A stretch of 64,000 bases of DNA from Fictibacillus terranigra (lineage in GTDB: Bacteria; Bacillota; Bacilli; Bacillales; Fictibacillaceae). The translations under genes and the position numbers were made by a program. Positions 1 to 64,000 of the stretch are shown here, piece after piece (position 1 is the first letter of the stretch; each line of letters begins with the position of its first letter). The DNA lies in assembly GCF_030412265.1 (NCBI RefSeq), contig NZ_JAUHLN010000001.1, positions 1,371,438-1,435,437 of the forward strand. The letters run 5' to 3'. Under the pieces are notes generated by a model. The model worked only from the letters and a program-made list of their open reading frames with translations. It did no database searches and was not told where the DNA came from.

Positions 1-1
1 G

Positions 2-181
2 ATGGGCCAAGGAATGCAAGGCCAGCCATACGGCGGAAGCCAGCAGATGGGCCAAGGAATGCAAGACCAGCCATACGGCGGAAGCCAGCAGATGGGCCAA
101 GGAATGCAAGGCCAGCCATACGGCGGAAGCCAGCAGATGGGCCAAGGAATGCAAGGCCAGCCATATGGCGGAAGCCAGCAG
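2..181 (+). repeat. Four tandem 45-bp in-frame repeats
   Basis: Units begin at 2, 47, 92 and 137 and are almost identical. Copy 2 has a G-to-A change (Gly to Asp) and copy 4 a silent TAC-to-TAT change. The period is 45 bp, so copy number can vary without breaking the frame. The array probably continues left of the window. Confidence 0.9.
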
Positions 182-430
182 ATGGGATATGGAAATTCAA
201 GCCAGTATGGCAGTCAGCCGATGAGTCAGGGAATGCCGGCTCAACAAATGTATGGTGAATATCCACCTTCCCAAGGTTCACAGGGGTATGGGGATATGTC
301 CGGGGGATCTTATGGCAGTTATCCATCACAGCAAGGGCAGATGGGCCAGATGCAAGGAATGCCGAATCCATACACACAAGCACAACAACGCGACGGCTCG
401 TCAGACAGCCAAGATGAAGATGAAGAATAA
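2..430 (+). CDS. safA: SafA-like spore coat assembly protein, C-terminal part (5' end outside window)
   Basis: Only the C-terminal 142 residues are visible. The reading frame is open to the window edge, so the ATG at 2 is probably an internal Met inside a repeat. The visible part begins with four tandem 15-residue repeats rich in Met, Gly, Gln, Pro and Tyr. A low-complexity Gln/Gly/Tyr/Ser/Pro stretch follows, and the protein ends in an acidic tail (SQDEDEE). Such composition is typical of the C-terminal half of SafA-type spore morphogenetic proteins, whose N-terminal LysM domain would lie to the left. The neighbourhood supports this: safA lies upstream of ruvAB in Bacillus, and a CotS-like gene follows directly. 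SafA directs inner-coat assembly at the cortex-coat interface. The LysM domain cannot be seen, so another repeat-rich coat protein is possible. Confidence 0.55.
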   Translation: MGQGMQGQPYGGSQQMGQGMQDQPYGGSQQMGQGMQGQPYGGSQQMGQGMQGQPYGGSQQMGYGNSSQYGSQPMSQGMPAQQMYGEYPPSQGSQGYGDMSGGSYGSYPSQQGQMGQMQGMPNPYTQAQQRDGSSDSQDEDEE

Positions 431-1412
431 TTCATACGGAGACGGTTTCAGAAGAAAGCGTCTCTTCTTAAATAGCCTCACTGAAAAAGGCTTGGATGTA
501 AAAAACCATTATTTTGTGAAATATAATGTCTGTATCATAGAAACAAAAGCAGGCGTTTATGTTTTAAAAGGGTTCTCACGGAAGGAAGAATGCCTGGAGC
601 AGCTGAAACTGTCACGCTGGTATTCTGAGCAGCCGGATCCCATGATGGGAATTTATACCTCCTTCCCCATCGGAAGAAAAATACATTTTTATGATAATAT
701 GTATTGGGGGATCATGCCGTTTTATAAGGGCGATGAGCTGGATCTCAATGATGAAAAAGATGTAAGAGACGGCATCCACGCTATTCGGAGTTTCCACCGG
801 CAGAGCATTTTTCAATCGGACGCTTATCTCTCTCTACTCTCCAGCTATTCTCTTATTGAAAAATGGACCAAACGTTACAATGCCTTTAAAAGAAATAGTA
901 AAAAGCATTATGTGTCTGAAGAGATGAGTAGAGCTTTTCAGGAAATGATCGGTTGGGGGAAATGGTCTTTAAACCATCTTAACCGAAAAGAGCTGGAAAG
1001 AATGGAACACCAGGCAAGACAAAAGGGCGAAGTGTGTCACGGGGATGTGGCGCCTCATAACTTTATGCGCTTAAAGGGGGACAAAGTCATACTGATTGAT
1101 TATGATCTGTTTTCTATTGTCCCGCATGATTATGATATTTTACAGTATGTAAACCGAATCATGCCATACTGGGATTGGTCTCCATCCATATTGCGAAAAT
1201 GTGAAGATCCAGAGCTGGAAGCGCTTCTTCGAAAAAAATGGTTCTTGATCGCCTTGGTTTTTCCAACCGACCTCTATCGGGAATGGAATCGAGCATTTGA
1301 AGCAGGAAAAGAACAGATCAAAGAAATGACTACCTTCACAGAAGAGGACCTTCCGTTTCGGAGAAAATTTATCAAAGCTGTTCAGGAAAAATTGGTCATG
1401 TATCCCAGGTAA
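414..1412 (+). CDS. CotS/YsxE-like spore coat protein with aminoglycoside-phosphotransferase/kinase fold
   Basis: The product is about 332 residues. It shows the kinase-fold catalytic loop HGDVAPHNF at residues 209-217 and the metal-binding IDYD with Asp229, as in the CotS, YsxE and YutH coat-associated family. The N-terminal lobe has short beta-like segments (VKYNVCIIETKAGVYVLKGF) typical of the nucleotide-binding half. An ATG at 414 or 420 lies inside the end of the preceding coat gene, whose stop is at 428-430, so translation is probably coupled. The frame is open further upstream to 252, but that part is out-of-frame repeat sequence and is not believable protein. The position right after a SafA-type gene fits a role in the spore coat. 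Whether it phosphorylates anything is unknown; several CotS homologues have no proven kinase activity. Confidence 0.7.
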   Translation: MKMKNNSYGDGFRRKRLFLNSLTEKGLDVKNHYFVKYNVCIIETKAGVYVLKGFSRKEECLEQLKLSRWYSEQPDPMMGIYTSFPIGRKIHFYDNMYWGIMPFYKGDELDLNDEKDVRDGIHAIRSFHRQSIFQSDAYLSLLSSYSLIEKWTKRYNAFKRNSKKHYVSEEMSRAFQEMIGWGKWSLNHLNRKELERMEHQARQKGEVCHGDVAPHNFMRLKGDKVILIDYDLFSIVPHDYDILQYVNRIMPYWDWSPSILRKCEDPELEALLRKKWFLIALVFPTDLYREWNRAFEAGKEQIKEMTTFTEEDLPFRRKFIKAVQEKLVMYPR

Positions 1413-1453
1413 TATCCAGAAATTATATGTCTTACCGGTATGTAACAGAGTAA

Positions 1454-1497
1454 AAAGAGCCTCCGATTGCCATTCTAGTGGTGAAAGGAGGTTTTTG
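1454..1497 (+). promoter_or_regulatory. Hairpin overlapping the ribosome-binding site of the next gene
   Basis: CCTCC at 1460-1464 can pair with GGAGG at 1487-1491, flanked by A5 and T5 runs. It may act as a weak terminator for the upstream gene. The same GGAGG is the Shine-Dalgarno sequence of the lipoprotein gene at 1500. Confidence 0.35.
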
Positions 1498-1499
1498 CA

Positions 1500-2087
1500 T
1501 TGAAATTCATACTAAGCGGAATGACAGTTCTAGCATTAACAGCTGGTCTTGTGGGCTGTAACAATAACAAAGGTGCACTTGACCGGAACGATAATGATGT
1601 TAGGCCAATCGGATATTATTCCAACGAGGGTGACAACCGCGGGGATTTGGACCGCAGCAAAGGCCCAGTGACAGACATGATGGATAATAACCGTACCGAT
1701 CATAATGTAACGTATCATGAAGACTACGATGGTGCACTTGCCGAGAAGATCAGAAACAGGGTCAACAGTATGAACAATGTAGACGATGCTCACGTTATTT
1801 TGAATGATAACACCGTCATTGTCGGGATAGATACCAGTGAAAACGATAAGAGCGCTGTCGATAAGAGAGTGTATAGAGAAGTGAAAAAACTGGTTCCCAA
1901 TCGGGATGTTCGCGTAACAACTGATGACTCTATCGTGAATCGAATCACTAACGTAGATAATAATCTGCGTGATGGCAAGACAACTGATGAAGTCAGCTCT
2001 GATATTAAAGGAATCATGGCTGATATCGGAAATGCCGGCACCAACTTAGGAGATGCAGTAAAACGTCCTTTCGAAAACAACCGTTAG
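1500..2087 (+). CDS. YhcN/YlaJ-family sporulation lipoprotein
   Basis: The product is 195 residues and starts at a TTG at 1500, 9 nt after a strong AAAGGAGG (1484-1491). The N-terminus is a lipoprotein signal with the lipobox LVGC, the modified Cys being residue 20. An Asn/Asp-rich segment follows. The C-terminal half has the pattern of the YhcN/YlaJ family (IRNRVNSMNNVDDAHVILND, then DKSAVDKRVYREVKKLVP), which resembles a BON-like alpha-beta fold. Members are found in spores, mostly attached to the inner forespore membrane, and their exact role is unclear. In B. subtilis the gene upstream of ruvA is bofC; here this lipoprotein occupies that place. A strong terminator follows. Confidence 0.75.
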   Translation: MKFILSGMTVLALTAGLVGCNNNKGALDRNDNDVRPIGYYSNEGDNRGDLDRSKGPVTDMMDNNRTDHNVTYHEDYDGALAEKIRNRVNSMNNVDDAHVILNDNTVIVGIDTSENDKSAVDKRVYREVKKLVPNRDVRVTTDDSIVNRITNVDNNLRDGKTTDEVSSDIKGIMADIGNAGTNLGDAVKRPFENNR

Positions 2088-2114
2088 AGAACAGATTTTT
2101 CTGTTCTCTTTTTT
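2088..2114 (+). terminator. Rho-independent terminator after the YhcN/YlaJ gene
   Basis: AGAACAGA (2088-2095) pairs with TCTGTTCT (2100-2107), followed by a T-rich run. Confidence 0.85.
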
Positions 2115-2206
2115 TATGTTTTATTTTTATTTCGATCAGCAGGTTCAAAAAAAGTTCACACTCCCCCTCGTTTTTTGTGTTAAACTCCCCGTTGGGACTG
2201 ACTCTG

Positions 2207-2215
2207 TGATACAAT
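2207..2215 (+). promoter_or_regulatory. Putative extended -10 promoter for ruvA
   Basis: TGATACAAT gives a TGn-TACAAT extended -10 element 44 nt before the ruvA start. No good -35 sits at 17 nt. Confidence 0.35.
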
Positions 2216-2258
2216 ACTGACAGAAACGTATGGTCGCTTTTTTAAGGAGAGAAATTGA

Positions 2259-2852
2259 TTGATTGAACATATAAATGGAAAGATCGCGCACGTATCTGCT
2301 GAATATGCAGTTTTAGAAGTGAATGGAATCGGTTACCAGATTTTTTGTCCAAATCCATTCATTTATCGTCTCGGGCAATCTGAGACCATTTACACCTATC
2401 ATTATGTAAGGGAAGACTTGATTGCGCTGTACGGTTTTAAAACTCGCAAAGAGCGTGATTTATTCTTAAAATTAATAAATGTATCGGGGATTGGCCCTAA
2501 AGGCGCCTTGGCCATCATGGCATTTGGACAGCCTGAGCAAGTCATCCGTGCAATAGAAGCAGAGGATGAGGGGTTTCTTGTGAAATTTCCTGGAGTCGGG
2601 AAGAAGACGGCCCGTCAGATGATTTTAGATCTTAAAGGAAAACTTTCAATTTTCACAGAAGAACCAATGGAAGGATTATTTGCGGGCCAGGTTTCCGGCA
2701 CTACAGAACAGCTTGAGGAAGCGGTAGAGGCTTTAACCGCATTGGGGTATGCCAAGAAAGAAATCAATAAAGTGCTGCCTTCCCTTAAAAAAGAAGATCT
2801 GACAACAGATCAATACATAAGGAAAGCGCTGCAGAAGCTAGTGAACCATTAG
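2259..2852 (+). CDS. ruvA: Holliday junction branch migration protein RuvA
   Basis: RuvA tetramers bind four-way junctions and load RuvB hexamers for branch migration. The 197-residue product has the usual order of an N-terminal OB-fold beginning [11 protein letters not shown], two helix-hairpin-helix motifs ([12 protein letters not shown] near residue 75 and [12 protein letters not shown] near 108), and a C-terminal three-helix domain that contacts RuvB ([14 protein letters not shown]). A TTG start at 2259 is chosen because AAGGAGA lies 8 nt upstream and the family begins at this point. ruvB follows within a few bases, so the two are cotranscribed. Confidence 0.96.
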
Positions 2853-2865
2853 GGGCGTGATCGCT

Positions 2866-3864
2866 TTGGACGACAGGATAGTATCGGGTGAAAGCTCAAA
2901 GGACGACTTTTTTGAATTAAGTTTGCGTCCGGAATATTTGCATCAGTACATAGGCCAAGAGAAAGTGAAAGAAAATTTAAATATCTTTATTCAAGCGGCT
3001 AAGCTTAGAAATGAAGCCCTAGACCATGTTTTGTTATATGGCCCCCCGGGCCTTGGGAAAACGACACTCGCTTCCATAATCGCTAAAGAAATGAACGTTA
3101 ATTTCAGATCCACCAGCGGCCCCGCTATCGAGCGGCCGGGAGATCTCGCAGCCATCCTGACGGCCCTCGAACCCGGAGATGTGCTGTTTATCGATGAGAT
3201 TCACCGGCTCTCCAGAGCGATTGAAGAAGTGCTGTATTCTGCAATGGAAGACTACTGCCTTGACATTGTGATCGGAAAGGGTGAGACTGCACGGTCTGTA
3301 CGCCTGGAACTCCCTCCGTTCACGTTGGTAGGGGCAACTACCCGAGCAGGTTCGCTGTCTTCACCTCTACGCGACCGGTTTGGTGTGCTGGCACGTCTCG
3401 AATATTACACTAATGAAGAGTTAACCGAAATTGTCACACGAACGAGTGAAGTTTTTGGCATGAAAATCGACGTTCCATCTGCCCAAGAGATTGCACGCCG
3501 TTCAAGAGGGACACCGAGGATTGCCAATCGCCTGTTCAAAAGAGTACGTGATTTTGCCCAAGTTGATGGAACGGATACGATCAGTATCAGCCTGGCGGAC
3601 AGGGCGCTGGAAATGCTTCAGGTTGACCGTTTAGGATTGGATCATATTGACCATAAATTATTACAAGGGATCATCCACAAATATAAAGGCGGACCGGTAG
3701 GCCTTGAAACCATTTCTGCTACGATCGGTGAGGAATCTCATACGATAGAAGATGTGTATGAGCCCTACCTGCTGCAGATTGGATTTATACAGCGAACCCC
3801 TAGAGGACGAGTGGTGACGGCCCTTGCATACGAGCATTTTAATATGGAGGTGCCAAATCCTTAA
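2866..3864 (+). CDS. ruvB: Holliday junction branch migration ATPase RuvB
   Basis: RuvB is the hexameric AAA+ motor of the RuvAB complex that drives branch migration during recombinational repair. From the TTG at 2866 the protein is 332 residues, with Walker A GPPGLGKT at residues 59-66 and Walker B/sensor DEIH at 110-113. The C-terminal winged helix follows ([16 protein letters not shown]). A GTG at 2857 in the same frame is also possible. The TTG start is preferred because AGGGGCG lies at good spacing and the resulting MDDRIVSG resembles known RuvB N-termini. The stop overlaps the next ATG by one base. Confidence 0.95.
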
Positions 3865-4061
3865 TGGGGATTTCTCGTCTGTTGATACTTATGGGAGTTA
3901 TTTTGATCATCGCTGGAGGTTTGTGGACGCTGGTCGGCAAGCTTCCAGGTGATATCGTCTTTAAAAAAGGAAACACCACTTTTTATTTTCCCATCGTCAC
4001 ATCGATTATCATCAGCATCGTACTGTCTTTGATATTCTATGTCATTGGGCGTTTTAAATAG
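3864..4061 (+). CDS. DUF2905-family small membrane protein
   Basis: This 65-residue protein has two hydrophobic segments (about residues 5-25 and 40-60) separated by the family signature GKLPGDIVFKKGNTTFYFP. DUF2905 proteins lie next to ruvB and queA in many Firmicutes and have no known function. The ATG shares its A with the ruvB stop, and GGAGGTG at 3846-3852 inside ruvB is its Shine-Dalgarno, so it is translationally coupled to ruvB. Confidence 0.85.
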   Translation: MGISRLLILMGVILIIAGGLWTLVGKLPGDIVFKKGNTTFYFPIVTSIIISIVLSLIFYVIGRFK

Positions 4062-4082
4062 TTAGAGAAACAGGAGAAGAAA

Positions 4083-6264
<2,182 letters not shown>

Positions 6265-6297
6265 CGCCTGTTTTACTAATAGAAAGGGGGGAAATTA

Positions 6298-6561
6298 ATG
6301 GGTTCTTTAGGTTCTCTTTTACCGATTTTACTGATGTTTGTCATTTTTTACTTTTTGCTGATCAGACCTCAGCAGAAAAGACAAAAAGCGGTGAAAACCA
6401 TGCAGAGTGGCTTGAAAAAAGGTGATCACGTAGTAACGATCGGCGGTCTTCATGGCACGATTGAAGTGCTGGAAGAAAACACGGTGGTTATTAAATCGAA
6501 GGACGGTTCAGCATTAACGTTTGACCGCAACGCGATTCGTGAAGCAAGAGACGTTCAGTAA
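6298..6561 (+). CDS. yajC: Preprotein translocase accessory subunit YajC
   Basis: The 87-residue protein has one N-terminal transmembrane helix (LPILLMFVIFYFLLIRPQQKRQK) followed by the YajC domain with GDHVVTIGGLHGTI. YajC associates with SecDF-YidC at the membrane. A strong AAGGGGGG Shine-Dalgarno precedes the ATG. It ends the ruvA-to-tgt operon and is followed by a terminator. Confidence 0.93.
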   Translation: MGSLGSLLPILLMFVIFYFLLIRPQQKRQKAVKTMQSGLKKGDHVVTIGGLHGTIEVLEENTVVIKSKDGSALTFDRNAIREARDVQ

Positions 6562-6564
6562 TAT

Positions 6565-6606
6565 AAAAAATGGCAGAAGCCCCGTTGCTTCCTGCCATTT
6601 TTTTAT
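6565..6606 (+). terminator. Terminator after yajC
   Basis: AATGGCAG-AAGC and GCTT-CCTGCCATT form a long stem with loop CCCGTT, followed by T7. Confidence 0.88.
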
Positions 6607-6642
6607 TAGGTTTCTAGCTGTATCGGGAGATTGCGCCTCTTT

Positions 6643-7020
6643 CTATTTATGACTGCTGAAATTGACGCCCATGATCGCTCCCAGCATACAAAGAAGCAAG
6701 AAGATCCCGTGGTACACGTATTGCATCGAGGTGAAGGTGGTCTGATATCCTAAATATTGCACTAAAAAGACGAGCAAGGAAAAAAGCAGGGCGGTACCTG
6801 AACCAAGCATAATGCCTTTTTCTTTGCCCTTTTTCCCTGATAAGAATCCACCGATAAAAAGAGAGAGAAAGGATAGACCAGTCGTTACCCATTTTAATGA
6901 AGATTCTGTCAGAGAGGTGAAACGCAAAAGAAGAGAAAGAATAAGACTGCTTATGATAATGGCAACCAAAATCGTAGCAACACCTTTCATCATTGCCGAA
7001 AACATATGCCGAACAGCCAC
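6643..7020 (-). CDS. TIGR04086-family four-helix membrane protein (YrzE-like)
   Basis: The 125-residue protein has four predicted membrane helices separated by short loops, for example VATILVAIIISSLILSLLLRF and VLFSLLVFLV-like segments. The loop FIGGFLSGKKGKEKGIMLG is typical of the YrzE/TIGR04086 family, which is found between yajC and spoVB in Bacillus. No function is known. The start is a GTG at 7018-7020 with AAAGGGGG upstream; the ATG at residue 6 is a weaker alternative. It is the only gene of this segment on the minus strand before spoVB. Confidence 0.78.
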   Translation of the reverse strand: MAVRHMFSAMMKGVATILVAIIISSLILSLLLRFTSLTESSLKWVTTGLSFLSLFIGGFLSGKKGKEKGIMLGSGTALLFSLLVFLVQYLGYQTTFTSMQYVYHGIFLLLCMLGAIMGVNFSSHK

Positions 7021-7210
7021 TTGAATTCGTCCCCCTTTACATACAAGCCTTCCTTATATCCATATTCACTGTCCCCCAAAATAGACGAACATTTTTTAGC
7101 TGGCCTTAAGGAAAATGACCATTATTTAATTCAATTACCAAAACCTTCGAGTCATGTTCTCCATCAGCTGGGTAAAACTAACTGTGATGAAAATGAAAGG
7201 AGGGAGAGCA

Positions 7211-7879
7211 ATGGAATATTATACAATCATTCTGAGGACCATATTCGTTTATTTTATTTTGATCGGTGTATTCCGCCTGATGGGAAAACGGGAAATAGGC
7301 AAATTGTCTGTGCTGGACTTTGTTGTTTCCATCATGATCGCTGAGCTCGCGGTCATCTCGATAGAAGACCCACAAGTACCAATGCTCAAGCACCTAGTCG
7401 GAATTTTTGTTTTGTTCCTCATTCAAATTTTCCTTGCATTCCTTTCATTGAAGAGCAAAAAAGTACGGGAAATTGTGGACGGCAAACCTTCCATCATCAT
7501 CGAAAACGGGCATATTAATGAAAATGAAATGAAAAAACAGCGCTATAATTTTGATGACCTGCTGATCCAATTAAGGGAAAATAATATTAAAAATGTGGCG
7601 GATGTGGAATTTGGCATACTGGAGGCGACTGGAAAGCTTTCCGTTATTACGAAAGATGATCCGGAAATTGATATGGAGGATGAACGCAGCCCGCTTCCTC
7701 TTGTTTTTCCTGTCATACTGGATGGCAAAATTCAAGAGGACCATCTGAAAAAGCTTGGTAAGACCTCCCTATGGCTCCGTCAGGAATTGAGGAAGATGGG
7801 AATACGAGATCCAAAAAACATCTCCATCTGTACGGTAAATAAAAAGGGTTTACTGTATGTGGATAAAAAAGATGAGTAA
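7211..7879 (+). CDS. DUF421-domain membrane protein (YrbG-like)
   Basis: The 222-residue protein has three N-terminal transmembrane segments (TIILRTIFVYFILIGVFRLMGKREIG, DFVVSIMIAELAVIS and VGIFVLFLIQIFLAFLSL). The cytoplasmic DUF421 domain follows, with GKPSIIIENGHINE and YNFDDLLIQLRENNI. DUF421 proteins such as YetF/YrbG are common in Bacillus, and several affect spores or membranes. ATG 7211 is preferred over 7154 because GAAAGGAGGG (7195-7204) lies just before it and the upstream part is not conserved-looking. Confidence 0.88.
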   Translation: MEYYTIILRTIFVYFILIGVFRLMGKREIGKLSVLDFVVSIMIAELAVISIEDPQVPMLKHLVGIFVLFLIQIFLAFLSLKSKKVREIVDGKPSIIIENGHINENEMKKQRYNFDDLLIQLRENNIKNVADVEFGILEATGKLSVITKDDPEIDMEDERSPLPLVFPVILDGKIQEDHLKKLGKTSLWLRQELRKMGIRDPKNISICTVNKKGLLYVDKKDE

Positions 7880-7907
7880 AAGCCTTCCTATGAGAAAGGC
7901 TTTTTTT
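7880..7907. terminator. Bidirectional terminator between the DUF421 gene and spoVB
   Basis: AAGCCTT and AAGGCTT form a short hairpin followed by T7. It serves two convergent genes, since the spoVB stop is at 7906. Confidence 0.7.
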
Positions 7908-9459
7908 ATGCGACCCACCTTTTGATGAGCGGAAGATGAGTCAGATCTTCTCTTTTGATCAAGCGGAAAAATAGAAGCGTTAATAAATATACAATCCCGG
8001 TTAAAAGGAGGCAAAGGGACATACCGGATACCCTCGAAAAATGAGGGAAGACAAACGTATAGATGAGCTGAGAAACAAAACCAGTGATGATGATGGAGAG
8101 GAATCCGTAAATAAAATCCTTTGCTTTAATCGAATAACTGATGGCTTTGGCAACACTTGCGAAGTGAAGGAGAGTCACGACAACTATACCTAAAACGATG
8201 GCCAACGCAACCCCCATGATTCCGAACTCAGGCCTGGTGGCAAAGGCGAAAACTGCAGCCAGCTTTACGACTGAGCCGATCAAACTGTTCATCATGGCCG
8301 CTCTGGCGAGGTTCATCGCCTGAAGAACAGCCTGGAGCGGCCCCTGGAAGTATAAAAAGAAGAACAGTGGTGTCATAACCTTTAAATAAGACGCAGAAGC
8401 AGGAGAGTCATACATCAGATCCATAATTGGGACAGCGTAAACAAAGGTGATAACGGCTGCAATGCCTCCAGACAGCATCGAAAGGCGAAGGGATTGGTTG
8501 AGCCGGTGTTCAATAAGCGAATATTTTTTATTCGCGTTCGCCTCGCTGATGGCAGGGACGAGCGAAACTGATAACGAATAGGTTATGAAGGTCGGCAAGT
8601 ACAGCAATGGGATAACGTATCCTGCCAGCTCGCCATATTGTCTTGTTGCAGCATAGATACTCACCCCAGCAATGGCCAGGCTCCGAGCCACGACGATCGG
8701 CTCAAAAAAGTAGGAAACAGAACCGATGAGCTGGCTTCCAGTGGTCGGAAGAGCGATTCCGAGCAGATCGTTCAATGTGGAGCGTCCGCCTTTCAACTGT
8801 TTGAAAAAGCCTTTTCGGACCTTCATGTTTTTTTTCAACTTAAACATGGAGAACATATAGATCAAGGAAGCAAGCTCTCCGATGATGACGGAAATCATCG
8901 CTCCAGCCGCAGCATATTCCACTCCATAAGGAAGAAAAAGTCCGGTGAGAAGGGCAACAAGAGTAATCCTCACAATCTGTTCAATGACCTGGGAGTAAGC
9001 AGACGGGCGCATGTTTTGAAGTCCTTGAAAGTATCCTCTTAGGACAGAAGAAACAGCGATAACGGGCACGACAGGTGCTATCGCGATTAATGGGTAAAAG
9101 GTTCTTTTGTCTGTAAAGAAATAATGAGACAATATAGGAGCAGCCGCGATCATGGCTGTTGTGAATATGACGCTGAGCACACCAGTAATGGCCAGGGAGA
9201 CGATTAATATCTTTTTGATCCTTTGGCGGTCGCCTTTCGCATCGGCCTCCGCGACGAGTTTGGAGATGGCAATGGGAAGCCCCATTCGTGTAAGGGTGAT
9301 AGCTAACAGCATGGTGGGTACAGCCATCATATAGAGGCCGACGCCCTCCTGTCCCATCACCCGGGCGACTACGATGCGATTAATAAACCCAAGGATTCGT
9401 GTGATCAATCCGGCGAGGATGAGCAGCAGTGTTCCCTGGATAAGGGTTTGTTTTGACAT
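7906..9459 (-). CDS. spoVB: Stage V sporulation protein B (MOP/MurJ-like flippase family)
   Basis: SpoVB is a polytopic membrane protein of the MOP exporter superfamily needed for spore cortex synthesis, probably as a lipid-linked precursor flippase. The 517-residue protein starts KQTLIQGTLLLILAGLITRILGFINRI, the usual first helix, and contains about 14 hydrophobic segments. GVGLYMMAVPTMLLAITLTRMGLPIAISKLVAEA is the family signature. It is located as in B. subtilis, near the secDF genes. Paralogues such as YtgP/Amj-type flippases share the fold, but gene order supports SpoVB. Confidence 0.92.
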   Translation of the reverse strand: MSKQTLIQGTLLLILAGLITRILGFINRIVVARVMGQEGVGLYMMAVPTMLLAITLTRMGLPIAISKLVAEADAKGDRQRIKKILIVSLAITGVLSVIFTTAMIAAAPILSHYFFTDKRTFYPLIAIAPVVPVIAVSSVLRGYFQGLQNMRPSAYSQVIEQIVRITLVALLTGLFLPYGVEYAAAGAMISVIIGELASLIYMFSMFKLKKNMKVRKGFFKQLKGGRSTLNDLLGIALPTTGSQLIGSVSYFFEPIVVARSLAIAGVSIYAATRQYGELAGYVIPLLYLPTFITYSLSVSLVPAISEANANKKYSLIEHRLNQSLRLSMLSGGIAAVITFVYAVPIMDLMYDSPASASYLKVMTPLFFFLYFQGPLQAVLQAMNLARAAMMNSLIGSVVKLAAVFAFATRPEFGIMGVALAIVLGIVVVTLLHFASVAKAISYSIKAKDFIYGFLSIIITGFVSQLIYTFVFPHFSRVSGMSLCLLLTGIVYLLTLLFFRLIKREDLTHLPLIKRWVA

Positions 9460-9590
9460 AGTTGGCCCTACTTTCTTGTCATAAGTGAATTTGACATCGG
9501 TTTTCTGTGTAACCCATTTATATGGAGAAAGTGGACAAAGAATGACAAGTTGTTTTTAATCACCAAAACAAATGAGAGGTGAACGAAACA

Positions 9591-9842
9591 TTGGATGTGA
9601 TAAGATTTGAAGACATGAAAACGGAGGTCGGACCGGCTCTGCAAAGTAAAGCCGAGGAGTTTCATTTTCTTGGGTACGAAAGTGTTTCGGAAGAAGAAGT
9701 ATGGAATTGTGTCATTCGTAAGGCCCAAAAGAAAAAAGAGGAAGCCAAGCTCCATATACTCGTCGGTCTGATTCTAGGATTATCACTGACTGATTTTATG
9801 AATTGGCTGACACTCGAAGCGTTTAAAAGAGATGTACAATAA
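9591..9842 (+). CDS. comN: Post-transcriptional regulator ComN (YrzD-like)
   Basis: The product is 83 residues from the TTG at 9591. A GTG at 9579 in the same frame would give 87 but overlaps its own GAGAGGTG ribosome site. The core KAEEFHFLGYESVSEEEVWNCVIRKAQKKKE and a C-terminal hydrophobic helix (LHILVGLILGLSLTDFMNWL) match the ComN family. In B. subtilis ComN is required for comE mRNA localisation and translation in competence. The position between spoVB and secDF is the same. Confidence 0.82.
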   Translation: MDVIRFEDMKTEVGPALQSKAEEFHFLGYESVSEEEVWNCVIRKAQKKKEEAKLHILVGLILGLSLTDFMNWLTLEAFKRDVQ

Positions 9843-9903
9843 GTTCAATAAAAACCGCAGAATATTGGAATATGTAAAGTTTTACAAAGTTTCCTGATTG
9901 AAA

Positions 9904-9933
9904 TTGACAGAAAAAAACAACAGTCGCTATAAT
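9904..9933 (+). promoter_or_regulatory. Sigma-A promoter for secD-secF
   Basis: TTGACA (9904-9909), 18-nt spacer, TATAAT (9928-9933). Both hexamers are consensus. The predicted 5' UTR is about 70 nt. Confidence 0.85.
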
Positions 9934-10012
9934 GGGGAAGATTGCACTTTTCTATACATATTTCATTATCGTGGTAAAAAGTGTGTCGGCAGCATGAAGG
10001 AGGAAAGAAAGA

Positions 10013-11311
10013 ATGGTGAAAAAGAGCAAGATACTTACGTTTTTTATAATCTTTGCCGTCATTGTCGGTCTGATCGGAATGACAACGAAGGGGATTGTAA
10101 AAAATATTAAGCTCGGTCTGGATTTACAAGGGGGATTTGAAGTTCTTTATGATGTAAAACCGGCCAAGGAAGGGCAAAAAATTACAGATGATGTTCTAAA
10201 AAGTGCCGTACAAGCCCTTGATCGACGGGTAAACGTACTCGGTGTTTCTGAGCCGAACATCACCATTGAAGGGAAAAACAGGATTCGTGTTCAGCTTGCA
10301 GGAATCAAGGATCAGAACAAAGCAAGAAAACTCCTTTCTACACAGGCGCAGCTGACGTTCCGTGACGTCAATGATAAGGTTTTGCTTGATGGCTCCGACC
10401 TTAAAGGGGGAGGTTCAAAAGTTACCTTTAACCAGCAAAATCAGCCGATCGTACAGCTGACCCTGAAAGATCCGAATAAGTTTGGAAAAGTCACCAAAAA
10501 AGTCATGAACATGGGGCCTGGACAAAATCAGCTCGTGATCTGGCTTGATTATCAGAAAGGTGATTCATATAAAGAAGAGGCAACAAAGAAAAACCCAAAA
10601 TTTATCTCAGCCCCATCTGTTAACAGTGAACTTGATCAAAAAACGGTGGTTATCGAAGGCCGTTTTACCCAGGAAGAAGCGAAAAACCTCTCTGAGATTC
10701 TGAATGCAGGCGCACTTCCTGTTAAGCTGCATGAGAATTATTCAAATTCTGTCGGTGCTAAATTTGGTAAACAGGCTTTGAACGAAACAGTAACAGCCGG
10801 AATTATCGGTATCGCACTCGTCTTCCTTTTCATGGCTTTTTACTACCGGTTCCCAGGCTTGATCGCTATCGTAACTCTCAGCTTCTATATCTACTTAAAT
10901 CTTCTCATCTTTGACTGGATGGATGCAGTACTGACTCTCCCGGGAATCGCAGCCTTTATCCTGGGGGTAGGTATGGCTGTTGATGCAAATATTATAACGG
11001 CTGAAAGAATAAAGGAAGAGATCCGTTCAGGAAAATCCATCGCTTCCGCTTTTAAGGCAGGTTCGAAGCGCTCGTTTGCTCCGATCTTTGATGCGAATTT
11101 AACTTCCATCATTACAGCCTCAGTTCTATTTGCATACGGAACAAGCTCCGTTAAGGGATTTGCTCTCGTACTTATCGTGAGTGTTGTAACGAGCTTCTTT
11201 ACAAACGTGTATGTATCCCGAATTTTGCTTGGCCTCTGGGTAAACAGCAAATTCCTGAACAAAAAACCGGGTTACTTCGGAGTGAAAGAGAGTGATATAC
11301 ATGAGCTTTAG
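10013..11311 (+). CDS. secD: Protein translocase subunit SecD
   Basis: SecD with SecF uses the proton motive force to pull secreted proteins out of SecYEG. The 432-residue protein has an N-terminal helix (ILTFFIIFAVIVGLIGMTTKGIV), the signature LGLDLQGGFEVLYDV, an extracytoplasmic domain, and five or so C-terminal membrane helices with AFILGVGMAVDANIITAERIKEE. It stops at 11309-11311, inside the start of secF. B. subtilis has a single fused SecDF; here the two halves are separate genes in different frames. Confidence 0.95.
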   Translation: MVKKSKILTFFIIFAVIVGLIGMTTKGIVKNIKLGLDLQGGFEVLYDVKPAKEGQKITDDVLKSAVQALDRRVNVLGVSEPNITIEGKNRIRVQLAGIKDQNKARKLLSTQAQLTFRDVNDKVLLDGSDLKGGGSKVTFNQQNQPIVQLTLKDPNKFGKVTKKVMNMGPGQNQLVIWLDYQKGDSYKEEATKKNPKFISAPSVNSELDQKTVVIEGRFTQEEAKNLSEILNAGALPVKLHENYSNSVGAKFGKQALNETVTAGIIGIALVFLFMAFYYRFPGLIAIVTLSFYIYLNLLIFDWMDAVLTLPGIAAFILGVGMAVDANIITAERIKEEIRSGKSIASAFKAGSKRSFAPIFDANLTSIITASVLFAYGTSSVKGFALVLIVSVVTSFFTNVYVSRILLGLWVNSKFLNKKPGYFGVKESDIHEL

Positions 11312-12221
11312 AAACCCGAATTTTCATTTTGATGTTGTTAAACAACGGAAGAAATTCTTTATTTTCTCCTCTCTTTTGACCATCATTGGGCTTATTTGCC
11401 TTTTAACTATAGGTTTAAAGCTTAGCATTGATTTTGAAAGCGGAACGAAAATAGAATTCAGCGGGAAGCAGTTAAATGCTGCTGAAATCACAAAGGACTT
11501 TGAGGGGATGGGCCTTAAACCGGACGGCCAGCCCGTAATCTCTGGCAAAAACAGTAACAGAGCAACGGTATCTTTTGTTGGTATGCTCTCTCGTGAAGAA
11601 GTCGCAAAAGTAAATACAGTGATCAAACAAAAATATGGAGATCAGCCAAATATCAATACGGTATCACCAACGGTAGGGCGGGAGCTGGCAAGAAATGCCC
11701 TCATCTCTGTGCTGATCGCCTCCATTGGAATCATCATCTACATCAGTCTCCGTTTTGAATGGCTGATGTCGCTGGCTGCTGTAATCGGACTGCTGCATAA
11801 TGCGTTTCTGATTGTCGCGGTGTTCAGTATTTTGCGTCTCGAAGTCGACCTGACGTTCATCGCTGCCGTATTAACCATCGTAGGTTACTCTGTTCATGAT
11901 ACGATCATTACGTTTGACCGGATACGTGAGAACATGAAGTTTACGAAGGTGAAAAACGTTGAGACCCTATATAAGGTGATCAACGACAGTATCATGCAGA
12001 CACTCACCCGATCGATTAATACGGTATTTGCCGTTGTGTTGACGGTAGTCGCATTGCTCATCTTCGGAAACCAGTCCATCATGAACTTCTCAATTGCACT
12101 GTTAATCGGTCTCATTTTCGGTACGTATGCATCCATATGTATCGCCTCTCAGTTATGGTTTGTTTTTAAATCCAGACAGCTCAAAAAGCTAAAATTTAAA
12201 TCTGCCAATAATCAGGCCTAG
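11301..12221 (+). CDS. secF: Protein translocase subunit SecF
   Basis: The 306-residue protein has six predicted membrane helices and family motifs SIDFESGTKIEFSG and VDLTFIAAVLTIVGYSVHDTIITFDRIREN, the latter containing the proton-path Asp of transmembrane helix 4. ATG 11301 is preferred over GTG 11292. It overlaps the secD stop by 11 nt and AAAGAGAG lies in front of it. The SecD and SecF lengths together (738 residues) are close to a fused Bacillus SecDF. Confidence 0.94.
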   Translation: MSFRNPNFHFDVVKQRKKFFIFSSLLTIIGLICLLTIGLKLSIDFESGTKIEFSGKQLNAAEITKDFEGMGLKPDGQPVISGKNSNRATVSFVGMLSREEVAKVNTVIKQKYGDQPNINTVSPTVGRELARNALISVLIASIGIIIYISLRFEWLMSLAAVIGLLHNAFLIVAVFSILRLEVDLTFIAAVLTIVGYSVHDTIITFDRIRENMKFTKVKNVETLYKVINDSIMQTLTRSINTVFAVVLTVVALLIFGNQSIMNFSIALLIGLIFGTYASICIASQLWFVFKSRQLKKLKFKSANNQA

Positions 12222-12228
12222 GAATTCA

Positions 12229-12257
12229 TTGTCACCTTGTAACCCATTTTGTATAAT
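12229..12257 (+). promoter_or_regulatory. Sigma-A promoter for recJ
   Basis: TTGTCA (12229-12234), 17-nt spacer, TATAAT (12252-12257), about 25 nt before the recJ ATG. Confidence 0.82.
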
Positions 12258-12282
12258 AAATAGGTTATGAGGTGATTTTTCT

Positions 12283-14613
12283 ATGTTAAATGCACGAACG
12301 AGGTGGAATGTTCAAACTTTAGATGAAGATAAAGTGCAAGAACTGGCCTCTTCTTTAAAAATCCCGAAGTTGGTTGCCAACCTTTTAGTTGCAAGGGGAT
12401 TGGAAACAAAAGCAAGTGCACAACAATTTTTATCCGCCGGAACGGAGGCTTTCCATGATCCCTTCTTAATGGATGGGATGAAAGAAGCTGTGGACCGGAT
12501 TCAACAGGCGATTGCCGGTCAGGAAAAGATTCTTGTTTTTGGTGATTATGATGCAGATGGGGTAAGCAGTACATCTGTCATGGTTTATACATTAAAGGCG
12601 TTGAACGCTAATTTTGATTTTTACATACCTAATCGGTTTACAGAAGGCTATGGGCCGAATGAACCCGCATTGAGATGGGCGAAGGAACAAGGATTCAGTC
12701 TTGTAATTACAGTTGATACGGGGATTTCTGCCGTAAACGAGGCTCGTGCCGCAAAAGAGATCGGCTTGGATTTCATTGTCACAGACCATCATGAACCGCC
12801 ACCTGTTCTGCCTGATGCGTATAGTATTATCAATCCCAAAAAACCAGGGTGTCCGTATCCTTTTAAAGGGCTTGCCGGAGTAGGTGTCGCTTTTAAAGTT
12901 GCGCATGCTCTGCTGGGAAATGCTCCTCTGCACTTATTGGATATCGCCTGCATAGGAACGATCGCGGATCTTGTTCCTCTCGTGGATGAAAACCGGATCA
13001 TTGCAAAAGAAGGAATAAAAGCGCTGGAGAGAACAACCAAGACCGGATTAAAGGCACTCCTTGAAGTTGCTGGTTTAAAAGATACAGCGCTTAATGCAGA
13101 ACATGTCGGGTTTGCGATCGGCCCCCGTGTAAATGCGGCAGGAAGACTTGATTCTGCGGTTCCGGCCGTGCACCTTTTTACGACAGATGACAAAGAGGAA
13201 GCTGCCATGCTTGCAGCTGAAATTGATCAATTGAACAAAACGAGGCAAACGATCGTATCCGAGATCACAAAGGAAGCCGTTGAAATGGTGGAACAGAAGT
13301 ATCCGCCTGAAGAAAATAATGTACTTGTTGTAGCCAAGGAAGGCTGGAACGCAGGAGTCATCGGAATCGTTGCATCGCGCTTGGTTGAAAAGTTCTACCG
13401 TCCGACGATTGTGTTGAGCATTGATGAAGAGAAAGGTCTCGCCAAGGGATCAGCGAGGAGCATTGAAGGCTTTGATATGTTTGAGAACCTATCATTGAGC
13501 CGTGATATACTTCCGCACTTTGGAGGGCATCCTATGGCGGCTGGCATGACCCTGGCAGCGAGTGATCTGGAAGAGCTGAGAACCAGGCTGAACCGGCAGG
13601 CTGGCGAACAATTAACAGAAGAAGACTTTAAACCGGTCACGTTCATCGATCTGGAATGCTCCCTTGATGAGGTTACCATTGAAACGATCGAACAAATGAA
13701 CAAGCTGGCACCTTTTGGCGTGAACAATCCGACTCCCCGCGTGCTCATTCCTTATGTTAGAATCGGTGAGATCAAGAAGATCGGCAGCCAGTCGAATCAT
13801 CTAAAAATCCAATTCTCTGATGGGCAAAAAAAGCTCGATGCGATCGGTTTCCATAAAGGCCCTCTGATGGACGAGCTAAGCTACCATTCACCTGTATCGG
13901 CAGTCGGAGAGCTGTCGATTAATGAATGGAACGGATTTCGTAAACCACAGCTGATGCTAAGCGATCTGGCCGTTAAGGAATGGCAATTATTTGATCTCCG
14001 GGGAATTAGGGATGTTCAGAAAAAAATGGCCGGTCTTCCCAAGAACAAAGTGCTGTTCATTGCCTTTAATGCAGAAACGAAGTCACATCCAGCATTTTCG
14101 GACATGATCGATCAGATCCGCCTTTATCCGCAGGAAAAAGAGGATGTTCATTTTCAAGGAAAGTATGTAGTTTTCCTCGATGTGCCGAAAACAAGAGAAG
14201 AATTCTTTTATCTGCTCGAAAGCAATCCAGAACCGGAAAGAACCTATGTTATCTTCCATCAGGAAAATGATCAGTTCTTTTCATCTGTCCCGACAAGAGA
14301 GCAGTTTAGATGGTTCTATGCATTTTTAACAAAACGGAAAACATTTGATGCCGACAAGCATGGAGAAGAGCTGGCAAGACTTAAAGGCTGGTCGCGTGAA
14401 GCAGTGCCCTTTATGTCAAAAGTGTTTTTTGAGCTGGATTTTGTTACAATAGAAGATGGTGTTATTTCGATTAATGACCGCCCTGACAAAAAAGACCTGA
14501 AGCATTCATATACATATAGGAGTAAATTGGAACAAGCGGAGATTGAAAATCAACTTGTCTATTCTTCCTATCAAGATTTGAAGAACTGCTTTGATCAGTT
14601 TACAGGGAAATAA
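12283..14613 (+). CDS. recJ: Single-stranded-DNA-specific 5'-3' exonuclease RecJ
   Basis: RecJ degrades single-stranded DNA from 5' ends during recombination and mismatch or base-excision repair. The 776-residue protein has the DHH-phosphoesterase motifs DYDADG (88-93) and DHH (168-170), then DHHA1 with GGHPMAAGMTL near residue 412. An OB domain and the long C-terminal extension usual in Bacillus RecJ follow. GAGGTG lies before the ATG at 12283. The gene begins the recJ-apt-relA stretch and has its own promoter. Confidence 0.96.
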   Translation: MLNARTRWNVQTLDEDKVQELASSLKIPKLVANLLVARGLETKASAQQFLSAGTEAFHDPFLMDGMKEAVDRIQQAIAGQEKILVFGDYDADGVSSTSVMVYTLKALNANFDFYIPNRFTEGYGPNEPALRWAKEQGFSLVITVDTGISAVNEARAAKEIGLDFIVTDHHEPPPVLPDAYSIINPKKPGCPYPFKGLAGVGVAFKVAHALLGNAPLHLLDIACIGTIADLVPLVDENRIIAKEGIKALERTTKTGLKALLEVAGLKDTALNAEHVGFAIGPRVNAAGRLDSAVPAVHLFTTDDKEEAAMLAAEIDQLNKTRQTIVSEITKEAVEMVEQKYPPEENNVLVVAKEGWNAGVIGIVASRLVEKFYRPTIVLSIDEEKGLAKGSARSIEGFDMFENLSLSRDILPHFGGHPMAAGMTLAASDLEELRTRLNRQAGEQLTEEDFKPVTFIDLECSLDEVTIETIEQMNKLAPFGVNNPTPRVLIPYVRIGEIKKIGSQSNHLKIQFSDGQKKLDAIGFHKGPLMDELSYHSPVSAVGELSINEWNGFRKPQLMLSDLAVKEWQLFDLRGIRDVQKKMAGLPKNKVLFIAFNAETKSHPAFSDMIDQIRLYPQEKEDVHFQGKYVVFLDVPKTREEFFYLLESNPEPERTYVIFHQENDQFFSSVPTREQFRWFYAFLTKRKTFDADKHGEELARLKGWSREAVPFMSKVFFELDFVTIEDGVISINDRPDKKDLKHSYTYRSKLEQAEIENQLVYSSYQDLKNCFDQFTGK

Positions 14614-14643
14614 TCAGGCGTTAATACAGGAGGAAAAAAGAAG

Positions 14644-15156
14644 ATGGATTACAAAAAATATATCTCTGTTGTGGATGATTTTCCGCTTAAGGGCATTCGG
14701 TTTAAAGACATCACAACACTGATGCAAGATGGAGAAGCTTACGCTAAAGCGGTGGATGATATTGCTGATTATGCTAAGGATCTCAACATCGATGTGATTG
14801 TAGGCCCGGAAGCAAGGGGCTTTATTGTGGGATGCCCGGTAGCTTATAAATTAGGGCTTGGTTTTGTGCCGGTTCGAAAAGATGGAAAACTTCCCCGTGA
14901 AGTGGTAAAAGTAAGCTATGGTCTTGAATACGGCAAAGACGTCTTGACCATGCACAAGGATTCTATTAAACCTGGCCAAAGAGTTCTGATCACGGACGAT
15001 CTTCTGGCAACAGGCGGAACGATAGGTGCGACGATTCAGCTCGTTGAAGAACTCGGCGGTGTTGTGGCAGGGATCGCTTTCATGATTGAACTTACGTATT
15101 TGGATGGACGCGAAAAGTTATCCGGATATGATATTTTTACGTTAACGCAATATTAA
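14644..15156 (+). CDS. apt: Adenine phosphoribosyltransferase
   Basis: Apt salvages adenine with PRPP to AMP. The 170-residue protein carries the PRPP-binding motif [13 protein letters not shown] at residues 114-126 and the N-terminal [23 protein letters not shown] precedes the ATG 30 nt after recJ. In Bacillus apt is followed by relA; here a terminator and a new promoter separate them. Confidence 0.96.
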
Positions 15157-15163
15157 AAGATCG

Positions 15164-15201
15164 AAAGGGTGCTCACCGATGACGGGGTACTCTTTCTTTT
15201 T
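15164..15201 (+). terminator. Terminator after apt
   Basis: AAAGGGTGCTC (15164-15174) pairs, with some G-U pairs, with GGGTACTCTTT (15185-15195), followed by CTTTTT. Confidence 0.7.
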
Positions 15202-15248
15202 CATATGGAATTGTAAATAAAGGAAATTCGACAATTTTCGGTTTTTAC

Positions 15249-15277
15249 TTTACAGCTTCGCATTTTTTCATGATAAT
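15249..15277 (+). promoter_or_regulatory. Putative sigma-A promoter for relA
   Basis: TTTACA (15249-15254), 17-nt spacer, GATAAT (15272-15277). Confidence 0.55.
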
Positions 15278-15314
15278 AGAAGCAATATACAATTTTTGAC
15301 GTTAGGTGATTTTC

Positions 15315-17495
15315 ATGACCATAGATGAAGTATTAAAAAATGCGGAAACTTATCTTTCCGATGACGATATACAGCTTTTACGAAAAGCGTATGAATACGC
15401 AAAAGATGCGCATGAAGGCCAGTTCCGAAAATCGGGTGAACCATACATTCAGCATCCGGTGGAAGTTGCTGGTATTCTTGTCGATCTTCAAATGGATCCG
15501 GTAACTGTTGCAGCCGGGTTTCTTCATGATGTAGTGGAAGACACGCCGATTACACTGAAGGATATCAGCGATCGGTTCAATGAAGAAGTGGCCATGCTCG
15601 TGGATGGCGTCACGAAACTGAAGAAGATCAAGTTTAAGTCAAAAGAAGAGCAGCAAGCTGAAAATCACCGTAAAATGTTCGTAGCAATGGCTCAGGATAT
15701 CCGCTGTATTTTGATCAAACTGGCTGACCGCCTTCATAACATGCGGACACTCAAGCATATGCCAAAAGAAAAACAGATTCAAAAAGCGAATGAAACGCTT
15801 GAAATATTTGCTCCACTGGCACACAGGCTCGGGATCTCCACCATTAAGTGGGAACTCGAGGATGTTTCTTTACGATACTTAAATCCACAGCAGTATTATC
15901 GGATTGTTAATCTGATGAAACAAAAGCGGGCCGAACGTGAGCAATATGTCCAGGAAGTCATGGGCGAGATCAGCAGCCGGCTGTCTGAAGTTCAGATCAA
16001 GGCGGATATTTCCGGACGTCCGAAGCACATTTACAGCATCTACCGAAAAATGGTGAAGCAGAACAAACAGTTTAATGAAATCTATGATCTCCTTGCTGTC
16101 AGGGTCATTGTTCATAACATTAAAGACTGCTATGCGGCTTTAGGCATCATTCATACGGCTTGGAAGCCGATGCCAGGCCGTTTTAAAGATTATATCGCTA
16201 TGCCGAAAGCTAATATGTACCAGTCTCTTCATACGACCGTCATTGGTCCTAAAGGAGATCCTCTTGAGGTTCAGATCCGTACAAGCGAGATGCATAGGGT
16301 TGCCGAGTACGGGATCGCGGCTCACTGGGCATATAAAGAAGGATCAAAAAAAGCTCCGGTCAACACGTTTGAAAATAAGTTAACGTGGTTCAGAGAAATT
16401 CTTGAATGGCAGAACGATGTGGCGGACGCCGAAGAGTTCATGGAATCACTAAAAGTGGATTTATTTTCTGATATGGTGTTCGTGTTTACTCCAAAAGGAG
16501 ATGTTATTGAACTTCCTGCAGGCTCGGTGCCGCTGGATTTTGCGTACCGCATCCATACAGAGATCGGAAACCGCTGCATAGGCGCCAAAGTAAACGGCAA
16601 GATGGTTACCCTCGATTATACCCTGAAAACCGGTGATATTATTGAGATCATGACGAGTAAGCATTCATACGGTCCAAGCCAGGACTGGCTAAAGATTACT
16701 CAGAGCTCTCACGCAAAAAATAAAATCCGCCAGTTTTTCAAGAGAGAACGCCGTGAAGAGAACGTAGCCAAGGGAAAAGAGATGATTGAAAAAGAAGTTA
16801 CCGGACGGGGCTTCGAGCTGAAGGATGTATTTACGCAGGAAAACCTTCAGACGGTCATCAGAAAATATAATTTTGCGAACGAAGAAGATATGTATGCTGC
16901 TGTCGGATATAACGGAATTACGGGTGCACAGATCGCCACAAGGCTGACAGATAAACTGCGCCGCAAAAAAGATCAGGAACAGGAAAATAAAGAAATTCTT
17001 GAAGCGATCACCGAATCAAAGAGCCTGCCATCGGCCAGAAAAACGGATTCAGGAATTGTCGTAAAAGGAATCGACAACCTTCTTATCCGCCTTTCAAAAT
17101 GCTGCAATCCTGTGCCGGGCGACGAAATTGTCGGATATATAACGAAAGGCCGCGGTGTCTCCGTTCACCGCAAAGACTGTGTCAACGTCAACACCGGAGA
17201 TGCTCAAGTAAGACTCCTGCCTGTCGAATGGGAAGGCAGCATCGAAAAACCGAAGAGCTACAACGTAGATATTGAAATCAACGGATTTGACCGAAGAGGC
17301 CTTCTCAATGAAGTACTCCATGCTGTAGGTGAAACGAAAACGAATATTACAGCTGTTTCAGGACGTTCAGACCGCAACAAGATGGCGACGATCAGTATGT
17401 CCATTTCCATTCAGAATGTGAACCACCTTCAAAAAGTAGTAGAACGGATCAAACAGATCCCGGATATCTACGCGGTTCGCCGTGTAATGCAATAA
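15315..17495 (+). CDS. relA: Bifunctional (p)ppGpp synthetase/hydrolase Rel
   Basis: This is the long RSH enzyme that makes and degrades (p)ppGpp in the stringent response. From ATG 15315 it has 726 residues. Domains in order are: HD hydrolase with intact His71-Asp72 (FLHDVVEDT), synthetase domain ([20 protein letters not shown]), TGS ([22 protein letters not shown]), zinc-finger/CC region ([13 protein letters not shown]) and C-terminal ACT. Both catalytic halves therefore look active. GTG 15306 in the same frame is an alternative start but would overlap the TAGGTG ribosome site. dtd follows after a short gap. Confidence 0.97.
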
Positions 17496-17518
17496 CGATA
17501 GACATAAAGGAGAGCGAC

Positions 17519-17962
17519 ATGCGAATAGTACTGCAGCGCGTCACAGAAGCTGCCGTTACGGTAGAAGACAACGTCGTTGGCCAGATCGGCCATGGCTTGA
17601 TGCTTCTGGTCGGAGTGACGCATGAAGACACAGAAAAGGATGCGGCTTATCTTGCTGAGAAAGCTGTAAACCTCCGCATATTTGAAGATGAACAGGAAAA
17701 GATGAACCTATCCCTGCTGGATGTAGCAGGATCCATACTTTCCATTTCACAGTTTACCTTGTTTGGTGATTGCAGAAAGGGCCGCCGCCCGAATTTTATG
17801 GCTGCTGCCAAACCGGATCAGGCGTCTGTTTTGTATGAAAAATTTAATGCTCTGCTCCGTGAAAAAGGGATTACAGTGGAAACCGGAATCTTTGGAGCGA
17901 TGATGGATGTATCGTTTACGAACAATGGCCCGGTAACACTCATCCTCGACAGCAAAGAATAA
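17519..17962 (+). CDS. dtd: D-aminoacyl-tRNA deacylase
   Basis: Dtd hydrolyses D-amino acids, and glycine from tRNA(Ala), preventing misincorporation. The 147-residue protein has both catalytic signatures: SQFTLFGD at 77-84 and the GPVT Gly-cisPro motif variant at 137-140. AAGGAGAG precedes the ATG. It is in the same operon as relA, as in other Bacilli. Confidence 0.95.
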
Positions 17963-18014
17963 GCTGTTTTAAACTTTCGCCTTTTGGAAAAGATAAGTAA
18001 AAGGTGAAAGGAAG

Positions 18015-18194
18015 ATGAAAATGCGGAACGGAGAAAAGGGAGAACATGTCAATGCCCATGTCAACCAGCTGATGGGAATTGATTTTCATGATTTTATACA
18101 AAAGGAAGCTTCTTCAAGCACGATGGAACTCGCTGAAGAGTTTGGTGTTCCTCTTCGCAGTGTGATCAGCCTTCGCAAAAAAATAAAACGATGA
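18015..18194 (+). CDS. 59-residue protein with a helix-turn-helix-like C-terminus
   Basis: ATG 18015, or ATG 18021 two codons later, follows GAAAGGAAG. The small basic protein ends with STMELAEEFGVPLRSVISLRKKIKR, which has the spacing of a sigma-70 region 4 or MerR-like helix-turn-helix. A small protein of this size is present just before hisS in B. subtilis too (yrzK region), but I cannot confirm the family from memory. It lies immediately upstream of the hisS T-box promoter. No signal peptide or membrane segment is seen. Confidence 0.6.
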   Translation: MKMRNGEKGEHVNAHVNQLMGIDFHDFIQKEASSSTMELAEEFGVPLRSVISLRKKIKR

Positions 18195-18217
18195 CGTAAA
18201 GTTTTTTGTAAAAGGGA

Positions 18218-18246
18218 TTGACATTGCTGTTTTTGATGAGTAAGAT
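18218..18246 (+). promoter_or_regulatory. Sigma-A promoter of the hisS-aspS T-box transcript
   Basis: TTGACA (18218-18223), 17-nt spacer, TAAGAT (18241-18246). Confidence 0.75.
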
Positions 18247-18252
18247 AAATAA

Positions 18253-18536
18253 CAATTCAATGAAATCACCAGTGACGGAGAAAAGTAGGTAAACCCCACA
18301 TGCCAAGAGAGGAAATGCCATAGGCTGCAAGCATTTCTGCATGATGATTTAGTGAAAGACACTCCTGAGGTTTCAATTCGAACGGAAAATGGACAATGCC
18401 CAGTAGAGTTGGACGCATGCATGCGTTATTTGCATTTTGTGAGCGGAAGCATGAGCTTCAACGAGGGTGGCACCGCGGGTATATAACTCCCGTCCCTATT
18501 ATTATTTCGGATAATAATAGGGACGGGAGTTTTTTA
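18253..18536 (+). promoter_or_regulatory. T-box riboswitch leader of hisS-aspS with overlapping Asp/His specifier
   Basis: The T-box sequence AGGGTGGCACCGCGG is at 18464-18478. The terminator AACTCCCGTCCC...GGGACGGGAGTT plus T6 covers about 18487-18536. Stem I has the AGTA loop-E motif after GGAG and closes with CTCC. The specifier loop reads GAAA-GAC-A followed by CTCC. GACAC at 18358-18362 therefore holds GAC (Asp) in the canonical register and CAC (His) two bases later. The variable T-box base is C, which would pair with discriminator G73, the base found in tRNA(Asp); bacterial tRNA(His) has C73. The leader can thus be expected to answer at least uncharged tRNA(Asp). Confidence 0.9.
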
Positions 18537-18576
18537 TTTTTTCATTGATTAACGAGGATTCAAGGAGGAATGAAGG

Positions 18577-19845
18577 ATGGGTTATCAAATTCCGAGAGGG
18601 ACCCAGGATATTTTACCGGGTACTGTTGAAAAATGGCAATTTGTTGAGGAGAAAGCGCGAGAAATCTGCAGCAGATACAACTATAAAGAGATCAGAACAC
18701 CGATTTTTGAACATACGGAACTCTTTCTAAGAAGTGTAGGAGATACAACCGACATCGTTCAAAAAGAGATGTATACGTTCACGGACCGCGGGGAGAGAAG
18801 TTTGACACTGCGTCCTGAAGGAACAGCAAGCACGGTAAGGGCTTACGTCGAGAACAAGCTATTCGGCCTCGCTCAGCAGCCTGTAAAGCTATATTACATC
18901 GGCCCCATGTTTCGTTATGAAAGGCCTCAGGCAGGCAGGTACCGGCAGTTCGTACAATTTGGAATTGAAGCTATGGGAAGTGATGATCCATCGATCGATG
19001 CAGAAGTTATGGCACTTGCGATGGATGTCTATAAAGAGCTTGGGCTAAAGAGCCTTCGTCTCGTGCTTAACACGCTTGGAGACAAAGATAGCCGTAAAGC
19101 GCACAGAGAAGCACTCGTTGCACACTTTGAACCGCGGATTGGAGAATTCTGCCATGATTGCCAGAATCGTCTTCACACTAATCCGCTCAGAATCCTGGAC
19201 TGTAAAAAGGACCGAGATCACGAACTGATGAAAACGGCTCCTTCGATCCATGATTACTTGAACGAGGAATCAAGGAAATACTTTGAAACGGTCAAATCGA
19301 CCCTGACACAGATGGGAATTGATTATGTCATTGATCCGACACTTGTTAGGGGCTTGGATTACTATAACCATACCGCTTTTGAGATCATGAGTGATGCGGA
19401 AGGATTCGGGGCGATCACGACATTAAGCGGCGGCGGAAGATACAACGGCCTCGCTGAAGAAGTCGGCGGTCCAGCGACACCTGGAATCGGATTTGCGATG
19501 AGCCTTGAACGATTATTGCTTGCTTTGGATGCAGAGGGTGTTGAGCTGCCGATTGAAGATACGATTGACTGCTACCTTGTAACAATGGGGGATCAAGCAA
19601 AAGAAAAAGCTCCGTCACTTCTCTATCAATTCCGTAAAGCCGGATTGAAAGCAGATAAAGATTATCTGGATAAAAAGATGAAAGCCCAGTTTAAGGCGGC
19701 AGACAGGACAAAAGCCAAATTTGTAGCGGTGCTGGGAGATGATGAACTGGCAAATGGCGTCATCTCTGTGAAGGAGATGGAGTCCGGTGAACAGTCTGAA
19801 GTAGCACTCGATCAAGTTACAGAATATCTGCTGAAGCAAATTTGA
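18577..19845 (+). CDS. hisS: Histidyl-tRNA synthetase
   Basis: The 422-residue class II synthetase charges tRNA(His). It starts [14 protein letters not shown] and contains motif 2 ([15 protein letters not shown]), the histidine-specific segments [14 protein letters not shown] and GGGRYNGL, motif 3 ([15 protein letters not shown]), and a C-terminal anticodon-binding domain. AAGGAGG at 18562 and a second purine-rich GAAGG lie before ATG 18577. It is controlled by the upstream T-box and followed after 14 nt by aspS. Confidence 0.97.
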
Positions 19846-19859
19846 GGAGGAATAACAAC

Positions 19860-21647
19860 ATGTCAGAAAGAACGCATAAATGCGGAACCTTAACAGAGCA
19901 GCACGTCGGGCAAGAAGTAAAACTAACCGGCTGGGTTCAGAAGCGAAGAGATCTTGGCGGTTTAATTTTTATCGACCTTCGCGATCGTTCAGGCCAGGTT
20001 CAAGTTGTATTTAACCCTGAGGTTTCCAGCGAAGCATTGAACATCGCTGATAAAGTAAGAAGTGAGTTTGTACTTGCGGTAAAAGGAACAGTTATTGCGC
20101 GTGACGAGGGGACAATCAACGAAAACGTACCGACCGGCAGAATTGAAATTCAGGGCAAAGAACTTGAAATCATCAACAGCGCAAAAACACCTCCTTTTTC
20201 CATCGCAGATGACAGTGACATCAATGAGGATGTACGCTTGAAATATCGTTATCTGGATTTAAGAAGACCCGTCATGCAGGAGACAATAAAACTCCGCTAT
20301 CGTGTGACAAAAATGATTCGTGATTTTCTGGATCAGCAGGAGTTCATGGAGATAGAAACACCAATGCTGACAAAAAGCACGCCTGAAGGAGCCAGAGACT
20401 ATTTGGTGCCAAGCCGTGTGCATCCAGGTCAATTTTATGCTTTGCCGCAGTCACCTCAGCTCTTTAAGCAGCTCCTGATGGTATCTGGATTTGAACGCTA
20501 TTTCCAAGTCGTCCGCTGTTTCCGTGATGAAGACTTACGGGCGGACCGCCAGCCTGAGTTTACACAGATCGATATTGAGACTTCATTCCTTGGCCAAGAA
20601 GATTTGATGAGCATGATGGAAGACCTTATGGTTCAAATGGCTGGTGAGATCCGAGGTTTCTCGGTACAGACCCCGATGCCTCGCCTTACTTATGCAGAAG
20701 CAATGGAGCGCTATGGATCTGACAAACCCGATACTCGTTTTGGCATGGAATTGATCAATGTTTCGGAAATCGTAAAGAACTCCGGATTTAAAGTTTTTGC
20801 TTCAACCGTTTTAGATGGCGGAGAAGTAAAAGCCATCAACGTAAAAGGGCAAGCCGGCAATTACTCCCGAAAAGACATCGACCTGCTTACGGATTATGTG
20901 AAACGGTACGGTGCTAAAGGATTGGCGTGGCTCAAGTTTGAAGGGAACGAACTCAAAGGGCCGATTGCGAAATTCTTTACAGATGAAGAAAAGCACAGAT
21001 TGCTTGCTGCTTTAGAAGGTGGAGAAGGCGATTTATTCCTGTTTGTCGCAGACAGCAAAAAGGTCGTTGCAGATGCTCTTGGAGCGCTTCGCCTGAAGCT
21101 GGGTAAAGACCTTGATCTCATCGACGAAAGCGTGCTGAATTTCCTTTGGGTTGTCGATTTCCCGCTTGTTGAATTCGATGAAGATGCAAACCGTTATGTT
21201 GCTCTTCACCACCCGTTTACGATGCCGAAAGAAGAAGATCTTGATCTGCTTGAGAGCAATCCTGGAGCTGTTCGTGCAAAAGCCTATGACCTTGTGTTAA
21301 ATGGATACGAGCTTGGCGGCGGTTCACAGCGCATCTATCAGCGGGATCTTCAGGAAAAAATGTTCAAGACGCTCGGATTCTCTGAAGAGGCGGCAAAAGA
21401 AGAGTTTGGCTTTTTAATGGATGCCTTTGAATATGGCACACCGCCTCATGGAGGAATTGCTTTAGGACTTGACCGTCTCGTAATGATTCTTGCAGGAAGA
21501 AACAACTTGAGAGATACCATCGCCTTCCCGAAAACAGCAAGCGCAAGCTGCTTGTTAACGAATGCTCCTTCACATGTTAGTGATAGACAGCTGGATGAAC
21601 TTCATCTTGCTGTAAAAGTCGAAAAAGACAACGGACAAAAGGCATAG
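19860..21647 (+). CDS. aspS: Aspartyl-tRNA synthetase
   Basis: The 595-residue product has an N-terminal OB anticodon domain ([25 protein letters not shown]), class II motifs including the [11 protein letters not shown] and [18 protein letters not shown] segments, and the bacterial GAD insertion. The motif 3 region is [18 protein letters not shown] 19860 is chosen over upstream in-frame codons because GAGGAGGA lies 8 nt before it. Whether it is the discriminating or the non-discriminating type cannot be judged here. It is cotranscribed with hisS. Confidence 0.96.
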
Positions 21648-21696
21648 GAAAGAAGTTTGAACTGTTAGAAAATTTAAATAACAGGTTGTAATTCCC

Positions 21697-21725
21697 TTGT
21701 TTTCAAGAAAATGATGTGGTATTAT
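21697..21725 (+). promoter_or_regulatory. Promoter of the 6S RNA
   Basis: TTGTTT (21697-21702), 17-nt spacer, TATTAT (21720-21725). Initiation is predicted near 21733. Confidence 0.65.
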
Positions 21726-21732
21726 TTATACC

Positions 21733-21920
21733 AATAAGAGTCCTGATGTGTTCGTTAAGACCGAATGTTTTGAGCCAACACTTTTTATTCGGGAGCTAGT
21801 GTTTCTGCAAAGCGTGCAAGCCTTCTCGTAGAGGACGCATTAATTGCGGAACAGGGCACCCACCTGCGAGAGCAGGTTCAAAACTTAGGAAATGACGGCA
21901 CAGTTGGGACTCTCATCCAA
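21733..21920 (+). ncRNA. bsrA: 6S RNA (SsrS/BsrA type)
   Basis: This RNA mimics an open promoter and binds the housekeeping RNA polymerase holoenzyme. Its conserved blocks are visible: GTCCTGATGTG at the 5' end, GTTTTGAGCCAACA, GTGTTTCTGCAAAGC, and GGGCACCCACCTGCGAGAGCAG near the 3' side. The ends close with AGAGTCC (21737-21743) pairing with GGACTCT (21907-21913). The location between aspS and tcdA is that of 6S-1 RNA in B. subtilis. Exact 5' and 3' ends are estimates. Confidence 0.92.
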
Positions 21921-21945
21921 CCACTTATATAATGTGTGAATATAG

Positions 21946-21973
21946 AAAAACCCGGGCGATGGCCCGGGTTTTT
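21946..21973 (+). terminator. Terminator downstream of 6S RNA
   Basis: AAAAACCCGGGC and GGCCCGGGTTTTT form a very stable hairpin with a 3-nt loop. Confidence 0.9.
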
Positions 21974-22164
21974 ATTGTGTTATCCATAAGTTTTGAGTAA
22001 AGGTTGTACAAGACTGGGAAATAGTATATCCTTTGTAGGAAGTAAGCTGCAATGAAGCAAGGCCTGCCTTCAGCAGGCTAGGGCAGAAATAATATTAAGT
22101 GTTCCAGCGCTTGTTGGACTTAGCCAGTCACTTGCGCTTTTCTAGTTTCGAAAGGAGAAGGTTC

Positions 22165-22932
22165 ATGTTACATCAGTTTTCAAGAAATGAGCTCGCCATT
22201 GGCGAAGATGGATTAGCGGCTTTAAAAGGAAGCACCGTTGCAATCCTTGGTATCGGAGGAGTCGGTTCTTTTTCGGCTGAAGCACTTGCTCGCGCAGGTA
22301 TCGGCAAACTCATCCTGGTGGATAAAGACGTTGTGGATATAACGAATGTCAACCGGCAGATCCATGCTTTGCTTTCAACGGTCGGCCAGTCAAAAGTGGA
22401 ACTTATGAAACAGCGTATCGCGGATATTAATCCCGAATGCGAAGTGATTGCATTACAAATGTTTTATACAGAAGAGACGTATGATCAGTTTTTCGCGTAC
22501 GAACTGGATTTTGTTGTCGATGCTTCTGATACAATAACGTATAAAGTGCATCTTGCCAAAGAATGCCTGTCCAGAAATATTCCGATCATTTCAAGCATGG
22601 GTGTGGCCAACAAACTGGATCCGACCAGACTAAGGATTACTGATATTTCCAAAACGTCGTATGACCCCATTGCACGGGTAGTGAGACAGCGTCTCCGGAA
22701 GGAAGGTATCCATAAGGGAGTGACAGTCGTTTTCTCCGATGAAACACCGGTGCAGATCAGGGAAGATATTAGAGAAAAAATTGTTCCTGAGAATGCCCCT
22801 GGGATTAGAAAAGCCAAAATGCCGCCTTCCTCCAATTCGTTCGTACCGTCTGTATCGGGTCTTTTCATGGCAGGGCATGTGGTGAACAAGCTGCTGGAAA
22901 CACATAAAATTTCCATCAATAGAATGAAGTAA
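22165..22932 (+). CDS. tcdA: tRNA threonylcarbamoyladenosine dehydratase TcdA
   Basis: TcdA (E1-like, formerly YrvM/CsdL) uses ATP to cyclise t6A37 to ct6A in ANN-decoding tRNAs. The 255-residue protein has the E1-type nucleotide motif GIGGVGS from residue 29, followed by LILVDKDVVDITNVNRQ with the adenylation Arg. ATG 22165 follows AAAGGAG at 22151-22157; the longer frame from 22099 is not supported. The C-terminus contains the family PSSNSFVPSVSGLFMAGHVV. Position after aspS and 6S RNA matches B. subtilis. Confidence 0.93.
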   Translation: MLHQFSRNELAIGEDGLAALKGSTVAILGIGGVGSFSAEALARAGIGKLILVDKDVVDITNVNRQIHALLSTVGQSKVELMKQRIADINPECEVIALQMFYTEETYDQFFAYELDFVVDASDTITYKVHLAKECLSRNIPIISSMGVANKLDPTRLRITDISKTSYDPIARVVRQRLRKEGIHKGVTVVFSDETPVQIREDIREKIVPENAPGIRKAKMPPSSNSFVPSVSGLFMAGHVVNKLLETHKISINRMK

Positions 22933-22942
22933 TCTAACGCAA

Positions 22943-22977
22943 TAAAGAGCCGCTGTAATCAGCGGCTCTTTTATTTT
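22943..22977. terminator. Bidirectional terminator between tcdA and the rsfA-type gene
   Basis: AAAGAGCCGCTG and CAGCGGCTCTTT form a perfect 12-bp stem with loop TAAT and T-rich flanks on both strands. Confidence 0.9.
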
Positions 22978-23726
22978 GCAAGCTTTTCAAGGTTGCCGTT
23001 TTTGTCCATTCTGAAACTCTGGTTGTCGGCGGCATCATCCTGCAGCAGGACCATTCTTCGTGCCCGGTCCATGATTTGCAGCAGTGCCTGATAATCTTCT
23101 TTCATGGCTGCAAAATCTTTTTCCATCTTATTCAATTGCTCAGTCAGCTTCTGATTTTGATGGAAAAGCTCTTCGTTTTGTTTTTTCAGGGTGGCGTTTT
23201 CGCCCTCGATACGCCCATTGGCAAGGCCGTTTCTATTGATCTCTGATAAATAGGCAATGACATCATTGAGGCTTAAACTCTCTTTCTGCTGACTCGGATA
23301 CGCCGGATGGACGGTTTGCATTGATGGTATGGATGCAGCAGTATAAGAAGGTTCCGCGATTTCAGGCTGCTGGACAGAAGCAGTGAAGGGCGTTCTGAAA
23401 AATTCTTCAGGATGATACACTTCATCATCTGCGGGTACAGCTTGCTTAACCGGAGTTTTTAAAGGTTTGCTTTGCTGCTGGCCTTTAGCGATCGCACGCT
23501 GCCTTTCTTTTCGCTGTTTTTTGGCGATCTTCAACGCTTGTTCATATTTTTTCCTTACGATGGCATTCCAACGAAAACCCACGGCAGCGCTTGTGCGCTC
23601 CAGTTTATCGCCGACCTCTTCAAAGGCATGAAGCTGCGTACTGCCTTCGCGCACATGGCGCAATACCGTTTCGGCCAGAAGCAGATCATCTTCTTCAGAC
23701 CAGGCATCCTGTCTTACTTTTATCAC
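22971..23726 (-). CDS. rsfA: RsfA-family prespore-specific transcriptional regulator
   Basis: RsfA is produced under sigma-F in the forespore and tunes that regulon. The 251-residue product has an N-terminal Myb/SANT-like DNA-binding domain (RQDAWSEEDDLLLAETVL, then FRWNAIVRKKY) and a Lys/Gln-rich linker. The C-terminal coiled coil (residues about 180-230) is rich in Glu, Gln and Lys heptads. The start is a GTG at 23724-23726 preceded on that strand by AAGGAGAGG. B. subtilis has several RsfA-like paralogues, so the family call is firmer than the gene name. Confidence 0.8.
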   Translation of the reverse strand: MIKVRQDAWSEEDDLLLAETVLRHVREGSTQLHAFEEVGDKLERTSAAVGFRWNAIVRKKYEQALKIAKKQRKERQRAIAKGQQQSKPLKTPVKQAVPADDEVYHPEEFFRTPFTASVQQPEIAEPSYTAASIPSMQTVHPAYPSQQKESLSLNDVIAYLSEINRNGLANGRIEGENATLKKQNEELFHQNQKLTEQLNKMEKDFAAMKEDYQALLQIMDRARRMVLLQDDAADNQSFRMDKNGNLEKLAK

Positions 23727-23842
23727 ATCTATCCTCTCCTTGATTCATAATATACGAGTTTATGTTCTCATTTTGAGCAAAAGGAGAGGATTCTATACGT
23801 GCAATGTAAAATTTGCTAGTTTTTTGTTAACAGAGTGCTAGA

Positions 23843-25177
23843 TTAGGTTTCCCTTCGTTTTCTGTCATTAAAGTAGTCCAGCCTTTTCTGTATGCTTTTT
23901 TCAAAGCCTCTGACGGTAGGCTCGTAAAAGGTTTTATTCTTCAAGTGGTCCGGCAAATATTGCTGAACGACATATCCATCAGGAAAATTATGGGGATATT
24001 TATAATCTTTTCCATGACCCAGCTGGCTGGCCCCTTTATAATGCGCATCACGCAAATGAATAGGCACTTGACCGCTCTTTTCTTTTTTTACTGCCTTCAT
24101 CGCATGATCAATCCCCATGATGACAGCGTTGCTTTTTGGCGCGGTAGCAAGATAAACAACGGCTTCTGCCAACGGAATCCGGGCTTCAGGCATCCCGACA
24201 AAATCAACCGCATACGCGGCAGCCTGGGCGACAAGCAGGGCGTTAGGATCCGCAAGGCCTATATCTTCAGCTGCATGGACATAAATCCTGCGGGCAATAA
24301 ATCGAGGATCTTCACCGGCATAAATCATTTTGGCCAGCCAGTATAGGGCAGCATCAGGATCGGAACCTCGGATGCTCTTTATAAAAGCAGAGATAGTATC
24401 ATAATGGTTGTCCCCCTTTTTGTCGTACTGCAGCACCCTTTGCTGGATGCTTTCTTCAGCAATTTCCAAGGTGATGTGAACCTGGCCGGAATCATCCGGT
24501 TTTGTCGTGAGAACTGCGAGTTCCAGGGCGTTCAGGGCAGTCCGGGCATCTCCATTGGCTACGGAAACAAGGTGGCCAAGGGCATCCTCTTCCATTTTAA
24601 TATTGTATTTTCCATAGCCTCTCTCTTTATCTTCGAGTGTATGGAGGATGATGGAGCGTGTATGTTCATCGGTTAAATGTTCAAAACGGAACAGCCTTGA
24701 TCTGGAAAGTAATGCCGGGTTAATCTCAAACATTGGACTTTCTGTCGTTGCACCGATGAGGATAACGGTTCCGTCTTCTACAAAGGGAAGAAGGGCATCC
24801 TGCTGGCTTTTATTAAAACGATGGATTTCATCAATAAACAGCACCGTTTTCTTTTCATCCATCAACAGCCTTTCTTTCGCTTCACTCGTTACCCTTTTGA
24901 TATCAGCCACTCCGGAAGTAACGGCGTTTAACTGCTCAAAATAGGCAGAAGTGGAATTTGCGATGATTTTCGCCAATGTCGTTTTCCCTGTTCCGGGTGG
25001 TCCAAAAAAAATCATCGGGGTGAGCTGGTCCGCTTCAATGGCTCTTCTTAAAAGCTTACCTTCACCTACAATGTGGGACTGCCCGATAAATTCTTTTATG
25101 GATCGGGGCCGCATCCGGCTGGCGAGGGGGCCCATTGCTTTTTTTTCATGAGAGTGATGATCGCTGAATAAATCCAT
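23843..25177 (-). CDS. rarA: Replication-associated recombination protein RarA (MgsA)
   Basis: RarA is an AAA+ ATPase related to clamp loaders that acts at stalled replication forks. From ATG 25177, preceded by AGGAGGATA, the protein is 444 residues. A longer frame to 25216 lacks a ribosome site. It shows PLASRMRPRSIKEFIGQSHI, Walker A GPPGTGKT at 59-66, the Walker B FIDEIHRFNKSQQDALLP, and the C-terminal tetramerisation domain (YAGEDPRFIARRI, then KYPHNFPDGYV). It lies in the conserved tcdA-rarA-cymR order. Confidence 0.95.
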   Translation of the reverse strand: MDLFSDHHSHEKKAMGPLASRMRPRSIKEFIGQSHIVGEGKLLRRAIEADQLTPMIFFGPPGTGKTTLAKIIANSTSAYFEQLNAVTSGVADIKRVTSEAKERLLMDEKKTVLFIDEIHRFNKSQQDALLPFVEDGTVILIGATTESPMFEINPALLSRSRLFRFEHLTDEHTRSIILHTLEDKERGYGKYNIKMEEDALGHLVSVANGDARTALNALELAVLTTKPDDSGQVHITLEIAEESIQQRVLQYDKKGDNHYDTISAFIKSIRGSDPDAALYWLAKMIYAGEDPRFIARRIYVHAAEDIGLADPNALLVAQAAAYAVDFVGMPEARIPLAEAVVYLATAPKSNAVIMGIDHAMKAVKKEKSGQVPIHLRDAHYKGASQLGHGKDYKYPHNFPDGYVVQQYLPDHLKNKTFYEPTVRGFEKSIQKRLDYFNDRKRRET

Positions 25178-25308
25178 CTGTATCCTCCTATATCCGTACC
25201 ATAGAAAAAAGCGCACGCATCCGGTTAAATCTATTCATTCTGCAACGCATTCTTCAGTAACCAAAAGGTACTATACCGTTCATATGAATGCAAGAATAAG
25301 CTGCTTCA

Positions 25309-25317
25309 TGCTATAAT
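25309..25317 (+). promoter_or_regulatory. Extended -10 promoter before the yczE-like pseudogene and cymR
   Basis: TGCTATAAT is a perfect TGn-TATAAT element. No clear -35 is seen. It may drive cymR through the broken gene. Confidence 0.5.
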
Positions 25318-25362
25318 AGTTTGGGTTTATGTGCAAAAACAGGCAAAGGAAAGGTTAAACTA

Positions 25363-25968
25363 ATGAGTACCATCAACAGCCCCGCAAAACCTTTCTTTGT
25401 TAAATGGATTGTCTTTTTTATGGGGCTATTGATCATGTCGTTTGGAATATCGCTCATGATAAGAACCGATCTAGGCAATGCTCCGTGGGATGTACTACAT
25501 ATCGGTTTATATTATCAGTTTGGTTTGTCGATCGGTACATGGTCGATTACTATTGGATTTTTGATGATTGGTGCCACACGCTTACTAGAAAACAGCCTCA
25601 GGCAGGCGCCTTCCTGAACATGCTGTTTGTCGGAATATTTATTGATCGCTACTTAATGCTCACCGGATTCCACTGCAGACAGTCTGATCATGCTGGCTGC
25701 AGATCCGGCTATGAACGGAATGGGAATGGGGCTGTATATTGCAAGCGACTGCGGAGCAGGACCGCGGAACAGCTTAATGCTGGCCTTAACGGAGAAAACC
25801 GGCAAAAAACTTGCCAGCATCAGACTTGTCATGGAACTTTTTGTTTTGGCCGAAGGCTGGCTGTTAAAGGGACCGGTTTCCCTGGGAACCATTCTGTATT
25901 GTATATCCATCGGCATCATCGTGGGTTATACCTTGCCTTTCTGTAAAAAATCGTTAACTATTGGATAG
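25363..25968 (+). pseudogene. YczE/YitT-like membrane protein gene broken by two frameshifts
   Basis: ATG 25363 with a purine-rich ribosome site opens a frame with WIVFFMGLLIMSFGISLMIR and DLGNAPWDVLHIGLYYQF, the YczE signature. The frame leaves the family near 25580. The next segment QAGAFLNMLFVGIFID is in the frame one base earlier, and the third segment, GMGMGLYIASDCGAGPRNSLMLALTEK to the end at 25968, is again in the first frame. The pieces together give the normal length of about 200 residues, so two small indels (near 25580 and 25645-25670) explain the break. Functional YczE-like proteins are membrane proteins of unclear role. Sequencing error is the alternative. Confidence 0.75.
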
Positions 25969-25983
25969 AACGGAGTGTGTATG

Positions 25984-26403
25984 ATGAAGATATCGACAAA
26001 GGGCCGTTATGGCTTGACCATCATGATGGCATTGGCAAAAAAGCACGGTGAGGGGCCAATCGCCTTAAAACTGATCGCAAAAGAACACAGTTTGTCCGAA
26101 CATTATCTGGAGCAGCTGATTTCCCCGCTGCGGAATGCAGGGCTTGTTAAAAGTATAAGAGGTGCTTATGGAGGCTACGTTCTTGCTAAAGATGCGAAAA
26201 CAATCACAGCAGGTGACATTATCCGTGTTCTTGAGGGACCGATCAGCCCGGTTGAGGTAATGGAAGATGAGGAGCCGGCAAAACGCGATCTTTGGATAAA
26301 AATCCGTGATGCTGTAAAAGATGTACTCGATAACACGACTTTGGACGATCTTGCGAACTATCAAGGTGAAGGAGAACAAGACTCGTACATGTTTTATATT
26401 TAG
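25984..26403 (+). CDS. cymR: Cysteine metabolism repressor CymR (Rrf2 family)
   Basis: CymR represses sulfur-assimilation and cysteine-biosynthesis genes; in B. subtilis it works in complex with the cysteine synthase CysK. The 139-residue protein starts MKISTKGRYGLTIMMALAKK. It contains the winged helix (LSEHYLEQLISPLRNAGLV, then GAYGGYVLAKD) and the CymR C-terminal signature ILEGPISPVEVMEDEEPAKR-like sequence at about 82-100. It lacks the three Cys of iron-sulfur Rrf2 members, as expected for CymR. Start 25984 is taken, though ATG 25981 is possible. A likely target operon is at 44 kb. Confidence 0.95.
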   Translation: MKISTKGRYGLTIMMALAKKHGEGPIALKLIAKEHSLSEHYLEQLISPLRNAGLVKSIRGAYGGYVLAKDAKTITAGDIIRVLEGPISPVEVMEDEEPAKRDLWIKIRDAVKDVLDNTTLDDLANYQGEGEQDSYMFYI

Positions 26404-26429
26404 TGAATGAATAGAAAGCAGGTGATCTT

Positions 26430-27569
26430 ATGGATCGCATCTATGTAGACCATGCGGCAACGTCACCCATCCATCCGGATGTTGTCCAAGAAATGCTGCC
26501 TTATTTTACGGAACACTTCGGAAATCCCTCTAGTATTCATCAATTTGGCAGAAAAACACGCCAGCTGCTTGATGAAGCAAGAGTGACAGCGGCAAAAAGC
26601 ATTGGGGCTCAACCCAGCCATATTATGTTTACGAGCGGCGGAACAGAAGCGGACAATGCGGCCATTTTTGGCACGGCTTATGCGAACAGCGGACAGGGGA
26701 AACATATCATCTCCACACAGATCGAGCATCATGCCGTCCTTCACGCCTGCGAAGAACTGCAACGCCAAGGGTTTGAGGTAACGTTCCTACCTGTTGATGA
26801 AGCAGGGAGAATTTCCATCCAAGCTTTAAAAGAAACCTTGAGAGAAGATACGATTCTCGTAAGCATCATGTATGGAAACAATGAAGTGGGAACGATTCAG
26901 GATATTCAAACGATCGGGGAGATTTTGAAGGAGCATCAGGCCTATTTCCATACGGATGCTGTGCAGGCATACGGTGTTCTTCCACTGAACGTCCAAGAAT
27001 TACAGGTGGATCTTCTCAGCGTTTCGGGACACAAGATCAATGGACCAAAGGGGACCGGTTTCCTCTATATCGGAGATGGTGTATCCATTGCACCTTCTTT
27101 TTTTGGAGGAGAACAAGAGCGGAAGCGCCGGGCAGGAACTGAAAACGTTGCAGGGATAGCGGGATTCGCCAAGGCCATTGCTATCATGGCTGAAGAAGGC
27201 CATCAAAGAGCAGAAAAATATGAAGGCTTTAAAAAGACGATGCTGTCCATCTTTAAAGAAGAAGGCATTGAGTATTTATTGAACGGTTCAGCCGAGCATA
27301 GTCTGCCTCATATTTTAAATGTCAGTTTCCCGGGTGTAAAGACAGAAGTGCTGCTCGTGAACCTGGATTTAGCCGGCATTGCAGCCTCTAGCGGTTCTGC
27401 TTGTACGGCAGGATCGATTGAGCCTTCGCATGTGCTCACAGCGATGTTCGGAAAGACTGACCGAACGAAGAATGCTGTCCGGTTCAGCTTTGGACTTTAT
27501 AATACACAAGAACAGATCGAGAAAACCGCACGTGAGACAGCAAAAATAGTGAAACGTCTGCAAAAATAA
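26430..27569 (+). CDS. yrvO: Cysteine desulfurase (YrvO/IscS-NifS type)
   Basis: This pyridoxal-phosphate enzyme takes sulfur from cysteine and, in Bacilli, passes it to MnmA for 2-thiouridine in tRNA. The 379-residue protein has the PLP Lys202 in SVSGHKINGPKG and the catalytic Cys325 in SSGSACTAGS, a long loop as in group I desulfurases. It lies between cymR and mnmA, the standard arrangement. AGGTGA is seen before the ATG. Confidence 0.93.
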   Translation: MDRIYVDHAATSPIHPDVVQEMLPYFTEHFGNPSSIHQFGRKTRQLLDEARVTAAKSIGAQPSHIMFTSGGTEADNAAIFGTAYANSGQGKHIISTQIEHHAVLHACEELQRQGFEVTFLPVDEAGRISIQALKETLREDTILVSIMYGNNEVGTIQDIQTIGEILKEHQAYFHTDAVQAYGVLPLNVQELQVDLLSVSGHKINGPKGTGFLYIGDGVSIAPSFFGGEQERKRRAGTENVAGIAGFAKAIAIMAEEGHQRAEKYEGFKKTMLSIFKEEGIEYLLNGSAEHSLPHILNVSFPGVKTEVLLVNLDLAGIAASSGSACTAGSIEPSHVLTAMFGKTDRTKNAVRFSFGLYNTQEQIEKTARETAKIVKRLQK

Positions 27570-27592
27570 GGTAAACTCTATTTTGAAAATGA

Positions 27593-28732
<1,140 letters not shown>

Positions 28733-28737
28733 AGCAG

Positions 28738-28774
28738 ACCAGTCCTTTGTATAGAAAAGGACTGGTTTTTTTAT
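28738..28774 (+). terminator. Terminator after mnmA
   Basis: ACCAGTCCTTT and AAAGGACTGGT with T7. Confidence 0.9.
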
Positions 28775-28791
28775 TAATGAAAACCATTCTC

Positions 28792-28800
28792 TGATATACT
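28792..28800 (+). promoter_or_regulatory. Extended -10 promoter for the TPR gene
   Basis: TGATATACT matches TGn-TATACT 30 nt before the GTG start. Confidence 0.45.
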
Positions 28801-28830
28801 TTAATCAGAACAGATTTCAGGAGGAAAGCA

Positions 28831-29472
28831 GTGGAACAGGACTATTTTAAAAAGGGCAAATTAGAAGAAACGGCGAAAGCATTGGAAGAGCAGATTGAAA
28901 AGGACCCAGGAAACCCCGTGCCTTATATTAATTATGGAAACTTGCTGTCGGCTGTGCACGAGTATGAGAAAGCTTTGGTCTTTTTTGAAAAAGCGCTGGA
29001 GCTTGATCCGGAGGCTGGTGCAGCGGTTTACAGTATGGGCATCGCTTTCTATCAGATGGATAGATTTGAACAAGCCGGAAAGTTTTTTCTGAAGGCGCTC
29101 CAAAATGGGATACAGGAAGGCGACGTTCATTTTATGCTCGGAATGTGCTTTGTCCAAAAAGGAGAACATATCAGGGCCGTTCCGCATTTTCTGCGTGCAT
29201 ACGAAATGAACGAAAGCGATATAGAATCTCTTTTTCAATATGGTCTGTGCCTCGCTCAGCTTGAGCAGGTTAAACAGGCAAAGGACGTTTTTTTAACGGT
29301 GACGGAAAAAGATCCGGGACATGCAGATGCTTTTTACAATCTTGGTGTTGCTCATGTTTATTTTGATGAACCGGACGCTGCCCTAGAAGCATTCAGCCAT
29401 GCCCTCAGCATTCAGCCCGATCATTACCTTGCTGCAAATGGGAAAAAGAACGTAGAAAACAAAAGGCAATAA
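28831..29472 (+). CDS. Tetratricopeptide-repeat protein (YrrB-like)
   Basis: The 213-residue protein consists of about five to six consecutive TPR units. Examples are NPVPYINYGNLLSAVHEYEK, AGAAVYSMGIAFYQMDRFEQ and HADAFYNLGVAHVYFDEPDA, each with the small-residue pattern at TPR positions 8, 20 and 27. It has no signal peptide. TPR solenoids bind other proteins, and the partner here is unknown. The B. subtilis gene at this place between mnmA and recD2 is yrrB. The start is a GTG after AGGAGG. Confidence 0.87.
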   Translation: MEQDYFKKGKLEETAKALEEQIEKDPGNPVPYINYGNLLSAVHEYEKALVFFEKALELDPEAGAAVYSMGIAFYQMDRFEQAGKFFLKALQNGIQEGDVHFMLGMCFVQKGEHIRAVPHFLRAYEMNESDIESLFQYGLCLAQLEQVKQAKDVFLTVTEKDPGHADAFYNLGVAHVYFDEPDAALEAFSHALSIQPDHYLAANGKKNVENKRQ

Positions 29473-29497
29473 TTTTTAAAAAGTCAGGAGACCAAAG

Positions 29498-31798
29498 ATG
29501 GATAAACAGTCTTCTTTCGATTTATTCGATGAACAGGCGAAATATATAAAAGGCTCACTGCTGACGACGATTTTTTTTAATCAGGATAACTTGTATACAG
29601 TCGCTCGAATCCGCATCCATGAGACGAACGAATCCTATGATGAGAAAGAGGCGGTCATTACAGGTACGCTGCCGCCGCTCTACCAGGACGAACGGTATAT
29701 TTTTTTCGGGCATTTTAAAGAACATCCGAAGTATGGAAAACAGTATCATGTAACGCAATTCCGTAAAGACATGCCGCAGACGAAAGAGGGGATGGTTCAA
29801 TACCTGTCAGGCGACCTGTTTCATGGGATCGGCAAAAAAACTGCAGAAGCAATTGTTAATCATCTGGGGGAGAATGCGATTTCTGCAATTTTGGAAAATC
29901 CGGATGTCCTAAACGGCATTCCCCATCTAAATGAAGAAAAAGCAAAGAATTTATACGGCGTACTCATCGAGCATCAGGGGCTTGAACAGGTTATGGTGAC
30001 ATTGAACCCATTTGGCATAGGGCCTCAGCTCTCGATGAAGATTTACCAAACGTATAAGGAAGATGCACTTCATATCATTCAGAATAATCCTTATCAGCTC
30101 ATTTATGATATAGAGGGCATTGGTTTTCAGCGGGCCGATGAGCTCGGAAAGGGAATTGGGCTGTCCTACAATCATTCTGAACGAATCAGAGCGGGCTGTC
30201 TCTACATCCTTCAAGAGCGGGGAACCGATGCAGGCCATGTTTATCTTCCCTCAGAGCATGTGATGGAAGAAGTGAAAAAACTGCTCACGAATGGGGAGGC
30301 ACCGCTAAGCGATGGAGATATTTTTCGTGAGATAGAAGCCTTGAGGGATGAACAGAAGATTGTAATGGAGGATGACAGACTCTATTTGCCGTCCCTTTTT
30401 TATTCAGAAAAGGGGCTGGCTGAATCAGTGACAGGCATTGCCGGCCAGGAAGAGTATAAGGACGCTTTTCCTCATTCTGAATTTCTGAAAGCACTGGGAG
30501 ATCTGGAGGATCGACTGGGAATCGAGTATGCACCATCCCAAAAGCAGGCGATCGAGACTGCCATCTTCTCTCCTGTCATGGTGCTCACAGGAGGTCCGGG
30601 GACCGGGAAAACTACCGTAATTAAAGGAATCGTTGAGGTATATGCAGAACTGCATGGTGTCTCTTTGGATCCTTCAACCTATAAAAAAGACGAGCCATTT
30701 CCTGTCCTTCTTGTTGCGCCGACCGGGAGAGCAGCCAAACGGATGTCAGAATCCACGGGAATACCCGCGTTTACGATTCATCGTCTCCTGGGCTGGAAAG
30801 GCGGAGCCGGCTTTGAACATAGTGATGAAAATCCGTTGGAGGGTAAGCTGCTCATTGTAGATGAGATGTCCATGGTTGATATTTGGCTTGCTCATGCCCT
30901 TTTTAAGGCCGTTCCAGGCAATATTCAGGTAATCATCGTAGGGGATGAGGATCAGCTGCCGTCTGTTGGGCCGGGCCAAGTGCTGCGGGACCTGATCGCA
31001 GCCAATGTCATTCCGACCGTGGAGCTTAAAGATATCTACAGGCAGGCAGAAGGGTCATCCATTATTGAACTTGCCCATCATATGAAAAACGGCATGCTTC
31101 CGAATGATCTGAAACAGAGAAAGGCGGATCGAAGTTTCTTTTCCTGCCAGCCGCAGCAAGTGCTTGAGGTGGTTAAACAAGTGTGCCAAAACGCAAGGCA
31201 GAAAGGGTATACGGCACGAGACATTCAAGTACTTGCTCCAATGTACAAGGGCAATGCAGGTATTGACATGTTAAATCAATCACTACAGGAGCTCTTTAAC
31301 CCCCCAGGGCCGCAAAAGCGTGAATTGAACATACAACAGTCGGTGTTCCGTGTCGGTGATAAAGTCCTGCAGCTGGTTAACCAGCCAGAAGATCATGTAT
31401 ATAACGGGGACATGGGGGAAATCGTATCGATCATCTATGCGAAAGAAACGACAGATAAGGAAGACCAGCTCGTGGTTGCATTTGATGAGGTGGAAGTCGT
31501 TTATACACGTTCTGATTTTCATCATATTACTCATGCTTATTGCTGTTCCATCCATAAGTCTCAGGGAAGCGAGTTTCCGATTGTCATTCTGCCTGTGGTG
31601 AAAAGCTACTTCCGAATGCTAAGGAGAAATTTGATCTATACGGGAATTACGAGAAGCCGGGAATTTCTGATTCTGTGCGGCGAGGAATCAGCCTTTGAGC
31701 TTGCAGTTCAGCGCAATGATGAATCAGCAAGATATTCAAGGCTCAAGGAAAGGCTCACCCAGTTTAACTTGGAAAACGTTTCAAGGATGAACCCATAA
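29498..31798 (+). CDS. recD2: ATP-dependent 5'-3' DNA helicase RecD2 (YrrC)
   Basis: RecD2 is a superfamily 1B helicase found in bacteria without RecBC and limits replication-fork damage. The 766-residue protein has an N-terminal OB-like region, helix-hairpin-helix repeats (GIGKKTAEAIVNHLG and GIGFQRADELG), Walker A GGPGTGKT at 365-372, Walker B VDEMSMVD, and an SH3-like insertion. The C-terminal motif is TGITRSREFLIL. The ATG follows AGGAG about 25 nt after the TPR gene. Confidence 0.94.
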   Translation: MDKQSSFDLFDEQAKYIKGSLLTTIFFNQDNLYTVARIRIHETNESYDEKEAVITGTLPPLYQDERYIFFGHFKEHPKYGKQYHVTQFRKDMPQTKEGMVQYLSGDLFHGIGKKTAEAIVNHLGENAISAILENPDVLNGIPHLNEEKAKNLYGVLIEHQGLEQVMVTLNPFGIGPQLSMKIYQTYKEDALHIIQNNPYQLIYDIEGIGFQRADELGKGIGLSYNHSERIRAGCLYILQERGTDAGHVYLPSEHVMEEVKKLLTNGEAPLSDGDIFREIEALRDEQKIVMEDDRLYLPSLFYSEKGLAESVTGIAGQEEYKDAFPHSEFLKALGDLEDRLGIEYAPSQKQAIETAIFSPVMVLTGGPGTGKTTVIKGIVEVYAELHGVSLDPSTYKKDEPFPVLLVAPTGRAAKRMSESTGIPAFTIHRLLGWKGGAGFEHSDENPLEGKLLIVDEMSMVDIWLAHALFKAVPGNIQVIIVGDEDQLPSVGPGQVLRDLIAANVIPTVELKDIYRQAEGSSIIELAHHMKNGMLPNDLKQRKADRSFFSCQPQQVLEVVKQVCQNARQKGYTARDIQVLAPMYKGNAGIDMLNQSLQELFNPPGPQKRELNIQQSVFRVGDKVLQLVNQPEDHVYNGDMGEIVSIIYAKETTDKEDQLVVAFDEVEVVYTRSDFHHITHAYCCSIHKSQGSEFPIVILPVVKSYFRMLRRNLIYTGITRSREFLILCGEESAFELAVQRNDESARYSRLKERLTQFNLENVSRMNP

Positions 31799-31842
31799 AG
31801 ATCGTGGAATGATAAGAAATGTTCGGAAGGGTGGGGGTTACT

Positions 31843-32313
31843 TTGCGAACATTTTCTTTTTTAAAAGGACGGAGAGCTGTGCATGCCGCAAGCCAAAAAT
31901 CCATCGGCAGGGTGCAGGACGTGGTGGCTGATTCTAAAGGAAATGTGCTTGGTTTCATCATAAGTGAAAATAAGCTTTCCTTTCGAAAGAAGTTTGTGCC
32001 ATTCGCCTCGGCAGAAATGGGCAGCCGGGATTCCGTATTGCTTTGCAGCTGCAAACCGTACAAGATACCCTCCCGTAAAGAGGGTACTTTCACGATGATA
32101 CAACATCCATCCTGTATCGTAAGACAGGCACTCCTTTCAAAGGAGGGTCATACGGAAGCCGTGGTTGAGGATGTATATTTCTCTCATGATTGGGGCAGGA
32201 TTGTAGCAGTTGAAGTGACAAAAGGTTTGTTTTCCGATTGGACGGATGGAAGATCTCTCATCTATTCCCATGAGCCGTTAAACATAGGAAAGCAGGCACT
32301 TTTTGTACGATAA
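31843..32313 (+). CDS. PRC-barrel-type protein (YrrD-like)
   Basis: The protein is about 157 residues from the TTG at 31843 (giving RTFSFLKGRRAVHAASQ). An ATG at 31819 in the same frame would add eight residues. Two PRC-barrel-like halves can be seen: SIGRVQDVVADSKGNVLGFIIS at the start and HTEAVVEDVYFSHDWGRIVAVEVT later. PRC barrels are small beta domains that bind RNA or proteins; this one has no known function. It lies between recD2 and alaS, like yrrD of B. subtilis. Confidence 0.72.
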   Translation: MRTFSFLKGRRAVHAASQKSIGRVQDVVADSKGNVLGFIISENKLSFRKKFVPFASAEMGSRDSVLLCSCKPYKIPSRKEGTFTMIQHPSCIVRQALLSKEGHTEAVVEDVYFSHDWGRIVAVEVTKGLFSDWTDGRSLIYSHEPLNIGKQALFVR

Positions 32314-32336
32314 GTGCTATAAAGGAGGACCCCCTC

Positions 32337-32534
32337 ATGCAATGCCCGAACTGCAGCTGCAAGGATATTGGCAAGATCGGTATCAATCAGTATTATTGCT
32401 GGAATTGTTTTATCGAACTGTCCATTGTTAATGGGATGCTATCCCTTCATCAAGTGGAAGAGGATGGCAGTCTGACGTCGCTCGATGATCTTTTTGAAGA
32501 TCAAGATTTATCCATTAATGCCGATGCACAATAA
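32337..32534 (+). CDS. Small zinc-ribbon-like protein, 65 residues
   Basis: The N-terminus MQCPNCSCKDIGKIG followed by YYCWNCFIEL gives two CxxC pairs 15-16 residues apart, a typical zinc-ribbon spacing. The C-terminal part is acidic. AAGGAGG lies before the ATG. No function is recognised. It is placed directly behind the PRC-barrel gene and in front of the DUF3918 gene, so it is probably cotranscribed with both. Confidence 0.75.
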   Translation: MQCPNCSCKDIGKIGINQYYCWNCFIELSIVNGMLSLHQVEEDGSLTSLDDLFEDQDLSINADAQ

Positions 32535-32570
32535 ATGTTACGCGATCTTAATGAATGGGTGGGTGACAAC

Positions 32571-32735
32571 ATGAACAGCTTTTTTAAACCCGTACTCGCT
32601 CTAGGTATCTGGGCAGCTTTCTACGGAATGAGATCATCCCGAAAAAACGGGATGAACTTAATGGGGATGAATGACCTTTTATCCTCTAAAAGAGTAAGAA
32701 AAATGCGCAAGAGACTGGCAAAAGCCATTTATTAA
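32571..32735 (+). CDS. DUF3918-family small protein (YrzQ-like)
   Basis: The product is 54 residues from ATG 32571. An in-frame ATG at 32535 directly after the previous stop gives 66 residues but lacks a ribosome site. It has one short hydrophobic helix (FKPVLALGIWAAFYGM) and a basic tail (RVRKMRKRLAKAI), the layout of DUF3918. A function is not known. Confidence 0.65.
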   Translation: MNSFFKPVLALGIWAAFYGMRSSRKNGMNLMGMNDLLSSKRVRKMRKRLAKAIY

Positions 32736-32742
32736 AGAATGA

Positions 32743-32776
32743 AGGTCCATGCTAAAAAAGCATGGACTTTTTTTCA
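32743..32776 (+). terminator. Terminator after the DUF3918 gene
   Basis: AGGTCCATGC and GCATGGACTT with loop TAAAAAA and T7. Confidence 0.88.
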
Positions 32777-32838
32777 TGAAAATAGGGGTTGTGGCAACAA
32801 TAAAGATGGAGGTGATTACCATACATCGGGAAAATTAT

Positions 32839-33903
32839 ATGAAGTGGATCATCCGCCTGTCCTTGCTGGTCCTTTTATTTCTTTGCGGCTGGCTGCTGCT
32901 GAAGCTCTCTCCTTTCTGGATGCCGGTGCTTAAAACGTTAAAAGCGGTCTTTATTCCTTTTTTTATTGCGGTGTTCATCACCTATCTGCTTCATCCGCTC
33001 GTTGAAAAACTGCATCACTGGGGTATGCCGAGGACGCTTGCAATTCTGCTCATCTATATTCTGTTTTTTGGAGGAATCGGATATGCGGTTTACAAAGGCA
33101 TTCCATATATGGTGCTTCAAATACGGGAGCTCGTATCCAATATACCCGCTATATCAAAAACGTACCGAAGCTGGCTGCTTGAAGTAGATCATCACACCTC
33201 CCGCCTTCCTCGTTCCATCCATCTCCGCATCGAGGATTATATTCAATCCGGCGAACATTACCTGGAGAAGAGTGCAGCCAATGTGATCGCTTCAATAAAG
33301 AAAATCGTCGATTATTTCTTTGTGTTGATTATCATTCCGTTTCTCGTCTTTTATTTTCTTAAGGATATTAACAGCATAAAGCAAGTATGCTGGTATATAA
33401 CGCCAAATAAGTGGAGAAAAGAGGGAATACACTTATTGAAGGATATTGACCGGTCATTGGGCGGGTATATCCGCGGACAGCTTTTTGTCGGCAGTCTGCT
33501 TGGGGCAGCCGCTGTGCTGGCTCTGTGGCTGGCAGGGATGCCCTATCCGATTATTTTAGGCATCATCATTGCCATTACAGACGTCATTCCCTATTTTGGA
33601 CCTATACTCGGGGCGATCCCGGTTGTATTCATTGCTTTTACGATCTCTGTTAAGATGGTACTCATTGTATCGGGAATCATGCTGGTGCTTCAATTTATTG
33701 AAGGCAATATTTTAGGTCCCCTCATTGTTGGGAGGAGCCTTCATATCCACCCTGCGTTGATTATACTGGCTCTTCTTGCGGGAGGGGAGATCGGTGGAAT
33801 TCTTGGTTTGATCCTCGCTGTTCCTGTGTTCTCAATACTTAAAGTCATATTGGTTCATATCCGCGACCACAGACTTACGGCAAAGATTGACAAAATGCCC
33901 TAG
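32839..33903 (+). CDS. AI-2E-family transporter (YrrI-like)
   Basis: The product is 354 residues from ATG 32839. It has about eight membrane helices in the AI-2E/YdgG/PerM pattern: a first hairpin ending in FLCGWLLLKLSPFW, the large extracytoplasmic region, and GQLFVGSLLGAAAVLALWLAGMPYP with later ITDVIPYFGPILGAIPVV. Substrates differ in this family and are unknown here. The name does not prove AI-2 export, although luxS is in the same window. The start is unsure. GGAGGTG at 32808-32814 points to an ATA at 32821 in the same frame, while ATG 32806 and ATG 32749 are further options. Confidence 0.85.
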   Translation: MKWIIRLSLLVLLFLCGWLLLKLSPFWMPVLKTLKAVFIPFFIAVFITYLLHPLVEKLHHWGMPRTLAILLIYILFFGGIGYAVYKGIPYMVLQIRELVSNIPAISKTYRSWLLEVDHHTSRLPRSIHLRIEDYIQSGEHYLEKSAANVIASIKKIVDYFFVLIIIPFLVFYFLKDINSIKQVCWYITPNKWRKEGIHLLKDIDRSLGGYIRGQLFVGSLLGAAAVLALWLAGMPYPIILGIIIAITDVIPYFGPILGAIPVVFIAFTISVKMVLIVSGIMLVLQFIEGNILGPLIVGRSLHIHPALIILALLAGGEIGGILGLILAVPVFSILKVILVHIRDHRLTAKIDKMP

Positions 33904-33916
33904 AAGGATTTATACT
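33887..33916 (+). promoter_or_regulatory. Sigma-A promoter for the alaS T-box transcript, inside the upstream gene
   Basis: TTGACA (33887-33892), 18-nt spacer, TATACT (33911-33916). The -35 lies in the last codons of the transporter gene. Confidence 0.8.
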
Positions 33917-33922
33917 TACTGC

Positions 33923-34172
33923 AAGATATAGCAAAGCGATGATGGAGATAAGTACGTTCCAGCTCTTTTATAGAGAGGAGACCCCTGGCTGAAAGGTTTC
34001 TAAAGGTAGAGGAACGGAAAGCTACTCCCGAGTGCAGTTAATGCCTGCCGGTTAAACCCCGTTACGGTTTACATAAGGTGATGATTTCCCATGAGGTGAG
34101 ATCATAACCAGGGTGGTACCGCGTGAATAACAACTCTCGTCCCTGATGCGAATCAGGAACGGGAGTTTTTTT
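33923..34172 (+). promoter_or_regulatory. T-box riboswitch leader of alaS (specifier GCT, Ala)
   Basis: Stem I shows GGAG-ATAAGTA-CGTTCC on the 5' side and GGAACG-GAAA-GCT-A-CTCC on the 3' side. The specifier is therefore GCT (34021-34023). The T-box AGGGTGGTACCGCG is at 34110-34123, and its variable T fits A73 of tRNA(Ala). The terminator stem (AACTCTCGT...ACGGGAGTT) with T7 ends near 34172. Confidence 0.93.
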
Positions 34173-34246
34173 GTTTTAAACGCGTGAAATATTTAGCTGC
34201 AGTGCAAATCGCTTACGCTTTTTAATGAAGAAAGGAGATCGGAAAG

Positions 34247-36883
34247 ATGAAAACACTAACATCTGCTCAAGTAAGACAAATGTTTCTTGATTTTTTCCAG
34301 GAGAAGGGCCATAGTGTGGAGCCGAGTGCGTCACTCGTCCCTCATGAAGATCCGTCTTTACTTTGGATTAACAGTGGAGTGGCAACTCTGAAAAAATACT
34401 TTGACGGAAGGGTCATTCCTGAGAATCCGAGAATCGTAAATGCGCAAAAATCAATCCGAACCAATGATATTGAGAATGTAGGAGTCACAGCAAGGCACCA
34501 CACGTTCTTTGAGATGCTTGGGAACTTCTCCATCGGTGACTATTTTAAGGAAGAGGCCATCTTATGGGCTTGGGAGTTTCTAACAGATCCTAAATGGATT
34601 GGCTTTGATCCTGAATTGCTTTCTGTAACCATTCATCCGGAAGATGATGAAGCCTTTGAAATCTGGAATAAAACGGTAGGAGTTCCTGCAGAACGAATCA
34701 TTCGTCTTGAAGGGAACTTCTGGGATATCGGCGAAGGGCCAAGCGGACCGAATACCGAGATCTTCTATGACCGCGGAGAGAAATACGGGAATGACCCTAA
34801 AGATCCGGAACTATACCCGGGTGGAGAAAATGACAGGTATCTGGAGGTTTGGAACCTTGTTTTCTCCGAGTTTAACCATAACCCGGACGGTACCTATACT
34901 CCGCTTCCGAAAAAGAATATTGATACTGGAATGGGTCTAGAGAGGATGGTATCTGTCATCCAGGATGTTCCGACCAACTACGATACAGACCTATTCATTC
35001 CTGTCATCCAGCTGACTGAAAAGCTTTCAGGCAGCAAGTATGGAGAAAGCAAGGAAACGGATACAGCGTTTAAAGTCATTGCTGACCATATCCGTACCGT
35101 TGCATTCGCTGTCTCAGACAACGCACTGCCTTCCAATGAAGGCCGGGGCTACATTCTTCGCCGTCTGATTAGAAGAGCGATCCGATTTGCTAAACAGATC
35201 GGTTTAGATCGTCCGTTCATGTTTGAACTCGTTCCGACTGTTGCAGATATCATGGTTGATTTTTACCCTGACGTGAAGGAGAAAGTTCCTTTTATTCAGC
35301 GTGTGATCAAGAATGAAGAGGAACGTTTCCATGAAACGATTAATGAAGGGTTGGCCATTCTCGAAGAAGTCATCCAAAAAGAAAAAGCATCCGGCAGCAG
35401 TATGATTGCAGGGAAAGATGCGTTTAAACTGTATGATACATTCGGATTTCCTTTCGAACTAACAGAAGAGTATGCTGCTGAACACAACATGGAAGTGGAC
35501 CTTGCCGGTTTTGAAAAAGAAATGGAAGCTCAGCGTGAACGTGCACGATCTGCGCGCCAGGATGTGGATTCCATGCAAGTCCAGGGCGGCGTCCTTAGCG
35601 ACATTAAAACAAACAGTGAATTTATCGGCTATGAAGAAGAAAGAAGCACATCAAAAGTGCTGGAAACTCTTCAAAACGGTGAGCGTGTCGACCTCCTCAG
35701 CGAAGGAGAAGAAGGCCAGGTCATCCTGGACATCACTCCATTCTACGCTGAAAGCGGGGGCCAGGTTGCCGATCAGGGAACCATGATTGCAGAAGGCGCA
35801 GAGCTGCAGGTGAAGGATGTACAAAAGGCACCAAACGGCCAGAACCTTCATACTGTAACGGTGTTAAAAGGAACCCTGCGCAAGGGAATTGAGGTCGTTG
35901 CTCAGGTTGATGCTGAAAAACGTACGGCAATCGTAAAAAATCATACGGCGACACACCTGCTGCATCAGGCATTGAAGGATGTACTGGGAACTCATGTTAA
36001 TCAGGCGGGTTCACTAGTTGCCCCGGGAAGGCTCAGATTCGACTTTTCTCACTTCGGCAGTATATCTGCTGAAGAATTGGAGCGCATTGAAGACATCGTT
36101 AATCAGAAGATATGGAAGACGATCACTGTTGACAAGATGTTGAAACCGATCGACGAAGCCAAAGCGATGGGGGCAATGGCTCTGTTCGGTGAGAAGTATG
36201 GGAAGGTGGTACGTGTGGTAAAGATCGGGGATTACAGCCTCGAGCTTTGCGGAGGATGCCATGTCCATAATACATCTGAAATCGGATTGTTCAAGATTCT
36301 TTCTGAAACAGGAATAGGAGCAGGAACAAGAAGGATTGAAGCAGTTACCGGACAAGAAGCCTACCAGGCAATGAAAGAGCAGGTTCAGATTCTAAGAAAT
36401 GCAGCTGCTGTGCTGAAAACGAATGCGAAAGAAGTACCGCATCGGGTTGAAGCACTGCAAAGCCAAGTTCGTGATCTTCAGCGTGAGAAAGAATCCCTCT
36501 CCGCCAAATTAGGCAACTTAGAAGCAGGAAGCCTGATCAACGAAAAAGTAGAAGTAAATGGCGTTTCCCTTATCGTTAAAAAAGTGAATGCCACAGATAT
36601 GAATGGATTACGATCCATTGTGGACGATTTAAAAAATAAACTTTCAAGTGGAATTGTAGTACTTGGAGCAGTAAATAATGATAAAGTAAACATTGTAGCC
36701 GGTGTAACGAAAGATTTGATCCCAAAAGGGTACCATGCCGGCAATCTTGTAAAGGAAGTCGCTACACGCTGCGGCGGAGGCGGCGGGGGCCGTCCTGACA
36801 TGGCCCAGGCCGGAGGAAAAGATCCTGAGAAATTGGAATCTGCATTAGAATCGGTGATTGAAGCAGTGAAATCTGTTTGCTAA
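34247..36883 (+). CDS. alaS: Alanyl-tRNA synthetase
   Basis: AlaRS charges and edits tRNA(Ala). The 878-residue protein starts [21 protein letters not shown], with the class II core ([28 protein letters not shown]), and continues with the tRNA domain. The editing domain has the zinc-binding HTATHLLHQ and CGGCHV motifs. The C-terminal C-Ala region contains [23 protein letters not shown] lies before the ATG. It is controlled by the T-box leader just upstream. Confidence 0.97.
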
Positions 36884-36904
36884 TCACTGCATTAAGGGTA
36901 CAAT
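36877..36904 (+). promoter_or_regulatory. Putative promoter for the IreB-family/ruvX operon
   Basis: TTGCTA (36877-36882), 16-nt spacer, TACAAT (36899-36904). It overlaps the end of alaS. Confidence 0.5.
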
Positions 36905-36931
36905 GACTGTATAAAGGGAAAAATACAGTCA
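36904..36931 (+). promoter_or_regulatory. Perfect 8-bp inverted repeat in the IreB-family leader
   Basis: TGACTGTA and TACAGTCA are separated by 12 nt. It could be an operator just after the -10 or a hairpin at the mRNA 5' end. There is no T run, so it is not a terminator. Confidence 0.45.
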
Positions 36932-36967
36932 GTCCAAAGGGAGAAGTTAGAGAAAGAGGTGTTGGCC

Positions 36968-37240
36968 GTGAGTTCTATGGATAAAACTATGAAGTTCAAT
37001 TTTCATGACGATTCAATGGATCCGAATGTACAAAAAGTGCTTTTCTCCGTTTATGAAGCACTGCAGGAAAAAGGCTATAACCCGATCAATCAAATTGTCG
37101 GGTATCTGTTATCAGGAGACCCAGCCTATATTCCGCGCCATAAGGATGCCAGAACGATGATTCGTAAAATTGAACGCGATGAACTTATTGAAGAACTGGT
37201 TAAATCCTATCTTGATACAAAGGAAAAGGATTCTCTCTAA
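36968..37240 (+). CDS. IreB-family regulatory phosphoprotein (YrzL-like)
   Basis: The product is 90 residues from GTG 36968, after AGAGGTG. The sequence [14 protein letters not shown] and the highly conserved [27 protein letters not shown] with [13 protein letters not shown] are the IreB (DUF965) family. In Enterococcus IreB is phosphorylated by the PASTA kinase IreK and affects cephalosporin resistance; the B. subtilis homologue is YrzL. Its stop overlaps the ruvX ATG by one base. Confidence 0.92.
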
Positions 37241-37668
37241 TGACCAGAATTCTTGGACTTGATGTCGGTTCCCACACGGTTGGAGTGGCCGTCAGCGATG
37301 CCATGGGCTGGACGGCTCAAGGGATTGAAACGGTCAGGAGAAAACCGCATCAGCCCGACGAAGTCTTTGAACGTATTGGCGAGTGGGTCAAACAGTACGA
37401 AGTTGAAGAAATTGTAGTCGGTTTACCGAAAAACATGAACGGAACCATTGGTCCGAGCGGTGAAGCATGCCAAGAATTTGCCAGGGAGGCAGAAAAGCGG
37501 TATGAACTCCCCGTCGTTTTATGGGACGAGCGGTTAACGACTATGGCCGCTGAAAAAATGCTGATATCAGCAGACATCAGCCGAAAGAAGAGGAAGCAAG
37601 TGATCGACAAGATGGCAGCGGTTTTGATTCTGCAAGGTTACTTAGACAGCCGCCAATCAAAAAATTGA
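37240..37668 (+). CDS. ruvX: Holliday junction resolvase-like RuvX (YqgF/YrrK)
   Basis: The 142-residue RNase H-like protein has [17 protein letters not shown] at the N-terminus (metal-binding Asp), [16 protein letters not shown] in the middle, and [14 protein letters not shown] with the later [15 protein letters not shown] (third acidic site). Family members process pre-16S rRNA ends or Holliday junctions. It overlaps the IreB-family gene by one base and is followed by the DUF1292 gene in the same operon. Confidence 0.93.
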
Positions 37669-37678
37669 GGTGATTCAA

Positions 37679-37972
37679 ATGGCAAACGAAGAAAAAGAAC
37701 ACATTATCATTCCAGGAGAAGACGGAGAAGAAAACCTGTTTGAAGTTCTTATGACGATTGACGGAAGCACTACTCCAACCGGCCATTCCTACATTTTGCT
37801 CGTTCCTGCTGGAGACGACCAGGATGACGAAAGCGATGAGCAGGAAGTTTTCCCGTTCCGTTTTGTGGACAAGGGTGATGGAGAAGATGATATCGAGCTT
37901 TTCCCGCTGGAAACTGACGAAGAATGGCAAATGATCGAAGAAACTCTTAACGCATTTCAAGACGAAGAATAG
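37679..37972 (+). CDS. DUF1292-family protein (YrzB-like)
   Basis: The 97-residue, very acidic protein starts ANEEKEHIIIPGEDGEENLFEVLMTID, the DUF1292 signature, and contains SYILLVPAGDDQDDESDEQE. ATG 37679 follows GAGGTGATT that overlaps the ruvX stop. An ATG nine bases upstream is less likely. DUF1292 proteins always accompany ireB and ruvX in Bacilli, and their role is not known. Confidence 0.88.
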   Translation: MANEEKEHIIIPGEDGEENLFEVLMTIDGSTTPTGHSYILLVPAGDDQDDESDEQEVFPFRFVDKGDGEDDIELFPLETDEEWQMIEETLNAFQDEE

Positions 37973-37986
37973 GAAATAAAGCGCTT

Positions 37987-38020
37987 AGCAGCTAAAGTTA
38001 TACTTTAGCTGCTTTTTTTG
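37987..38020 (+). terminator. Terminator after the DUF1292 gene
   Basis: AGCAGCTAAAG (37987-37997) and CTTTAGCTGCT (38003-38013), followed by T6. Confidence 0.92.
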
Positions 38021-38084
38021 TGTGCTTTAGAACATACTAAAGTCTTAATGGAAATTTGAAACCGCTTTTCTTAATTATGGAAGC

Positions 38085-38113
38085 TAGACATGATTTTTAC
38101 TTATCAGTATAAT
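38085..38113 (+). promoter_or_regulatory. Sigma-A promoter for mltG-trmR-udk
   Basis: TAGACA (38085-38090), 17-nt spacer, TATAAT (38108-38113). Confidence 0.75.
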
Positions 38114-38140
38114 TAAGCAGATGAAAGGAGAGAAACAAAA

Positions 38141-39268
38141 GTGTTAATACTGAACACGGTTTCCGGAGACCCGCTTGATTCCGGCCGGAAGAATAAGAAG
38201 AAAAAAACCGCAAGAGTTCTACTGCTGATATTTGTGCTAATTGCAGCAGGTGCTGTATATGGATATACATACATAAAAGATGCGCTTGGACCCTCAGATC
38301 CGAATAACGATAAAAAGATCACAGTCGACATACCGATAGGCTCTTCCGTTTCAACGATAGGAAGGATTCTGGAGAGCAAAGGGCTGATCACGAGCAGCTT
38401 GGTCTTCCAGGTGTATGCCAAATATAAAGAATCAGGTAATCTTCAGGCGGGTGTATATGACCTTAAGCCTTCCATGAATGTGGATCAGCTCATTGCCGCC
38501 TTAAAGAACGGTAAAGTTTTTCGCCATCCTGAAACATCCTTTACCATTCCTGAAGGATTTATTGTCCCTCAGATTGCCGAGACAGTGGCAAAAAACACGG
38601 GCCAAACTAAAGAACAAGTCATGAAGATCATGAATGACAGAGCGTTTGTAAAACAGCTTCAGGCCCAGTTTCCGATCATAGACAACAAGGTTTATGACAA
38701 GAAGGTCTATTATCCGCTGGAAGGATATTTATTTCCTGCAAAATATGAGTTTGATGAGAAACAGCCTGATGTAAAAGCTGTCGTTAAGAAAATGTTAGAT
38801 AAAACGCAAAGAGTAATGGATACTTACCACGCTCAACTGCAAAAAAGCAAGAAGAAACCATATGAAGTGCTGACCCTGGCCTCGATGATCGAAGAGGAAG
38901 CTCAACGGCCGGAAGACCGTCCAAAAATTTCGGGTGTCTTTTACAACCGCTTAAAAAAGAAAATGACACTTGATTCTGATCCGACTGTTAAATATGCACG
39001 TAAAAACTTTAAAGTACAATTACTTTACAAAGAGTTGAAGTTCGATTCACCATACAATACGTACAAATACCCCGGGCTCCCCATCGGTCCGGTTGCTTCA
39101 CCAGGTGAACAGTCCATAAAAGCGGCGCTGAACCCACAGCCATCCGGGTATTATTTTTTCTATGCTCGCCCTAATGGACAAGTGATCTATACTAAAACTT
39201 ACAAGGAACATACGAAAATCGTTCAAAAATACCGGAATGAATGGCAGGCACACGTAAGGAAAAGCTAA
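38141..39268 (+). CDS. mltG: Endolytic murein transglycosylase MltG
   Basis: MltG cuts nascent glycan strands at the membrane and sets glycan length. The 375-residue protein begins with a GTG 10 nt after AAAGGAG, has a Lys-rich cytoplasmic stretch, one transmembrane helix (ARVLLLIFVLIAAGAVYGYTY), a LysM-like domain, and the YceG catalytic domain. The latter contains TLASMIEEEAQRPEDRP (catalytic Glu), YNTYKYPGLPIGPVASPG and ALNPQPSGYYFFYARPNG. It starts a three-gene operon with trmR and udk. Confidence 0.94.
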   Translation: MLILNTVSGDPLDSGRKNKKKKTARVLLLIFVLIAAGAVYGYTYIKDALGPSDPNNDKKITVDIPIGSSVSTIGRILESKGLITSSLVFQVYAKYKESGNLQAGVYDLKPSMNVDQLIAALKNGKVFRHPETSFTIPEGFIVPQIAETVAKNTGQTKEQVMKIMNDRAFVKQLQAQFPIIDNKVYDKKVYYPLEGYLFPAKYEFDEKQPDVKAVVKKMLDKTQRVMDTYHAQLQKSKKKPYEVLTLASMIEEEAQRPEDRPKISGVFYNRLKKKMTLDSDPTVKYARKNFKVQLLYKELKFDSPYNTYKYPGLPIGPVASPGEQSIKAALNPQPSGYYFFYARPNGQVIYTKTYKEHTKIVQKYRNEWQAHVRKS

Positions 39269-39330
39269 AAAGAAAACACGATATGATGCTTTTATGATAT
39301 AATATTCCGGTTAAGTTAGGAGGCATCGCC

Positions 39331-39987
39331 TTGATCACAAAAGTAATGCAGGAATATATAGAAGCATTGATTCCTGATCGAGATCCAAGAATTGTAGAAA
39401 TAGAGGAGTTCGCAAAAGAGCACGGTGTTCCGATCATGGAACTCGTTGGCATAGAAGCCCTCCTGCAGCAGCTTCGGATCATTCAGCCGCAGAGAATTTT
39501 AGAAGTAGGAACAGCCATAGGGTATTCGGCAATTCGTATGGCAGAAGCTGTACCGAATGCGTCGATCGTTACCATTGAGAAAGATACGGAACGATTTGAG
39601 CAGGCTGTCGCCAATATAAAGAAATTTGAGCTTTCTGAACGCATTACTGTATTGCTGGGTGACGCCAATGAATTAACAGCAGAAGCGGAAAAGCACGCAC
39701 CCTACGATGTTGTGTTTATAGATGCAGCAAAAGGACAGTACCAGCGTTTTTTTGAGAATTATGGAAAAATGCTTAAGCCTAAAGGCGTCATGATTTCAGA
39801 TAACATTCTGTTTAAAGGATACGTCGCCGATGACAGTGGGGTAGGAACGAGGAGGCTTGCATCCCTGGTCAGGAAAATTCGATCCTACAATGAATTTCTT
39901 ATGCACCACCAAGAGTATACTACCGCTATTTTACCTGTTGGAGACGGCATTGCGATCAGCGTGAAAAAGGATAAAGAGCACCGTTAG
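39331..39987 (+). CDS. trmR: tRNA 5-hydroxyuridine methyltransferase TrmR (YrrM)
   Basis: TrmR methylates 5-hydroxyuridine at tRNA position 34 to 5-methoxyuridine. The 218-residue class I SAM methyltransferase has the COMT-type motif [18 protein letters not shown] and motif [19 protein letters not shown]. The start is a TTG 5 nt after AGGAGGC. In B. subtilis the following genes yrrN-yrrO (trhP type) supply the hydroxylated substrate; here udk follows directly. Confidence 0.88.
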
Positions 39988-40010
39988 AGAGATTTGGAAG
40001 GAGAAAGAAC

Positions 40011-40652
40011 ATGGTACAAAAACCGATTGTCATAGGGGTAGCCGGGGGTTCTGGCTCTGGCAAAACCACAGTGGCCAAAGAAATCTACCGCCAGTTTGCC
40101 GATCAGTCGATTCTCATCATAGAACAGGATTCATACTATAGAGACCAATCCGATAAGACGATGGACGAGCGTCTGAAAACGAATTATGATCATCCTCTGG
40201 CTTTTGATAATGAATTGCTTATTCATCAAATAAATGAACTTTTGGAATATAAATCCATTGAAAAGCCGGTTTATGACTATACAGCACATACAAGAAGTGA
40301 TAAAATTATCCCAGTTGAACCGAAAGATGTAATCATTCTTGAAGGTATTTTAATTTTGGAAGATGAGCGTCTTAGGGACCTCATGGATATCAAGCTGTTT
40401 GTCGATACGGATGCTGATGTGCGTATTATCCGCCGTATGGTAAGAGATACCCGTGACAGAGGGCGCACGCTTGAATCCGTTATCGATCAGTATACATCGG
40501 TAGTCCGTCCGATGCATAACCAGTTTATCGAACCAACAAAACGGTATGCAGATATTATTATCCCGGAAGGCGGACAAAATCGTGTAGCGATCGATTTGAT
40601 GGTTACCAAAATTCAAACGATCCTTGAAGAAAAAGCGATCTTAAAAAAATGA
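40011..40652 (+). CDS. udk: Uridine kinase
   Basis: Udk phosphorylates uridine and cytidine in pyrimidine salvage. The 213-residue P-loop enzyme has [17 protein letters not shown] at residues 9-25, the YYRDQSDKT region, and [34 protein letters not shown] follows. The ATG follows AAGGAGAA 23 nt after trmR. Confidence 0.96.
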
Positions 40653-40672
40653 GGCCAAGCCCTCATTTTTTC
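40642..40672 (+). terminator. Terminator overlapping the udk stop
   Basis: AAAAATGAGG and CCTCATTTTTT form the stem; the udk stop codon lies in the 5' arm. Confidence 0.85.
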
Positions 40673-40817
40673 CGCATGGTTCGATTTTTTGAAGCCAATA
40701 AATTTGGCAAGCGCTTTATTTTTTAGTAAGGTGTAAGAATCCGATATACATATCAGATCTGTTTGACAACATATATAGTTATCAAGGGTACTGATTAATT
40801 GAAGGAGTGAATATAGG

Positions 40818-41294
40818 ATGTCAGAAGAAAAAAAGCATTATATGACGCTGGAAGGCAAGCAAAAATTAGAAAATGAATTAGAATATCTCAAAACCGAAAA
40901 GCGCAAAGAAGTGGTTGAGCGTATAAAAGTTGCCCGCAGTTTCGGTGACCTCTCAGAGAACTCTGAATATGATGCAGCGAAAGATGAACAGGCATTCGTT
41001 GAAGCGAGAATTGTTCAGTTGGAAAAAATGGTCCGGGATGCCGTGATTATTGAGGAAAATAAAGCTTCAGGAGACAGTGTATCCATTGGGAAATCTGTCA
41101 AGTTCCTGGAACTTCCTGATGGGGACGAAGAAACATACATGATCGTTGGGAGCGCGGAGGCAGATCCGTTCGAAGGTAAAATTTCAAACGATTCTCCAAT
41201 GGCGAAAAGCCTTCTTGGCAAAAAAGTGGGAGATCAGGTTACTGTGCAAACCCCAGGCGGAGAAATCAGTGTCAGAATTTTAGAAGTAAAATAA
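40818..41294 (+). CDS. greA: Transcription elongation factor GreA
   Basis: GreA stimulates transcript cleavage in backtracked RNA polymerase. The 158-residue protein has the N-terminal coiled coil with the acidic tip [14 protein letters not shown] and the C-terminal FKBP-like domain ending [32 protein letters not shown] precedes the ATG. A TTGACA at 40763-40768 may be its -35, but no convincing -10 is found at normal distance. Confidence 0.97.
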
Positions 41295-41296
41295 TA

Positions 41297-41328
41297 AAAA
41301 CGGCGTCCAGCGGACGCTGTTTTTTGTT
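41297..41328 (+). terminator. Terminator after greA
   Basis: ACGGCGTCC and GGACGCTGT (one G-U pair) with loop AGC and T6. Confidence 0.88.
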
Positions 41329-41361
41329 TTGTCGGGATGCAAGTTTAATTACACCTGTCAG

Positions 41362-41387
41362 AGACCACACTGAAATCGAGGTGGTCT
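41362..41387 (+). promoter_or_regulatory. Hairpin covering the ribosome-binding site of the PBP gene
   Basis: AGACCAC (41362-41368) is complementary to GTGGTCT (41381-41387), 2 nt before the ATG. The 3' arm overlaps the Shine-Dalgarno GAGGTGG (41378-41384). Confidence 0.5.
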
Positions 41388-41389
41388 TT

Positions 41390-43123
41390 ATGAATAACAA
41401 TCAAAAACGTATCGTGATAGCAGGCTCTCTTTTCCTTGCAGGCTTGCTTTTTCTGGCAGGTCGGCTGATTCAGATTCAGCTCGTCTCTACAGAGTCCTTT
41501 TCTAAACATAAAATTAATCTTATCGACCAGAGTGTCAGGCAAAGAACTCATTCTTTTACGATCAATGAAGGGCGGGGCCTGCTGCTCGACCGGAACGGTG
41601 AGATGATATCTGCAGAACTTAGGCCAGCGGTTATCTTGTTTCCCTTTTTAAAGGGGGAGGAGGGAGCTATTGATGAAGTGGCAAATGCGCTGGGCAAAAG
41701 CCCTTCTTTGATTCGAAGGTCACTGGAAGAACATGAAGAGCCCTTTGTCATTTCAGACGAAAAAGATCATATTACATCAGAAACCATGGACAAAATCAAT
41801 AAATTAAAGCTGCCAGGAGTCTATGCTCATTATATTGCCCGAAATAAGCATTCGGAGTTTGCAAGTGCTTTGCTCGGTGTAACGGGACAGGCTCCAGAGG
41901 TCGTAAAGAAAAATTATAAAGACAAACTGGATAAAGGTATTGTTTCAATTAATACAAAAATCGGAAAAACAGGATTGCAGCAGGCGTTTGACCCTTTTTT
42001 AATTTCCGAAGGAGAGACGAAGCTGATCTATCATGTCGACCGTTCAGGATCTCCTCTTTTTGGATTGGATGTTAAGTACCTTGCACCATCCAATCCCTTT
42101 TATCCTGTAAGCGTGAAAACGACAATAGACAGTGAACTGCAGCACATTCTTGAGGATGCGGTGGATAAAAGCGGCATAAAAAACGGCGGAGCTGTACTTT
42201 TGGACGTTTCGAACAATGAGCTGCTTGGAATGGTAAGCCGGCCATACCATACCGGGCTCAGTAAAAACCAGATGGTGGCCAGACACGCACCAGGTTCTAT
42301 TTTTAAAGTTGTGACAGCGGCAGCTGCCATTGAAAATAAAGACCTTCAAAAGGGGAGGAACTTTGACTGTGACCTTGGAATCGATGGAAAAAGTGCGAAG
42401 CATCCTCTTGGAACTCTGGATTTTACAGCGAGTTTCTCGCAAAGCTGCAACCGGACGTTTGGAATGCTGGCTAATGAGATGATGGAAACAAATGACAAGA
42501 TTATAGACGACTATGCCGAAAAGCTTGGCTTAACGATAAGATCCGGATGGCACGGTCAAGTTTATCATTATCCGGAATTTAAACAATTTCCTGAAGAGGA
42601 GCAAGGAACCATTTGGGGTGACCGCTATGATCGAAATCAGCCTCTAGCTGTCTCTCAAACGGCGATCGGACAAAAAAATGTACAAGTGACGCCTTTATCA
42701 GTCGCAAACATGATGGCCGGAATCGCACGCGGAGGAAAAATGGAGGAAGTAAAAGCTGCTACAAAAATCCTCTATAAAAATGGCAATACCCTGCTTTCTT
42801 TTCCGAATCACAAACAGGAAAAGGGAATCGAGCCATACACGGCACAAAAGCTGCAGATGCTGCTTCGCGGCGTTATAACCGATCCAAAGGGAACAGGCAG
42901 AGCGCTGCAGAAATTGCCCTATACAGTGGCGGGAAAATCCGGTACGGCGGAAAAGGGGGATTCGAACACTTCAAATAAATGGTTTGCCGGTTATTTCCCT
43001 GCCGATCAGCCGAAATATGCACTCGTTGTCGTGGATTTTGACTACACAGACGCCAATACAACGGTTATTTCTGCTTATGCCGACATCGTCAACAAGATTT
43101 ACAAAAATGATAAAGAAAAATAA
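41390..43123 (+). CDS. pbpI: Penicillin-binding protein, D,D-transpeptidase of the FtsI/PBP2 type (YrrR/PbpI-like)
   Basis: This peptidoglycan transpeptidase is 577 residues from ATG 41390. After a short cytoplasmic end it has one membrane helix (IVIAGSLFLAGLLFLAGRLIQI), a dimerisation domain, and the catalytic domain. That domain has Ser303-Ile-Phe-Lys306, Ser352-Cys-Asn354 and Lys516-Ser-Gly-Thr519, so it is expected to be active. The place between greA and yrrS is that of pbpI in B. subtilis, where it is sporulation-associated. The ribosome site may be masked by a hairpin. Confidence 0.9.
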   Translation: MNNNQKRIVIAGSLFLAGLLFLAGRLIQIQLVSTESFSKHKINLIDQSVRQRTHSFTINEGRGLLLDRNGEMISAELRPAVILFPFLKGEEGAIDEVANALGKSPSLIRRSLEEHEEPFVISDEKDHITSETMDKINKLKLPGVYAHYIARNKHSEFASALLGVTGQAPEVVKKNYKDKLDKGIVSINTKIGKTGLQQAFDPFLISEGETKLIYHVDRSGSPLFGLDVKYLAPSNPFYPVSVKTTIDSELQHILEDAVDKSGIKNGGAVLLDVSNNELLGMVSRPYHTGLSKNQMVARHAPGSIFKVVTAAAAIENKDLQKGRNFDCDLGIDGKSAKHPLGTLDFTASFSQSCNRTFGMLANEMMETNDKIIDDYAEKLGLTIRSGWHGQVYHYPEFKQFPEEEQGTIWGDRYDRNQPLAVSQTAIGQKNVQVTPLSVANMMAGIARGGKMEEVKAATKILYKNGNTLLSFPNHKQEKGIEPYTAQKLQMLLRGVITDPKGTGRALQKLPYTVAGKSGTAEKGDSNTSNKWFAGYFPADQPKYALVVVDFDYTDANTTVISAYADIVNKIYKNDKEK

Positions 43124-43152
43124 TTTTCTGCTACACACTCAAAATCTCAAAC

Positions 43153-43180
43153 TTGTCGAATTCGTTTATCGTGGTAAAAT
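43153..43180 (+). promoter_or_regulatory. Promoter for yrrS
   Basis: TTGTCG (43153-43158), 16-nt spacer, extended -10 TGGTAAAAT (43172-43180). Confidence 0.6.
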
Positions 43181-43210
43181 TGATATAGCAAAACTTTAGA
43201 GGAGGTTTGT

Positions 43211-43861
43211 ATGAGCAGAAAACAATACCGTTCTCGCTTTGAAAAGCGAAAACAAAACCGAACGTTAAACATTGCAATCGGAGTAGTCATACTATTGATC
43301 ATAGTAGTAGGTGCCAACATCTTCATGAATGGTGGCAGCAGCCAGACGTCATCCACCCCTGCTCAAAGTGATCAGGACAAGAAAGATAAATCCTCTTCCT
43401 CTAAGACGGATTCAAAAAAGAAAGAGGACTCTATTGTCGTAGAGGAAGATAAGAACAAAGATTCTTCTGATCAGGATCAAAGCACTTCTTCACCAACCAA
43501 TGACAGTGAAGATAAAAATAATGATGCTGCGGATAAAAAAGAAGCCGATAAATCTAAAGCCGATCAACCTGAAGGCGGAGGGCCGGATGGCCCATGGGAG
43601 CCCGTAGGAACATCACAAACAGGCTCCCACACCAAATCCTATGATAAAGGCACTGCCGACTGGAACGAGCAAACAAAGGCACTTTCTTATGCAACTGGCA
43701 TACCGGCAGACCAAATGACCATTCTATGGCTAGGTAATGGCGGAGCACCGGACCAATCCGTCGGCAGGGTCCTTTCAAAGAAAGACGGAAGCCGTTACGA
43801 AGTACAGCTAAAATGGGAAGATGGGAAGGGCTGGAAACCTACCAGCGTTACAAAAAATTAA
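43211..43861 (+). CDS. yrrS: DUF1510-family membrane protein YrrS
   Basis: The 216-residue protein has a basic cytoplasmic N-terminus and one membrane helix (NIAIGVVILLIIVVGANIF). A long disordered linker of Lys, Asp, Ser and Glu follows (residues about 45-120), then a compact C-terminal DUF1510 domain (GPDGPWEPVGTSQTG, then WNEQTKALSYATGIP). The domain should lie outside the cell. YrrS follows pbpI in B. subtilis too, which suggests a link to that PBP. GAGGAGG precedes the ATG. Confidence 0.9.
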   Translation: MSRKQYRSRFEKRKQNRTLNIAIGVVILLIIVVGANIFMNGGSSQTSSTPAQSDQDKKDKSSSSKTDSKKKEDSIVVEEDKNKDSSDQDQSTSSPTNDSEDKNNDAADKKEADKSKADQPEGGGPDGPWEPVGTSQTGSHTKSYDKGTADWNEQTKALSYATGIPADQMTILWLGNGGAPDQSVGRVLSKKDGSRYEVQLKWEDGKGWKPTSVTKN

Positions 43862-43876
43862 TACTCAAGCATTGGA

Positions 43877-43915
43877 CAAGACCGGCTGAACGATTTTTCA
43901 GCCGGTCTTGTTTTA
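43877..43915 (+). terminator. Terminator after yrrS
   Basis: AAGACCGGCTGAA and TTCAGCCGGTCTT with a short T-rich tail. Confidence 0.88.
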
Positions 43916-43966
43916 TGAAGAATAGGAGGATGCCATTAATTGATTAATCCTCATTTCTATGGTATC

Positions 43967-43995
43967 TTGTAACCTGTAATGTTTTAATTCATAGT
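43967..43995 (+). promoter_or_regulatory. Putative promoter of the yrrT-mtnN-luxS-mccAB operon
   Basis: TTGTAA (43967-43972), 17-nt spacer, CATAGT (43990-43995). The -10 overlaps the CymR-like operator. Confidence 0.45.
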
Positions 43996-44010
43996 ATGGT
44001 GATAGGAATT
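43985..44010 (+). promoter_or_regulatory. CymR-operator-like sequence
   Basis: TAATTC at 43985-43990 and ATAGGAATT at 44002-44010 resemble the two ends of CymR boxes known from B. subtilis, which end in ATnGGAATT. The yrrT operon is a CymR target there, and cymR is present in this window. Confidence 0.6.
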
Positions 44011-44039
44011 ATATATTTTAAATAAATGGAGTGAAAAAA

Positions 44040-44687
44040 ATGGGCAGAGAATTTATTTCATTATTTGATGAGTGGGCGGAATCATACGATCAATCAGTGA
44101 CCGGGCAAGATAAAGAATACAAAGAAGTATTTGACCAATATGAAGAAATTCTGGAAGCCGTTGTTTCAAGAACCACTGGTACCGTTTTAGAATTTGGTGT
44201 GGGAACCGGTAATTTGACCGAAAAACTGCTCAATGCAGGCAGAACGGTCTATGGGATTGAACCATCGAAAGGAATGAGAGAAAAAACAAAGGAACGTTTT
44301 AACGAACTGCAGCTCTTTGATGGAGACTTTCTTTCATTTCCTGAGGTTCCGGAAGAGATTGACGCCATCGTAAGCACTTATGCATTCCATCATCTTACAG
44401 ATGAAGAAAAAGACTCTGCCATCCAATTATATAGCCAGATTTTAAAGGAAAATGGTAAAATTGTATTTGCGGATACAGCTTTCATTAATGATGCGGATAG
44501 ACAGGAAAGGCATCGTATCGTAAAAGAACAAGGTTTTTTAAACTTGCTGCAGGACTTGCAGACGGAATATTACACTACGCTGGAAGTATTGAATGAGCTT
44601 TTTCAGAAACATGGATTTGAAGTGTCATTTGAAAAATTAAACTCCTACGTCTGGCTGATGGAAGCTGTTAAAGTGAAAAAACAATAA
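44040..44687 (+). CDS. yrrT: SAM-dependent methyltransferase YrrT
   Basis: The 215-residue class I methyltransferase has motif [17 protein letters not shown] and the post-motif FHHLTDEEK. Start 44040 ([18 protein letters not shown]) is supported by GGAGTG and by the known YrrT N-terminus. Its substrate is unknown. It leads the sulfur-recycling operon, and its product S-adenosylhomocysteine is the substrate of the next enzyme. Confidence 0.88.
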
Positions 44688-44712
44688 CAGAAAATATAAT
44701 GGAGTTGTCGCT

Positions 44713-45417
44713 ATGAAAATTGGAATTATCGGTGCAATGGAAGAAGAGGTCATCATTCTCAGGGATAAACTGTCACAAAGGCAGGACAAAACACTTGCTG
44801 GCTGTGAATTTTATACTGGAAAGATCGATGGCCTTGATATCATTCTCCTGAAGTCGGGTATTGCTAAAGTAAATGCCGCTATTGGAACTACACTGATGAT
44901 AGAGATGTATCAGCCTGATTGTATCATCAACACAGGATCTGCGGGAGGCTTTCATAAAGACCTGAATGTTGGAGATGTCGTGATATCAACAGAAGTGCGC
45001 CATCATGATGTCGATGCAACAATCTTTGGCTATGAATATGGGCAGGTTCCGCAAATGCCTGCCTTTTATGCACCTGATGCTGATCTTGTTTCAATCGCTG
45101 TTAAGAGCGCAAAAAAGGTTAGCGGGATTCAAGTAGCGAAAGGACTGATCGCTTCAGGTGATTCATTCATGAGTGATCATGACAGAGTAGAATATATCCG
45201 GACCAAACTTGCGGGACTATATGCAGCAGAAATGGAAGCTGCAGCCATCGCTCAGGTCGCCTACCAGTTTGATGTGCCATTTGTCATCATTCGTTCTCTT
45301 TCAGATATCGCAGGCAAAGATGCACGTGTTTCATATGACCAATTTTTAAATACCGCTTCCAAGAACTCGGCTGAATTGATTTTATTAATGATAGAGGAGT
45401 TGAAACATAATGGTTAA
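44713..45417 (+). CDS. mtnN: 5'-methylthioadenosine/S-adenosylhomocysteine nucleosidase
   Basis: MtnN removes adenine from SAH to give S-ribosylhomocysteine (SRH), and from MTA. The 234-residue protein has [10 protein letters not shown] (catalytic Glu in the N-terminal motif), the ribose-binding [12 protein letters not shown] with Glu near residue 175, and the catalytic Asp in [11 protein letters not shown] is the substrate of LuxS, whose gene overlaps mtnN by 8 nt. Confidence 0.95.
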
Positions 45418-45877
45418 AAAAATGAATGTAGAAAGCTTTAATCTTGACCATACTAAAGTAGCAGCGCCGTATGTGCGTCTAGCTGGAACCATCCAAGGAA
45501 AAAATGGGGATGTTATCCATAAATATGACATCCGCTTCTGCCAGCCAAACAAAGATCACATGGATATGGCCGGGCTTCATTCCATCGAACATCTAATGGC
45601 AGAAAATATCCGTAACCACCATGATTCAGTAGTGGACATCAGCCCAATGGGCTGCCAAACCGGATTCTATCTTTCGGTGATTAACCATGACAACTATGAT
45701 GAGATCCTTGATGTGCTGGAAAAAACATTGCAAGATGTCCTTAAAGCGCAAGAGGTACCTGCCTGCAACGAAGTACAGTGCGGTTGGGCTGCTAACCACA
45801 GCTTGGAAGGTGCAAAGGAAATTGCTGAAAAAATGTTAGCGAAAAAAGATGAGTGGAACAAGGTGTTTGCTGAATAA
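45410..45877 (+). CDS. luxS: S-ribosylhomocysteine lyase LuxS
   Basis: LuxS cleaves SRH to homocysteine and DPD, the precursor of autoinducer-2. The 155-residue protein has the iron-binding HSIEH (His57, Glu60, His61), the catalytic Cys in [11 protein letters not shown] and the third metal ligand Cys124 in [18 protein letters not shown] 45410 has GAGGAG 10 nt upstream; ATG 45422 is an in-frame alternative. In B. subtilis luxS lies elsewhere; here it sits between mtnN and mccA so that SAH recycling to homocysteine and on to cysteine is one operon. Confidence 0.95.
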
Positions 45878-45891
45878 GAGGAGTAAGTGCT

Positions 45892-47950
<2,059 letters not shown>

Positions 47951-47955
47951 GATGT

Positions 47956-47990
47956 AAACTCCCGGCAGAGTTAAACCGGGAGTTTTTTCA
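47956..47990 (+). terminator. Terminator after mccB
   Basis: AAACTCCCGG and CCGGGAGTTT with T6. Confidence 0.9.
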
Positions 47991-48071
47991 TATTTTTGTC
48001 AAATATTACGAGGCCAGCATCTCTCTGATATATGTTATTGTAAGATAAGAGGTTAGGAGGCTGGTTAAGTA

Positions 48072-48308
48072 ATGGATTCAAAAGTTATTCGAGAGATTAA
48101 AGTTAAAATTCAGGATTATCAGCACTACGGAATTGTCCTTTTATCATTAAGTTCATTTCTTTATCTAGGAACTGTGATTCCTTTTGCAGGGAAAGATACG
48201 GCAGATGCGGTTGTCTGCGGCTCAGCTTCCCTGGCAGGCCTTGGTTTCACCGCTCTTATGTACTATCAAGCGAAGCGATTAAAGAAACGTTTACAGGAAT
48301 ACCAATAA
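48072..48308 (+). CDS. yrhC: YrhC-family small membrane protein
   Basis: The 78-residue protein has two hydrophobic helices (YGIVLLSLSSFLYLGTVIPF and VVCGSASLAGLGFTALMYY), charged ends and the sequence KVKIQDYQHYG typical of YrhC. YrhC follows mccB in Bacillus and has no known function. AGGAGG lies 10 nt before the ATG. A terminator separates it from mccB, so it has its own transcript. Confidence 0.82.
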   Translation: MDSKVIREIKVKIQDYQHYGIVLLSLSSFLYLGTVIPFAGKDTADAVVCGSASLAGLGFTALMYYQAKRLKKRLQEYQ

Positions 48309-48311
48309 ATC

Positions 48312-48347
48312 AAAAATCTGGCAGCCATCACGGCTGCCGGATTTTTT
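48312..48347. terminator. Terminator between yrhC and the prenyltransferase gene
   Basis: AATCTGGCAGCC and GGCTGCCGGATT with T6. It lies between two convergent genes. Confidence 0.85.
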
Positions 48348-48357
48348 CATTTAAATA

Positions 48358-49248
48358 TTATGTTGATATACCTATGAATGTACCGATGCATAACAGAAGG
48401 CCAAAGCCTAAATGAAGCATTGCGGTAAGTCCAAGTGCTTTGTTGAGTTCTTTCGGCTCCCATGTGCGTGCAGCTATTCCTACTGCTTTTAATGCAATCG
48501 GCAGGGAAATAAAGGCGATTAAACTCCATGCGGGAAGCAGTGATGCGAAAACGAGCAGCAAGAGAATAATATACGTGCCAAGCATTAAGAGGTAATACTC
48601 GATTCGGGCTCCTTTTTTGCCAATCAATCCTGCGACTGTTATCTTATTGATCAGTTTATCCGTATCGATGTCTCTCAGATTATTGGCTTGCAAGATGGCC
48701 ATGATCAAGAACGCATTAGGAAGGGAAATAAGTACGGTTTCCCAGTGTACGGTAAGCGTCTGGACATAGTAAGAGCCGAGTACAGCCAAAACACCGAGTG
48801 TCGTTCCGGAAGCGAATTCCCCAAACCCATTGTAGGCCAGGGCAAATCGGGTCGCCGTATAAAAGTACCCGATCATCAATGAAGGAATTCCAATATATAA
48901 AATAAAGCTGCCTGTAAGACCAGCTAAAATCAGCCCGACTAAACTTCCTAAACCAAAAAAGATGAGTCCTGTAATATGGACTTGCTCAGGAGTCATTTCT
49001 TTGCGGTCAATAACTCCTGAAGGGCTGAGTGAGCCAGGCTGGTCAGCACCTTTTTTATGATCAAAATAGTCGTTCACCAAGTTGGTTCCGCACTGCATGA
49101 ATACCGCGCCAGCAAGTGTTAATAAAAAGATTCCCCAGTTGATCTCCGTCCACTTCATAGCAAGTATGGTACCGAAAATCACGGGTATGATAGAAGCCGT
49201 CAATGAAAATGGCCGGGTAGAAGCCAATAAAGTCTTAGGGCGTATCAT
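48358..49248 (-). CDS. menA: UbiA-family prenyltransferase, probably 1,4-dihydroxy-2-naphthoate polyprenyltransferase (MenA type)
   Basis: MenA attaches the polyprenyl chain in menaquinone synthesis. The 296-residue membrane protein has about eight to nine helices and both Asp-rich UbiA motifs: NLVNDYFDHKKGAD near residue 55 and NNLRDIDTDKLINK near 190. The C-terminus ends in two hydrophobic helices. The sequence differs clearly from what I recall of B. subtilis MenA, so it could be a second, divergent MenA or another UbiA enzyme. AGGGGGAA precedes the ATG on the minus strand. Confidence 0.72.
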   Translation of the reverse strand: MIRPKTLLASTRPFSLTASIIPVIFGTILAMKWTEINWGIFLLTLAGAVFMQCGTNLVNDYFDHKKGADQPGSLSPSGVIDRKEMTPEQVHITGLIFFGLGSLVGLILAGLTGSFILYIGIPSLMIGYFYTATRFALAYNGFGEFASGTTLGVLAVLGSYYVQTLTVHWETVLISLPNAFLIMAILQANNLRDIDTDKLINKITVAGLIGKKGARIEYYLLMLGTYIILLLLVFASLLPAWSLIAFISLPIALKAVGIAARTWEPKELNKALGLTAMLHLGFGLLLCIGTFIGIST

Positions 49249-49428
49249 AGTTGTTCCCCCTATCTTACGAATGACTAATTATAACGCATATCCATTATAA
49301 AACAAATGTTTGTGAAAAGGTACACATAATGCTCATTTCTTGTTCATGAAATAGAGTGAAAAATCCGCTGAACAACAGGTATCTTTGAGCACGATGGTGC
49401 ATATAAATAAATTGTTTGGTAAAAGAGG

Positions 49429-49457
49429 TTTACAAGTTACCAGGTTGTGGTTATAAT
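49429..49457 (+). promoter_or_regulatory. Strong sigma-A promoter of the yrzI-type small-ORF cluster
   Basis: TTTACA (49429-49434), 17-nt spacer, TATAAT (49452-49457). Transcription should start near 49464. Confidence 0.82.
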
Positions 49458-49502
49458 TACCATGTAAGAAAAATCAGAAATTAGCAAAGGAGGTCGGACA
49501 CC

Positions 49503-49577
49503 ATGATGCAATGGATGACAATTTCAGCAATGCAGCAATTGAATAAAATCTATCGATGTTCGGCCGTTGGACAGTAG
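49503..49577 (+). CDS. 24-codon leader ORF
   Basis: AAAGGAGG (49486-49493) precedes ATGATG at 49503/49506, and the stop is at 49575-49577. The peptide reads MMQWMTISAMQQ followed by LNKIYRCSAVGQ. Its strong ribosome site, its place just after a strong promoter and its position before two terminators suggest a leader peptide. No homologue is recalled. Confidence 0.55.
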   Translation: MMQWMTISAMQQLNKIYRCSAVGQ

Positions 49578-49600
49578 TCTTTTTTAACGATTTTTTGGAT

Positions 49601-49640
49601 AAAAAAGCGCCGCAGGCTGAACGATGCCTGTGGCTTTTTT
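49601..49640 (+). terminator. Intrinsic terminator T1 within the leader
   Basis: GCCGCAGGC (49609-49617) pairs with GCCTGTGGC (49626-49634), followed by T6. Its 5' arm is also perfectly complementary to the 3' arm of T2 over 8 nt. Confidence 0.85.
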
Positions 49641-49658
49641 GTGCCCATTTTTGGGTTG

Positions 49659-49691
49659 GTTGCAGGGATCTTGTACCTGCGGCTTTTTTTT
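49659..49691 (+). terminator. Intrinsic terminator T2 within the leader
   Basis: GTTGCAGG (49659-49666) pairs with CCTGCGGC (49676-49683), followed by T8. It is related in sequence to T1, and its 5' arm can also pair with the T1 3' arm. Confidence 0.8.
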
Positions 49692-49721
49692 ATAAACATC
49701 GGAGTGAGGGAGGAGAGAAAA

Positions 49722-49781
49722 ATGATGATAAGTATTGCTTTGTTGACCTGGTTCTCTTTGGAGAAGGATATGACTTGTTGA
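49722..49781 (+). CDS. 19-residue micropeptide, unit 1 (ends EKDMTC)
   Basis: GAGGGAGGAGAG lies before ATGATG at 49722. The peptide is MMISIALLTWFSLEKDMTC and stops at 49779-49781. It is followed after 23 nt by a YrzI-family gene. A second peptide with the same ending is found at 49990, also directly before a YrzI gene. In B. subtilis a 17-residue ORF (S1025) in the yrzI operon is the cleavage target of Rae1. Homology of the peptides is inferred from place and size. Confidence 0.65.
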   Translation: MMISIALLTWFSLEKDMTC

Positions 49782-49804
49782 ATTAAATTAAAGGAGGAAT
49801 TTCA

Positions 49805-49954
49805 TTGTTTACACTACAATTAATTTTTGGGACTGTTACCGTTACTTTTAAACGAAGAATGAGAACCCACATTGAACTGGCCCATCAGCACGCAGTGAAT
49901 GAGAGATTTGAAGCAAGCCGGGATAAAGTAGTGAATACCGTACTAACATATTAG
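49805..49954 (+). CDS. yrzI: YrzI-family small protein, copy 1
   Basis: This 49-residue protein has a TTG start after AAAGGAGG. The N-terminus MFTLQLIFGTVTVTFKRRMR matches the short hydrophobic beta-like start of YrzI proteins (LFFxTITIS pattern), and the rest is a charged helix. YrzI proteins are tiny, often tandem, and of unknown function. The second copy at 50085 has exactly the same length. Confidence 0.7.
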   Translation: MFTLQLIFGTVTVTFKRRMRTHIELAHQHAVNERFEASRDKVVNTVLTY

Positions 49955-49989
49955 GTCTGTTAGACAAAAAATTGATGGAGGGATGATAA

Positions 49990-50052
49990 ATGATGATAAA
50001 AAGACACCTGGCATTTCTAAATTGGATCTTAACGGAGAAAGATACGACCTGA
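49990..50052 (+). CDS. 20-residue micropeptide, unit 2 (ends EKDTT)
   Basis: GGAGGG precedes ATGATG at 49990. The peptide is MMIKRHLAFLNWILTEKDTT, stop at 50050-50052. The last codons, from GAG AAA GAT on, match those of the first micropeptide almost base for base. It is followed after 32 nt by the second YrzI gene. Confidence 0.65.
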   Translation: MMIKRHLAFLNWILTEKDTT

Positions 50053-50084
50053 AAAGATAACCAGGAAGGAAAGGAGGAACCTGA

Positions 50085-50234
50085 ATGTTTACACTAAACC
50101 TTTTCTTTGCTACGATTACCATTTCATTGAAGAAGAAAGAAATGACGTACGAAGATTATTTGCACCAGCAAAATGTAAATGAGCTATTCCATGCTGCTCA
50201 TGGAAAAGCGATGGACGCGAATTACATTCGATAA
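50085..50234 (+). CDS. yrzI: YrzI-family small protein, copy 2
   Basis: The protein has 49 residues, ATG 50085 after AAAGGAGGAA. It starts MFTLNLFFATITISLKKKEM, the clearest YrzI-type start of the two copies, and continues with a charged, His- and Asn-containing helix. A terminator follows, so the promoter, leader, two peptide-YrzI units and terminator form a closed transcription unit. Confidence 0.75.
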   Translation: MFTLNLFFATITISLKKKEMTYEDYLHQQNVNELFHAAHGKAMDANYIR

Positions 50235-50243
50235 TTGATCCTG

Positions 50244-50288
50244 AAAAGCCCTGCCATGCACAAATCATAGTGCGCGGCAGGGCTTTTA
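50244..50288 (+). terminator. Terminator after the second yrzI copy
   Basis: AAAAGCCCTGCC pairs with GGCAGGGCTTTT, with an inner GCAC/GTGC extension. Confidence 0.88.
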
Positions 50289-50344
50289 CTGTAGAATGTA
50301 GATATAAAAGCTTAAAACAAGCTGATAAAAGGGTGAAACATTTC

Positions 50345-50515
50345 ATGAACAAAAACATCCATTGCTGTGCAACCTGCATCAATTTCAAGGCTTCAAAAAC
50401 AGAGCAGGGAATGAAATATGAATGTACAAGACTTGGGTACGAAACCAAGCCCACTTATCAATTTAACTGCTGGGAACCAAAGGAGCACGTTAAAAAATGG
50501 CTGGATAAAGCATAG
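50345..50515 (+). CDS. Small cysteine-rich protein, 56 residues
   Basis: ATG 50345 gives MNKNIHCCATCINFKASK and later YECTRLGYETKPTYQFNCW. The Cys pattern CCxxC...C...C could hold one metal ion. AGGGTG lies upstream but farther than usual. The frame is open further left, but the sequence there overlaps the terminator. No function is recognised. Confidence 0.6.
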   Translation: MNKNIHCCATCINFKASKTEQGMKYECTRLGYETKPTYQFNCWEPKEHVKKWLDKA

Positions 50516-50517
50516 CT

Positions 50518-51246
50518 TTACCAGCCCCTTCCGGCACCGCCTCCCCCAGAAGAACCGCCTCCACCTCCTCGCCGGCCGCCGCCTCCACCGCCTCTGGAAA
50601 TGATAGAGAGGATCATGTAAGTCAGAAACCCATTAAAAAATTTCACATCCAAAAAAATGACCAAAGCGATGATAATAATGTAAAACCACGAAAAGGGATC
50701 TTTTTTCTTCTCTTCAGAGGGAGGGCCGTTCCCTTGCCCTTTATATTCTTGTTTGATTTCTTTAGCGATTGCTTGATACGTTTGTGTAACTGCCAATTCT
50801 GGCTTGCCTCGTTTCAGATAGGGAATGGCATTCTCGTCCAGAATTCTGCCGGCTTTTCCGTCAGGAATGGCTCCTTCGAGGCCGTACCCGACTTCAATCC
50901 TGATTTTCTTCTGTGACATGGCGACGACGAGCAGTACTCCATTGTCCGCTTTTTTTGTCCCCAGCCCATATGTTCGATAAGCCTTATTCGCATAGTCCTC
51001 AATGGGCTCGCTGCCAATCGAGTCAACGGTCAGTACAGCAAGCTGTGCGGTCGTTTCATCTTCCAGCTGTCTGCCTATTGACTGCAATTGGGACCGTTGC
51101 TGCTGATTTAAAATATGGGCGTTGTCCTGAACATAAATATCTCCCGATGGAGCCGGAATCTTTGCTGCTGATACCGGTTCTCTTGCTGTCAATATGGTGA
51201 AAAAGAGAAACACCATGAGAGAGAGGGAGAATTGTTTGGAAGACAT
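50518..51246 (-). CDS. TPM-domain protein with Gly-rich tail (YgcG family)
   Basis: The 242-residue protein has a signal peptide (LMVFLFFTILTAREPVSA) and a TPM domain (YVQDNAHILNQQQRSQLQ, VLLVVAMSQKKIRIEVGYGLEG). One membrane helix and a C-terminal tail almost only of Gly, Arg and Ser follow. TPM proteins are found beside LemA genes in many bacteria, and this one starts at the stop of the LemA gene (ATGA overlap). They are tied to membrane-protein quality or thylakoid repair in other organisms; the role here is unknown. Confidence 0.88.
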   Translation of the reverse strand: MSSKQFSLSLMVFLFFTILTAREPVSAAKIPAPSGDIYVQDNAHILNQQQRSQLQSIGRQLEDETTAQLAVLTVDSIGSEPIEDYANKAYRTYGLGTKKADNGVLLVVAMSQKKIRIEVGYGLEGAIPDGKAGRILDENAIPYLKRGKPELAVTQTYQAIAKEIKQEYKGQGNGPPSEEKKKDPFSWFYIIIIALVIFLDVKFFNGFLTYMILSIISRGGGGGGRRGGGGGSSGGGGAGRGW

Positions 51247-51812
51247 TATCCGTTTCCTCCAAAGTCTACCTTTGGTGGCTCTTTTGCGTTGGCATTGGCT
51301 TTAAAGTATTCCTTTTCATCAAATCCTCCTATCCCTGCAATTAAAGCACCCGGAAATCGTTTCACTTTTTTATTATAGGAAGCGACCTCTTGGTTGTAAT
51401 CTCTTCTAGCGACAGCGATGCGGTTTTCGGTGCCTGCAAGTTCATCCATGAGCTGTGTAAACTGTTTATCAGCTTTGAGGTTCGGGTACTGCTCCTGAAT
51501 GACTAGAAGCCTGCTCAAGGCACCGGTTAATTGATCATTGGCTTGTGCTTGTTCCTGGGTGGATTGTGCACCGGCGAGGCGGGCACGTGCGTCCGAAATA
51601 TCCTTTAAGACCTTCTTCTCATGTGAAGCATAGCCTTTGACCGTATTCACTAGGTTAGGCACCAAATCGACACGCCGCTGAAGCTGGGTCTCAATCTGCG
51701 AGTAGGACTGATTGACGTCCTCTTCCTTGTTGACAAAACCGTTGTAGCTTGCTGCAAACCAAATTCCGATAATACCTATGATGATTACAGGCCATATCCA
51801 GCTTTTCTTCAT
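51246..51812 (-). CDS. lemA: LemA-family protein
   Basis: The 188-residue protein has an N-terminal membrane anchor (WIWPVIIIGIIGIWFAASY) and the LemA domain, seen in NKEEDVNQSYSQIETQLQRRVDLVPNLVNTVKGYASHE and EQYPNLKADKQFTQL. LemA proteins are membrane-bound four-helix bundles that usually travel with TPM proteins, as here. Their work in bacteria is not settled. GGAGTG precedes the ATG. Confidence 0.92.
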   Translation of the reverse strand: MKKSWIWPVIIIGIIGIWFAASYNGFVNKEEDVNQSYSQIETQLQRRVDLVPNLVNTVKGYASHEKKVLKDISDARARLAGAQSTQEQAQANDQLTGALSRLLVIQEQYPNLKADKQFTQLMDELAGTENRIAVARRDYNQEVASYNKKVKRFPGALIAGIGGFDEKEYFKANANAKEPPKVDFGGNG

Positions 51813-51901
51813 ATGTACACTCCTTCAATAATTTTACATTAATTTTTAGTTTTCCCCTATCTTATGATTTAAAAACAGAAAATATGGCTTAGAATTAATC
51901 T

Positions 51902-51927
51902 GATTAACCTTGTTAAAAAGAGGGTAA
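51902..51927 (+). promoter_or_regulatory. Sigma-B-type promoter for the csbD-like gene
   Basis: GATTAA (51902-51907), 14-nt spacer, GGGTAA (51922-51927), close to the sigma-B pattern GTTTAA-N12-15-GGGTAT. CsbD is a known general-stress gene. Confidence 0.7.
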
Positions 51928-51969
51928 ACACCCTATGTAGACGGATAAATAACGAAGGAGGAATTGAAA

Positions 51970-52173
51970 ATGAATGAAGACCAAACAAAAGGAAAGATGG
52001 ATCAGATCAAAGGTGAAGCAAAACGAGGGCTAGGCAAGCTCACCGGAGATGAAACGACTGAAGCGGAAGGAAACAAAGATAAAGCAAAAGGTAACCTCCG
52101 TGAAGGTTTTGGAGACGCTAAAGAAAAAGCAGCAGATAAAGTGAACAGCCTTTTTGATAATCAAAGAGATTAA
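51970..52173 (+). CDS. csbD: CsbD-family stress protein
   Basis: The 67-residue, charged protein has two CsbD-type repeats of Gly/Lys/Glu helices (GKMDQIKGEAKRGLGKLTGD and NKDKAKGNLREGFGDAKEKA). CsbD proteins are abundant stress proteins of unknown function. AAGGAGG lies before the ATG, and a sigma-B-like promoter is found 43 nt upstream. Confidence 0.9.
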   Translation: MNEDQTKGKMDQIKGEAKRGLGKLTGDETTEAEGNKDKAKGNLREGFGDAKEKAADKVNSLFDNQRD

Positions 52174-52182
52174 GAAAAAGGG

Positions 52183-52217
52183 AAACAAGGCCAGCGGTGA
52201 GCGGGCCTTGTTTTTTT
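52183..52217 (+). terminator. Terminator after the csbD-like gene
   Basis: AAACAAGGCC and GGCCTTGTTT with T7. Confidence 0.9.
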
Positions 52218-52348
52218 GCAAAAAAGCGTGGGGACCGGCATTAAATGGGCTAATTATACCTAAAAATAACGAGCACTTCGTCTTATTGTTTTTCTGCTGA
52301 TCCGTATGTAACATTACCTTATTAAGGAAATAAGGGAGGTACATACGT

Positions 52349-53644
52349 GTGGGTCGATTTATATTAAAATGCATCACATTGCTTTTCTTGCTCGCTTTAC
52401 TCTATCCGATCAGTACGGTTAAAGCTGAAAGTTCAGTCAAACTCGTTTCTGATACTCCTTTAAATGAGCGTTTACATGAGATTGTTTTGAGCAGCTCGGC
52501 ACTAGGCAAGGAAACCTCTTTACGTGTATTGCTTCCTTCTGGTTACGATGAGCATCCTGACGTCAAATACCCAGTATTATATTTGCTGCACGGCTGCTGC
52601 GGTGACTATAAGGCATGGACGGCTAGAACGGATATTGAGAAGTTTACGGAAAATATGCCTCTTGTCATTGTTATGCCGGACGCTGGAAAAGGAGCGAGCT
52701 ATTCAGATTGGTATAATAATGGCGCTTATGGAACACCCCAATGGGAGAAATACCATATCAATGAATTGATTCCTTGGATAGAACAATACTATCATCTGAA
52801 TACCACCCGGGAAGGACGGGCAGTTGCCGGCCTTTCCATGGGTGGATTTGGTTCCATGTCTTATGCGGCACGGCACCCTGATTTGTTTGCTGCAGCCGCC
52901 TCTTTTTCCGGAGTTCTTGATACGAATTTGGATCCGGATTTTTTGGATAAAACAATTTTTCAAAATCAAGAAAAAGTGCCCCCGGGGACCGTTTGGGGAG
53001 AACGAATTAGTCATGAAATCATTTGGAGGACCCATAACCCATGGGATTTGGCAGAAAACTTGGCAGGGGTGGATCTCTCGATCTATACCGGGAACGGAGA
53101 GGCAGGAGGCCCTCTGGATGGCGGGGTGGAATCCCCGGTAGAAAAAAAGGTCTTCAATATGTCTGCGAGTCTTCATAATCGATTAGAGGAATTGGATCTT
53201 CCTCATGTTTGGGAAAGCTATGGGAATGGATCTCATACATGGGGATACTGGCAGAGGGATCTGCACGAAACACTTCCGAGGTTTATGGAAAAATTCAGGA
53301 ATCCCTCGAGCAGACCTGTCCCATTTTCATATAAGACAGCAGAGAATTCTTTTACTGTCTATGGTTGGCAGGTGAAATTCCAGAGGGAAGACATGGAGTT
53401 CGCACGGCTGTCTCAAGTCTCAAAGCAAGGCTTTAGTATTACCGGTTCGGGGGCAGCAACTATTACAACAGCTCCTTGGTTTAAACCTAATACACGATAT
53501 AAAATTTATGGCATGAAGAAATACAGTGCGAAAATCATTACATCCGACCGTCAAGGAAGATTGCATCTGAATGTGGACTTCTCTAATAAGAAGCCAAAAG
53601 AAAAGAACAGAACCATTTCCATTACTTTTGTACCATTGCGGTAA
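52349..53644 (+). CDS. Secreted esterase of the antigen 85/esterase D-like alpha/beta-hydrolase family
   Basis: The 431-residue protein begins with a GTG after GGGAGG and has a signal peptide (ITLLFLLALLYPISTVKAES). The hydrolase domain (about 40-310) has the oxyanion region LYLLHGCCGDYKAW, the nucleophile elbow GLSMGGFGS with Ser163, and a His in GNGSHTWGYW. A beta-rich C-terminal domain of about 110 residues (from about 325) is unusual for this family and may bind a surface or sugar. Natural substrates are unknown. No partner gene is seen. Confidence 0.8.
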   Translation: MGRFILKCITLLFLLALLYPISTVKAESSVKLVSDTPLNERLHEIVLSSSALGKETSLRVLLPSGYDEHPDVKYPVLYLLHGCCGDYKAWTARTDIEKFTENMPLVIVMPDAGKGASYSDWYNNGAYGTPQWEKYHINELIPWIEQYYHLNTTREGRAVAGLSMGGFGSMSYAARHPDLFAAAASFSGVLDTNLDPDFLDKTIFQNQEKVPPGTVWGERISHEIIWRTHNPWDLAENLAGVDLSIYTGNGEAGGPLDGGVESPVEKKVFNMSASLHNRLEELDLPHVWESYGNGSHTWGYWQRDLHETLPRFMEKFRNPSSRPVPFSYKTAENSFTVYGWQVKFQREDMEFARLSQVSKQGFSITGSGAATITTAPWFKPNTRYKIYGMKKYSAKIITSDRQGRLHLNVDFSNKKPKEKNRTISITFVPLR

Positions 53645-53651
53645 ACCCATA

Positions 53652-53686
53652 GAAAAACGCCCCCTAAATGGGGCGTTTTTTTATTT
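53652..53686. terminator. Terminator between the esterase and permease genes
   Basis: AAAAACGCCCC and GGGGCGTTTTT with T-rich ends, between convergent genes. Confidence 0.88.
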
Positions 53687-55075
53687 TTATTTGGATGCCT
53701 TAACAGCGAAATTCTCCAAGGATGTATCGCAGGAATGCACGGAACGTTTTTTAATGACGTACGTGCCTGTGATGATTAAATAGATAAAAAGTGTAACAAG
53801 AGTTATGACCACGGAGGTCGTATACATAATGCCGACGAGGATCGCGAATAAAGCAATAATGGCGATCCATGTCGTATAGGGAAACCATTTAACACGAAAT
53901 CCCGAGATGCCGGTCTGTTTTTTTCTTGATTTGAGATGAGCGAAGGCAAGGGTCAGCCAGATAAATAGCACGGTATAACCTAAAGAGCCCATAAGATAAT
54001 TGAACGTTTTGCTGCCGGCAAACAAAGAGATAAGGACACCCGCATAAAGTGAGGATGTGCAAAGCAGGATGGAATAGACAGGCACCTTATTAGCGGTGAG
54101 CTTAGCAAAAATTTTCGGAACCTGGCCATCTGCTGCCTGGTTATAAAGTACACGGGAAGAACCGTACAGCCCGGAGTTCATGGATGATATAATCGCGAGC
54201 AATATCACGCCATTCATCACGTGATCAGCTCCCGGGATGCCGATCATCTTAAATACCATGACAAAGGGACTTTGCTGAACACCGTTGACATCATTCCAGG
54301 GAATGAGACTGACGATAATAAAAAACGGAAATAGGTAAAAAGCAATGATGCGTGTTAAGGTGCTGCGGACCGCTTTCGGTACGGCTTTTTCCGGATTTTT
54401 CGTTTCAGCCAGCGTAACACCAATGATTTCAGTTCCGCCATACGAGTAGATGACCACCAGCATGGCCGCGATTAAACCTGAAGAGCCTTTGGGAAAAAAT
54501 CCGCCGTGATCCGTCAAATGGGAAAAACTCGGAGCAGTATGCCCGCCGAACGATACGAACAAAAGAAATAGTCCGGAAAGAATAAAAATAATAATGACAC
54601 TAATCTTAATCCAGGCAAGCCAATACTCCGTTTCTGCAAACAGTTTAACGGAAAGAAGATTGATAACTGTTACTGCTGCGGAAACCAAAAGGGCCAATAC
54701 CCATATCGGACCATCAGGAAACCAATACTGAAGGAAAATGGCAGCGACCACTGCTTCAGCAGCGATGTTTAATACCCACATTTTCCAGTAAATCCAATCC
54801 AGAAAATAAGCAGGAAAAGGTCCCAGTGCAGACTGAACCAAGTCACGAAACGTCCTGGCCTGCGTGTTTTGTACGGCCATTTCCGCCAATCCCTTCATGA
54901 TGAATAATAAAATGATGCCGCCGATCAGATAAGCGATGATTACAGATGGACCCGCCATATCAATGGCATCACTGCTTCCTTTAAATAGTCCTGCCCCAAT
55001 ACTTCCTCCCAACGCCATCATCATAATATGGCGCGATGTCATGGTGCGCTGCAGTTTCTTGCTGTTGTTCTCCAT
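53687..55075 (-). CDS. Amino-acid permease (APC superfamily, AAT type), T-box regulated
   Basis: The 462-residue protein has twelve membrane helices. Helix 1 carries the APC unwinding motif GGSIGAGLFKGSSDAI and helix 6 contains YSYGGTEIIGVTLAETKNP. AAGGAGAG lies before the ATG. The leader is a T-box whose likely specifier is CTC (Leu), so leucine or a related amino acid is the probable cargo. In B. subtilis the T-box permease YvbW also responds to leucine; orthology is inferred, not shown. Confidence 0.88.
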   Translation of the reverse strand: MENNSKKLQRTMTSRHIMMMALGGSIGAGLFKGSSDAIDMAGPSVIIAYLIGGIILLFIMKGLAEMAVQNTQARTFRDLVQSALGPFPAYFLDWIYWKMWVLNIAAEAVVAAIFLQYWFPDGPIWVLALLVSAAVTVINLLSVKLFAETEYWLAWIKISVIIIFILSGLFLLFVSFGGHTAPSFSHLTDHGGFFPKGSSGLIAAMLVVIYSYGGTEIIGVTLAETKNPEKAVPKAVRSTLTRIIAFYLFPFFIIVSLIPWNDVNGVQQSPFVMVFKMIGIPGADHVMNGVILLAIISSMNSGLYGSSRVLYNQAADGQVPKIFAKLTANKVPVYSILLCTSSLYAGVLISLFAGSKTFNYLMGSLGYTVLFIWLTLAFAHLKSRKKQTGISGFRVKWFPYTTWIAIIALFAILVGIMYTTSVVITLVTLFIYLIITGTYVIKKRSVHSCDTSLENFAVKASK

Positions 55076-55109
55076 AACCTAATCTCTCCTTGAACCCATA
55101 ATAGTTAAT

Positions 55110-55405
55110 AAAAAAGGCTTACCGTCTCTTGCCTCATGAATAATGAGAAAAGAGACGATAAGCCTTATGACTAACCGCGGTACCACTCTAATTGATTCGC
55201 TTTGAACCCTGCTTTTTCATACCAGATAACGGTGGTTAGCCGTCAAAACTTAGGGAATCACTTGTTTTCCTCTGGTCCTACTGCTCCCGGGCGAGTTCAA
55301 AGTATTCATAGACTGCTTTACACCATACCGCAGCTCTCTGTGGCTATAAATTGAACTTTTACTGCTCCCGTTCCATGCGTTTTCATATCGACGTTTCAAA
55401 TATTA
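55110..55405 (-). promoter_or_regulatory. T-box riboswitch leader of the permease gene (probable Leu specifier CTC)
   Basis: On the minus strand the T-box AGAGTGGTACCGCGG is at 55188-55174 and the long terminator stem with T6 spans 55166-55110. In stem I, CGGG-AGCAGTA-AAAGT on the 5' side pairs with ACTTT-GAACTCG-CCCG on the 3' side. This puts CTC (55295-55293) at the specifier place, followed by a purine. The variable T-box base T fits A73 of tRNA(Leu). Confidence 0.85.
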
Positions 55406-55411
55406 TTCCAT

Positions 55412-55440
55412 ACTATAAGCGCTGATAAGCAGTTTGTCAA
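55412..55440 (-). promoter_or_regulatory. Sigma-A promoter of the permease T-box transcript
   Basis: TTGACA (55440-55435), 17-nt spacer, TATAGT (55417-55412), read on the minus strand. Confidence 0.85.
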
Positions 55441-55545
55441 CCCTTCTTCACATGCAAGCATTCAAACAGAAACTTGAATTTATGTCACCAATGAATGTAA
55501 AGATCTGTCATAGCAGTGCAACGATAAAATGAGGAGGAGTTTAGC

Positions 55546-55884
55546 ATGGAAAGAAGATTTTTATTAGGGATGGTGAATCCAGAGGGTTATGAGGCAATGT
55601 TAAAACTTGAACAATATGTGATGTCTGCAAGTTTGGACCCTAAGCTGAAAGAGCTCATAAAAATTCGTGCCTCCCAGATCAATGGGTGCGCCTACTGTAT
55701 TGATATGCATACGACGGATGCACGTTTAATGGGGGAGACCGAACAGCGGATCTACTCCCTTAATGGCTGGCGGGAATCACCATTCTTTTCAGCTGTAGAA
55801 CGAGCGGTTCTTGCGCTGACTGAATCGGTCACACTTGCGTTTAATGCCGGAGCTTTCGGAATGAGTTTATATCATCCTTTCTAG
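55546..55884 (+). pseudogene. Carboxymuconolactone decarboxylase/AhpD-like gene, 3'-truncated
   Basis: The first about 97 residues are a normal CMD/AhpD domain, with CAYCIDMHT (Cys48, Cys51, His55) and MGETEQRIYSLNGWRESPFF. The family then continues from ALTESVTL for about 40-50 residues, but here the frame ends with the unrelated NAGAFGMSLYHPF at 55884. The end overlaps the 3' end of a gene on the other strand. A deletion or rearrangement probably removed the C-terminus. GAGGAGG precedes the ATG. The peroxidase-type CxxC is present, but stability is doubtful. Confidence 0.7.
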
Positions 55885-56314
55885 TAAGCAGCCGGTAATA
55901 GCCGTATACCAGAAAATAAGGAATCAAATAGGAAATAAATGTCCAATAAATTGTCCAGCCATGATCATAAACAATATGGTTTCTATACAACGAAAGATAT
56001 TCTAAACCAGTCGTGCCTAAGGTGAATACAAAAATGAGAAGAAGATCATCGATTTTGGAAACAGAGATGAAATAAATCATGTATGAGCAAAGCACCGGAA
56101 AAATGCCCAGATTATACGGCATGGCAGAAATGTATTGATCCATAGAATAAGGCGCGACTCTCCAAAAATGAAAGTGAGTTCCCCAGCCATTAATGATGAA
56201 AGCGATGACTGAGGTAATGGGGGAAATCACTAAAATAAGTCTGTAGTCTTTATAGACAAGAATTAGAGCTGCAAGCCAAGGCAGAGCCATATATAACAGA
56301 ACAAATGTAATCAT
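55841..56314 (-). CDS. CBO0543-family integral membrane protein
   Basis: The 157-residue protein has about five membrane helices (ITFVLLYMALPWLAALILVY, LILVISPITSVIAFIIN, FPVLCSYMIYFISV and others) and the GTHFHFWRVAPYS segment typical of the CBO0543 family of Bacilli and Clostridia. Its function is unknown. ATG 56314 with GGGTGAT upstream is preferred over 56359. Start codon and ribosome site lie inside a perfect inverted repeat. The 3' end overlaps the truncated CMD gene by 44 nt. Confidence 0.78.
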   Translation of the reverse strand: MITFVLLYMALPWLAALILVYKDYRLILVISPITSVIAFIINGWGTHFHFWRVAPYSMDQYISAMPYNLGIFPVLCSYMIYFISVSKIDDLLLIFVFTLGTTGLEYLSLYRNHIVYDHGWTIYWTFISYLIPYFLVYGYYRLLTRKDDINSFRKLRH

Positions 56315-56349
56315 GCTATCACCCAAAATATGACGTTGGTGATAGCATG
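56312..56349 (-). promoter_or_regulatory. Perfect 12-bp inverted repeat over the start of the CBO0543-family gene
   Basis: CATGCTATCACC (56312-56323) and GGTGATAGCATG (56338-56349) are separated by 14 nt. In the minus-strand mRNA the hairpin would bury both the ribosome site and the ATG. As DNA it could be an operator. Confidence 0.7.
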
Positions 56350-56688
56350 TTTCATTCATCTGCCTTTCATTCCAAACGGAAAAACGACTATCCTAGTGAA
56401 CGGAAGCAATATAAATAATTGTTCCTTTGAGTTAATAAACAATTGATGCAACGTTTTGGACTCCCTTAATATCAGTATTATATAAATATTACCATTGTTA
56501 ATATTTTACGAAACTGATAAAAACATTTTAATATTTAAAAAAAACAGGTTAATGTTCTCTGCTTCATGTCCTGTATTATACCGACTATTTCCTTAGGTTT
56601 AAGGGACGGTTCTTAATGCTTTGTAAAAGGGACTTAACTCATGAAGTAAAAATGAAATAATCGCACGTAAAGTTTTTTGCGATTCCTA
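56350..56688. other. AT-rich intergenic region without recognised gene
   Basis: No ORF with a ribosome site, no RNA family and no long repeat is recognised. AAGGGACGGTTCTT near 56601-56614 resembles short GGGACGGTTC-type repeats seen in other Bacillaceae genomes. It is too short to call. Confidence 0.5.
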
Positions 56689-56717
56689 TTGAAACATTCT
56701 GAAAACTAATGTAGAGT
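56689..56717 (+). promoter_or_regulatory. Putative promoter of the SAM-riboswitch transcript
   Basis: TTGAAA (56689-56694), 17-nt spacer, TAGAGT (56712-56717). Confidence 0.5.
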
Positions 56718-56746
56718 AATAAGTACAATTTGATACGTGATTTGTT

Positions 56747-56912
56747 TTCTTATCAAGAGAGGTAGAGGGAATGGCCCGATGATACCTCAGCAACCTTCAG
56801 CCGCGGATGGCTGAAAAGGTGCTAAGTCCATCAAGTTCGTGAATGAACTTGAAAGATAAGAAGAACGACAATTGATATTTCTCAAAAGTCTTCTTCTTAG
56901 AAGGCTTTTTTT
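56747..56912 (+). promoter_or_regulatory. SAM-I (S-box) riboswitch for metI-metC
   Basis: The aptamer 56747-56862 has the conserved AGAGAGGTAGAGGGA, GGCCCGATGATACCTCAGCAACC and GGTGCTAAGTCC blocks. It closes by TCTTATC pairing with GATAAGA. A terminator (AAAGTCTTC/GAAGGCTTT, T7) at 56884-56912 follows. High SAM is expected to stop transcription. Confidence 0.95.
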
Positions 56913-56935
56913 ATTTTATTTTTAGGAGGATTCCC

Positions 56936-58054
56936 ATGTATAAAACGCAGACAAAGCTTGCACAGATCGGAAACCGAAGTGAAGACCGCACAGGATCAGT
57001 CAATCCACCCGTCTATTTTTCCACAGCTTATCGGCATACTGGAATAGGAGAATCAAGCGGGTATGATTACATACGCACCGGCAATCCAACACGGCAGCTG
57101 CTGGAGCAGGCAATAGCAGATCTGGAAGGAGCGGACCAAGGCTTCGCTTGCAGTTCGGGAATGGCCGCGATTGCCACCATTCTTTCCCTTTTTCAGTCAG
57201 GGGATGAATGGATCGTATCCAGCGATTTATATGGGGGGACTTATCGGTTACTGGAGGAAGGCTATAAAAAGTGGGGGTTGTCCTGTAAATACGTTGACAC
57301 CGCAAATCCCCTTGAAATTGAGAAGGCAATAACAAAGAAAACAAAAGCCATTTTTCTTGAGACCCCTACAAATCCTTTAATGGAAACCTGCGATATCCAA
57401 GCGATAGCTGCTGTTGGAAAGGTACACGGCCTCCTCGTTATTGTTGACAATACGTTCTACACGCCTTTGCTTCAAAAACCGATCGAACTTGGAGCAGATA
57501 TCGTCATTCATAGTGCGACCAAATATCTTGGGGGACACAACGATGTACTCGCAGGGCTCGTTGCTGCAAAAGGAGAGGAACTATGTGAAGAATTGTCCTA
57601 CCAACATAATGCCACAGGTGCAGTCTTAAGTCCGTTTGACGCCTGGCTGTTGATGAGAGGAATGAAAACCCTCGCTTTAAGAATGAAAAAGCATGAGGAA
57701 AACGCCAGGGAGCTCGTCAATTTTCTCCGAGGACATGAAGCTGTCGCGGATGTGCTGTATCCCGGAAGAGGTGGAATGATCTCTTTTCGGCTTCAACGGG
57801 AAGAATGGGTACCTGATTTCCTAAAGGCGGTTTCACTGATCACGTTTGCGGAAAGCCTAGGCGGTGTAGAAAGCTTTGTTACTTACCCAGCTACTCAGAC
57901 ACATGCCGACATTCCGGATCATATACGCATCCAGAGAGGGGTGTGCAACCGTCTCTTGCGGCTGTCAGTTGGAATTGAAGATGAAAAGGACCTGATAGAA
58001 GACTTGACGCAAGCACTTCAAATCGTTCAAAAGGAGGCAATTACCCATGAGTGA
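56936..58054 (+). CDS. metI: Cystathionine gamma-synthase/O-acetylhomoserine thiolyase MetI
   Basis: MetI joins an acylhomoserine with cysteine to make cystathionine, the forward transsulfuration step to methionine. The 372-residue PLP enzyme has the cofactor Lys196 in [13 protein letters not shown] and the phosphate-binding YDYIRTGNPTR. The SAM riboswitch in front and metC behind identify it within this large family. AGGAGG precedes the ATG. The stop overlaps metC by 8 nt. Confidence 0.92.
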   Translation: MYKTQTKLAQIGNRSEDRTGSVNPPVYFSTAYRHTGIGESSGYDYIRTGNPTRQLLEQAIADLEGADQGFACSSGMAAIATILSLFQSGDEWIVSSDLYGGTYRLLEEGYKKWGLSCKYVDTANPLEIEKAITKKTKAIFLETPTNPLMETCDIQAIAAVGKVHGLLVIVDNTFYTPLLQKPIELGADIVIHSATKYLGGHNDVLAGLVAAKGEELCEELSYQHNATGAVLSPFDAWLLMRGMKTLALRMKKHEENARELVNFLRGHEAVADVLYPGRGGMISFRLQREEWVPDFLKAVSLITFAESLGGVESFVTYPATQTHADIPDHIRIQRGVCNRLLRLSVGIEDEKDLIEDLTQALQIVQKEAITHE

Positions 58055-59225
58055 CTATTCCTGTTATAACTTTCAAACAAAATTGCTGCATCATAAGCAT
58101 AAGACGGATCCTGTTACCGGCGCGGTCAGTGTACCTATGCATCTTTCCTCGACGTTCCACCAAGAGGATCTTGACCAGTTCGGAAAATATGACTATAGCC
58201 GATCAGCCAATCCGACAAGAGAAGCATTGGAAGAGCAGATCGCCCAGTTGGAGGGAGGCTGTCGGGGTTTCGCGTTCTCTTCGGGCATGGCCGCAATCTC
58301 AACCGCTTTTCTCCTCCTGTCACAAGGTGACCATGTTGTCATTTCAGAAGATGTTTACGGGGGAACTTACCGAATGGTTACGGAAGTGCTCACACGGCTC
58401 GGAATTACCCATACGTTTGTTGATATGACCGATTTGAAAGAAGTAGAGCAAGCCGTTCAGCCGAATACGAAAGCATTCTATATCGAGACACCGTCCAATC
58501 CGCTGTTAAAAGTAACGGATATACAAGCGGTGAGTGAGCTTGCCAGACAACAGGGAGCACTCACCTTTGTAGATAATACGTTCTTAACCCCTGCTCTTCA
58601 GCAGCCTTTATCGCTGGGAGCGGATATCGTTCTTCACAGCGCGACAAAGTTTCTTGCCGGCCACAGTGATGTTGTTGCGGGGCTAGCGGTTGTTAAGGAT
58701 GAAGAGCTCGCAGAACGCCTTTATTTTCTTCAGAATTCTTTTGGAGCAGTACTGGGAGTCCAGGATGCATGGCTCCTCATGCGCGGGTTGAAAACGTTGT
58801 ATGTCCGCCTTCGCCATTCTTCAGAGGCAGCTGGCAAACTTGCAGAGTATTTAAATCATCACCCTCTTGTAAAAAAGGTGCATTATCCAGGACTGAAAGA
58901 GCACTCCGGCTATCCATTGCAGCGCCGGCAGGCTGAGGGTCCTGGAGCAGTGTTTTCCTTTGAGCTGGAAAGCGAACAGCTGGTAAGACCTTTTACGTCA
59001 CATCTGCAGATACCCGTATTAGCGGTGAGCCTTGGAGCAGTGGAGTCCATTTTATCTTACCCGGCAAAAATGTCACATGCGGCCATGCCGGAGCAGGAAC
59101 GAAAGAAAAGAGGAATTACCAATACACTTTTCCGTTTTTCAGCAGGACTCGAAGACCCTGAAGACCTTATCGCTGATTTTGAGTTCGCATTGGCACAGAG
59201 CACAATTCAGGTGCTTGCAAAATAA
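58047..59225 (+). CDS. metC: Cystathionine beta-lyase MetC
   Basis: MetC splits cystathionine to homocysteine, pyruvate and ammonia. The 392-residue protein has the cofactor Lys201 in HSATKFLAGHSDV and KYDYSRSANPTRE. AAGGAGG lies inside metI, 10 nt before the ATG, so the pair is translationally coupled. Whether a methionine synthase follows elsewhere is not seen. A terminator is at 59318. Confidence 0.92.
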   Translation: MSDYSCYNFQTKLLHHKHKTDPVTGAVSVPMHLSSTFHQEDLDQFGKYDYSRSANPTREALEEQIAQLEGGCRGFAFSSGMAAISTAFLLLSQGDHVVISEDVYGGTYRMVTEVLTRLGITHTFVDMTDLKEVEQAVQPNTKAFYIETPSNPLLKVTDIQAVSELARQQGALTFVDNTFLTPALQQPLSLGADIVLHSATKFLAGHSDVVAGLAVVKDEELAERLYFLQNSFGAVLGVQDAWLLMRGLKTLYVRLRHSSEAAGKLAEYLNHHPLVKKVHYPGLKEHSGYPLQRRQAEGPGAVFSFELESEQLVRPFTSHLQIPVLAVSLGAVESILSYPAKMSHAAMPEQERKKRGITNTLFRFSAGLEDPEDLIADFEFALAQSTIQVLAK

Positions 59226-59317
59226 AAGTACCGATCCTGGCTGTACGGTAAGTGGCAGGGGAGGGACAGAAACAGTGTTAATAAAAATTAATGGTTGACC
59301 TGATATACAGAAAACGG

Positions 59318-59345
59318 AGCAGGCATATAAATGCCTGCTTTTTGA
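59318..59345. terminator. Terminator between metC and the small minus-strand gene
   Basis: AGCAGGCAT and ATGCCTGCT with T5. Confidence 0.82.
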
Positions 59346-59350
59346 TTGAT

Positions 59351-59515
59351 CTATCTGTTATTTTTACTTGTGAGCATCTGACTGGTCTCATCTTCCACAA
59401 AATCAGCAGAAGCAGACGGACCTGAATTTTCACTGGTTATTTTGTCTTGGCCCTCTTGCAGATTGGAGGCAAGAATTCTTTTCCGGCCATGAGTATCATG
59501 TTTAGGATTCATCAT
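59351..59515 (-). CDS. Small hydrophilic protein, 54 residues
   Basis: On the minus strand ATGATG at 59515 follows AGGAGGGG. The peptide begins MMNPKHDTHGRKRILASNLQ and is rich in Ser, Asp, Glu and Lys. It has no membrane segment. The place beside another small gene (59576-59752) hints at spore or stress micro-proteins. No family is recognised. Confidence 0.55.
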   Translation of the reverse strand: MMNPKHDTHGRKRILASNLQEGQDKITSENSGPSASADFVEDETSQMLTSKNNR

Positions 59516-59575
59516 TTGTCCCCTCCTGACAGAATCGCATACCTGCTATAAATATCAGGTATGACTAAAAATGTC

Positions 59576-59752
59576 TTATTGATTATTGGACTGTTGTTGA
59601 CTCTGTCCCTGCATGCCCATTCCCATCACATCTGAAGCAAGCGGCATCATGTTTTCCATTTTCCTGCCATTACCACTCATCATTTGATACGCCGCAATGC
59701 CAACTCCTACTGAAGCGATAATTGGTAAAATCGTATTCAAATTGGCTTTCAT
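59576..59752 (-). CDS. Small membrane protein with Met/Gln-rich tail, 58 residues
   Basis: GAGGTGAGG precedes ATG 59752 on the minus strand. The protein has a hydrophobic helix (TILPIIASVGVGIAAYQMM) and a Met-, Gly- and Gln-rich tail (MGMGMQGQSQQQSNN). It is not one of the known families I can name. The next gene on this strand starts 60 nt downstream. Confidence 0.55.
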   Translation of the reverse strand: MKANLNTILPIIASVGVGIAAYQMMSGNGRKMENMMPLASDVMGMGMQGQSQQQSNNQ

Positions 59753-59920
59753 TACCTCACCTCTTTAAATTTTTGTCCATTTCTGAACCATATTATTTTG
59801 TCTAAAAACCATTGAATGAATTAAGTTGATTATTACCAAAACGGATCTTTTCCTCTTTTCATGCATAATACAGAATATTTTCCAAAAGCTAACGATATAA
59901 AGAAAGGAGAGAACCTCTGT

Positions 59921-60424
59921 ATGAATAAGAAACTCAATCTGATTCAATTTATGGTTATCGTTTTCATGATCGCTGTTTTAACAGCCTGTACGAATGGCCG
60001 AGATGACAAGCAGGGAATGGATAACGCAAACAAAAATATGAGGAACATCAGTACTGACGAAAATACAGGCAACAATGAGAACCAAGATAATCGGCTGGAT
60101 GTGGCTGATGAAGCAGCCGATCAAGTAGTCCAACTTAAAGAAGTGCGTCAGGCGAACGTCATCGTTACGGATGATAATGCCTATGTGGCAGCTGTTTTAG
60201 AGGATGGAGATAACGGCAAGCTGACAAAGCAAACCGAGAAAAAAATAGCAGACAGAGTAAAAAGTACAGATCCTGATATTAACGACGTATTTGTATCTAC
60301 GAACCCTGATTTTTTTGACCGTGTTCAAAAATACGTGAATGATATTCAAGCCGGAAAACCTGTGACAGGTTTCGTTGAAGAATTCAGCGAGATGGTTCGG
60401 AGATTATTCCCAACACAAAGGTAA
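59921..60424 (+). CDS. YhcN/YlaJ-type sporulation lipoprotein, second copy
   Basis: From ATG 59921 (AAAGGAGAG upstream) the protein has 167 residues. A lipoprotein signal ends in the lipobox AVLTAC. A long Asn/Asp-rich linker and a C-terminal domain (RQANVIVTDDNAYVAAVLEDG, KKIADRVKSTDPDINDVFVSTNPDF) of the YhcN/YlaJ family follow. It is only weakly similar to the copy at 1500. A role in the spore membrane is inferred from the family. Confidence 0.75.
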   Translation: MNKKLNLIQFMVIVFMIAVLTACTNGRDDKQGMDNANKNMRNISTDENTGNNENQDNRLDVADEAADQVVQLKEVRQANVIVTDDNAYVAAVLEDGDNGKLTKQTEKKIADRVKSTDPDINDVFVSTNPDFFDRVQKYVNDIQAGKPVTGFVEEFSEMVRRLFPTQR

Positions 60425-60468
60425 AAGGGGCAAATGCTCTTCTGTTTGCCAAACAATAATACTTGTTG

Positions 60469-60491
60469 AGCCACAAAAAGTGGCTTTTTTT
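60469..60491 (+). terminator. Terminator after the second lipoprotein gene
   Basis: AGCCAC and GTGGCT with loop AAAAA and T7. Confidence 0.75.
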
Positions 60492-60516
60492 ATTTTAATA
60501 TAATATTTTTCGAGTA

Positions 60517-60546
60517 TTGCGAAAATTCAACAAAGTATGATAAAAT
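60517..60546 (+). promoter_or_regulatory. Promoter of the YfnA-like permease gene
   Basis: TTGCGA (60517-60522), 18-nt spacer, extended -10 TGATAAAAT (60538-60546). Confidence 0.65.
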
Positions 60547-60553
60547 TTTCGCA
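60518..60553 (+). promoter_or_regulatory. 10-bp perfect inverted repeat spanning the permease promoter
   Basis: TGCGAAAATT (60518-60527) and AATTTTCGCA (60544-60553) enclose 16 nt and cover -35 and -10. The GAAAATT half resembles half a CodY box (AATTTTCWGAAAATT). The whole is not a clear CodY site. Confidence 0.6.
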
Positions 60554-60590
60554 TGTCTTAAAGATAACATCAGGAAGGATGACATAGTAT

Positions 60591-62027
60591 ATGAGCCTCT
60601 TTCGTACAAAAAGTATTGATCAGCTTATTCAAACGAGCCAGAAAGGACAAACGTTAAAAAAGGCCTTGGGTGCTTGGGATTTAACGATGCTTGGGATTGG
60701 CGCCATCATAGGTACAGGGATTTTCGTTCTGACTGGTAAGGGAGCATTAACGGCTGGACCAGGATTAATCCTTTCCTTTGTGATCGCAGCCCTTGCCTGT
60801 GGGTTTGCGGCACTGGCCTACGCGGAATTCGCATCAACCGTTCCCGTTTCAGGCTCTGTATATACATACAGCTATGCAACGATGGGAGAATTTATCGCTT
60901 GGATTATCGGATGGGATCTCATTCTTGAATATGCACTGACAACATCCGCGGTTTCAGCCGGGTGGTCTGGATATTTTCAATCCTTGCTTGGTGGATTTGG
61001 CATTCATTTGCCTAAAGTGCTGACTGCTGCTCCAGGTTCGATTCCAGGAGCGACGACTTACTTTAATCTTCCAGCCTTCATTATCCTTATTCTTGTGACT
61101 TTCCTCCTCTCAAGAGGTGTAAAAGAATCAACACGTATTAACAACATTATGGTCATCATAAAAGTGGCGGTTGTTCTGCTGTTTATCGTCGTTGGTGCCG
61201 GTTACGTTAAACCTGAACAATGGCAGCCTTTCACTCCGTTTGGTTTCAGCGGTGTGTTCAAGGCGGCGGCTCTCGTGTTTTTTGCCTATATTGGTTTTGA
61301 TGCAGTAACATCAGCCGCAGAAGAAGTGAAAAACCCTGCAAAAGATCTTCCTAGAGGGATTATTGCTTCTTTATCCATCTGTACCCTTCTATACATTGTC
61401 GTTACGTGTATCATGACGGGAATCGTACCTTATGCAAAATTTGAGGGTATTGATCATCCGGTATCTCTTGCACTGCAGATGGCTGGCCAAAACTGGGTGG
61501 CCGGATTTATTGACCTAGGAGCCATCTTGGGTATGACAACGGTTTTGCTCGTCATGGCTTTTGGCCAAAGCCGAATCTTTTTTGCAATGTCCCGTGATGG
61601 TTTGCTTCCAAAAATGTTTTCTAATGTTCACCCTAAATATAAAACGCCATACGGATCGACATGGCTCGTAGGATTGGTCTCGGCTTTGGTAGGAGGGCTG
61701 ATTCCACTAGGCCGTCTTGCTGAACTGATCAATATAGGAACGCTTTTCGCATTTACCCTGATCTCGATTGCGGTTCTAATCCTCCGCAGGACACAGCCGG
61801 ATTTAAACCGCCCGTTCCGCTGTCCGGGCGTACCGGTTGTACCAATCTTGGCGGTCGCTTTCTGTGTGTTCTTAATGACACAGCTGGCGGCAATCACCTG
61901 GTATTCGTTTGCCATTTGGCTGGCAGTCGGCCTCATCATTTACTTTGCTTATTCAAAAAAGCATTCGGCTTTGAACACAGCGCAGCCAGAAGGAGTATCG
62001 ATGAAGACAATGGAGAAGTCATTTTAA
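60591..62027 (+). CDS. Amino-acid permease, cationic amino-acid transporter type (YfnA-like)
   Basis: The 478-residue protein of the APC superfamily has about fourteen hydrophobic segments. It starts LKKALGAWDLTMLGIGAIIGTGIFVLTG with the helix-1 binding motif and has VFFAYIGFDAVTSAAEEVKNP in helix 6. This is the CAT/YfnA group, which carries varied amino acids. AGGAAGGATG precedes the ATG. Regulation probably involves the inverted repeat over the promoter. Confidence 0.9.
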   Translation: MSLFRTKSIDQLIQTSQKGQTLKKALGAWDLTMLGIGAIIGTGIFVLTGKGALTAGPGLILSFVIAALACGFAALAYAEFASTVPVSGSVYTYSYATMGEFIAWIIGWDLILEYALTTSAVSAGWSGYFQSLLGGFGIHLPKVLTAAPGSIPGATTYFNLPAFIILILVTFLLSRGVKESTRINNIMVIIKVAVVLLFIVVGAGYVKPEQWQPFTPFGFSGVFKAAALVFFAYIGFDAVTSAAEEVKNPAKDLPRGIIASLSICTLLYIVVTCIMTGIVPYAKFEGIDHPVSLALQMAGQNWVAGFIDLGAILGMTTVLLVMAFGQSRIFFAMSRDGLLPKMFSNVHPKYKTPYGSTWLVGLVSALVGGLIPLGRLAELINIGTLFAFTLISIAVLILRRTQPDLNRPFRCPGVPVVPILAVAFCVFLMTQLAAITWYSFAIWLAVGLIIYFAYSKKHSALNTAQPEGVSMKTMEKSF

Positions 62028-62030
62028 TTA

Positions 62031-62066
62031 GGAAAGCGGCTCTGAAATTGGAGCCGCCTTTTGTTT
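62031..62066 (+). terminator. Terminator after the YfnA-like permease gene
   Basis: AAAGCGGCTC and GAGCCGCCTTTT. Confidence 0.78.
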
Positions 62067-62247
62067 GGGGGCAAGGTGGAGAAGGAGGGCGACTCAACCG
62101 ATATTTTGGAAAGAACTCTTAGAAGAGAGATATATGAAGAAGTGGATGATATTATATGGATCACATAAAGGAAAATATTAGACGAGCAGATCAATCAGTC
62201 AAGATTCAGAGTTAGTATAATTACAGATGAGGTTATAAAAAGGCGGA

Positions 62248-62421
62248 TTAAGGGCCCCCTCCGTCATATCGATTGTCGCCCATCAAATGATTAGAATCCT
62301 CGCCAGGCTTCGCACCAGGGTGGGTGGACCGGTTCAACTGATTATTATTTTTTTTGCGTCTCCAATCGATAAAGAAAGCAAAAAGCAGCAAGAAGAATAT
62401 AAAGAGCGATAGCCCCATCAT
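62248..62421 (-). CDS. Small one-helix membrane protein, 57 residues
   Basis: ATGATG at 62421 follows GGAGGTG on the minus strand. The protein has an N-terminal hydrophobic helix (MMGLSLFIFFLLLFAFFIDW), a basic RRKKNNN stretch and a hydrophilic Gly-rich tail. Its start overlaps the stop of the 50-residue ORF upstream. No family is recognised. Confidence 0.55.
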   Translation of the reverse strand: MMGLSLFIFFLLLFAFFIDWRRKKNNNQLNRSTHPGAKPGEDSNHLMGDNRYDGGGP

Positions 62422-62570
62422 GGGTAAACACCTCCGTCTATATTTTTTGTTTTTTGGATAATTCTTAATCTCTCATAGCGGTCATCTTTTCCATCATATT
62501 TTAAAAATTTATCCTCACTATTCCCATCTGGCCGTATTACTTTTACTCTATTCTTGTGAGGACATTCCAT
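62418..62570 (-). CDS. Small charged protein, 50 residues
   Basis: ATG 62570 follows GGAAGGGATGG on the minus strand. It reads MECPHKNRVKVIRPDG and later KFLKYDGKDDRYERLRIIQK. Its TGA overlaps the ATGATG of the next small gene, so the two may be coupled. No family is recognised. Confidence 0.42.
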   Translation of the reverse strand: MECPHKNRVKVIRPDGNSEDKFLKYDGKDDRYERLRIIQKTKNIDGGVYP

Positions 62571-62812
62571 CCCTTCCGCAGCCACTGATCAAAACGTACT
62601 TAAACAATAGAGGCATCATTGTCCTGGTCCATCTTTTCAATACATATTCCCTCCCTCTCTGTAAGGATATCTTTTATTATCATCCATAATATGGACATAT
62701 GCCAAATAAAAGTACGTTGAAGGAAAAACGAATCTTAATGCTCAGAGCAACAACTTGCAAATGGGGTTGTTTATGTAGAAATGGCTACCACTATGGCAGC
62801 CTTCATTCAACA

Positions 62813-63022
62813 CTACTTTTTAAAATTTTTTACGACCCTAAAGGATTGGACATTCACCGTTATATTTTTTCCCGATTGATCTTTAAAAATATACTCAGCT
62901 TTCCTCTGAAACAACGCCATTTTTTTCATTTTTATTTTTGGGATCTCCTCTAGTGAAAAACGGATACCTTCTTCGGTGAATATATCAATATTGAAAGTGT
63001 CTCTCCCATTCTCAGACATCAA
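62813..63022 (-). CDS. Hypothetical 69-residue protein
   Basis: ATGATG at 63022 follows AAAAGGGGAA on the minus strand. The protein (SENGRDTFNIDIFTEEGIRF start) is charged, with alternating hydrophobic residues, and ends with VNVQSFRVVKNFKK. It has no signal or membrane helix. Codon use looks like ordinary coding DNA, but no family is known to me. Confidence 0.45.
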   Translation of the reverse strand: MMSENGRDTFNIDIFTEEGIRFSLEEIPKIKMKKMALFQRKAEYIFKDQSGKNITVNVQSFRVVKNFKK

Positions 63023-63585
63023 ATTCCCCTTTTAAAGAATTTTTTCGTGAACAATTTTAATGTATTTCAATCGCCTAAGAATTGTGTATGTACCCAATGG
63101 AATTATTTGCAACACGGCGATAGTCAAAATGGCTTTTCCGCAGCAATAAAGAAGATATTTAAACAATTAAGATTCATTGTAGAAAATAGAGTGTGCCAGC
63201 TATTTTGGCGGACAATCGTGCAAGTTTTCTTTCATGCCTTTCATACCTTTGGAACTGGGGTTTTCATGGCAGCAAAAAAGTCGATAAATGTCCACCATCG
63301 GATACTTCCAAAAGATTCTCTTATTTATTTCGCTTAAAAATAAGCTCCTGCAACTGCTTGTATCAAGAGGAAATGGACGATTAACAGCTTAAATACCGAG
63401 GATAAGGCGGTATTTTTGCGTTGGGCCATATCTGCTCATTTGCGGATTTTAAAAAAAATAAATGGTTGTCCAACCAAATCTAGTAAATCTGCATAAACTG
63501 TAATAATTAACTAGAAGGGAGAGGGTCATCATCATACAAGTAAAAGATGAGGGCTTATAAATTAATAGTATAGGGGGAAATGTAA
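63023..63585. other. Intergenic region without convincing gene
   Basis: The 96-residue frame at 63047-63337 lacks a ribosome site. A hairpin with AATACCG and CGGTATT plus T5 lies at 63391-63417. It could end an unrecognised small transcript from the left. Nothing else is supported. Confidence 0.5.
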
Positions 63586-63978
63586 TTGGAAATGAAAGGG
63601 TTCCATATCATTATTGATGCGTTTAACTGCAAGTCCAGTATTCTGAATGACGCAAAGGAGCTTGAAAACCAACTGAATCTAACGGCGGAGCGACTGGAAA
63701 TGACAGTATTAAATCGCTACTTTTACAGTTTTCAGCCGTATGGGGTGACAGGTACGCTTGTACTATCTACCTCCCATATGTCCATACACACGTGGCCAGA
63801 AAAGAACTATGCGGCTATTGATATTTACACTTGCGGAACAAAGAATCCATTTCTTGAAGTACAAAATGTCCTTAATTTTCTAGGTGCAGATTATGCTGTA
63901 GTACACGATGTTTCCAGAGGAGAAGAGTACATTGCGAACCCGTCGGTCCGTATTATTCGAAAAAACGGTGGTAGCTAA
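63586..63978 (+). CDS. speD: S-adenosylmethionine decarboxylase-family proenzyme (SpeD/SpeH-like)
   Basis: AdoMetDC makes the aminopropyl donor for spermidine and cleaves itself at a Ser to form the pyruvoyl group. The 130-residue protein has the processing site at Ser63-His64, in STSHMSIHTWPE, followed by the family IDIYTCG. Start TTG 63586 has AGGGGGA at good distance; ATG 63592 is too far. The usual Glu before the cleaved Ser is Thr62 here. No spermidine synthase gene is seen before the window ends. Some SpeD relatives are now known to decarboxylate other amino acids, so the substrate is open. Confidence 0.78.
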   Translation: MEMKGFHIIIDAFNCKSSILNDAKELENQLNLTAERLEMTVLNRYFYSFQPYGVTGTLVLSTSHMSIHTWPEKNYAAIDIYTCGTKNPFLEVQNVLNFLGADYAVVHDVSRGEEYIANPSVRIIRKNGGS

Positions 63979-64000
63979 AATCAACTCCATCACAAAACCC

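Follow-up and report, generated by a model that had tools for sequence, protein, structure and literature searches.

In Bacillus subtilis the short ORF S1025 is reportedly cut by Rae1 (YacP) between its Glu and Lys codons, as the main Rae1 studies are said to describe (those of Leroy in 2017, Condon in 2018 and Deves in 2023), and by the title of the last of these bmrBCD is said to be a Rae1 target as well. One report names S1025 as the first characterised Rae1 substrate (PMC11780869), and another lists S1025, S1024, S1026, yrzI, bmrC, bmrD, and bglC as candidates for direct degradation by Rae1 (PMC10632193). A yrzI–luciferase fusion is listed beside bmrC and yheI as a reporter of protein-synthesis inhibition (PMC7604286); yrzI and bmrCD mRNAs rise when RNase P or RNase Z is depleted and tRNA maturation fails, the change in yrzI mRNA being discussed by the authors as one of mRNA stability (PMC10100781); and both mRNAs are also up in a whiA mutant (PMC10714963). 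The gap 5′ of B. subtilis yrzI is described as containing ncr2184/ncr60, a putative Hfq-bound small RNA (PMC3574147), and an RNA-seq table for B. licheniformis gives a 301-nt untranslated region for yrzI (PMC3871023) which, read as a 5′ UTR, would include the leader described below. No description of a yrzI leader or attenuator was found in the literature naming yrzI that the search covered, most subscription papers lying outside it.

Two other B. subtilis operons offer the closest mechanistic comparisons. In bmrBCD there are a translated leader ORF, BmrB, and alternative stem-loops, with induction by ribosome-targeting antibiotics (PMC4191407), while in the vmlR leader a uORF lies within the anti-antiterminator hairpin and stalling frees the antiterminator (PMC9226507). 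The locus examined here resembles bmrBCD in its predicted leader ORF and alternative pairings, but the B. subtilis terminator lies inside bmrB whereas both terminators of our locus lie 3′ of the leader stop codon, and bmrBCD controls a drug pump whereas the present operon controls small peptides. Unlike the situation in vmlR, the yrzI leader Shine–Dalgarno (SD) itself pairs with the distal part of a longer ORF (about 22–41 codons), and the yrzI leader element precedes yrzI in many families.

The window, a stretch of 64,000 nucleotides from the soil bacterium Fictibacillus terranigra, contains what we consider reasonably likely to be a Fictibacillus version of the yrzI operon in which two layers of control both depend on how translation is proceeding, and stuck ribosomes probably turn this operon on via a leader RNA switch. 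The switch is the more important feature, and in Fictibacillus it is joined to a rearranged, duplicated Rae1-type module; by analogy it fits a new element of a known mechanistic kind, attenuation of the vmlR/bmrB type. A preliminary description had proposed two micropeptide-plus-YrzI units, each ORF with a strong SD, and all four ORFs are present where it placed them (Table 1), the YrzI ORFs with 8-letter and the micropeptides with 5-letter SD matches at usable spacing. Its view of a single unit running from promoter to terminator held at the 3′ end, where the terminator is real (-30.9 kcal/mol), but had overlooked the leader ORF and the terminators T1 and T2. It is that missed element of leader ORF, antiterminator and terminator that hints most strongly at the signal sensed by the unit.

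Table 1. Predicted features of the yrzI operon in the window (window coordinates)
Feature	Position	Strand	Basis or detail
Sigma-A-type promoter TTTACA-17-TATAAT	49429..49457	+	consensus matches 11/12
Leader Shine–Dalgarno AAAGGAGG(T)	49486..49493	+	spacing 8
Segment 1, SD-overlapping strand, proposed anti-antiterminator	49491..49500	+	pairs with segment 2
Leader ORF, 24 residues, MMQWMTISAMQQLNKIYRCSAVGQ	49503..49577	+	ORF list, SD match
Segment 2 TGTTCGGCC, within leader ORF	49557..49565	+	complementary to segments 1 and 3
Intrinsic terminator T1	49609..49634	+	-18.1 kcal/mol
Segment 3, T1 5′ arm and loop	49615-49623	+	complementary to segment 2
Intrinsic terminator T2, second after leader	49658..49684	+	
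E-K-D micropeptide ORF 1 (S1025-like), 19 residues, MMISIALLTWFSLEKDMTC	49722..49781	+	SD, codon differences
YrzI-like ORF 1, TTG start, 49 residues	49805..49954	+	37% identity to copy 2, position
E-K-D micropeptide ORF 2 (S1025-like), 20 residues, MMIKRHLAFLNWILTEKDTT	49990..50052	+	SD
YrzI ORF 2, 49 residues	50085..50234	+	PF09501, 28.2 bits
Operon terminator hairpin	50244..50287	+	-30.9 kcal/mol, z -7.55

The promoter match taken alone is weak, because the scan found three sites in the region and shuffled sequences lead one to expect 3.6; among the loci listed, a likeness to TTTACA..TATAAT/TATACT stands 5′ of the leader SD in many relatives. The identification of the unit as a yrzI operon with a duplicated module is supported. 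YrzI copy 2 passes the Pfam cut-off for PF09501 (28.2 bits against 23) and falls below that for TIGR02413 (15.8 against 47.05). Copy 1 gave no Pfam or NCBIfam match up to an E value of 1; we name it YrzI-like because of its position and its 37% identity to copy 2, of which, judging by its sequence, it is a diverged relative. AlphaFold models YrzI as a single long helix, with only modest confidence (mean pLDDT 74, pTM 0.30), and a Foldseek search against the PDB returned no match, so that no function is read from the structure. For the suggestion that the operon encodes a toxic peptide nothing in particular was found in support, and a toxin–antitoxin reading, for which likewise nothing specific was found, was set aside.

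The micropeptides look like genuine cistrons from the way their codons vary. Summed over the 15 pairs among the six genomes of the genus that have both units, micropeptide 1 has 80 synonymous and 9 nonsynonymous codon differences, the latter confined to one residue, and YrzI 2 has 148 and 139; in equal-length pairs only, micropeptide 2, less favourably, has just 8 of each kind and YrzI 1 has 58 synonymous and 118 nonsynonymous differences. The proposed likeness to S1025 is confirmed in that both window micropeptides have the Glu–Lys–Asp (E-K-D) ending and its GAG codon, and both are short, SD-led ORFs of a yrzI operon with an in-frame Glu–Lys near the end, as looked for in a Rae1 substrate. 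Across all loci, every one of the 73 distinct E-K-D ORFs (73/73) uses GAG for the Glu codon of the motif, a base G precedes it in 70/75 and it lies 18 nt from the end of the stop codon in 71/75, counts that draw on many ORFs from related species and have no probability attached. The neighbouring codons are mixed (Lys AAG 38, AAA 35; Asp GAT 47, GAC 26), as are the Glu codons elsewhere in these small ORFs (GAA 14, GAG 8) and those of six ordinary window genes (GAG 40, GAA 70).

When the E-K-D pattern was sought at exact spacing in three genomes, it occurred at 20 places as against 8 for the reversed control. Within the window genome, micropeptide 2 alone passed the rule of a short ORF with a 5-letter SD, a rule that is insensitive, having missed S1025 of B. 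subtilis, and micropeptide 1, with one extra residue, falls outside the pattern. In B. subtilis an 11-residue frame that has a weak SD and terminates in MEKDVR was seen outside the yrzI operon (L186, G182 C1:1615124); it could be a chance occurrence or a further Rae1-type ORF. Variant micropeptides ending in VKGLT in place of EKDST occur at L060, L078, L084, and L075, with GTG where GAG normally stands at L060 and L084. Four loci (L041, L042, L045, and L049) carry, 5′ of the first YrzI, a 19-residue SD-led ORF without E-K-D (MIGLKQKSEHWQALEVSHI for example), perhaps a decayed first micropeptide. In families other than that of the window, an ORF of 16–19 residues, hydrophobic, basic-ended and with its own SD, follows the E-K-D ORF at L152, L153, L154, L155, L156, L161, L016, and L011 (example MLSVHVLIFTILFTKHNK) and may be another, unnamed peptide of the yrzI operon.

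Relatives were gathered by a YrzI search of 149 genomes, of which 86 had a match at E 0.01. The pair was looked for in related genomes, and both micropeptides and both YrzI ORFs are present in the window and in five of the six congeners examined. With E for an E-K-D ORF and Y for YrzI, the 33 loci of the window's family, which we take to be Fictibacillaceae, have the orders EY (15), EYEY (6) and YEY (6), more rarely EYY (2), YYEY (2), Y (1) and YeY (1); the E-K-D ORF comes first in 23 of them and between two YrzI ORFs in 9 more. The YrzI calls within this family are partly circular, because the HMM contained six of the family's own sequences, two of them from the window itself. Among 83 loci outside the family, by a loose rule for E-K-D likeness, such an ORF follows YrzI in 66 and precedes the first YrzI in 4, and there are one to five YrzI per operon, often with one E-K-D-like ORF or none. 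The copy numbers of micropeptide and YrzI, whose covariation had been proposed as a check, thus do not track each other strictly in either set. At L072 (the same locus as L147) and L148 the operon has a run of four or five consecutive YrzI-like ORFs.

The B. subtilis operon (locus L102) has a 17-residue ORF, MLRMELLMHYTMEKDQV, with E-K-D and a GAG codon, 3′ of yrzI, which from its length and place we take to be S1025. Like the window, B. subtilis thus has a leader ORF, YrzI, a GAG-bearing E-K-D micropeptide and Rae1, but with one copy each in the order leader-yrzI-S1025, as against leader-[E-K-D-YrzI] twice in the window. The idea that each YrzI is preceded by a substrate of its own accordingly holds for Fictibacillus (EYEY in the window and five congeners) and not for B. 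subtilis, and since S1025 lies 3′ of yrzI there, the Fictibacillus order is a rearranged one. If this B. subtilis genome is numbered like strain 168, as we presume, ncr2184/ncr60 maps to -276 to -43 of yrzI, from the leader SD into T2. Over the 165 residues searched, the Rae1 of this B. subtilis genome matches the solved YacP sequence at 100% identity, and the window genome also encodes Rae1 (PF05991, 199 bits; E 4.6e-67 to the solved YacP). Rae1 is found in 149 of 149 relatives and YrzI in 86, and its presence therefore does not discriminate, which makes co-occurrence useless as an argument.

The anatomy of the leader, its conservation and its complementarities can be read from the sequences themselves. 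Leader candidates were chosen for their start codon, their length, their place and the strength of their SD, with pairing ignored, and one was found at 101 of 110 yrzI loci and none at the other 9; of the further loci fetched, which are outside the 110, L107–L109 could not be oriented, L085, L087, and L088 were not entered and L089–L092 duplicate other loci. Three of the 101 picks (L011, which is a YrzI, L080, and L086) look wrong and are counted as misses. The window leader ORF has the best SD match of its region. Pairing between the leader SD and the ORF (segments 1:2) beats shuffles at p<=0.05 in 71/101 candidates, with at least one significant locus in 23 of 26 families, as against 1/61 when the same test is put to the SDs of yrzI cistrons outside the window's family; in the window, none of 300 shuffles paired as well. 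The two strands vary together: NCGA goes with TTCG in 39 cases and with TTCA in none, and NTGA with TTCG in 15 and with TTCA in 25, a table in which three CTGA/TTCAACC rows that come from another TTCAACC early in the ORF were kept. The Fisher value of 2e-10 does not allow for relatedness, because all 25 TTCA rows come from a single family (f44). When partners were swapped between 14 CTGA-type and 40 TCGA-type loci, the duplexes became weaker, with medians of -8.5/-10.4 kcal/mol in place of -13.2/-13.9.

Among the relatives, segment 2 is found in each of the three reading frames (46/31/9), and it is therefore the RNA and not the leader peptide that is conserved. In most relatives more than 20 nt separate the end of segment 2 from that of the stop codon, so that a terminating ribosome may fail to cover it. 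The window leader as a whole folds no better than shuffles (z -1.08) and has no Rfam match up to E 0.5. A blind search of 299 genomes of the order, with a DNA pattern made up solely of segments 1 and 2, gave 28 matches, a raw count that is weak because the reversed control gives 21; the argument rests instead on position, since a YrzI ORF, called with an HMM to which some of these loci had contributed, lies within 900 nt 3′ of 24 of the 28. Half of the matches (14) were in genomes not earlier searched for YrzI, which is present in 11 of these 14. The matches at L146, L151, L160, and L162 have no YrzI within 900 nt and no leader-like ORF of the usual length, and the pattern misses the window itself, where segment 1 differs.

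A terminator-like hairpin lies within 220 nt of the leader stop codon in 94 of the 101 loci and in the other 7 there is none, under a lenient rule (four T preceded by a hairpin at least as stable as -7 kcal/mol) that sometimes takes a weak hairpin or passes over the true T1 (L008 and L072 are examples). Two such hairpins follow the leader in 57/101, and as a rule only the first is complementary to it; T2 may act as a back-up. Pairing of segment 2 with T1 (2:3) reaches p<=0.05 in 47/94 loci, against 2/57 for the T2 control, and by family in 14/25 for T1 against 2/19 for T2, leaving 11 of 25 families without a significant locus. The window's own values are borderline (p 0.06 and 0.05). At L058 the segments are unlike those of its relatives, yet 2:3 is strong (CCATCGGCC with GGCTGATG, -14.3 kcal/mol).

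Of the elements expected of an attenuator, two are in place, namely a translatable candidate leader ORF before an intrinsic terminator and an antiterminator overlapping that terminator and mutually exclusive with it (significant for T1 at the 47 loci above, and borderline in the window). The 1:2 pairing that overlaps the SD (71/101 against 1/61) is a candidate for the anti-antiterminator that a stalled ribosome would exclude, yet 2:3 also folds with no ribosome present. When partial transcripts of the window, extended as far as the 5′ arm and loop of T1, were folded, 2:3 formed with a ribosome at the start codon or in mid-ORF and not with one at the stop codon, but a naked partial transcript of the same length favoured it too, with 6.5 expected pairs against 1.8 for 1:2. 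As the transcript grows, 1:2 reaches its full extent first (8.5 pairs at 49600), and once the leader is finished T1 always prevails at equilibrium. Equilibrium folding alone fails to reproduce the switch in the window leader, and therefore the order of folding would have to decide, as in attenuators. With a start-bound ribosome the antiterminator forms for T1 in 76/94 loci and for T2 in 9/57; the control of this comparison, in which the ribosome sits on segment 2, necessarily gives zero.

The direction of switching, cutting by Rae1 in Fictibacillus and the resetting role of that cut are inferred from these sequence features. In the first layer, transcription would begin at the promoter and a ribosome would start on the leader ORF. 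Were the leader read through, the ribosome would clear segment 2, T1 would form with T2 behind it, and transcription would end; were ribosomes stalled or queued at the leader start, segment 1 would be hidden beneath them, segment 2 could then pair with the 5′ arm of T1, and transcription would continue into the operon. In the second layer, each micropeptide ORF carries near its stop codon G-GAG-AAR-GAY, the signal of Rae1 substrates, at which a translating ribosome would let Rae1 cut, shortening the life of the message and resetting the system. In Fictibacillus, with the Rae1-type ORF 5′ of YrzI and the pair duplicated, each YrzI would have a cut site on its own 5′ side, and a cut in the micropeptide would detach YrzI from the upstream portion of the mRNA, leaving a new 5′ end.

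It might be argued that the leader is a separate gene for a small RNA or peptide, ended by T1 and T2, and that a promoter lying beyond T2 or overlapping it serves the yrzI units separately, with no antitermination. The listing of ncr2184/ncr60 at this place in B. subtilis as a putative Hfq-bound small RNA (PMC3574147) and the paired terminator-like hairpins in 57/101 loci agree with such an arrangement, as do TTGTAC and TATAAA, seen by eye 15 nt apart at the end of T2. At the 16–18 nt required by the scan rule, however, no promoter-like site stands between T2 and 49722, the 301-nt B. licheniformis region would, as a 5′ UTR, span the leader (PMC3871023), segment 2 pairs with T1 and not with T2, and the blind pattern leads to yrzI at 24 of 28 loci, so we regard separate genes as quite improbable. 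We are just as doubtful that SD pairing merely restrains translation of the leader, as autoregulation, with the complementarity to T1 incidental. Support for 1:2 is indeed wider (23/26 families) than for 2:3 (14/25), and equilibrium folding prefers T1, but an incidental complementarity sits poorly with the same test giving 47/94 for T1 and 2/57 for T2, or with the -14.3 kcal/mol of 2:3 at L058 despite segments unlike those of its relatives.

The E-K-D micropeptides could in turn be effectors themselves, toxic or signalling, with YrzI as partner, and not decay signals. Amino-acid conservation of micropeptide 1 is far above that of YrzI 1 (80:9 over 15 pairs versus 58:118 in equal-length pairs), although a nascent-chain effect on the ribosome would conserve residues too; and the fixed codon (GAG 73/73), preceding base (G 70/75) and spacing (18 nt in 71/75) imply that more than the peptide is constrained, either the RNA or its decoding, which makes an effector role unlikely in our estimation. 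Somewhat easier to entertain, though still on the unlikely side, is that the tandem is an ordinary gene duplication whose E-Y order has no special regulatory meaning: elsewhere there are 1 to 5 YrzI per operon, often with one E-K-D ORF or none, so that YrzI number varies apart from the E-K-D ORFs. Against this, E-Y-E-Y has been retained in the window and five of six congeners while the copies diverged.

If the proposed stalling switch is true, it would explain the behaviour of B. subtilis yrzI as a reporter of protein-synthesis inhibition. Since yrzI and bmrCD are both Rae1 candidates, a leader attenuator together with a short ORF sensitive to Rae1 seems to be common to two known targets of the enzyme, which suggests for yrzI and bmrBCD a two-layer design in which a translation-sensing attenuator turns the operon on and a Rae1 site turns it off. 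The codon data provide a sharp hypothesis for recognition by Rae1, GGAG-AAR-GAY, usually five codons from the stop, and the position of ncr2184/ncr60 suggests that this 'sRNA' is the attenuated leader. A broader reading, which we find rather unlikely, is that GGAG, whose distance of 12 nt to the stop codon is fixed, is an internal Shine–Dalgarno mimic: by pairing with the anti-SD of a ribosome as it arrives, it would detain that ribosome close to the stop and expose the A site to Rae1; that together with the leader attenuator this would turn the yrzI operon into a general sensor of stalled translation throughout the order, its on switch matched by an off switch; and that the cassette was duplicated in Fictibacillus so that each YrzI cistron could be cleared separately.

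Just 3′ of the operon terminator, on the same (+) strand at 50345-50515, the window has a Cys-rich ORF of 56 residues (CCATC...CW). It had no NCBIfam match, and like ORFs occupy the same place in five of the six congeners.
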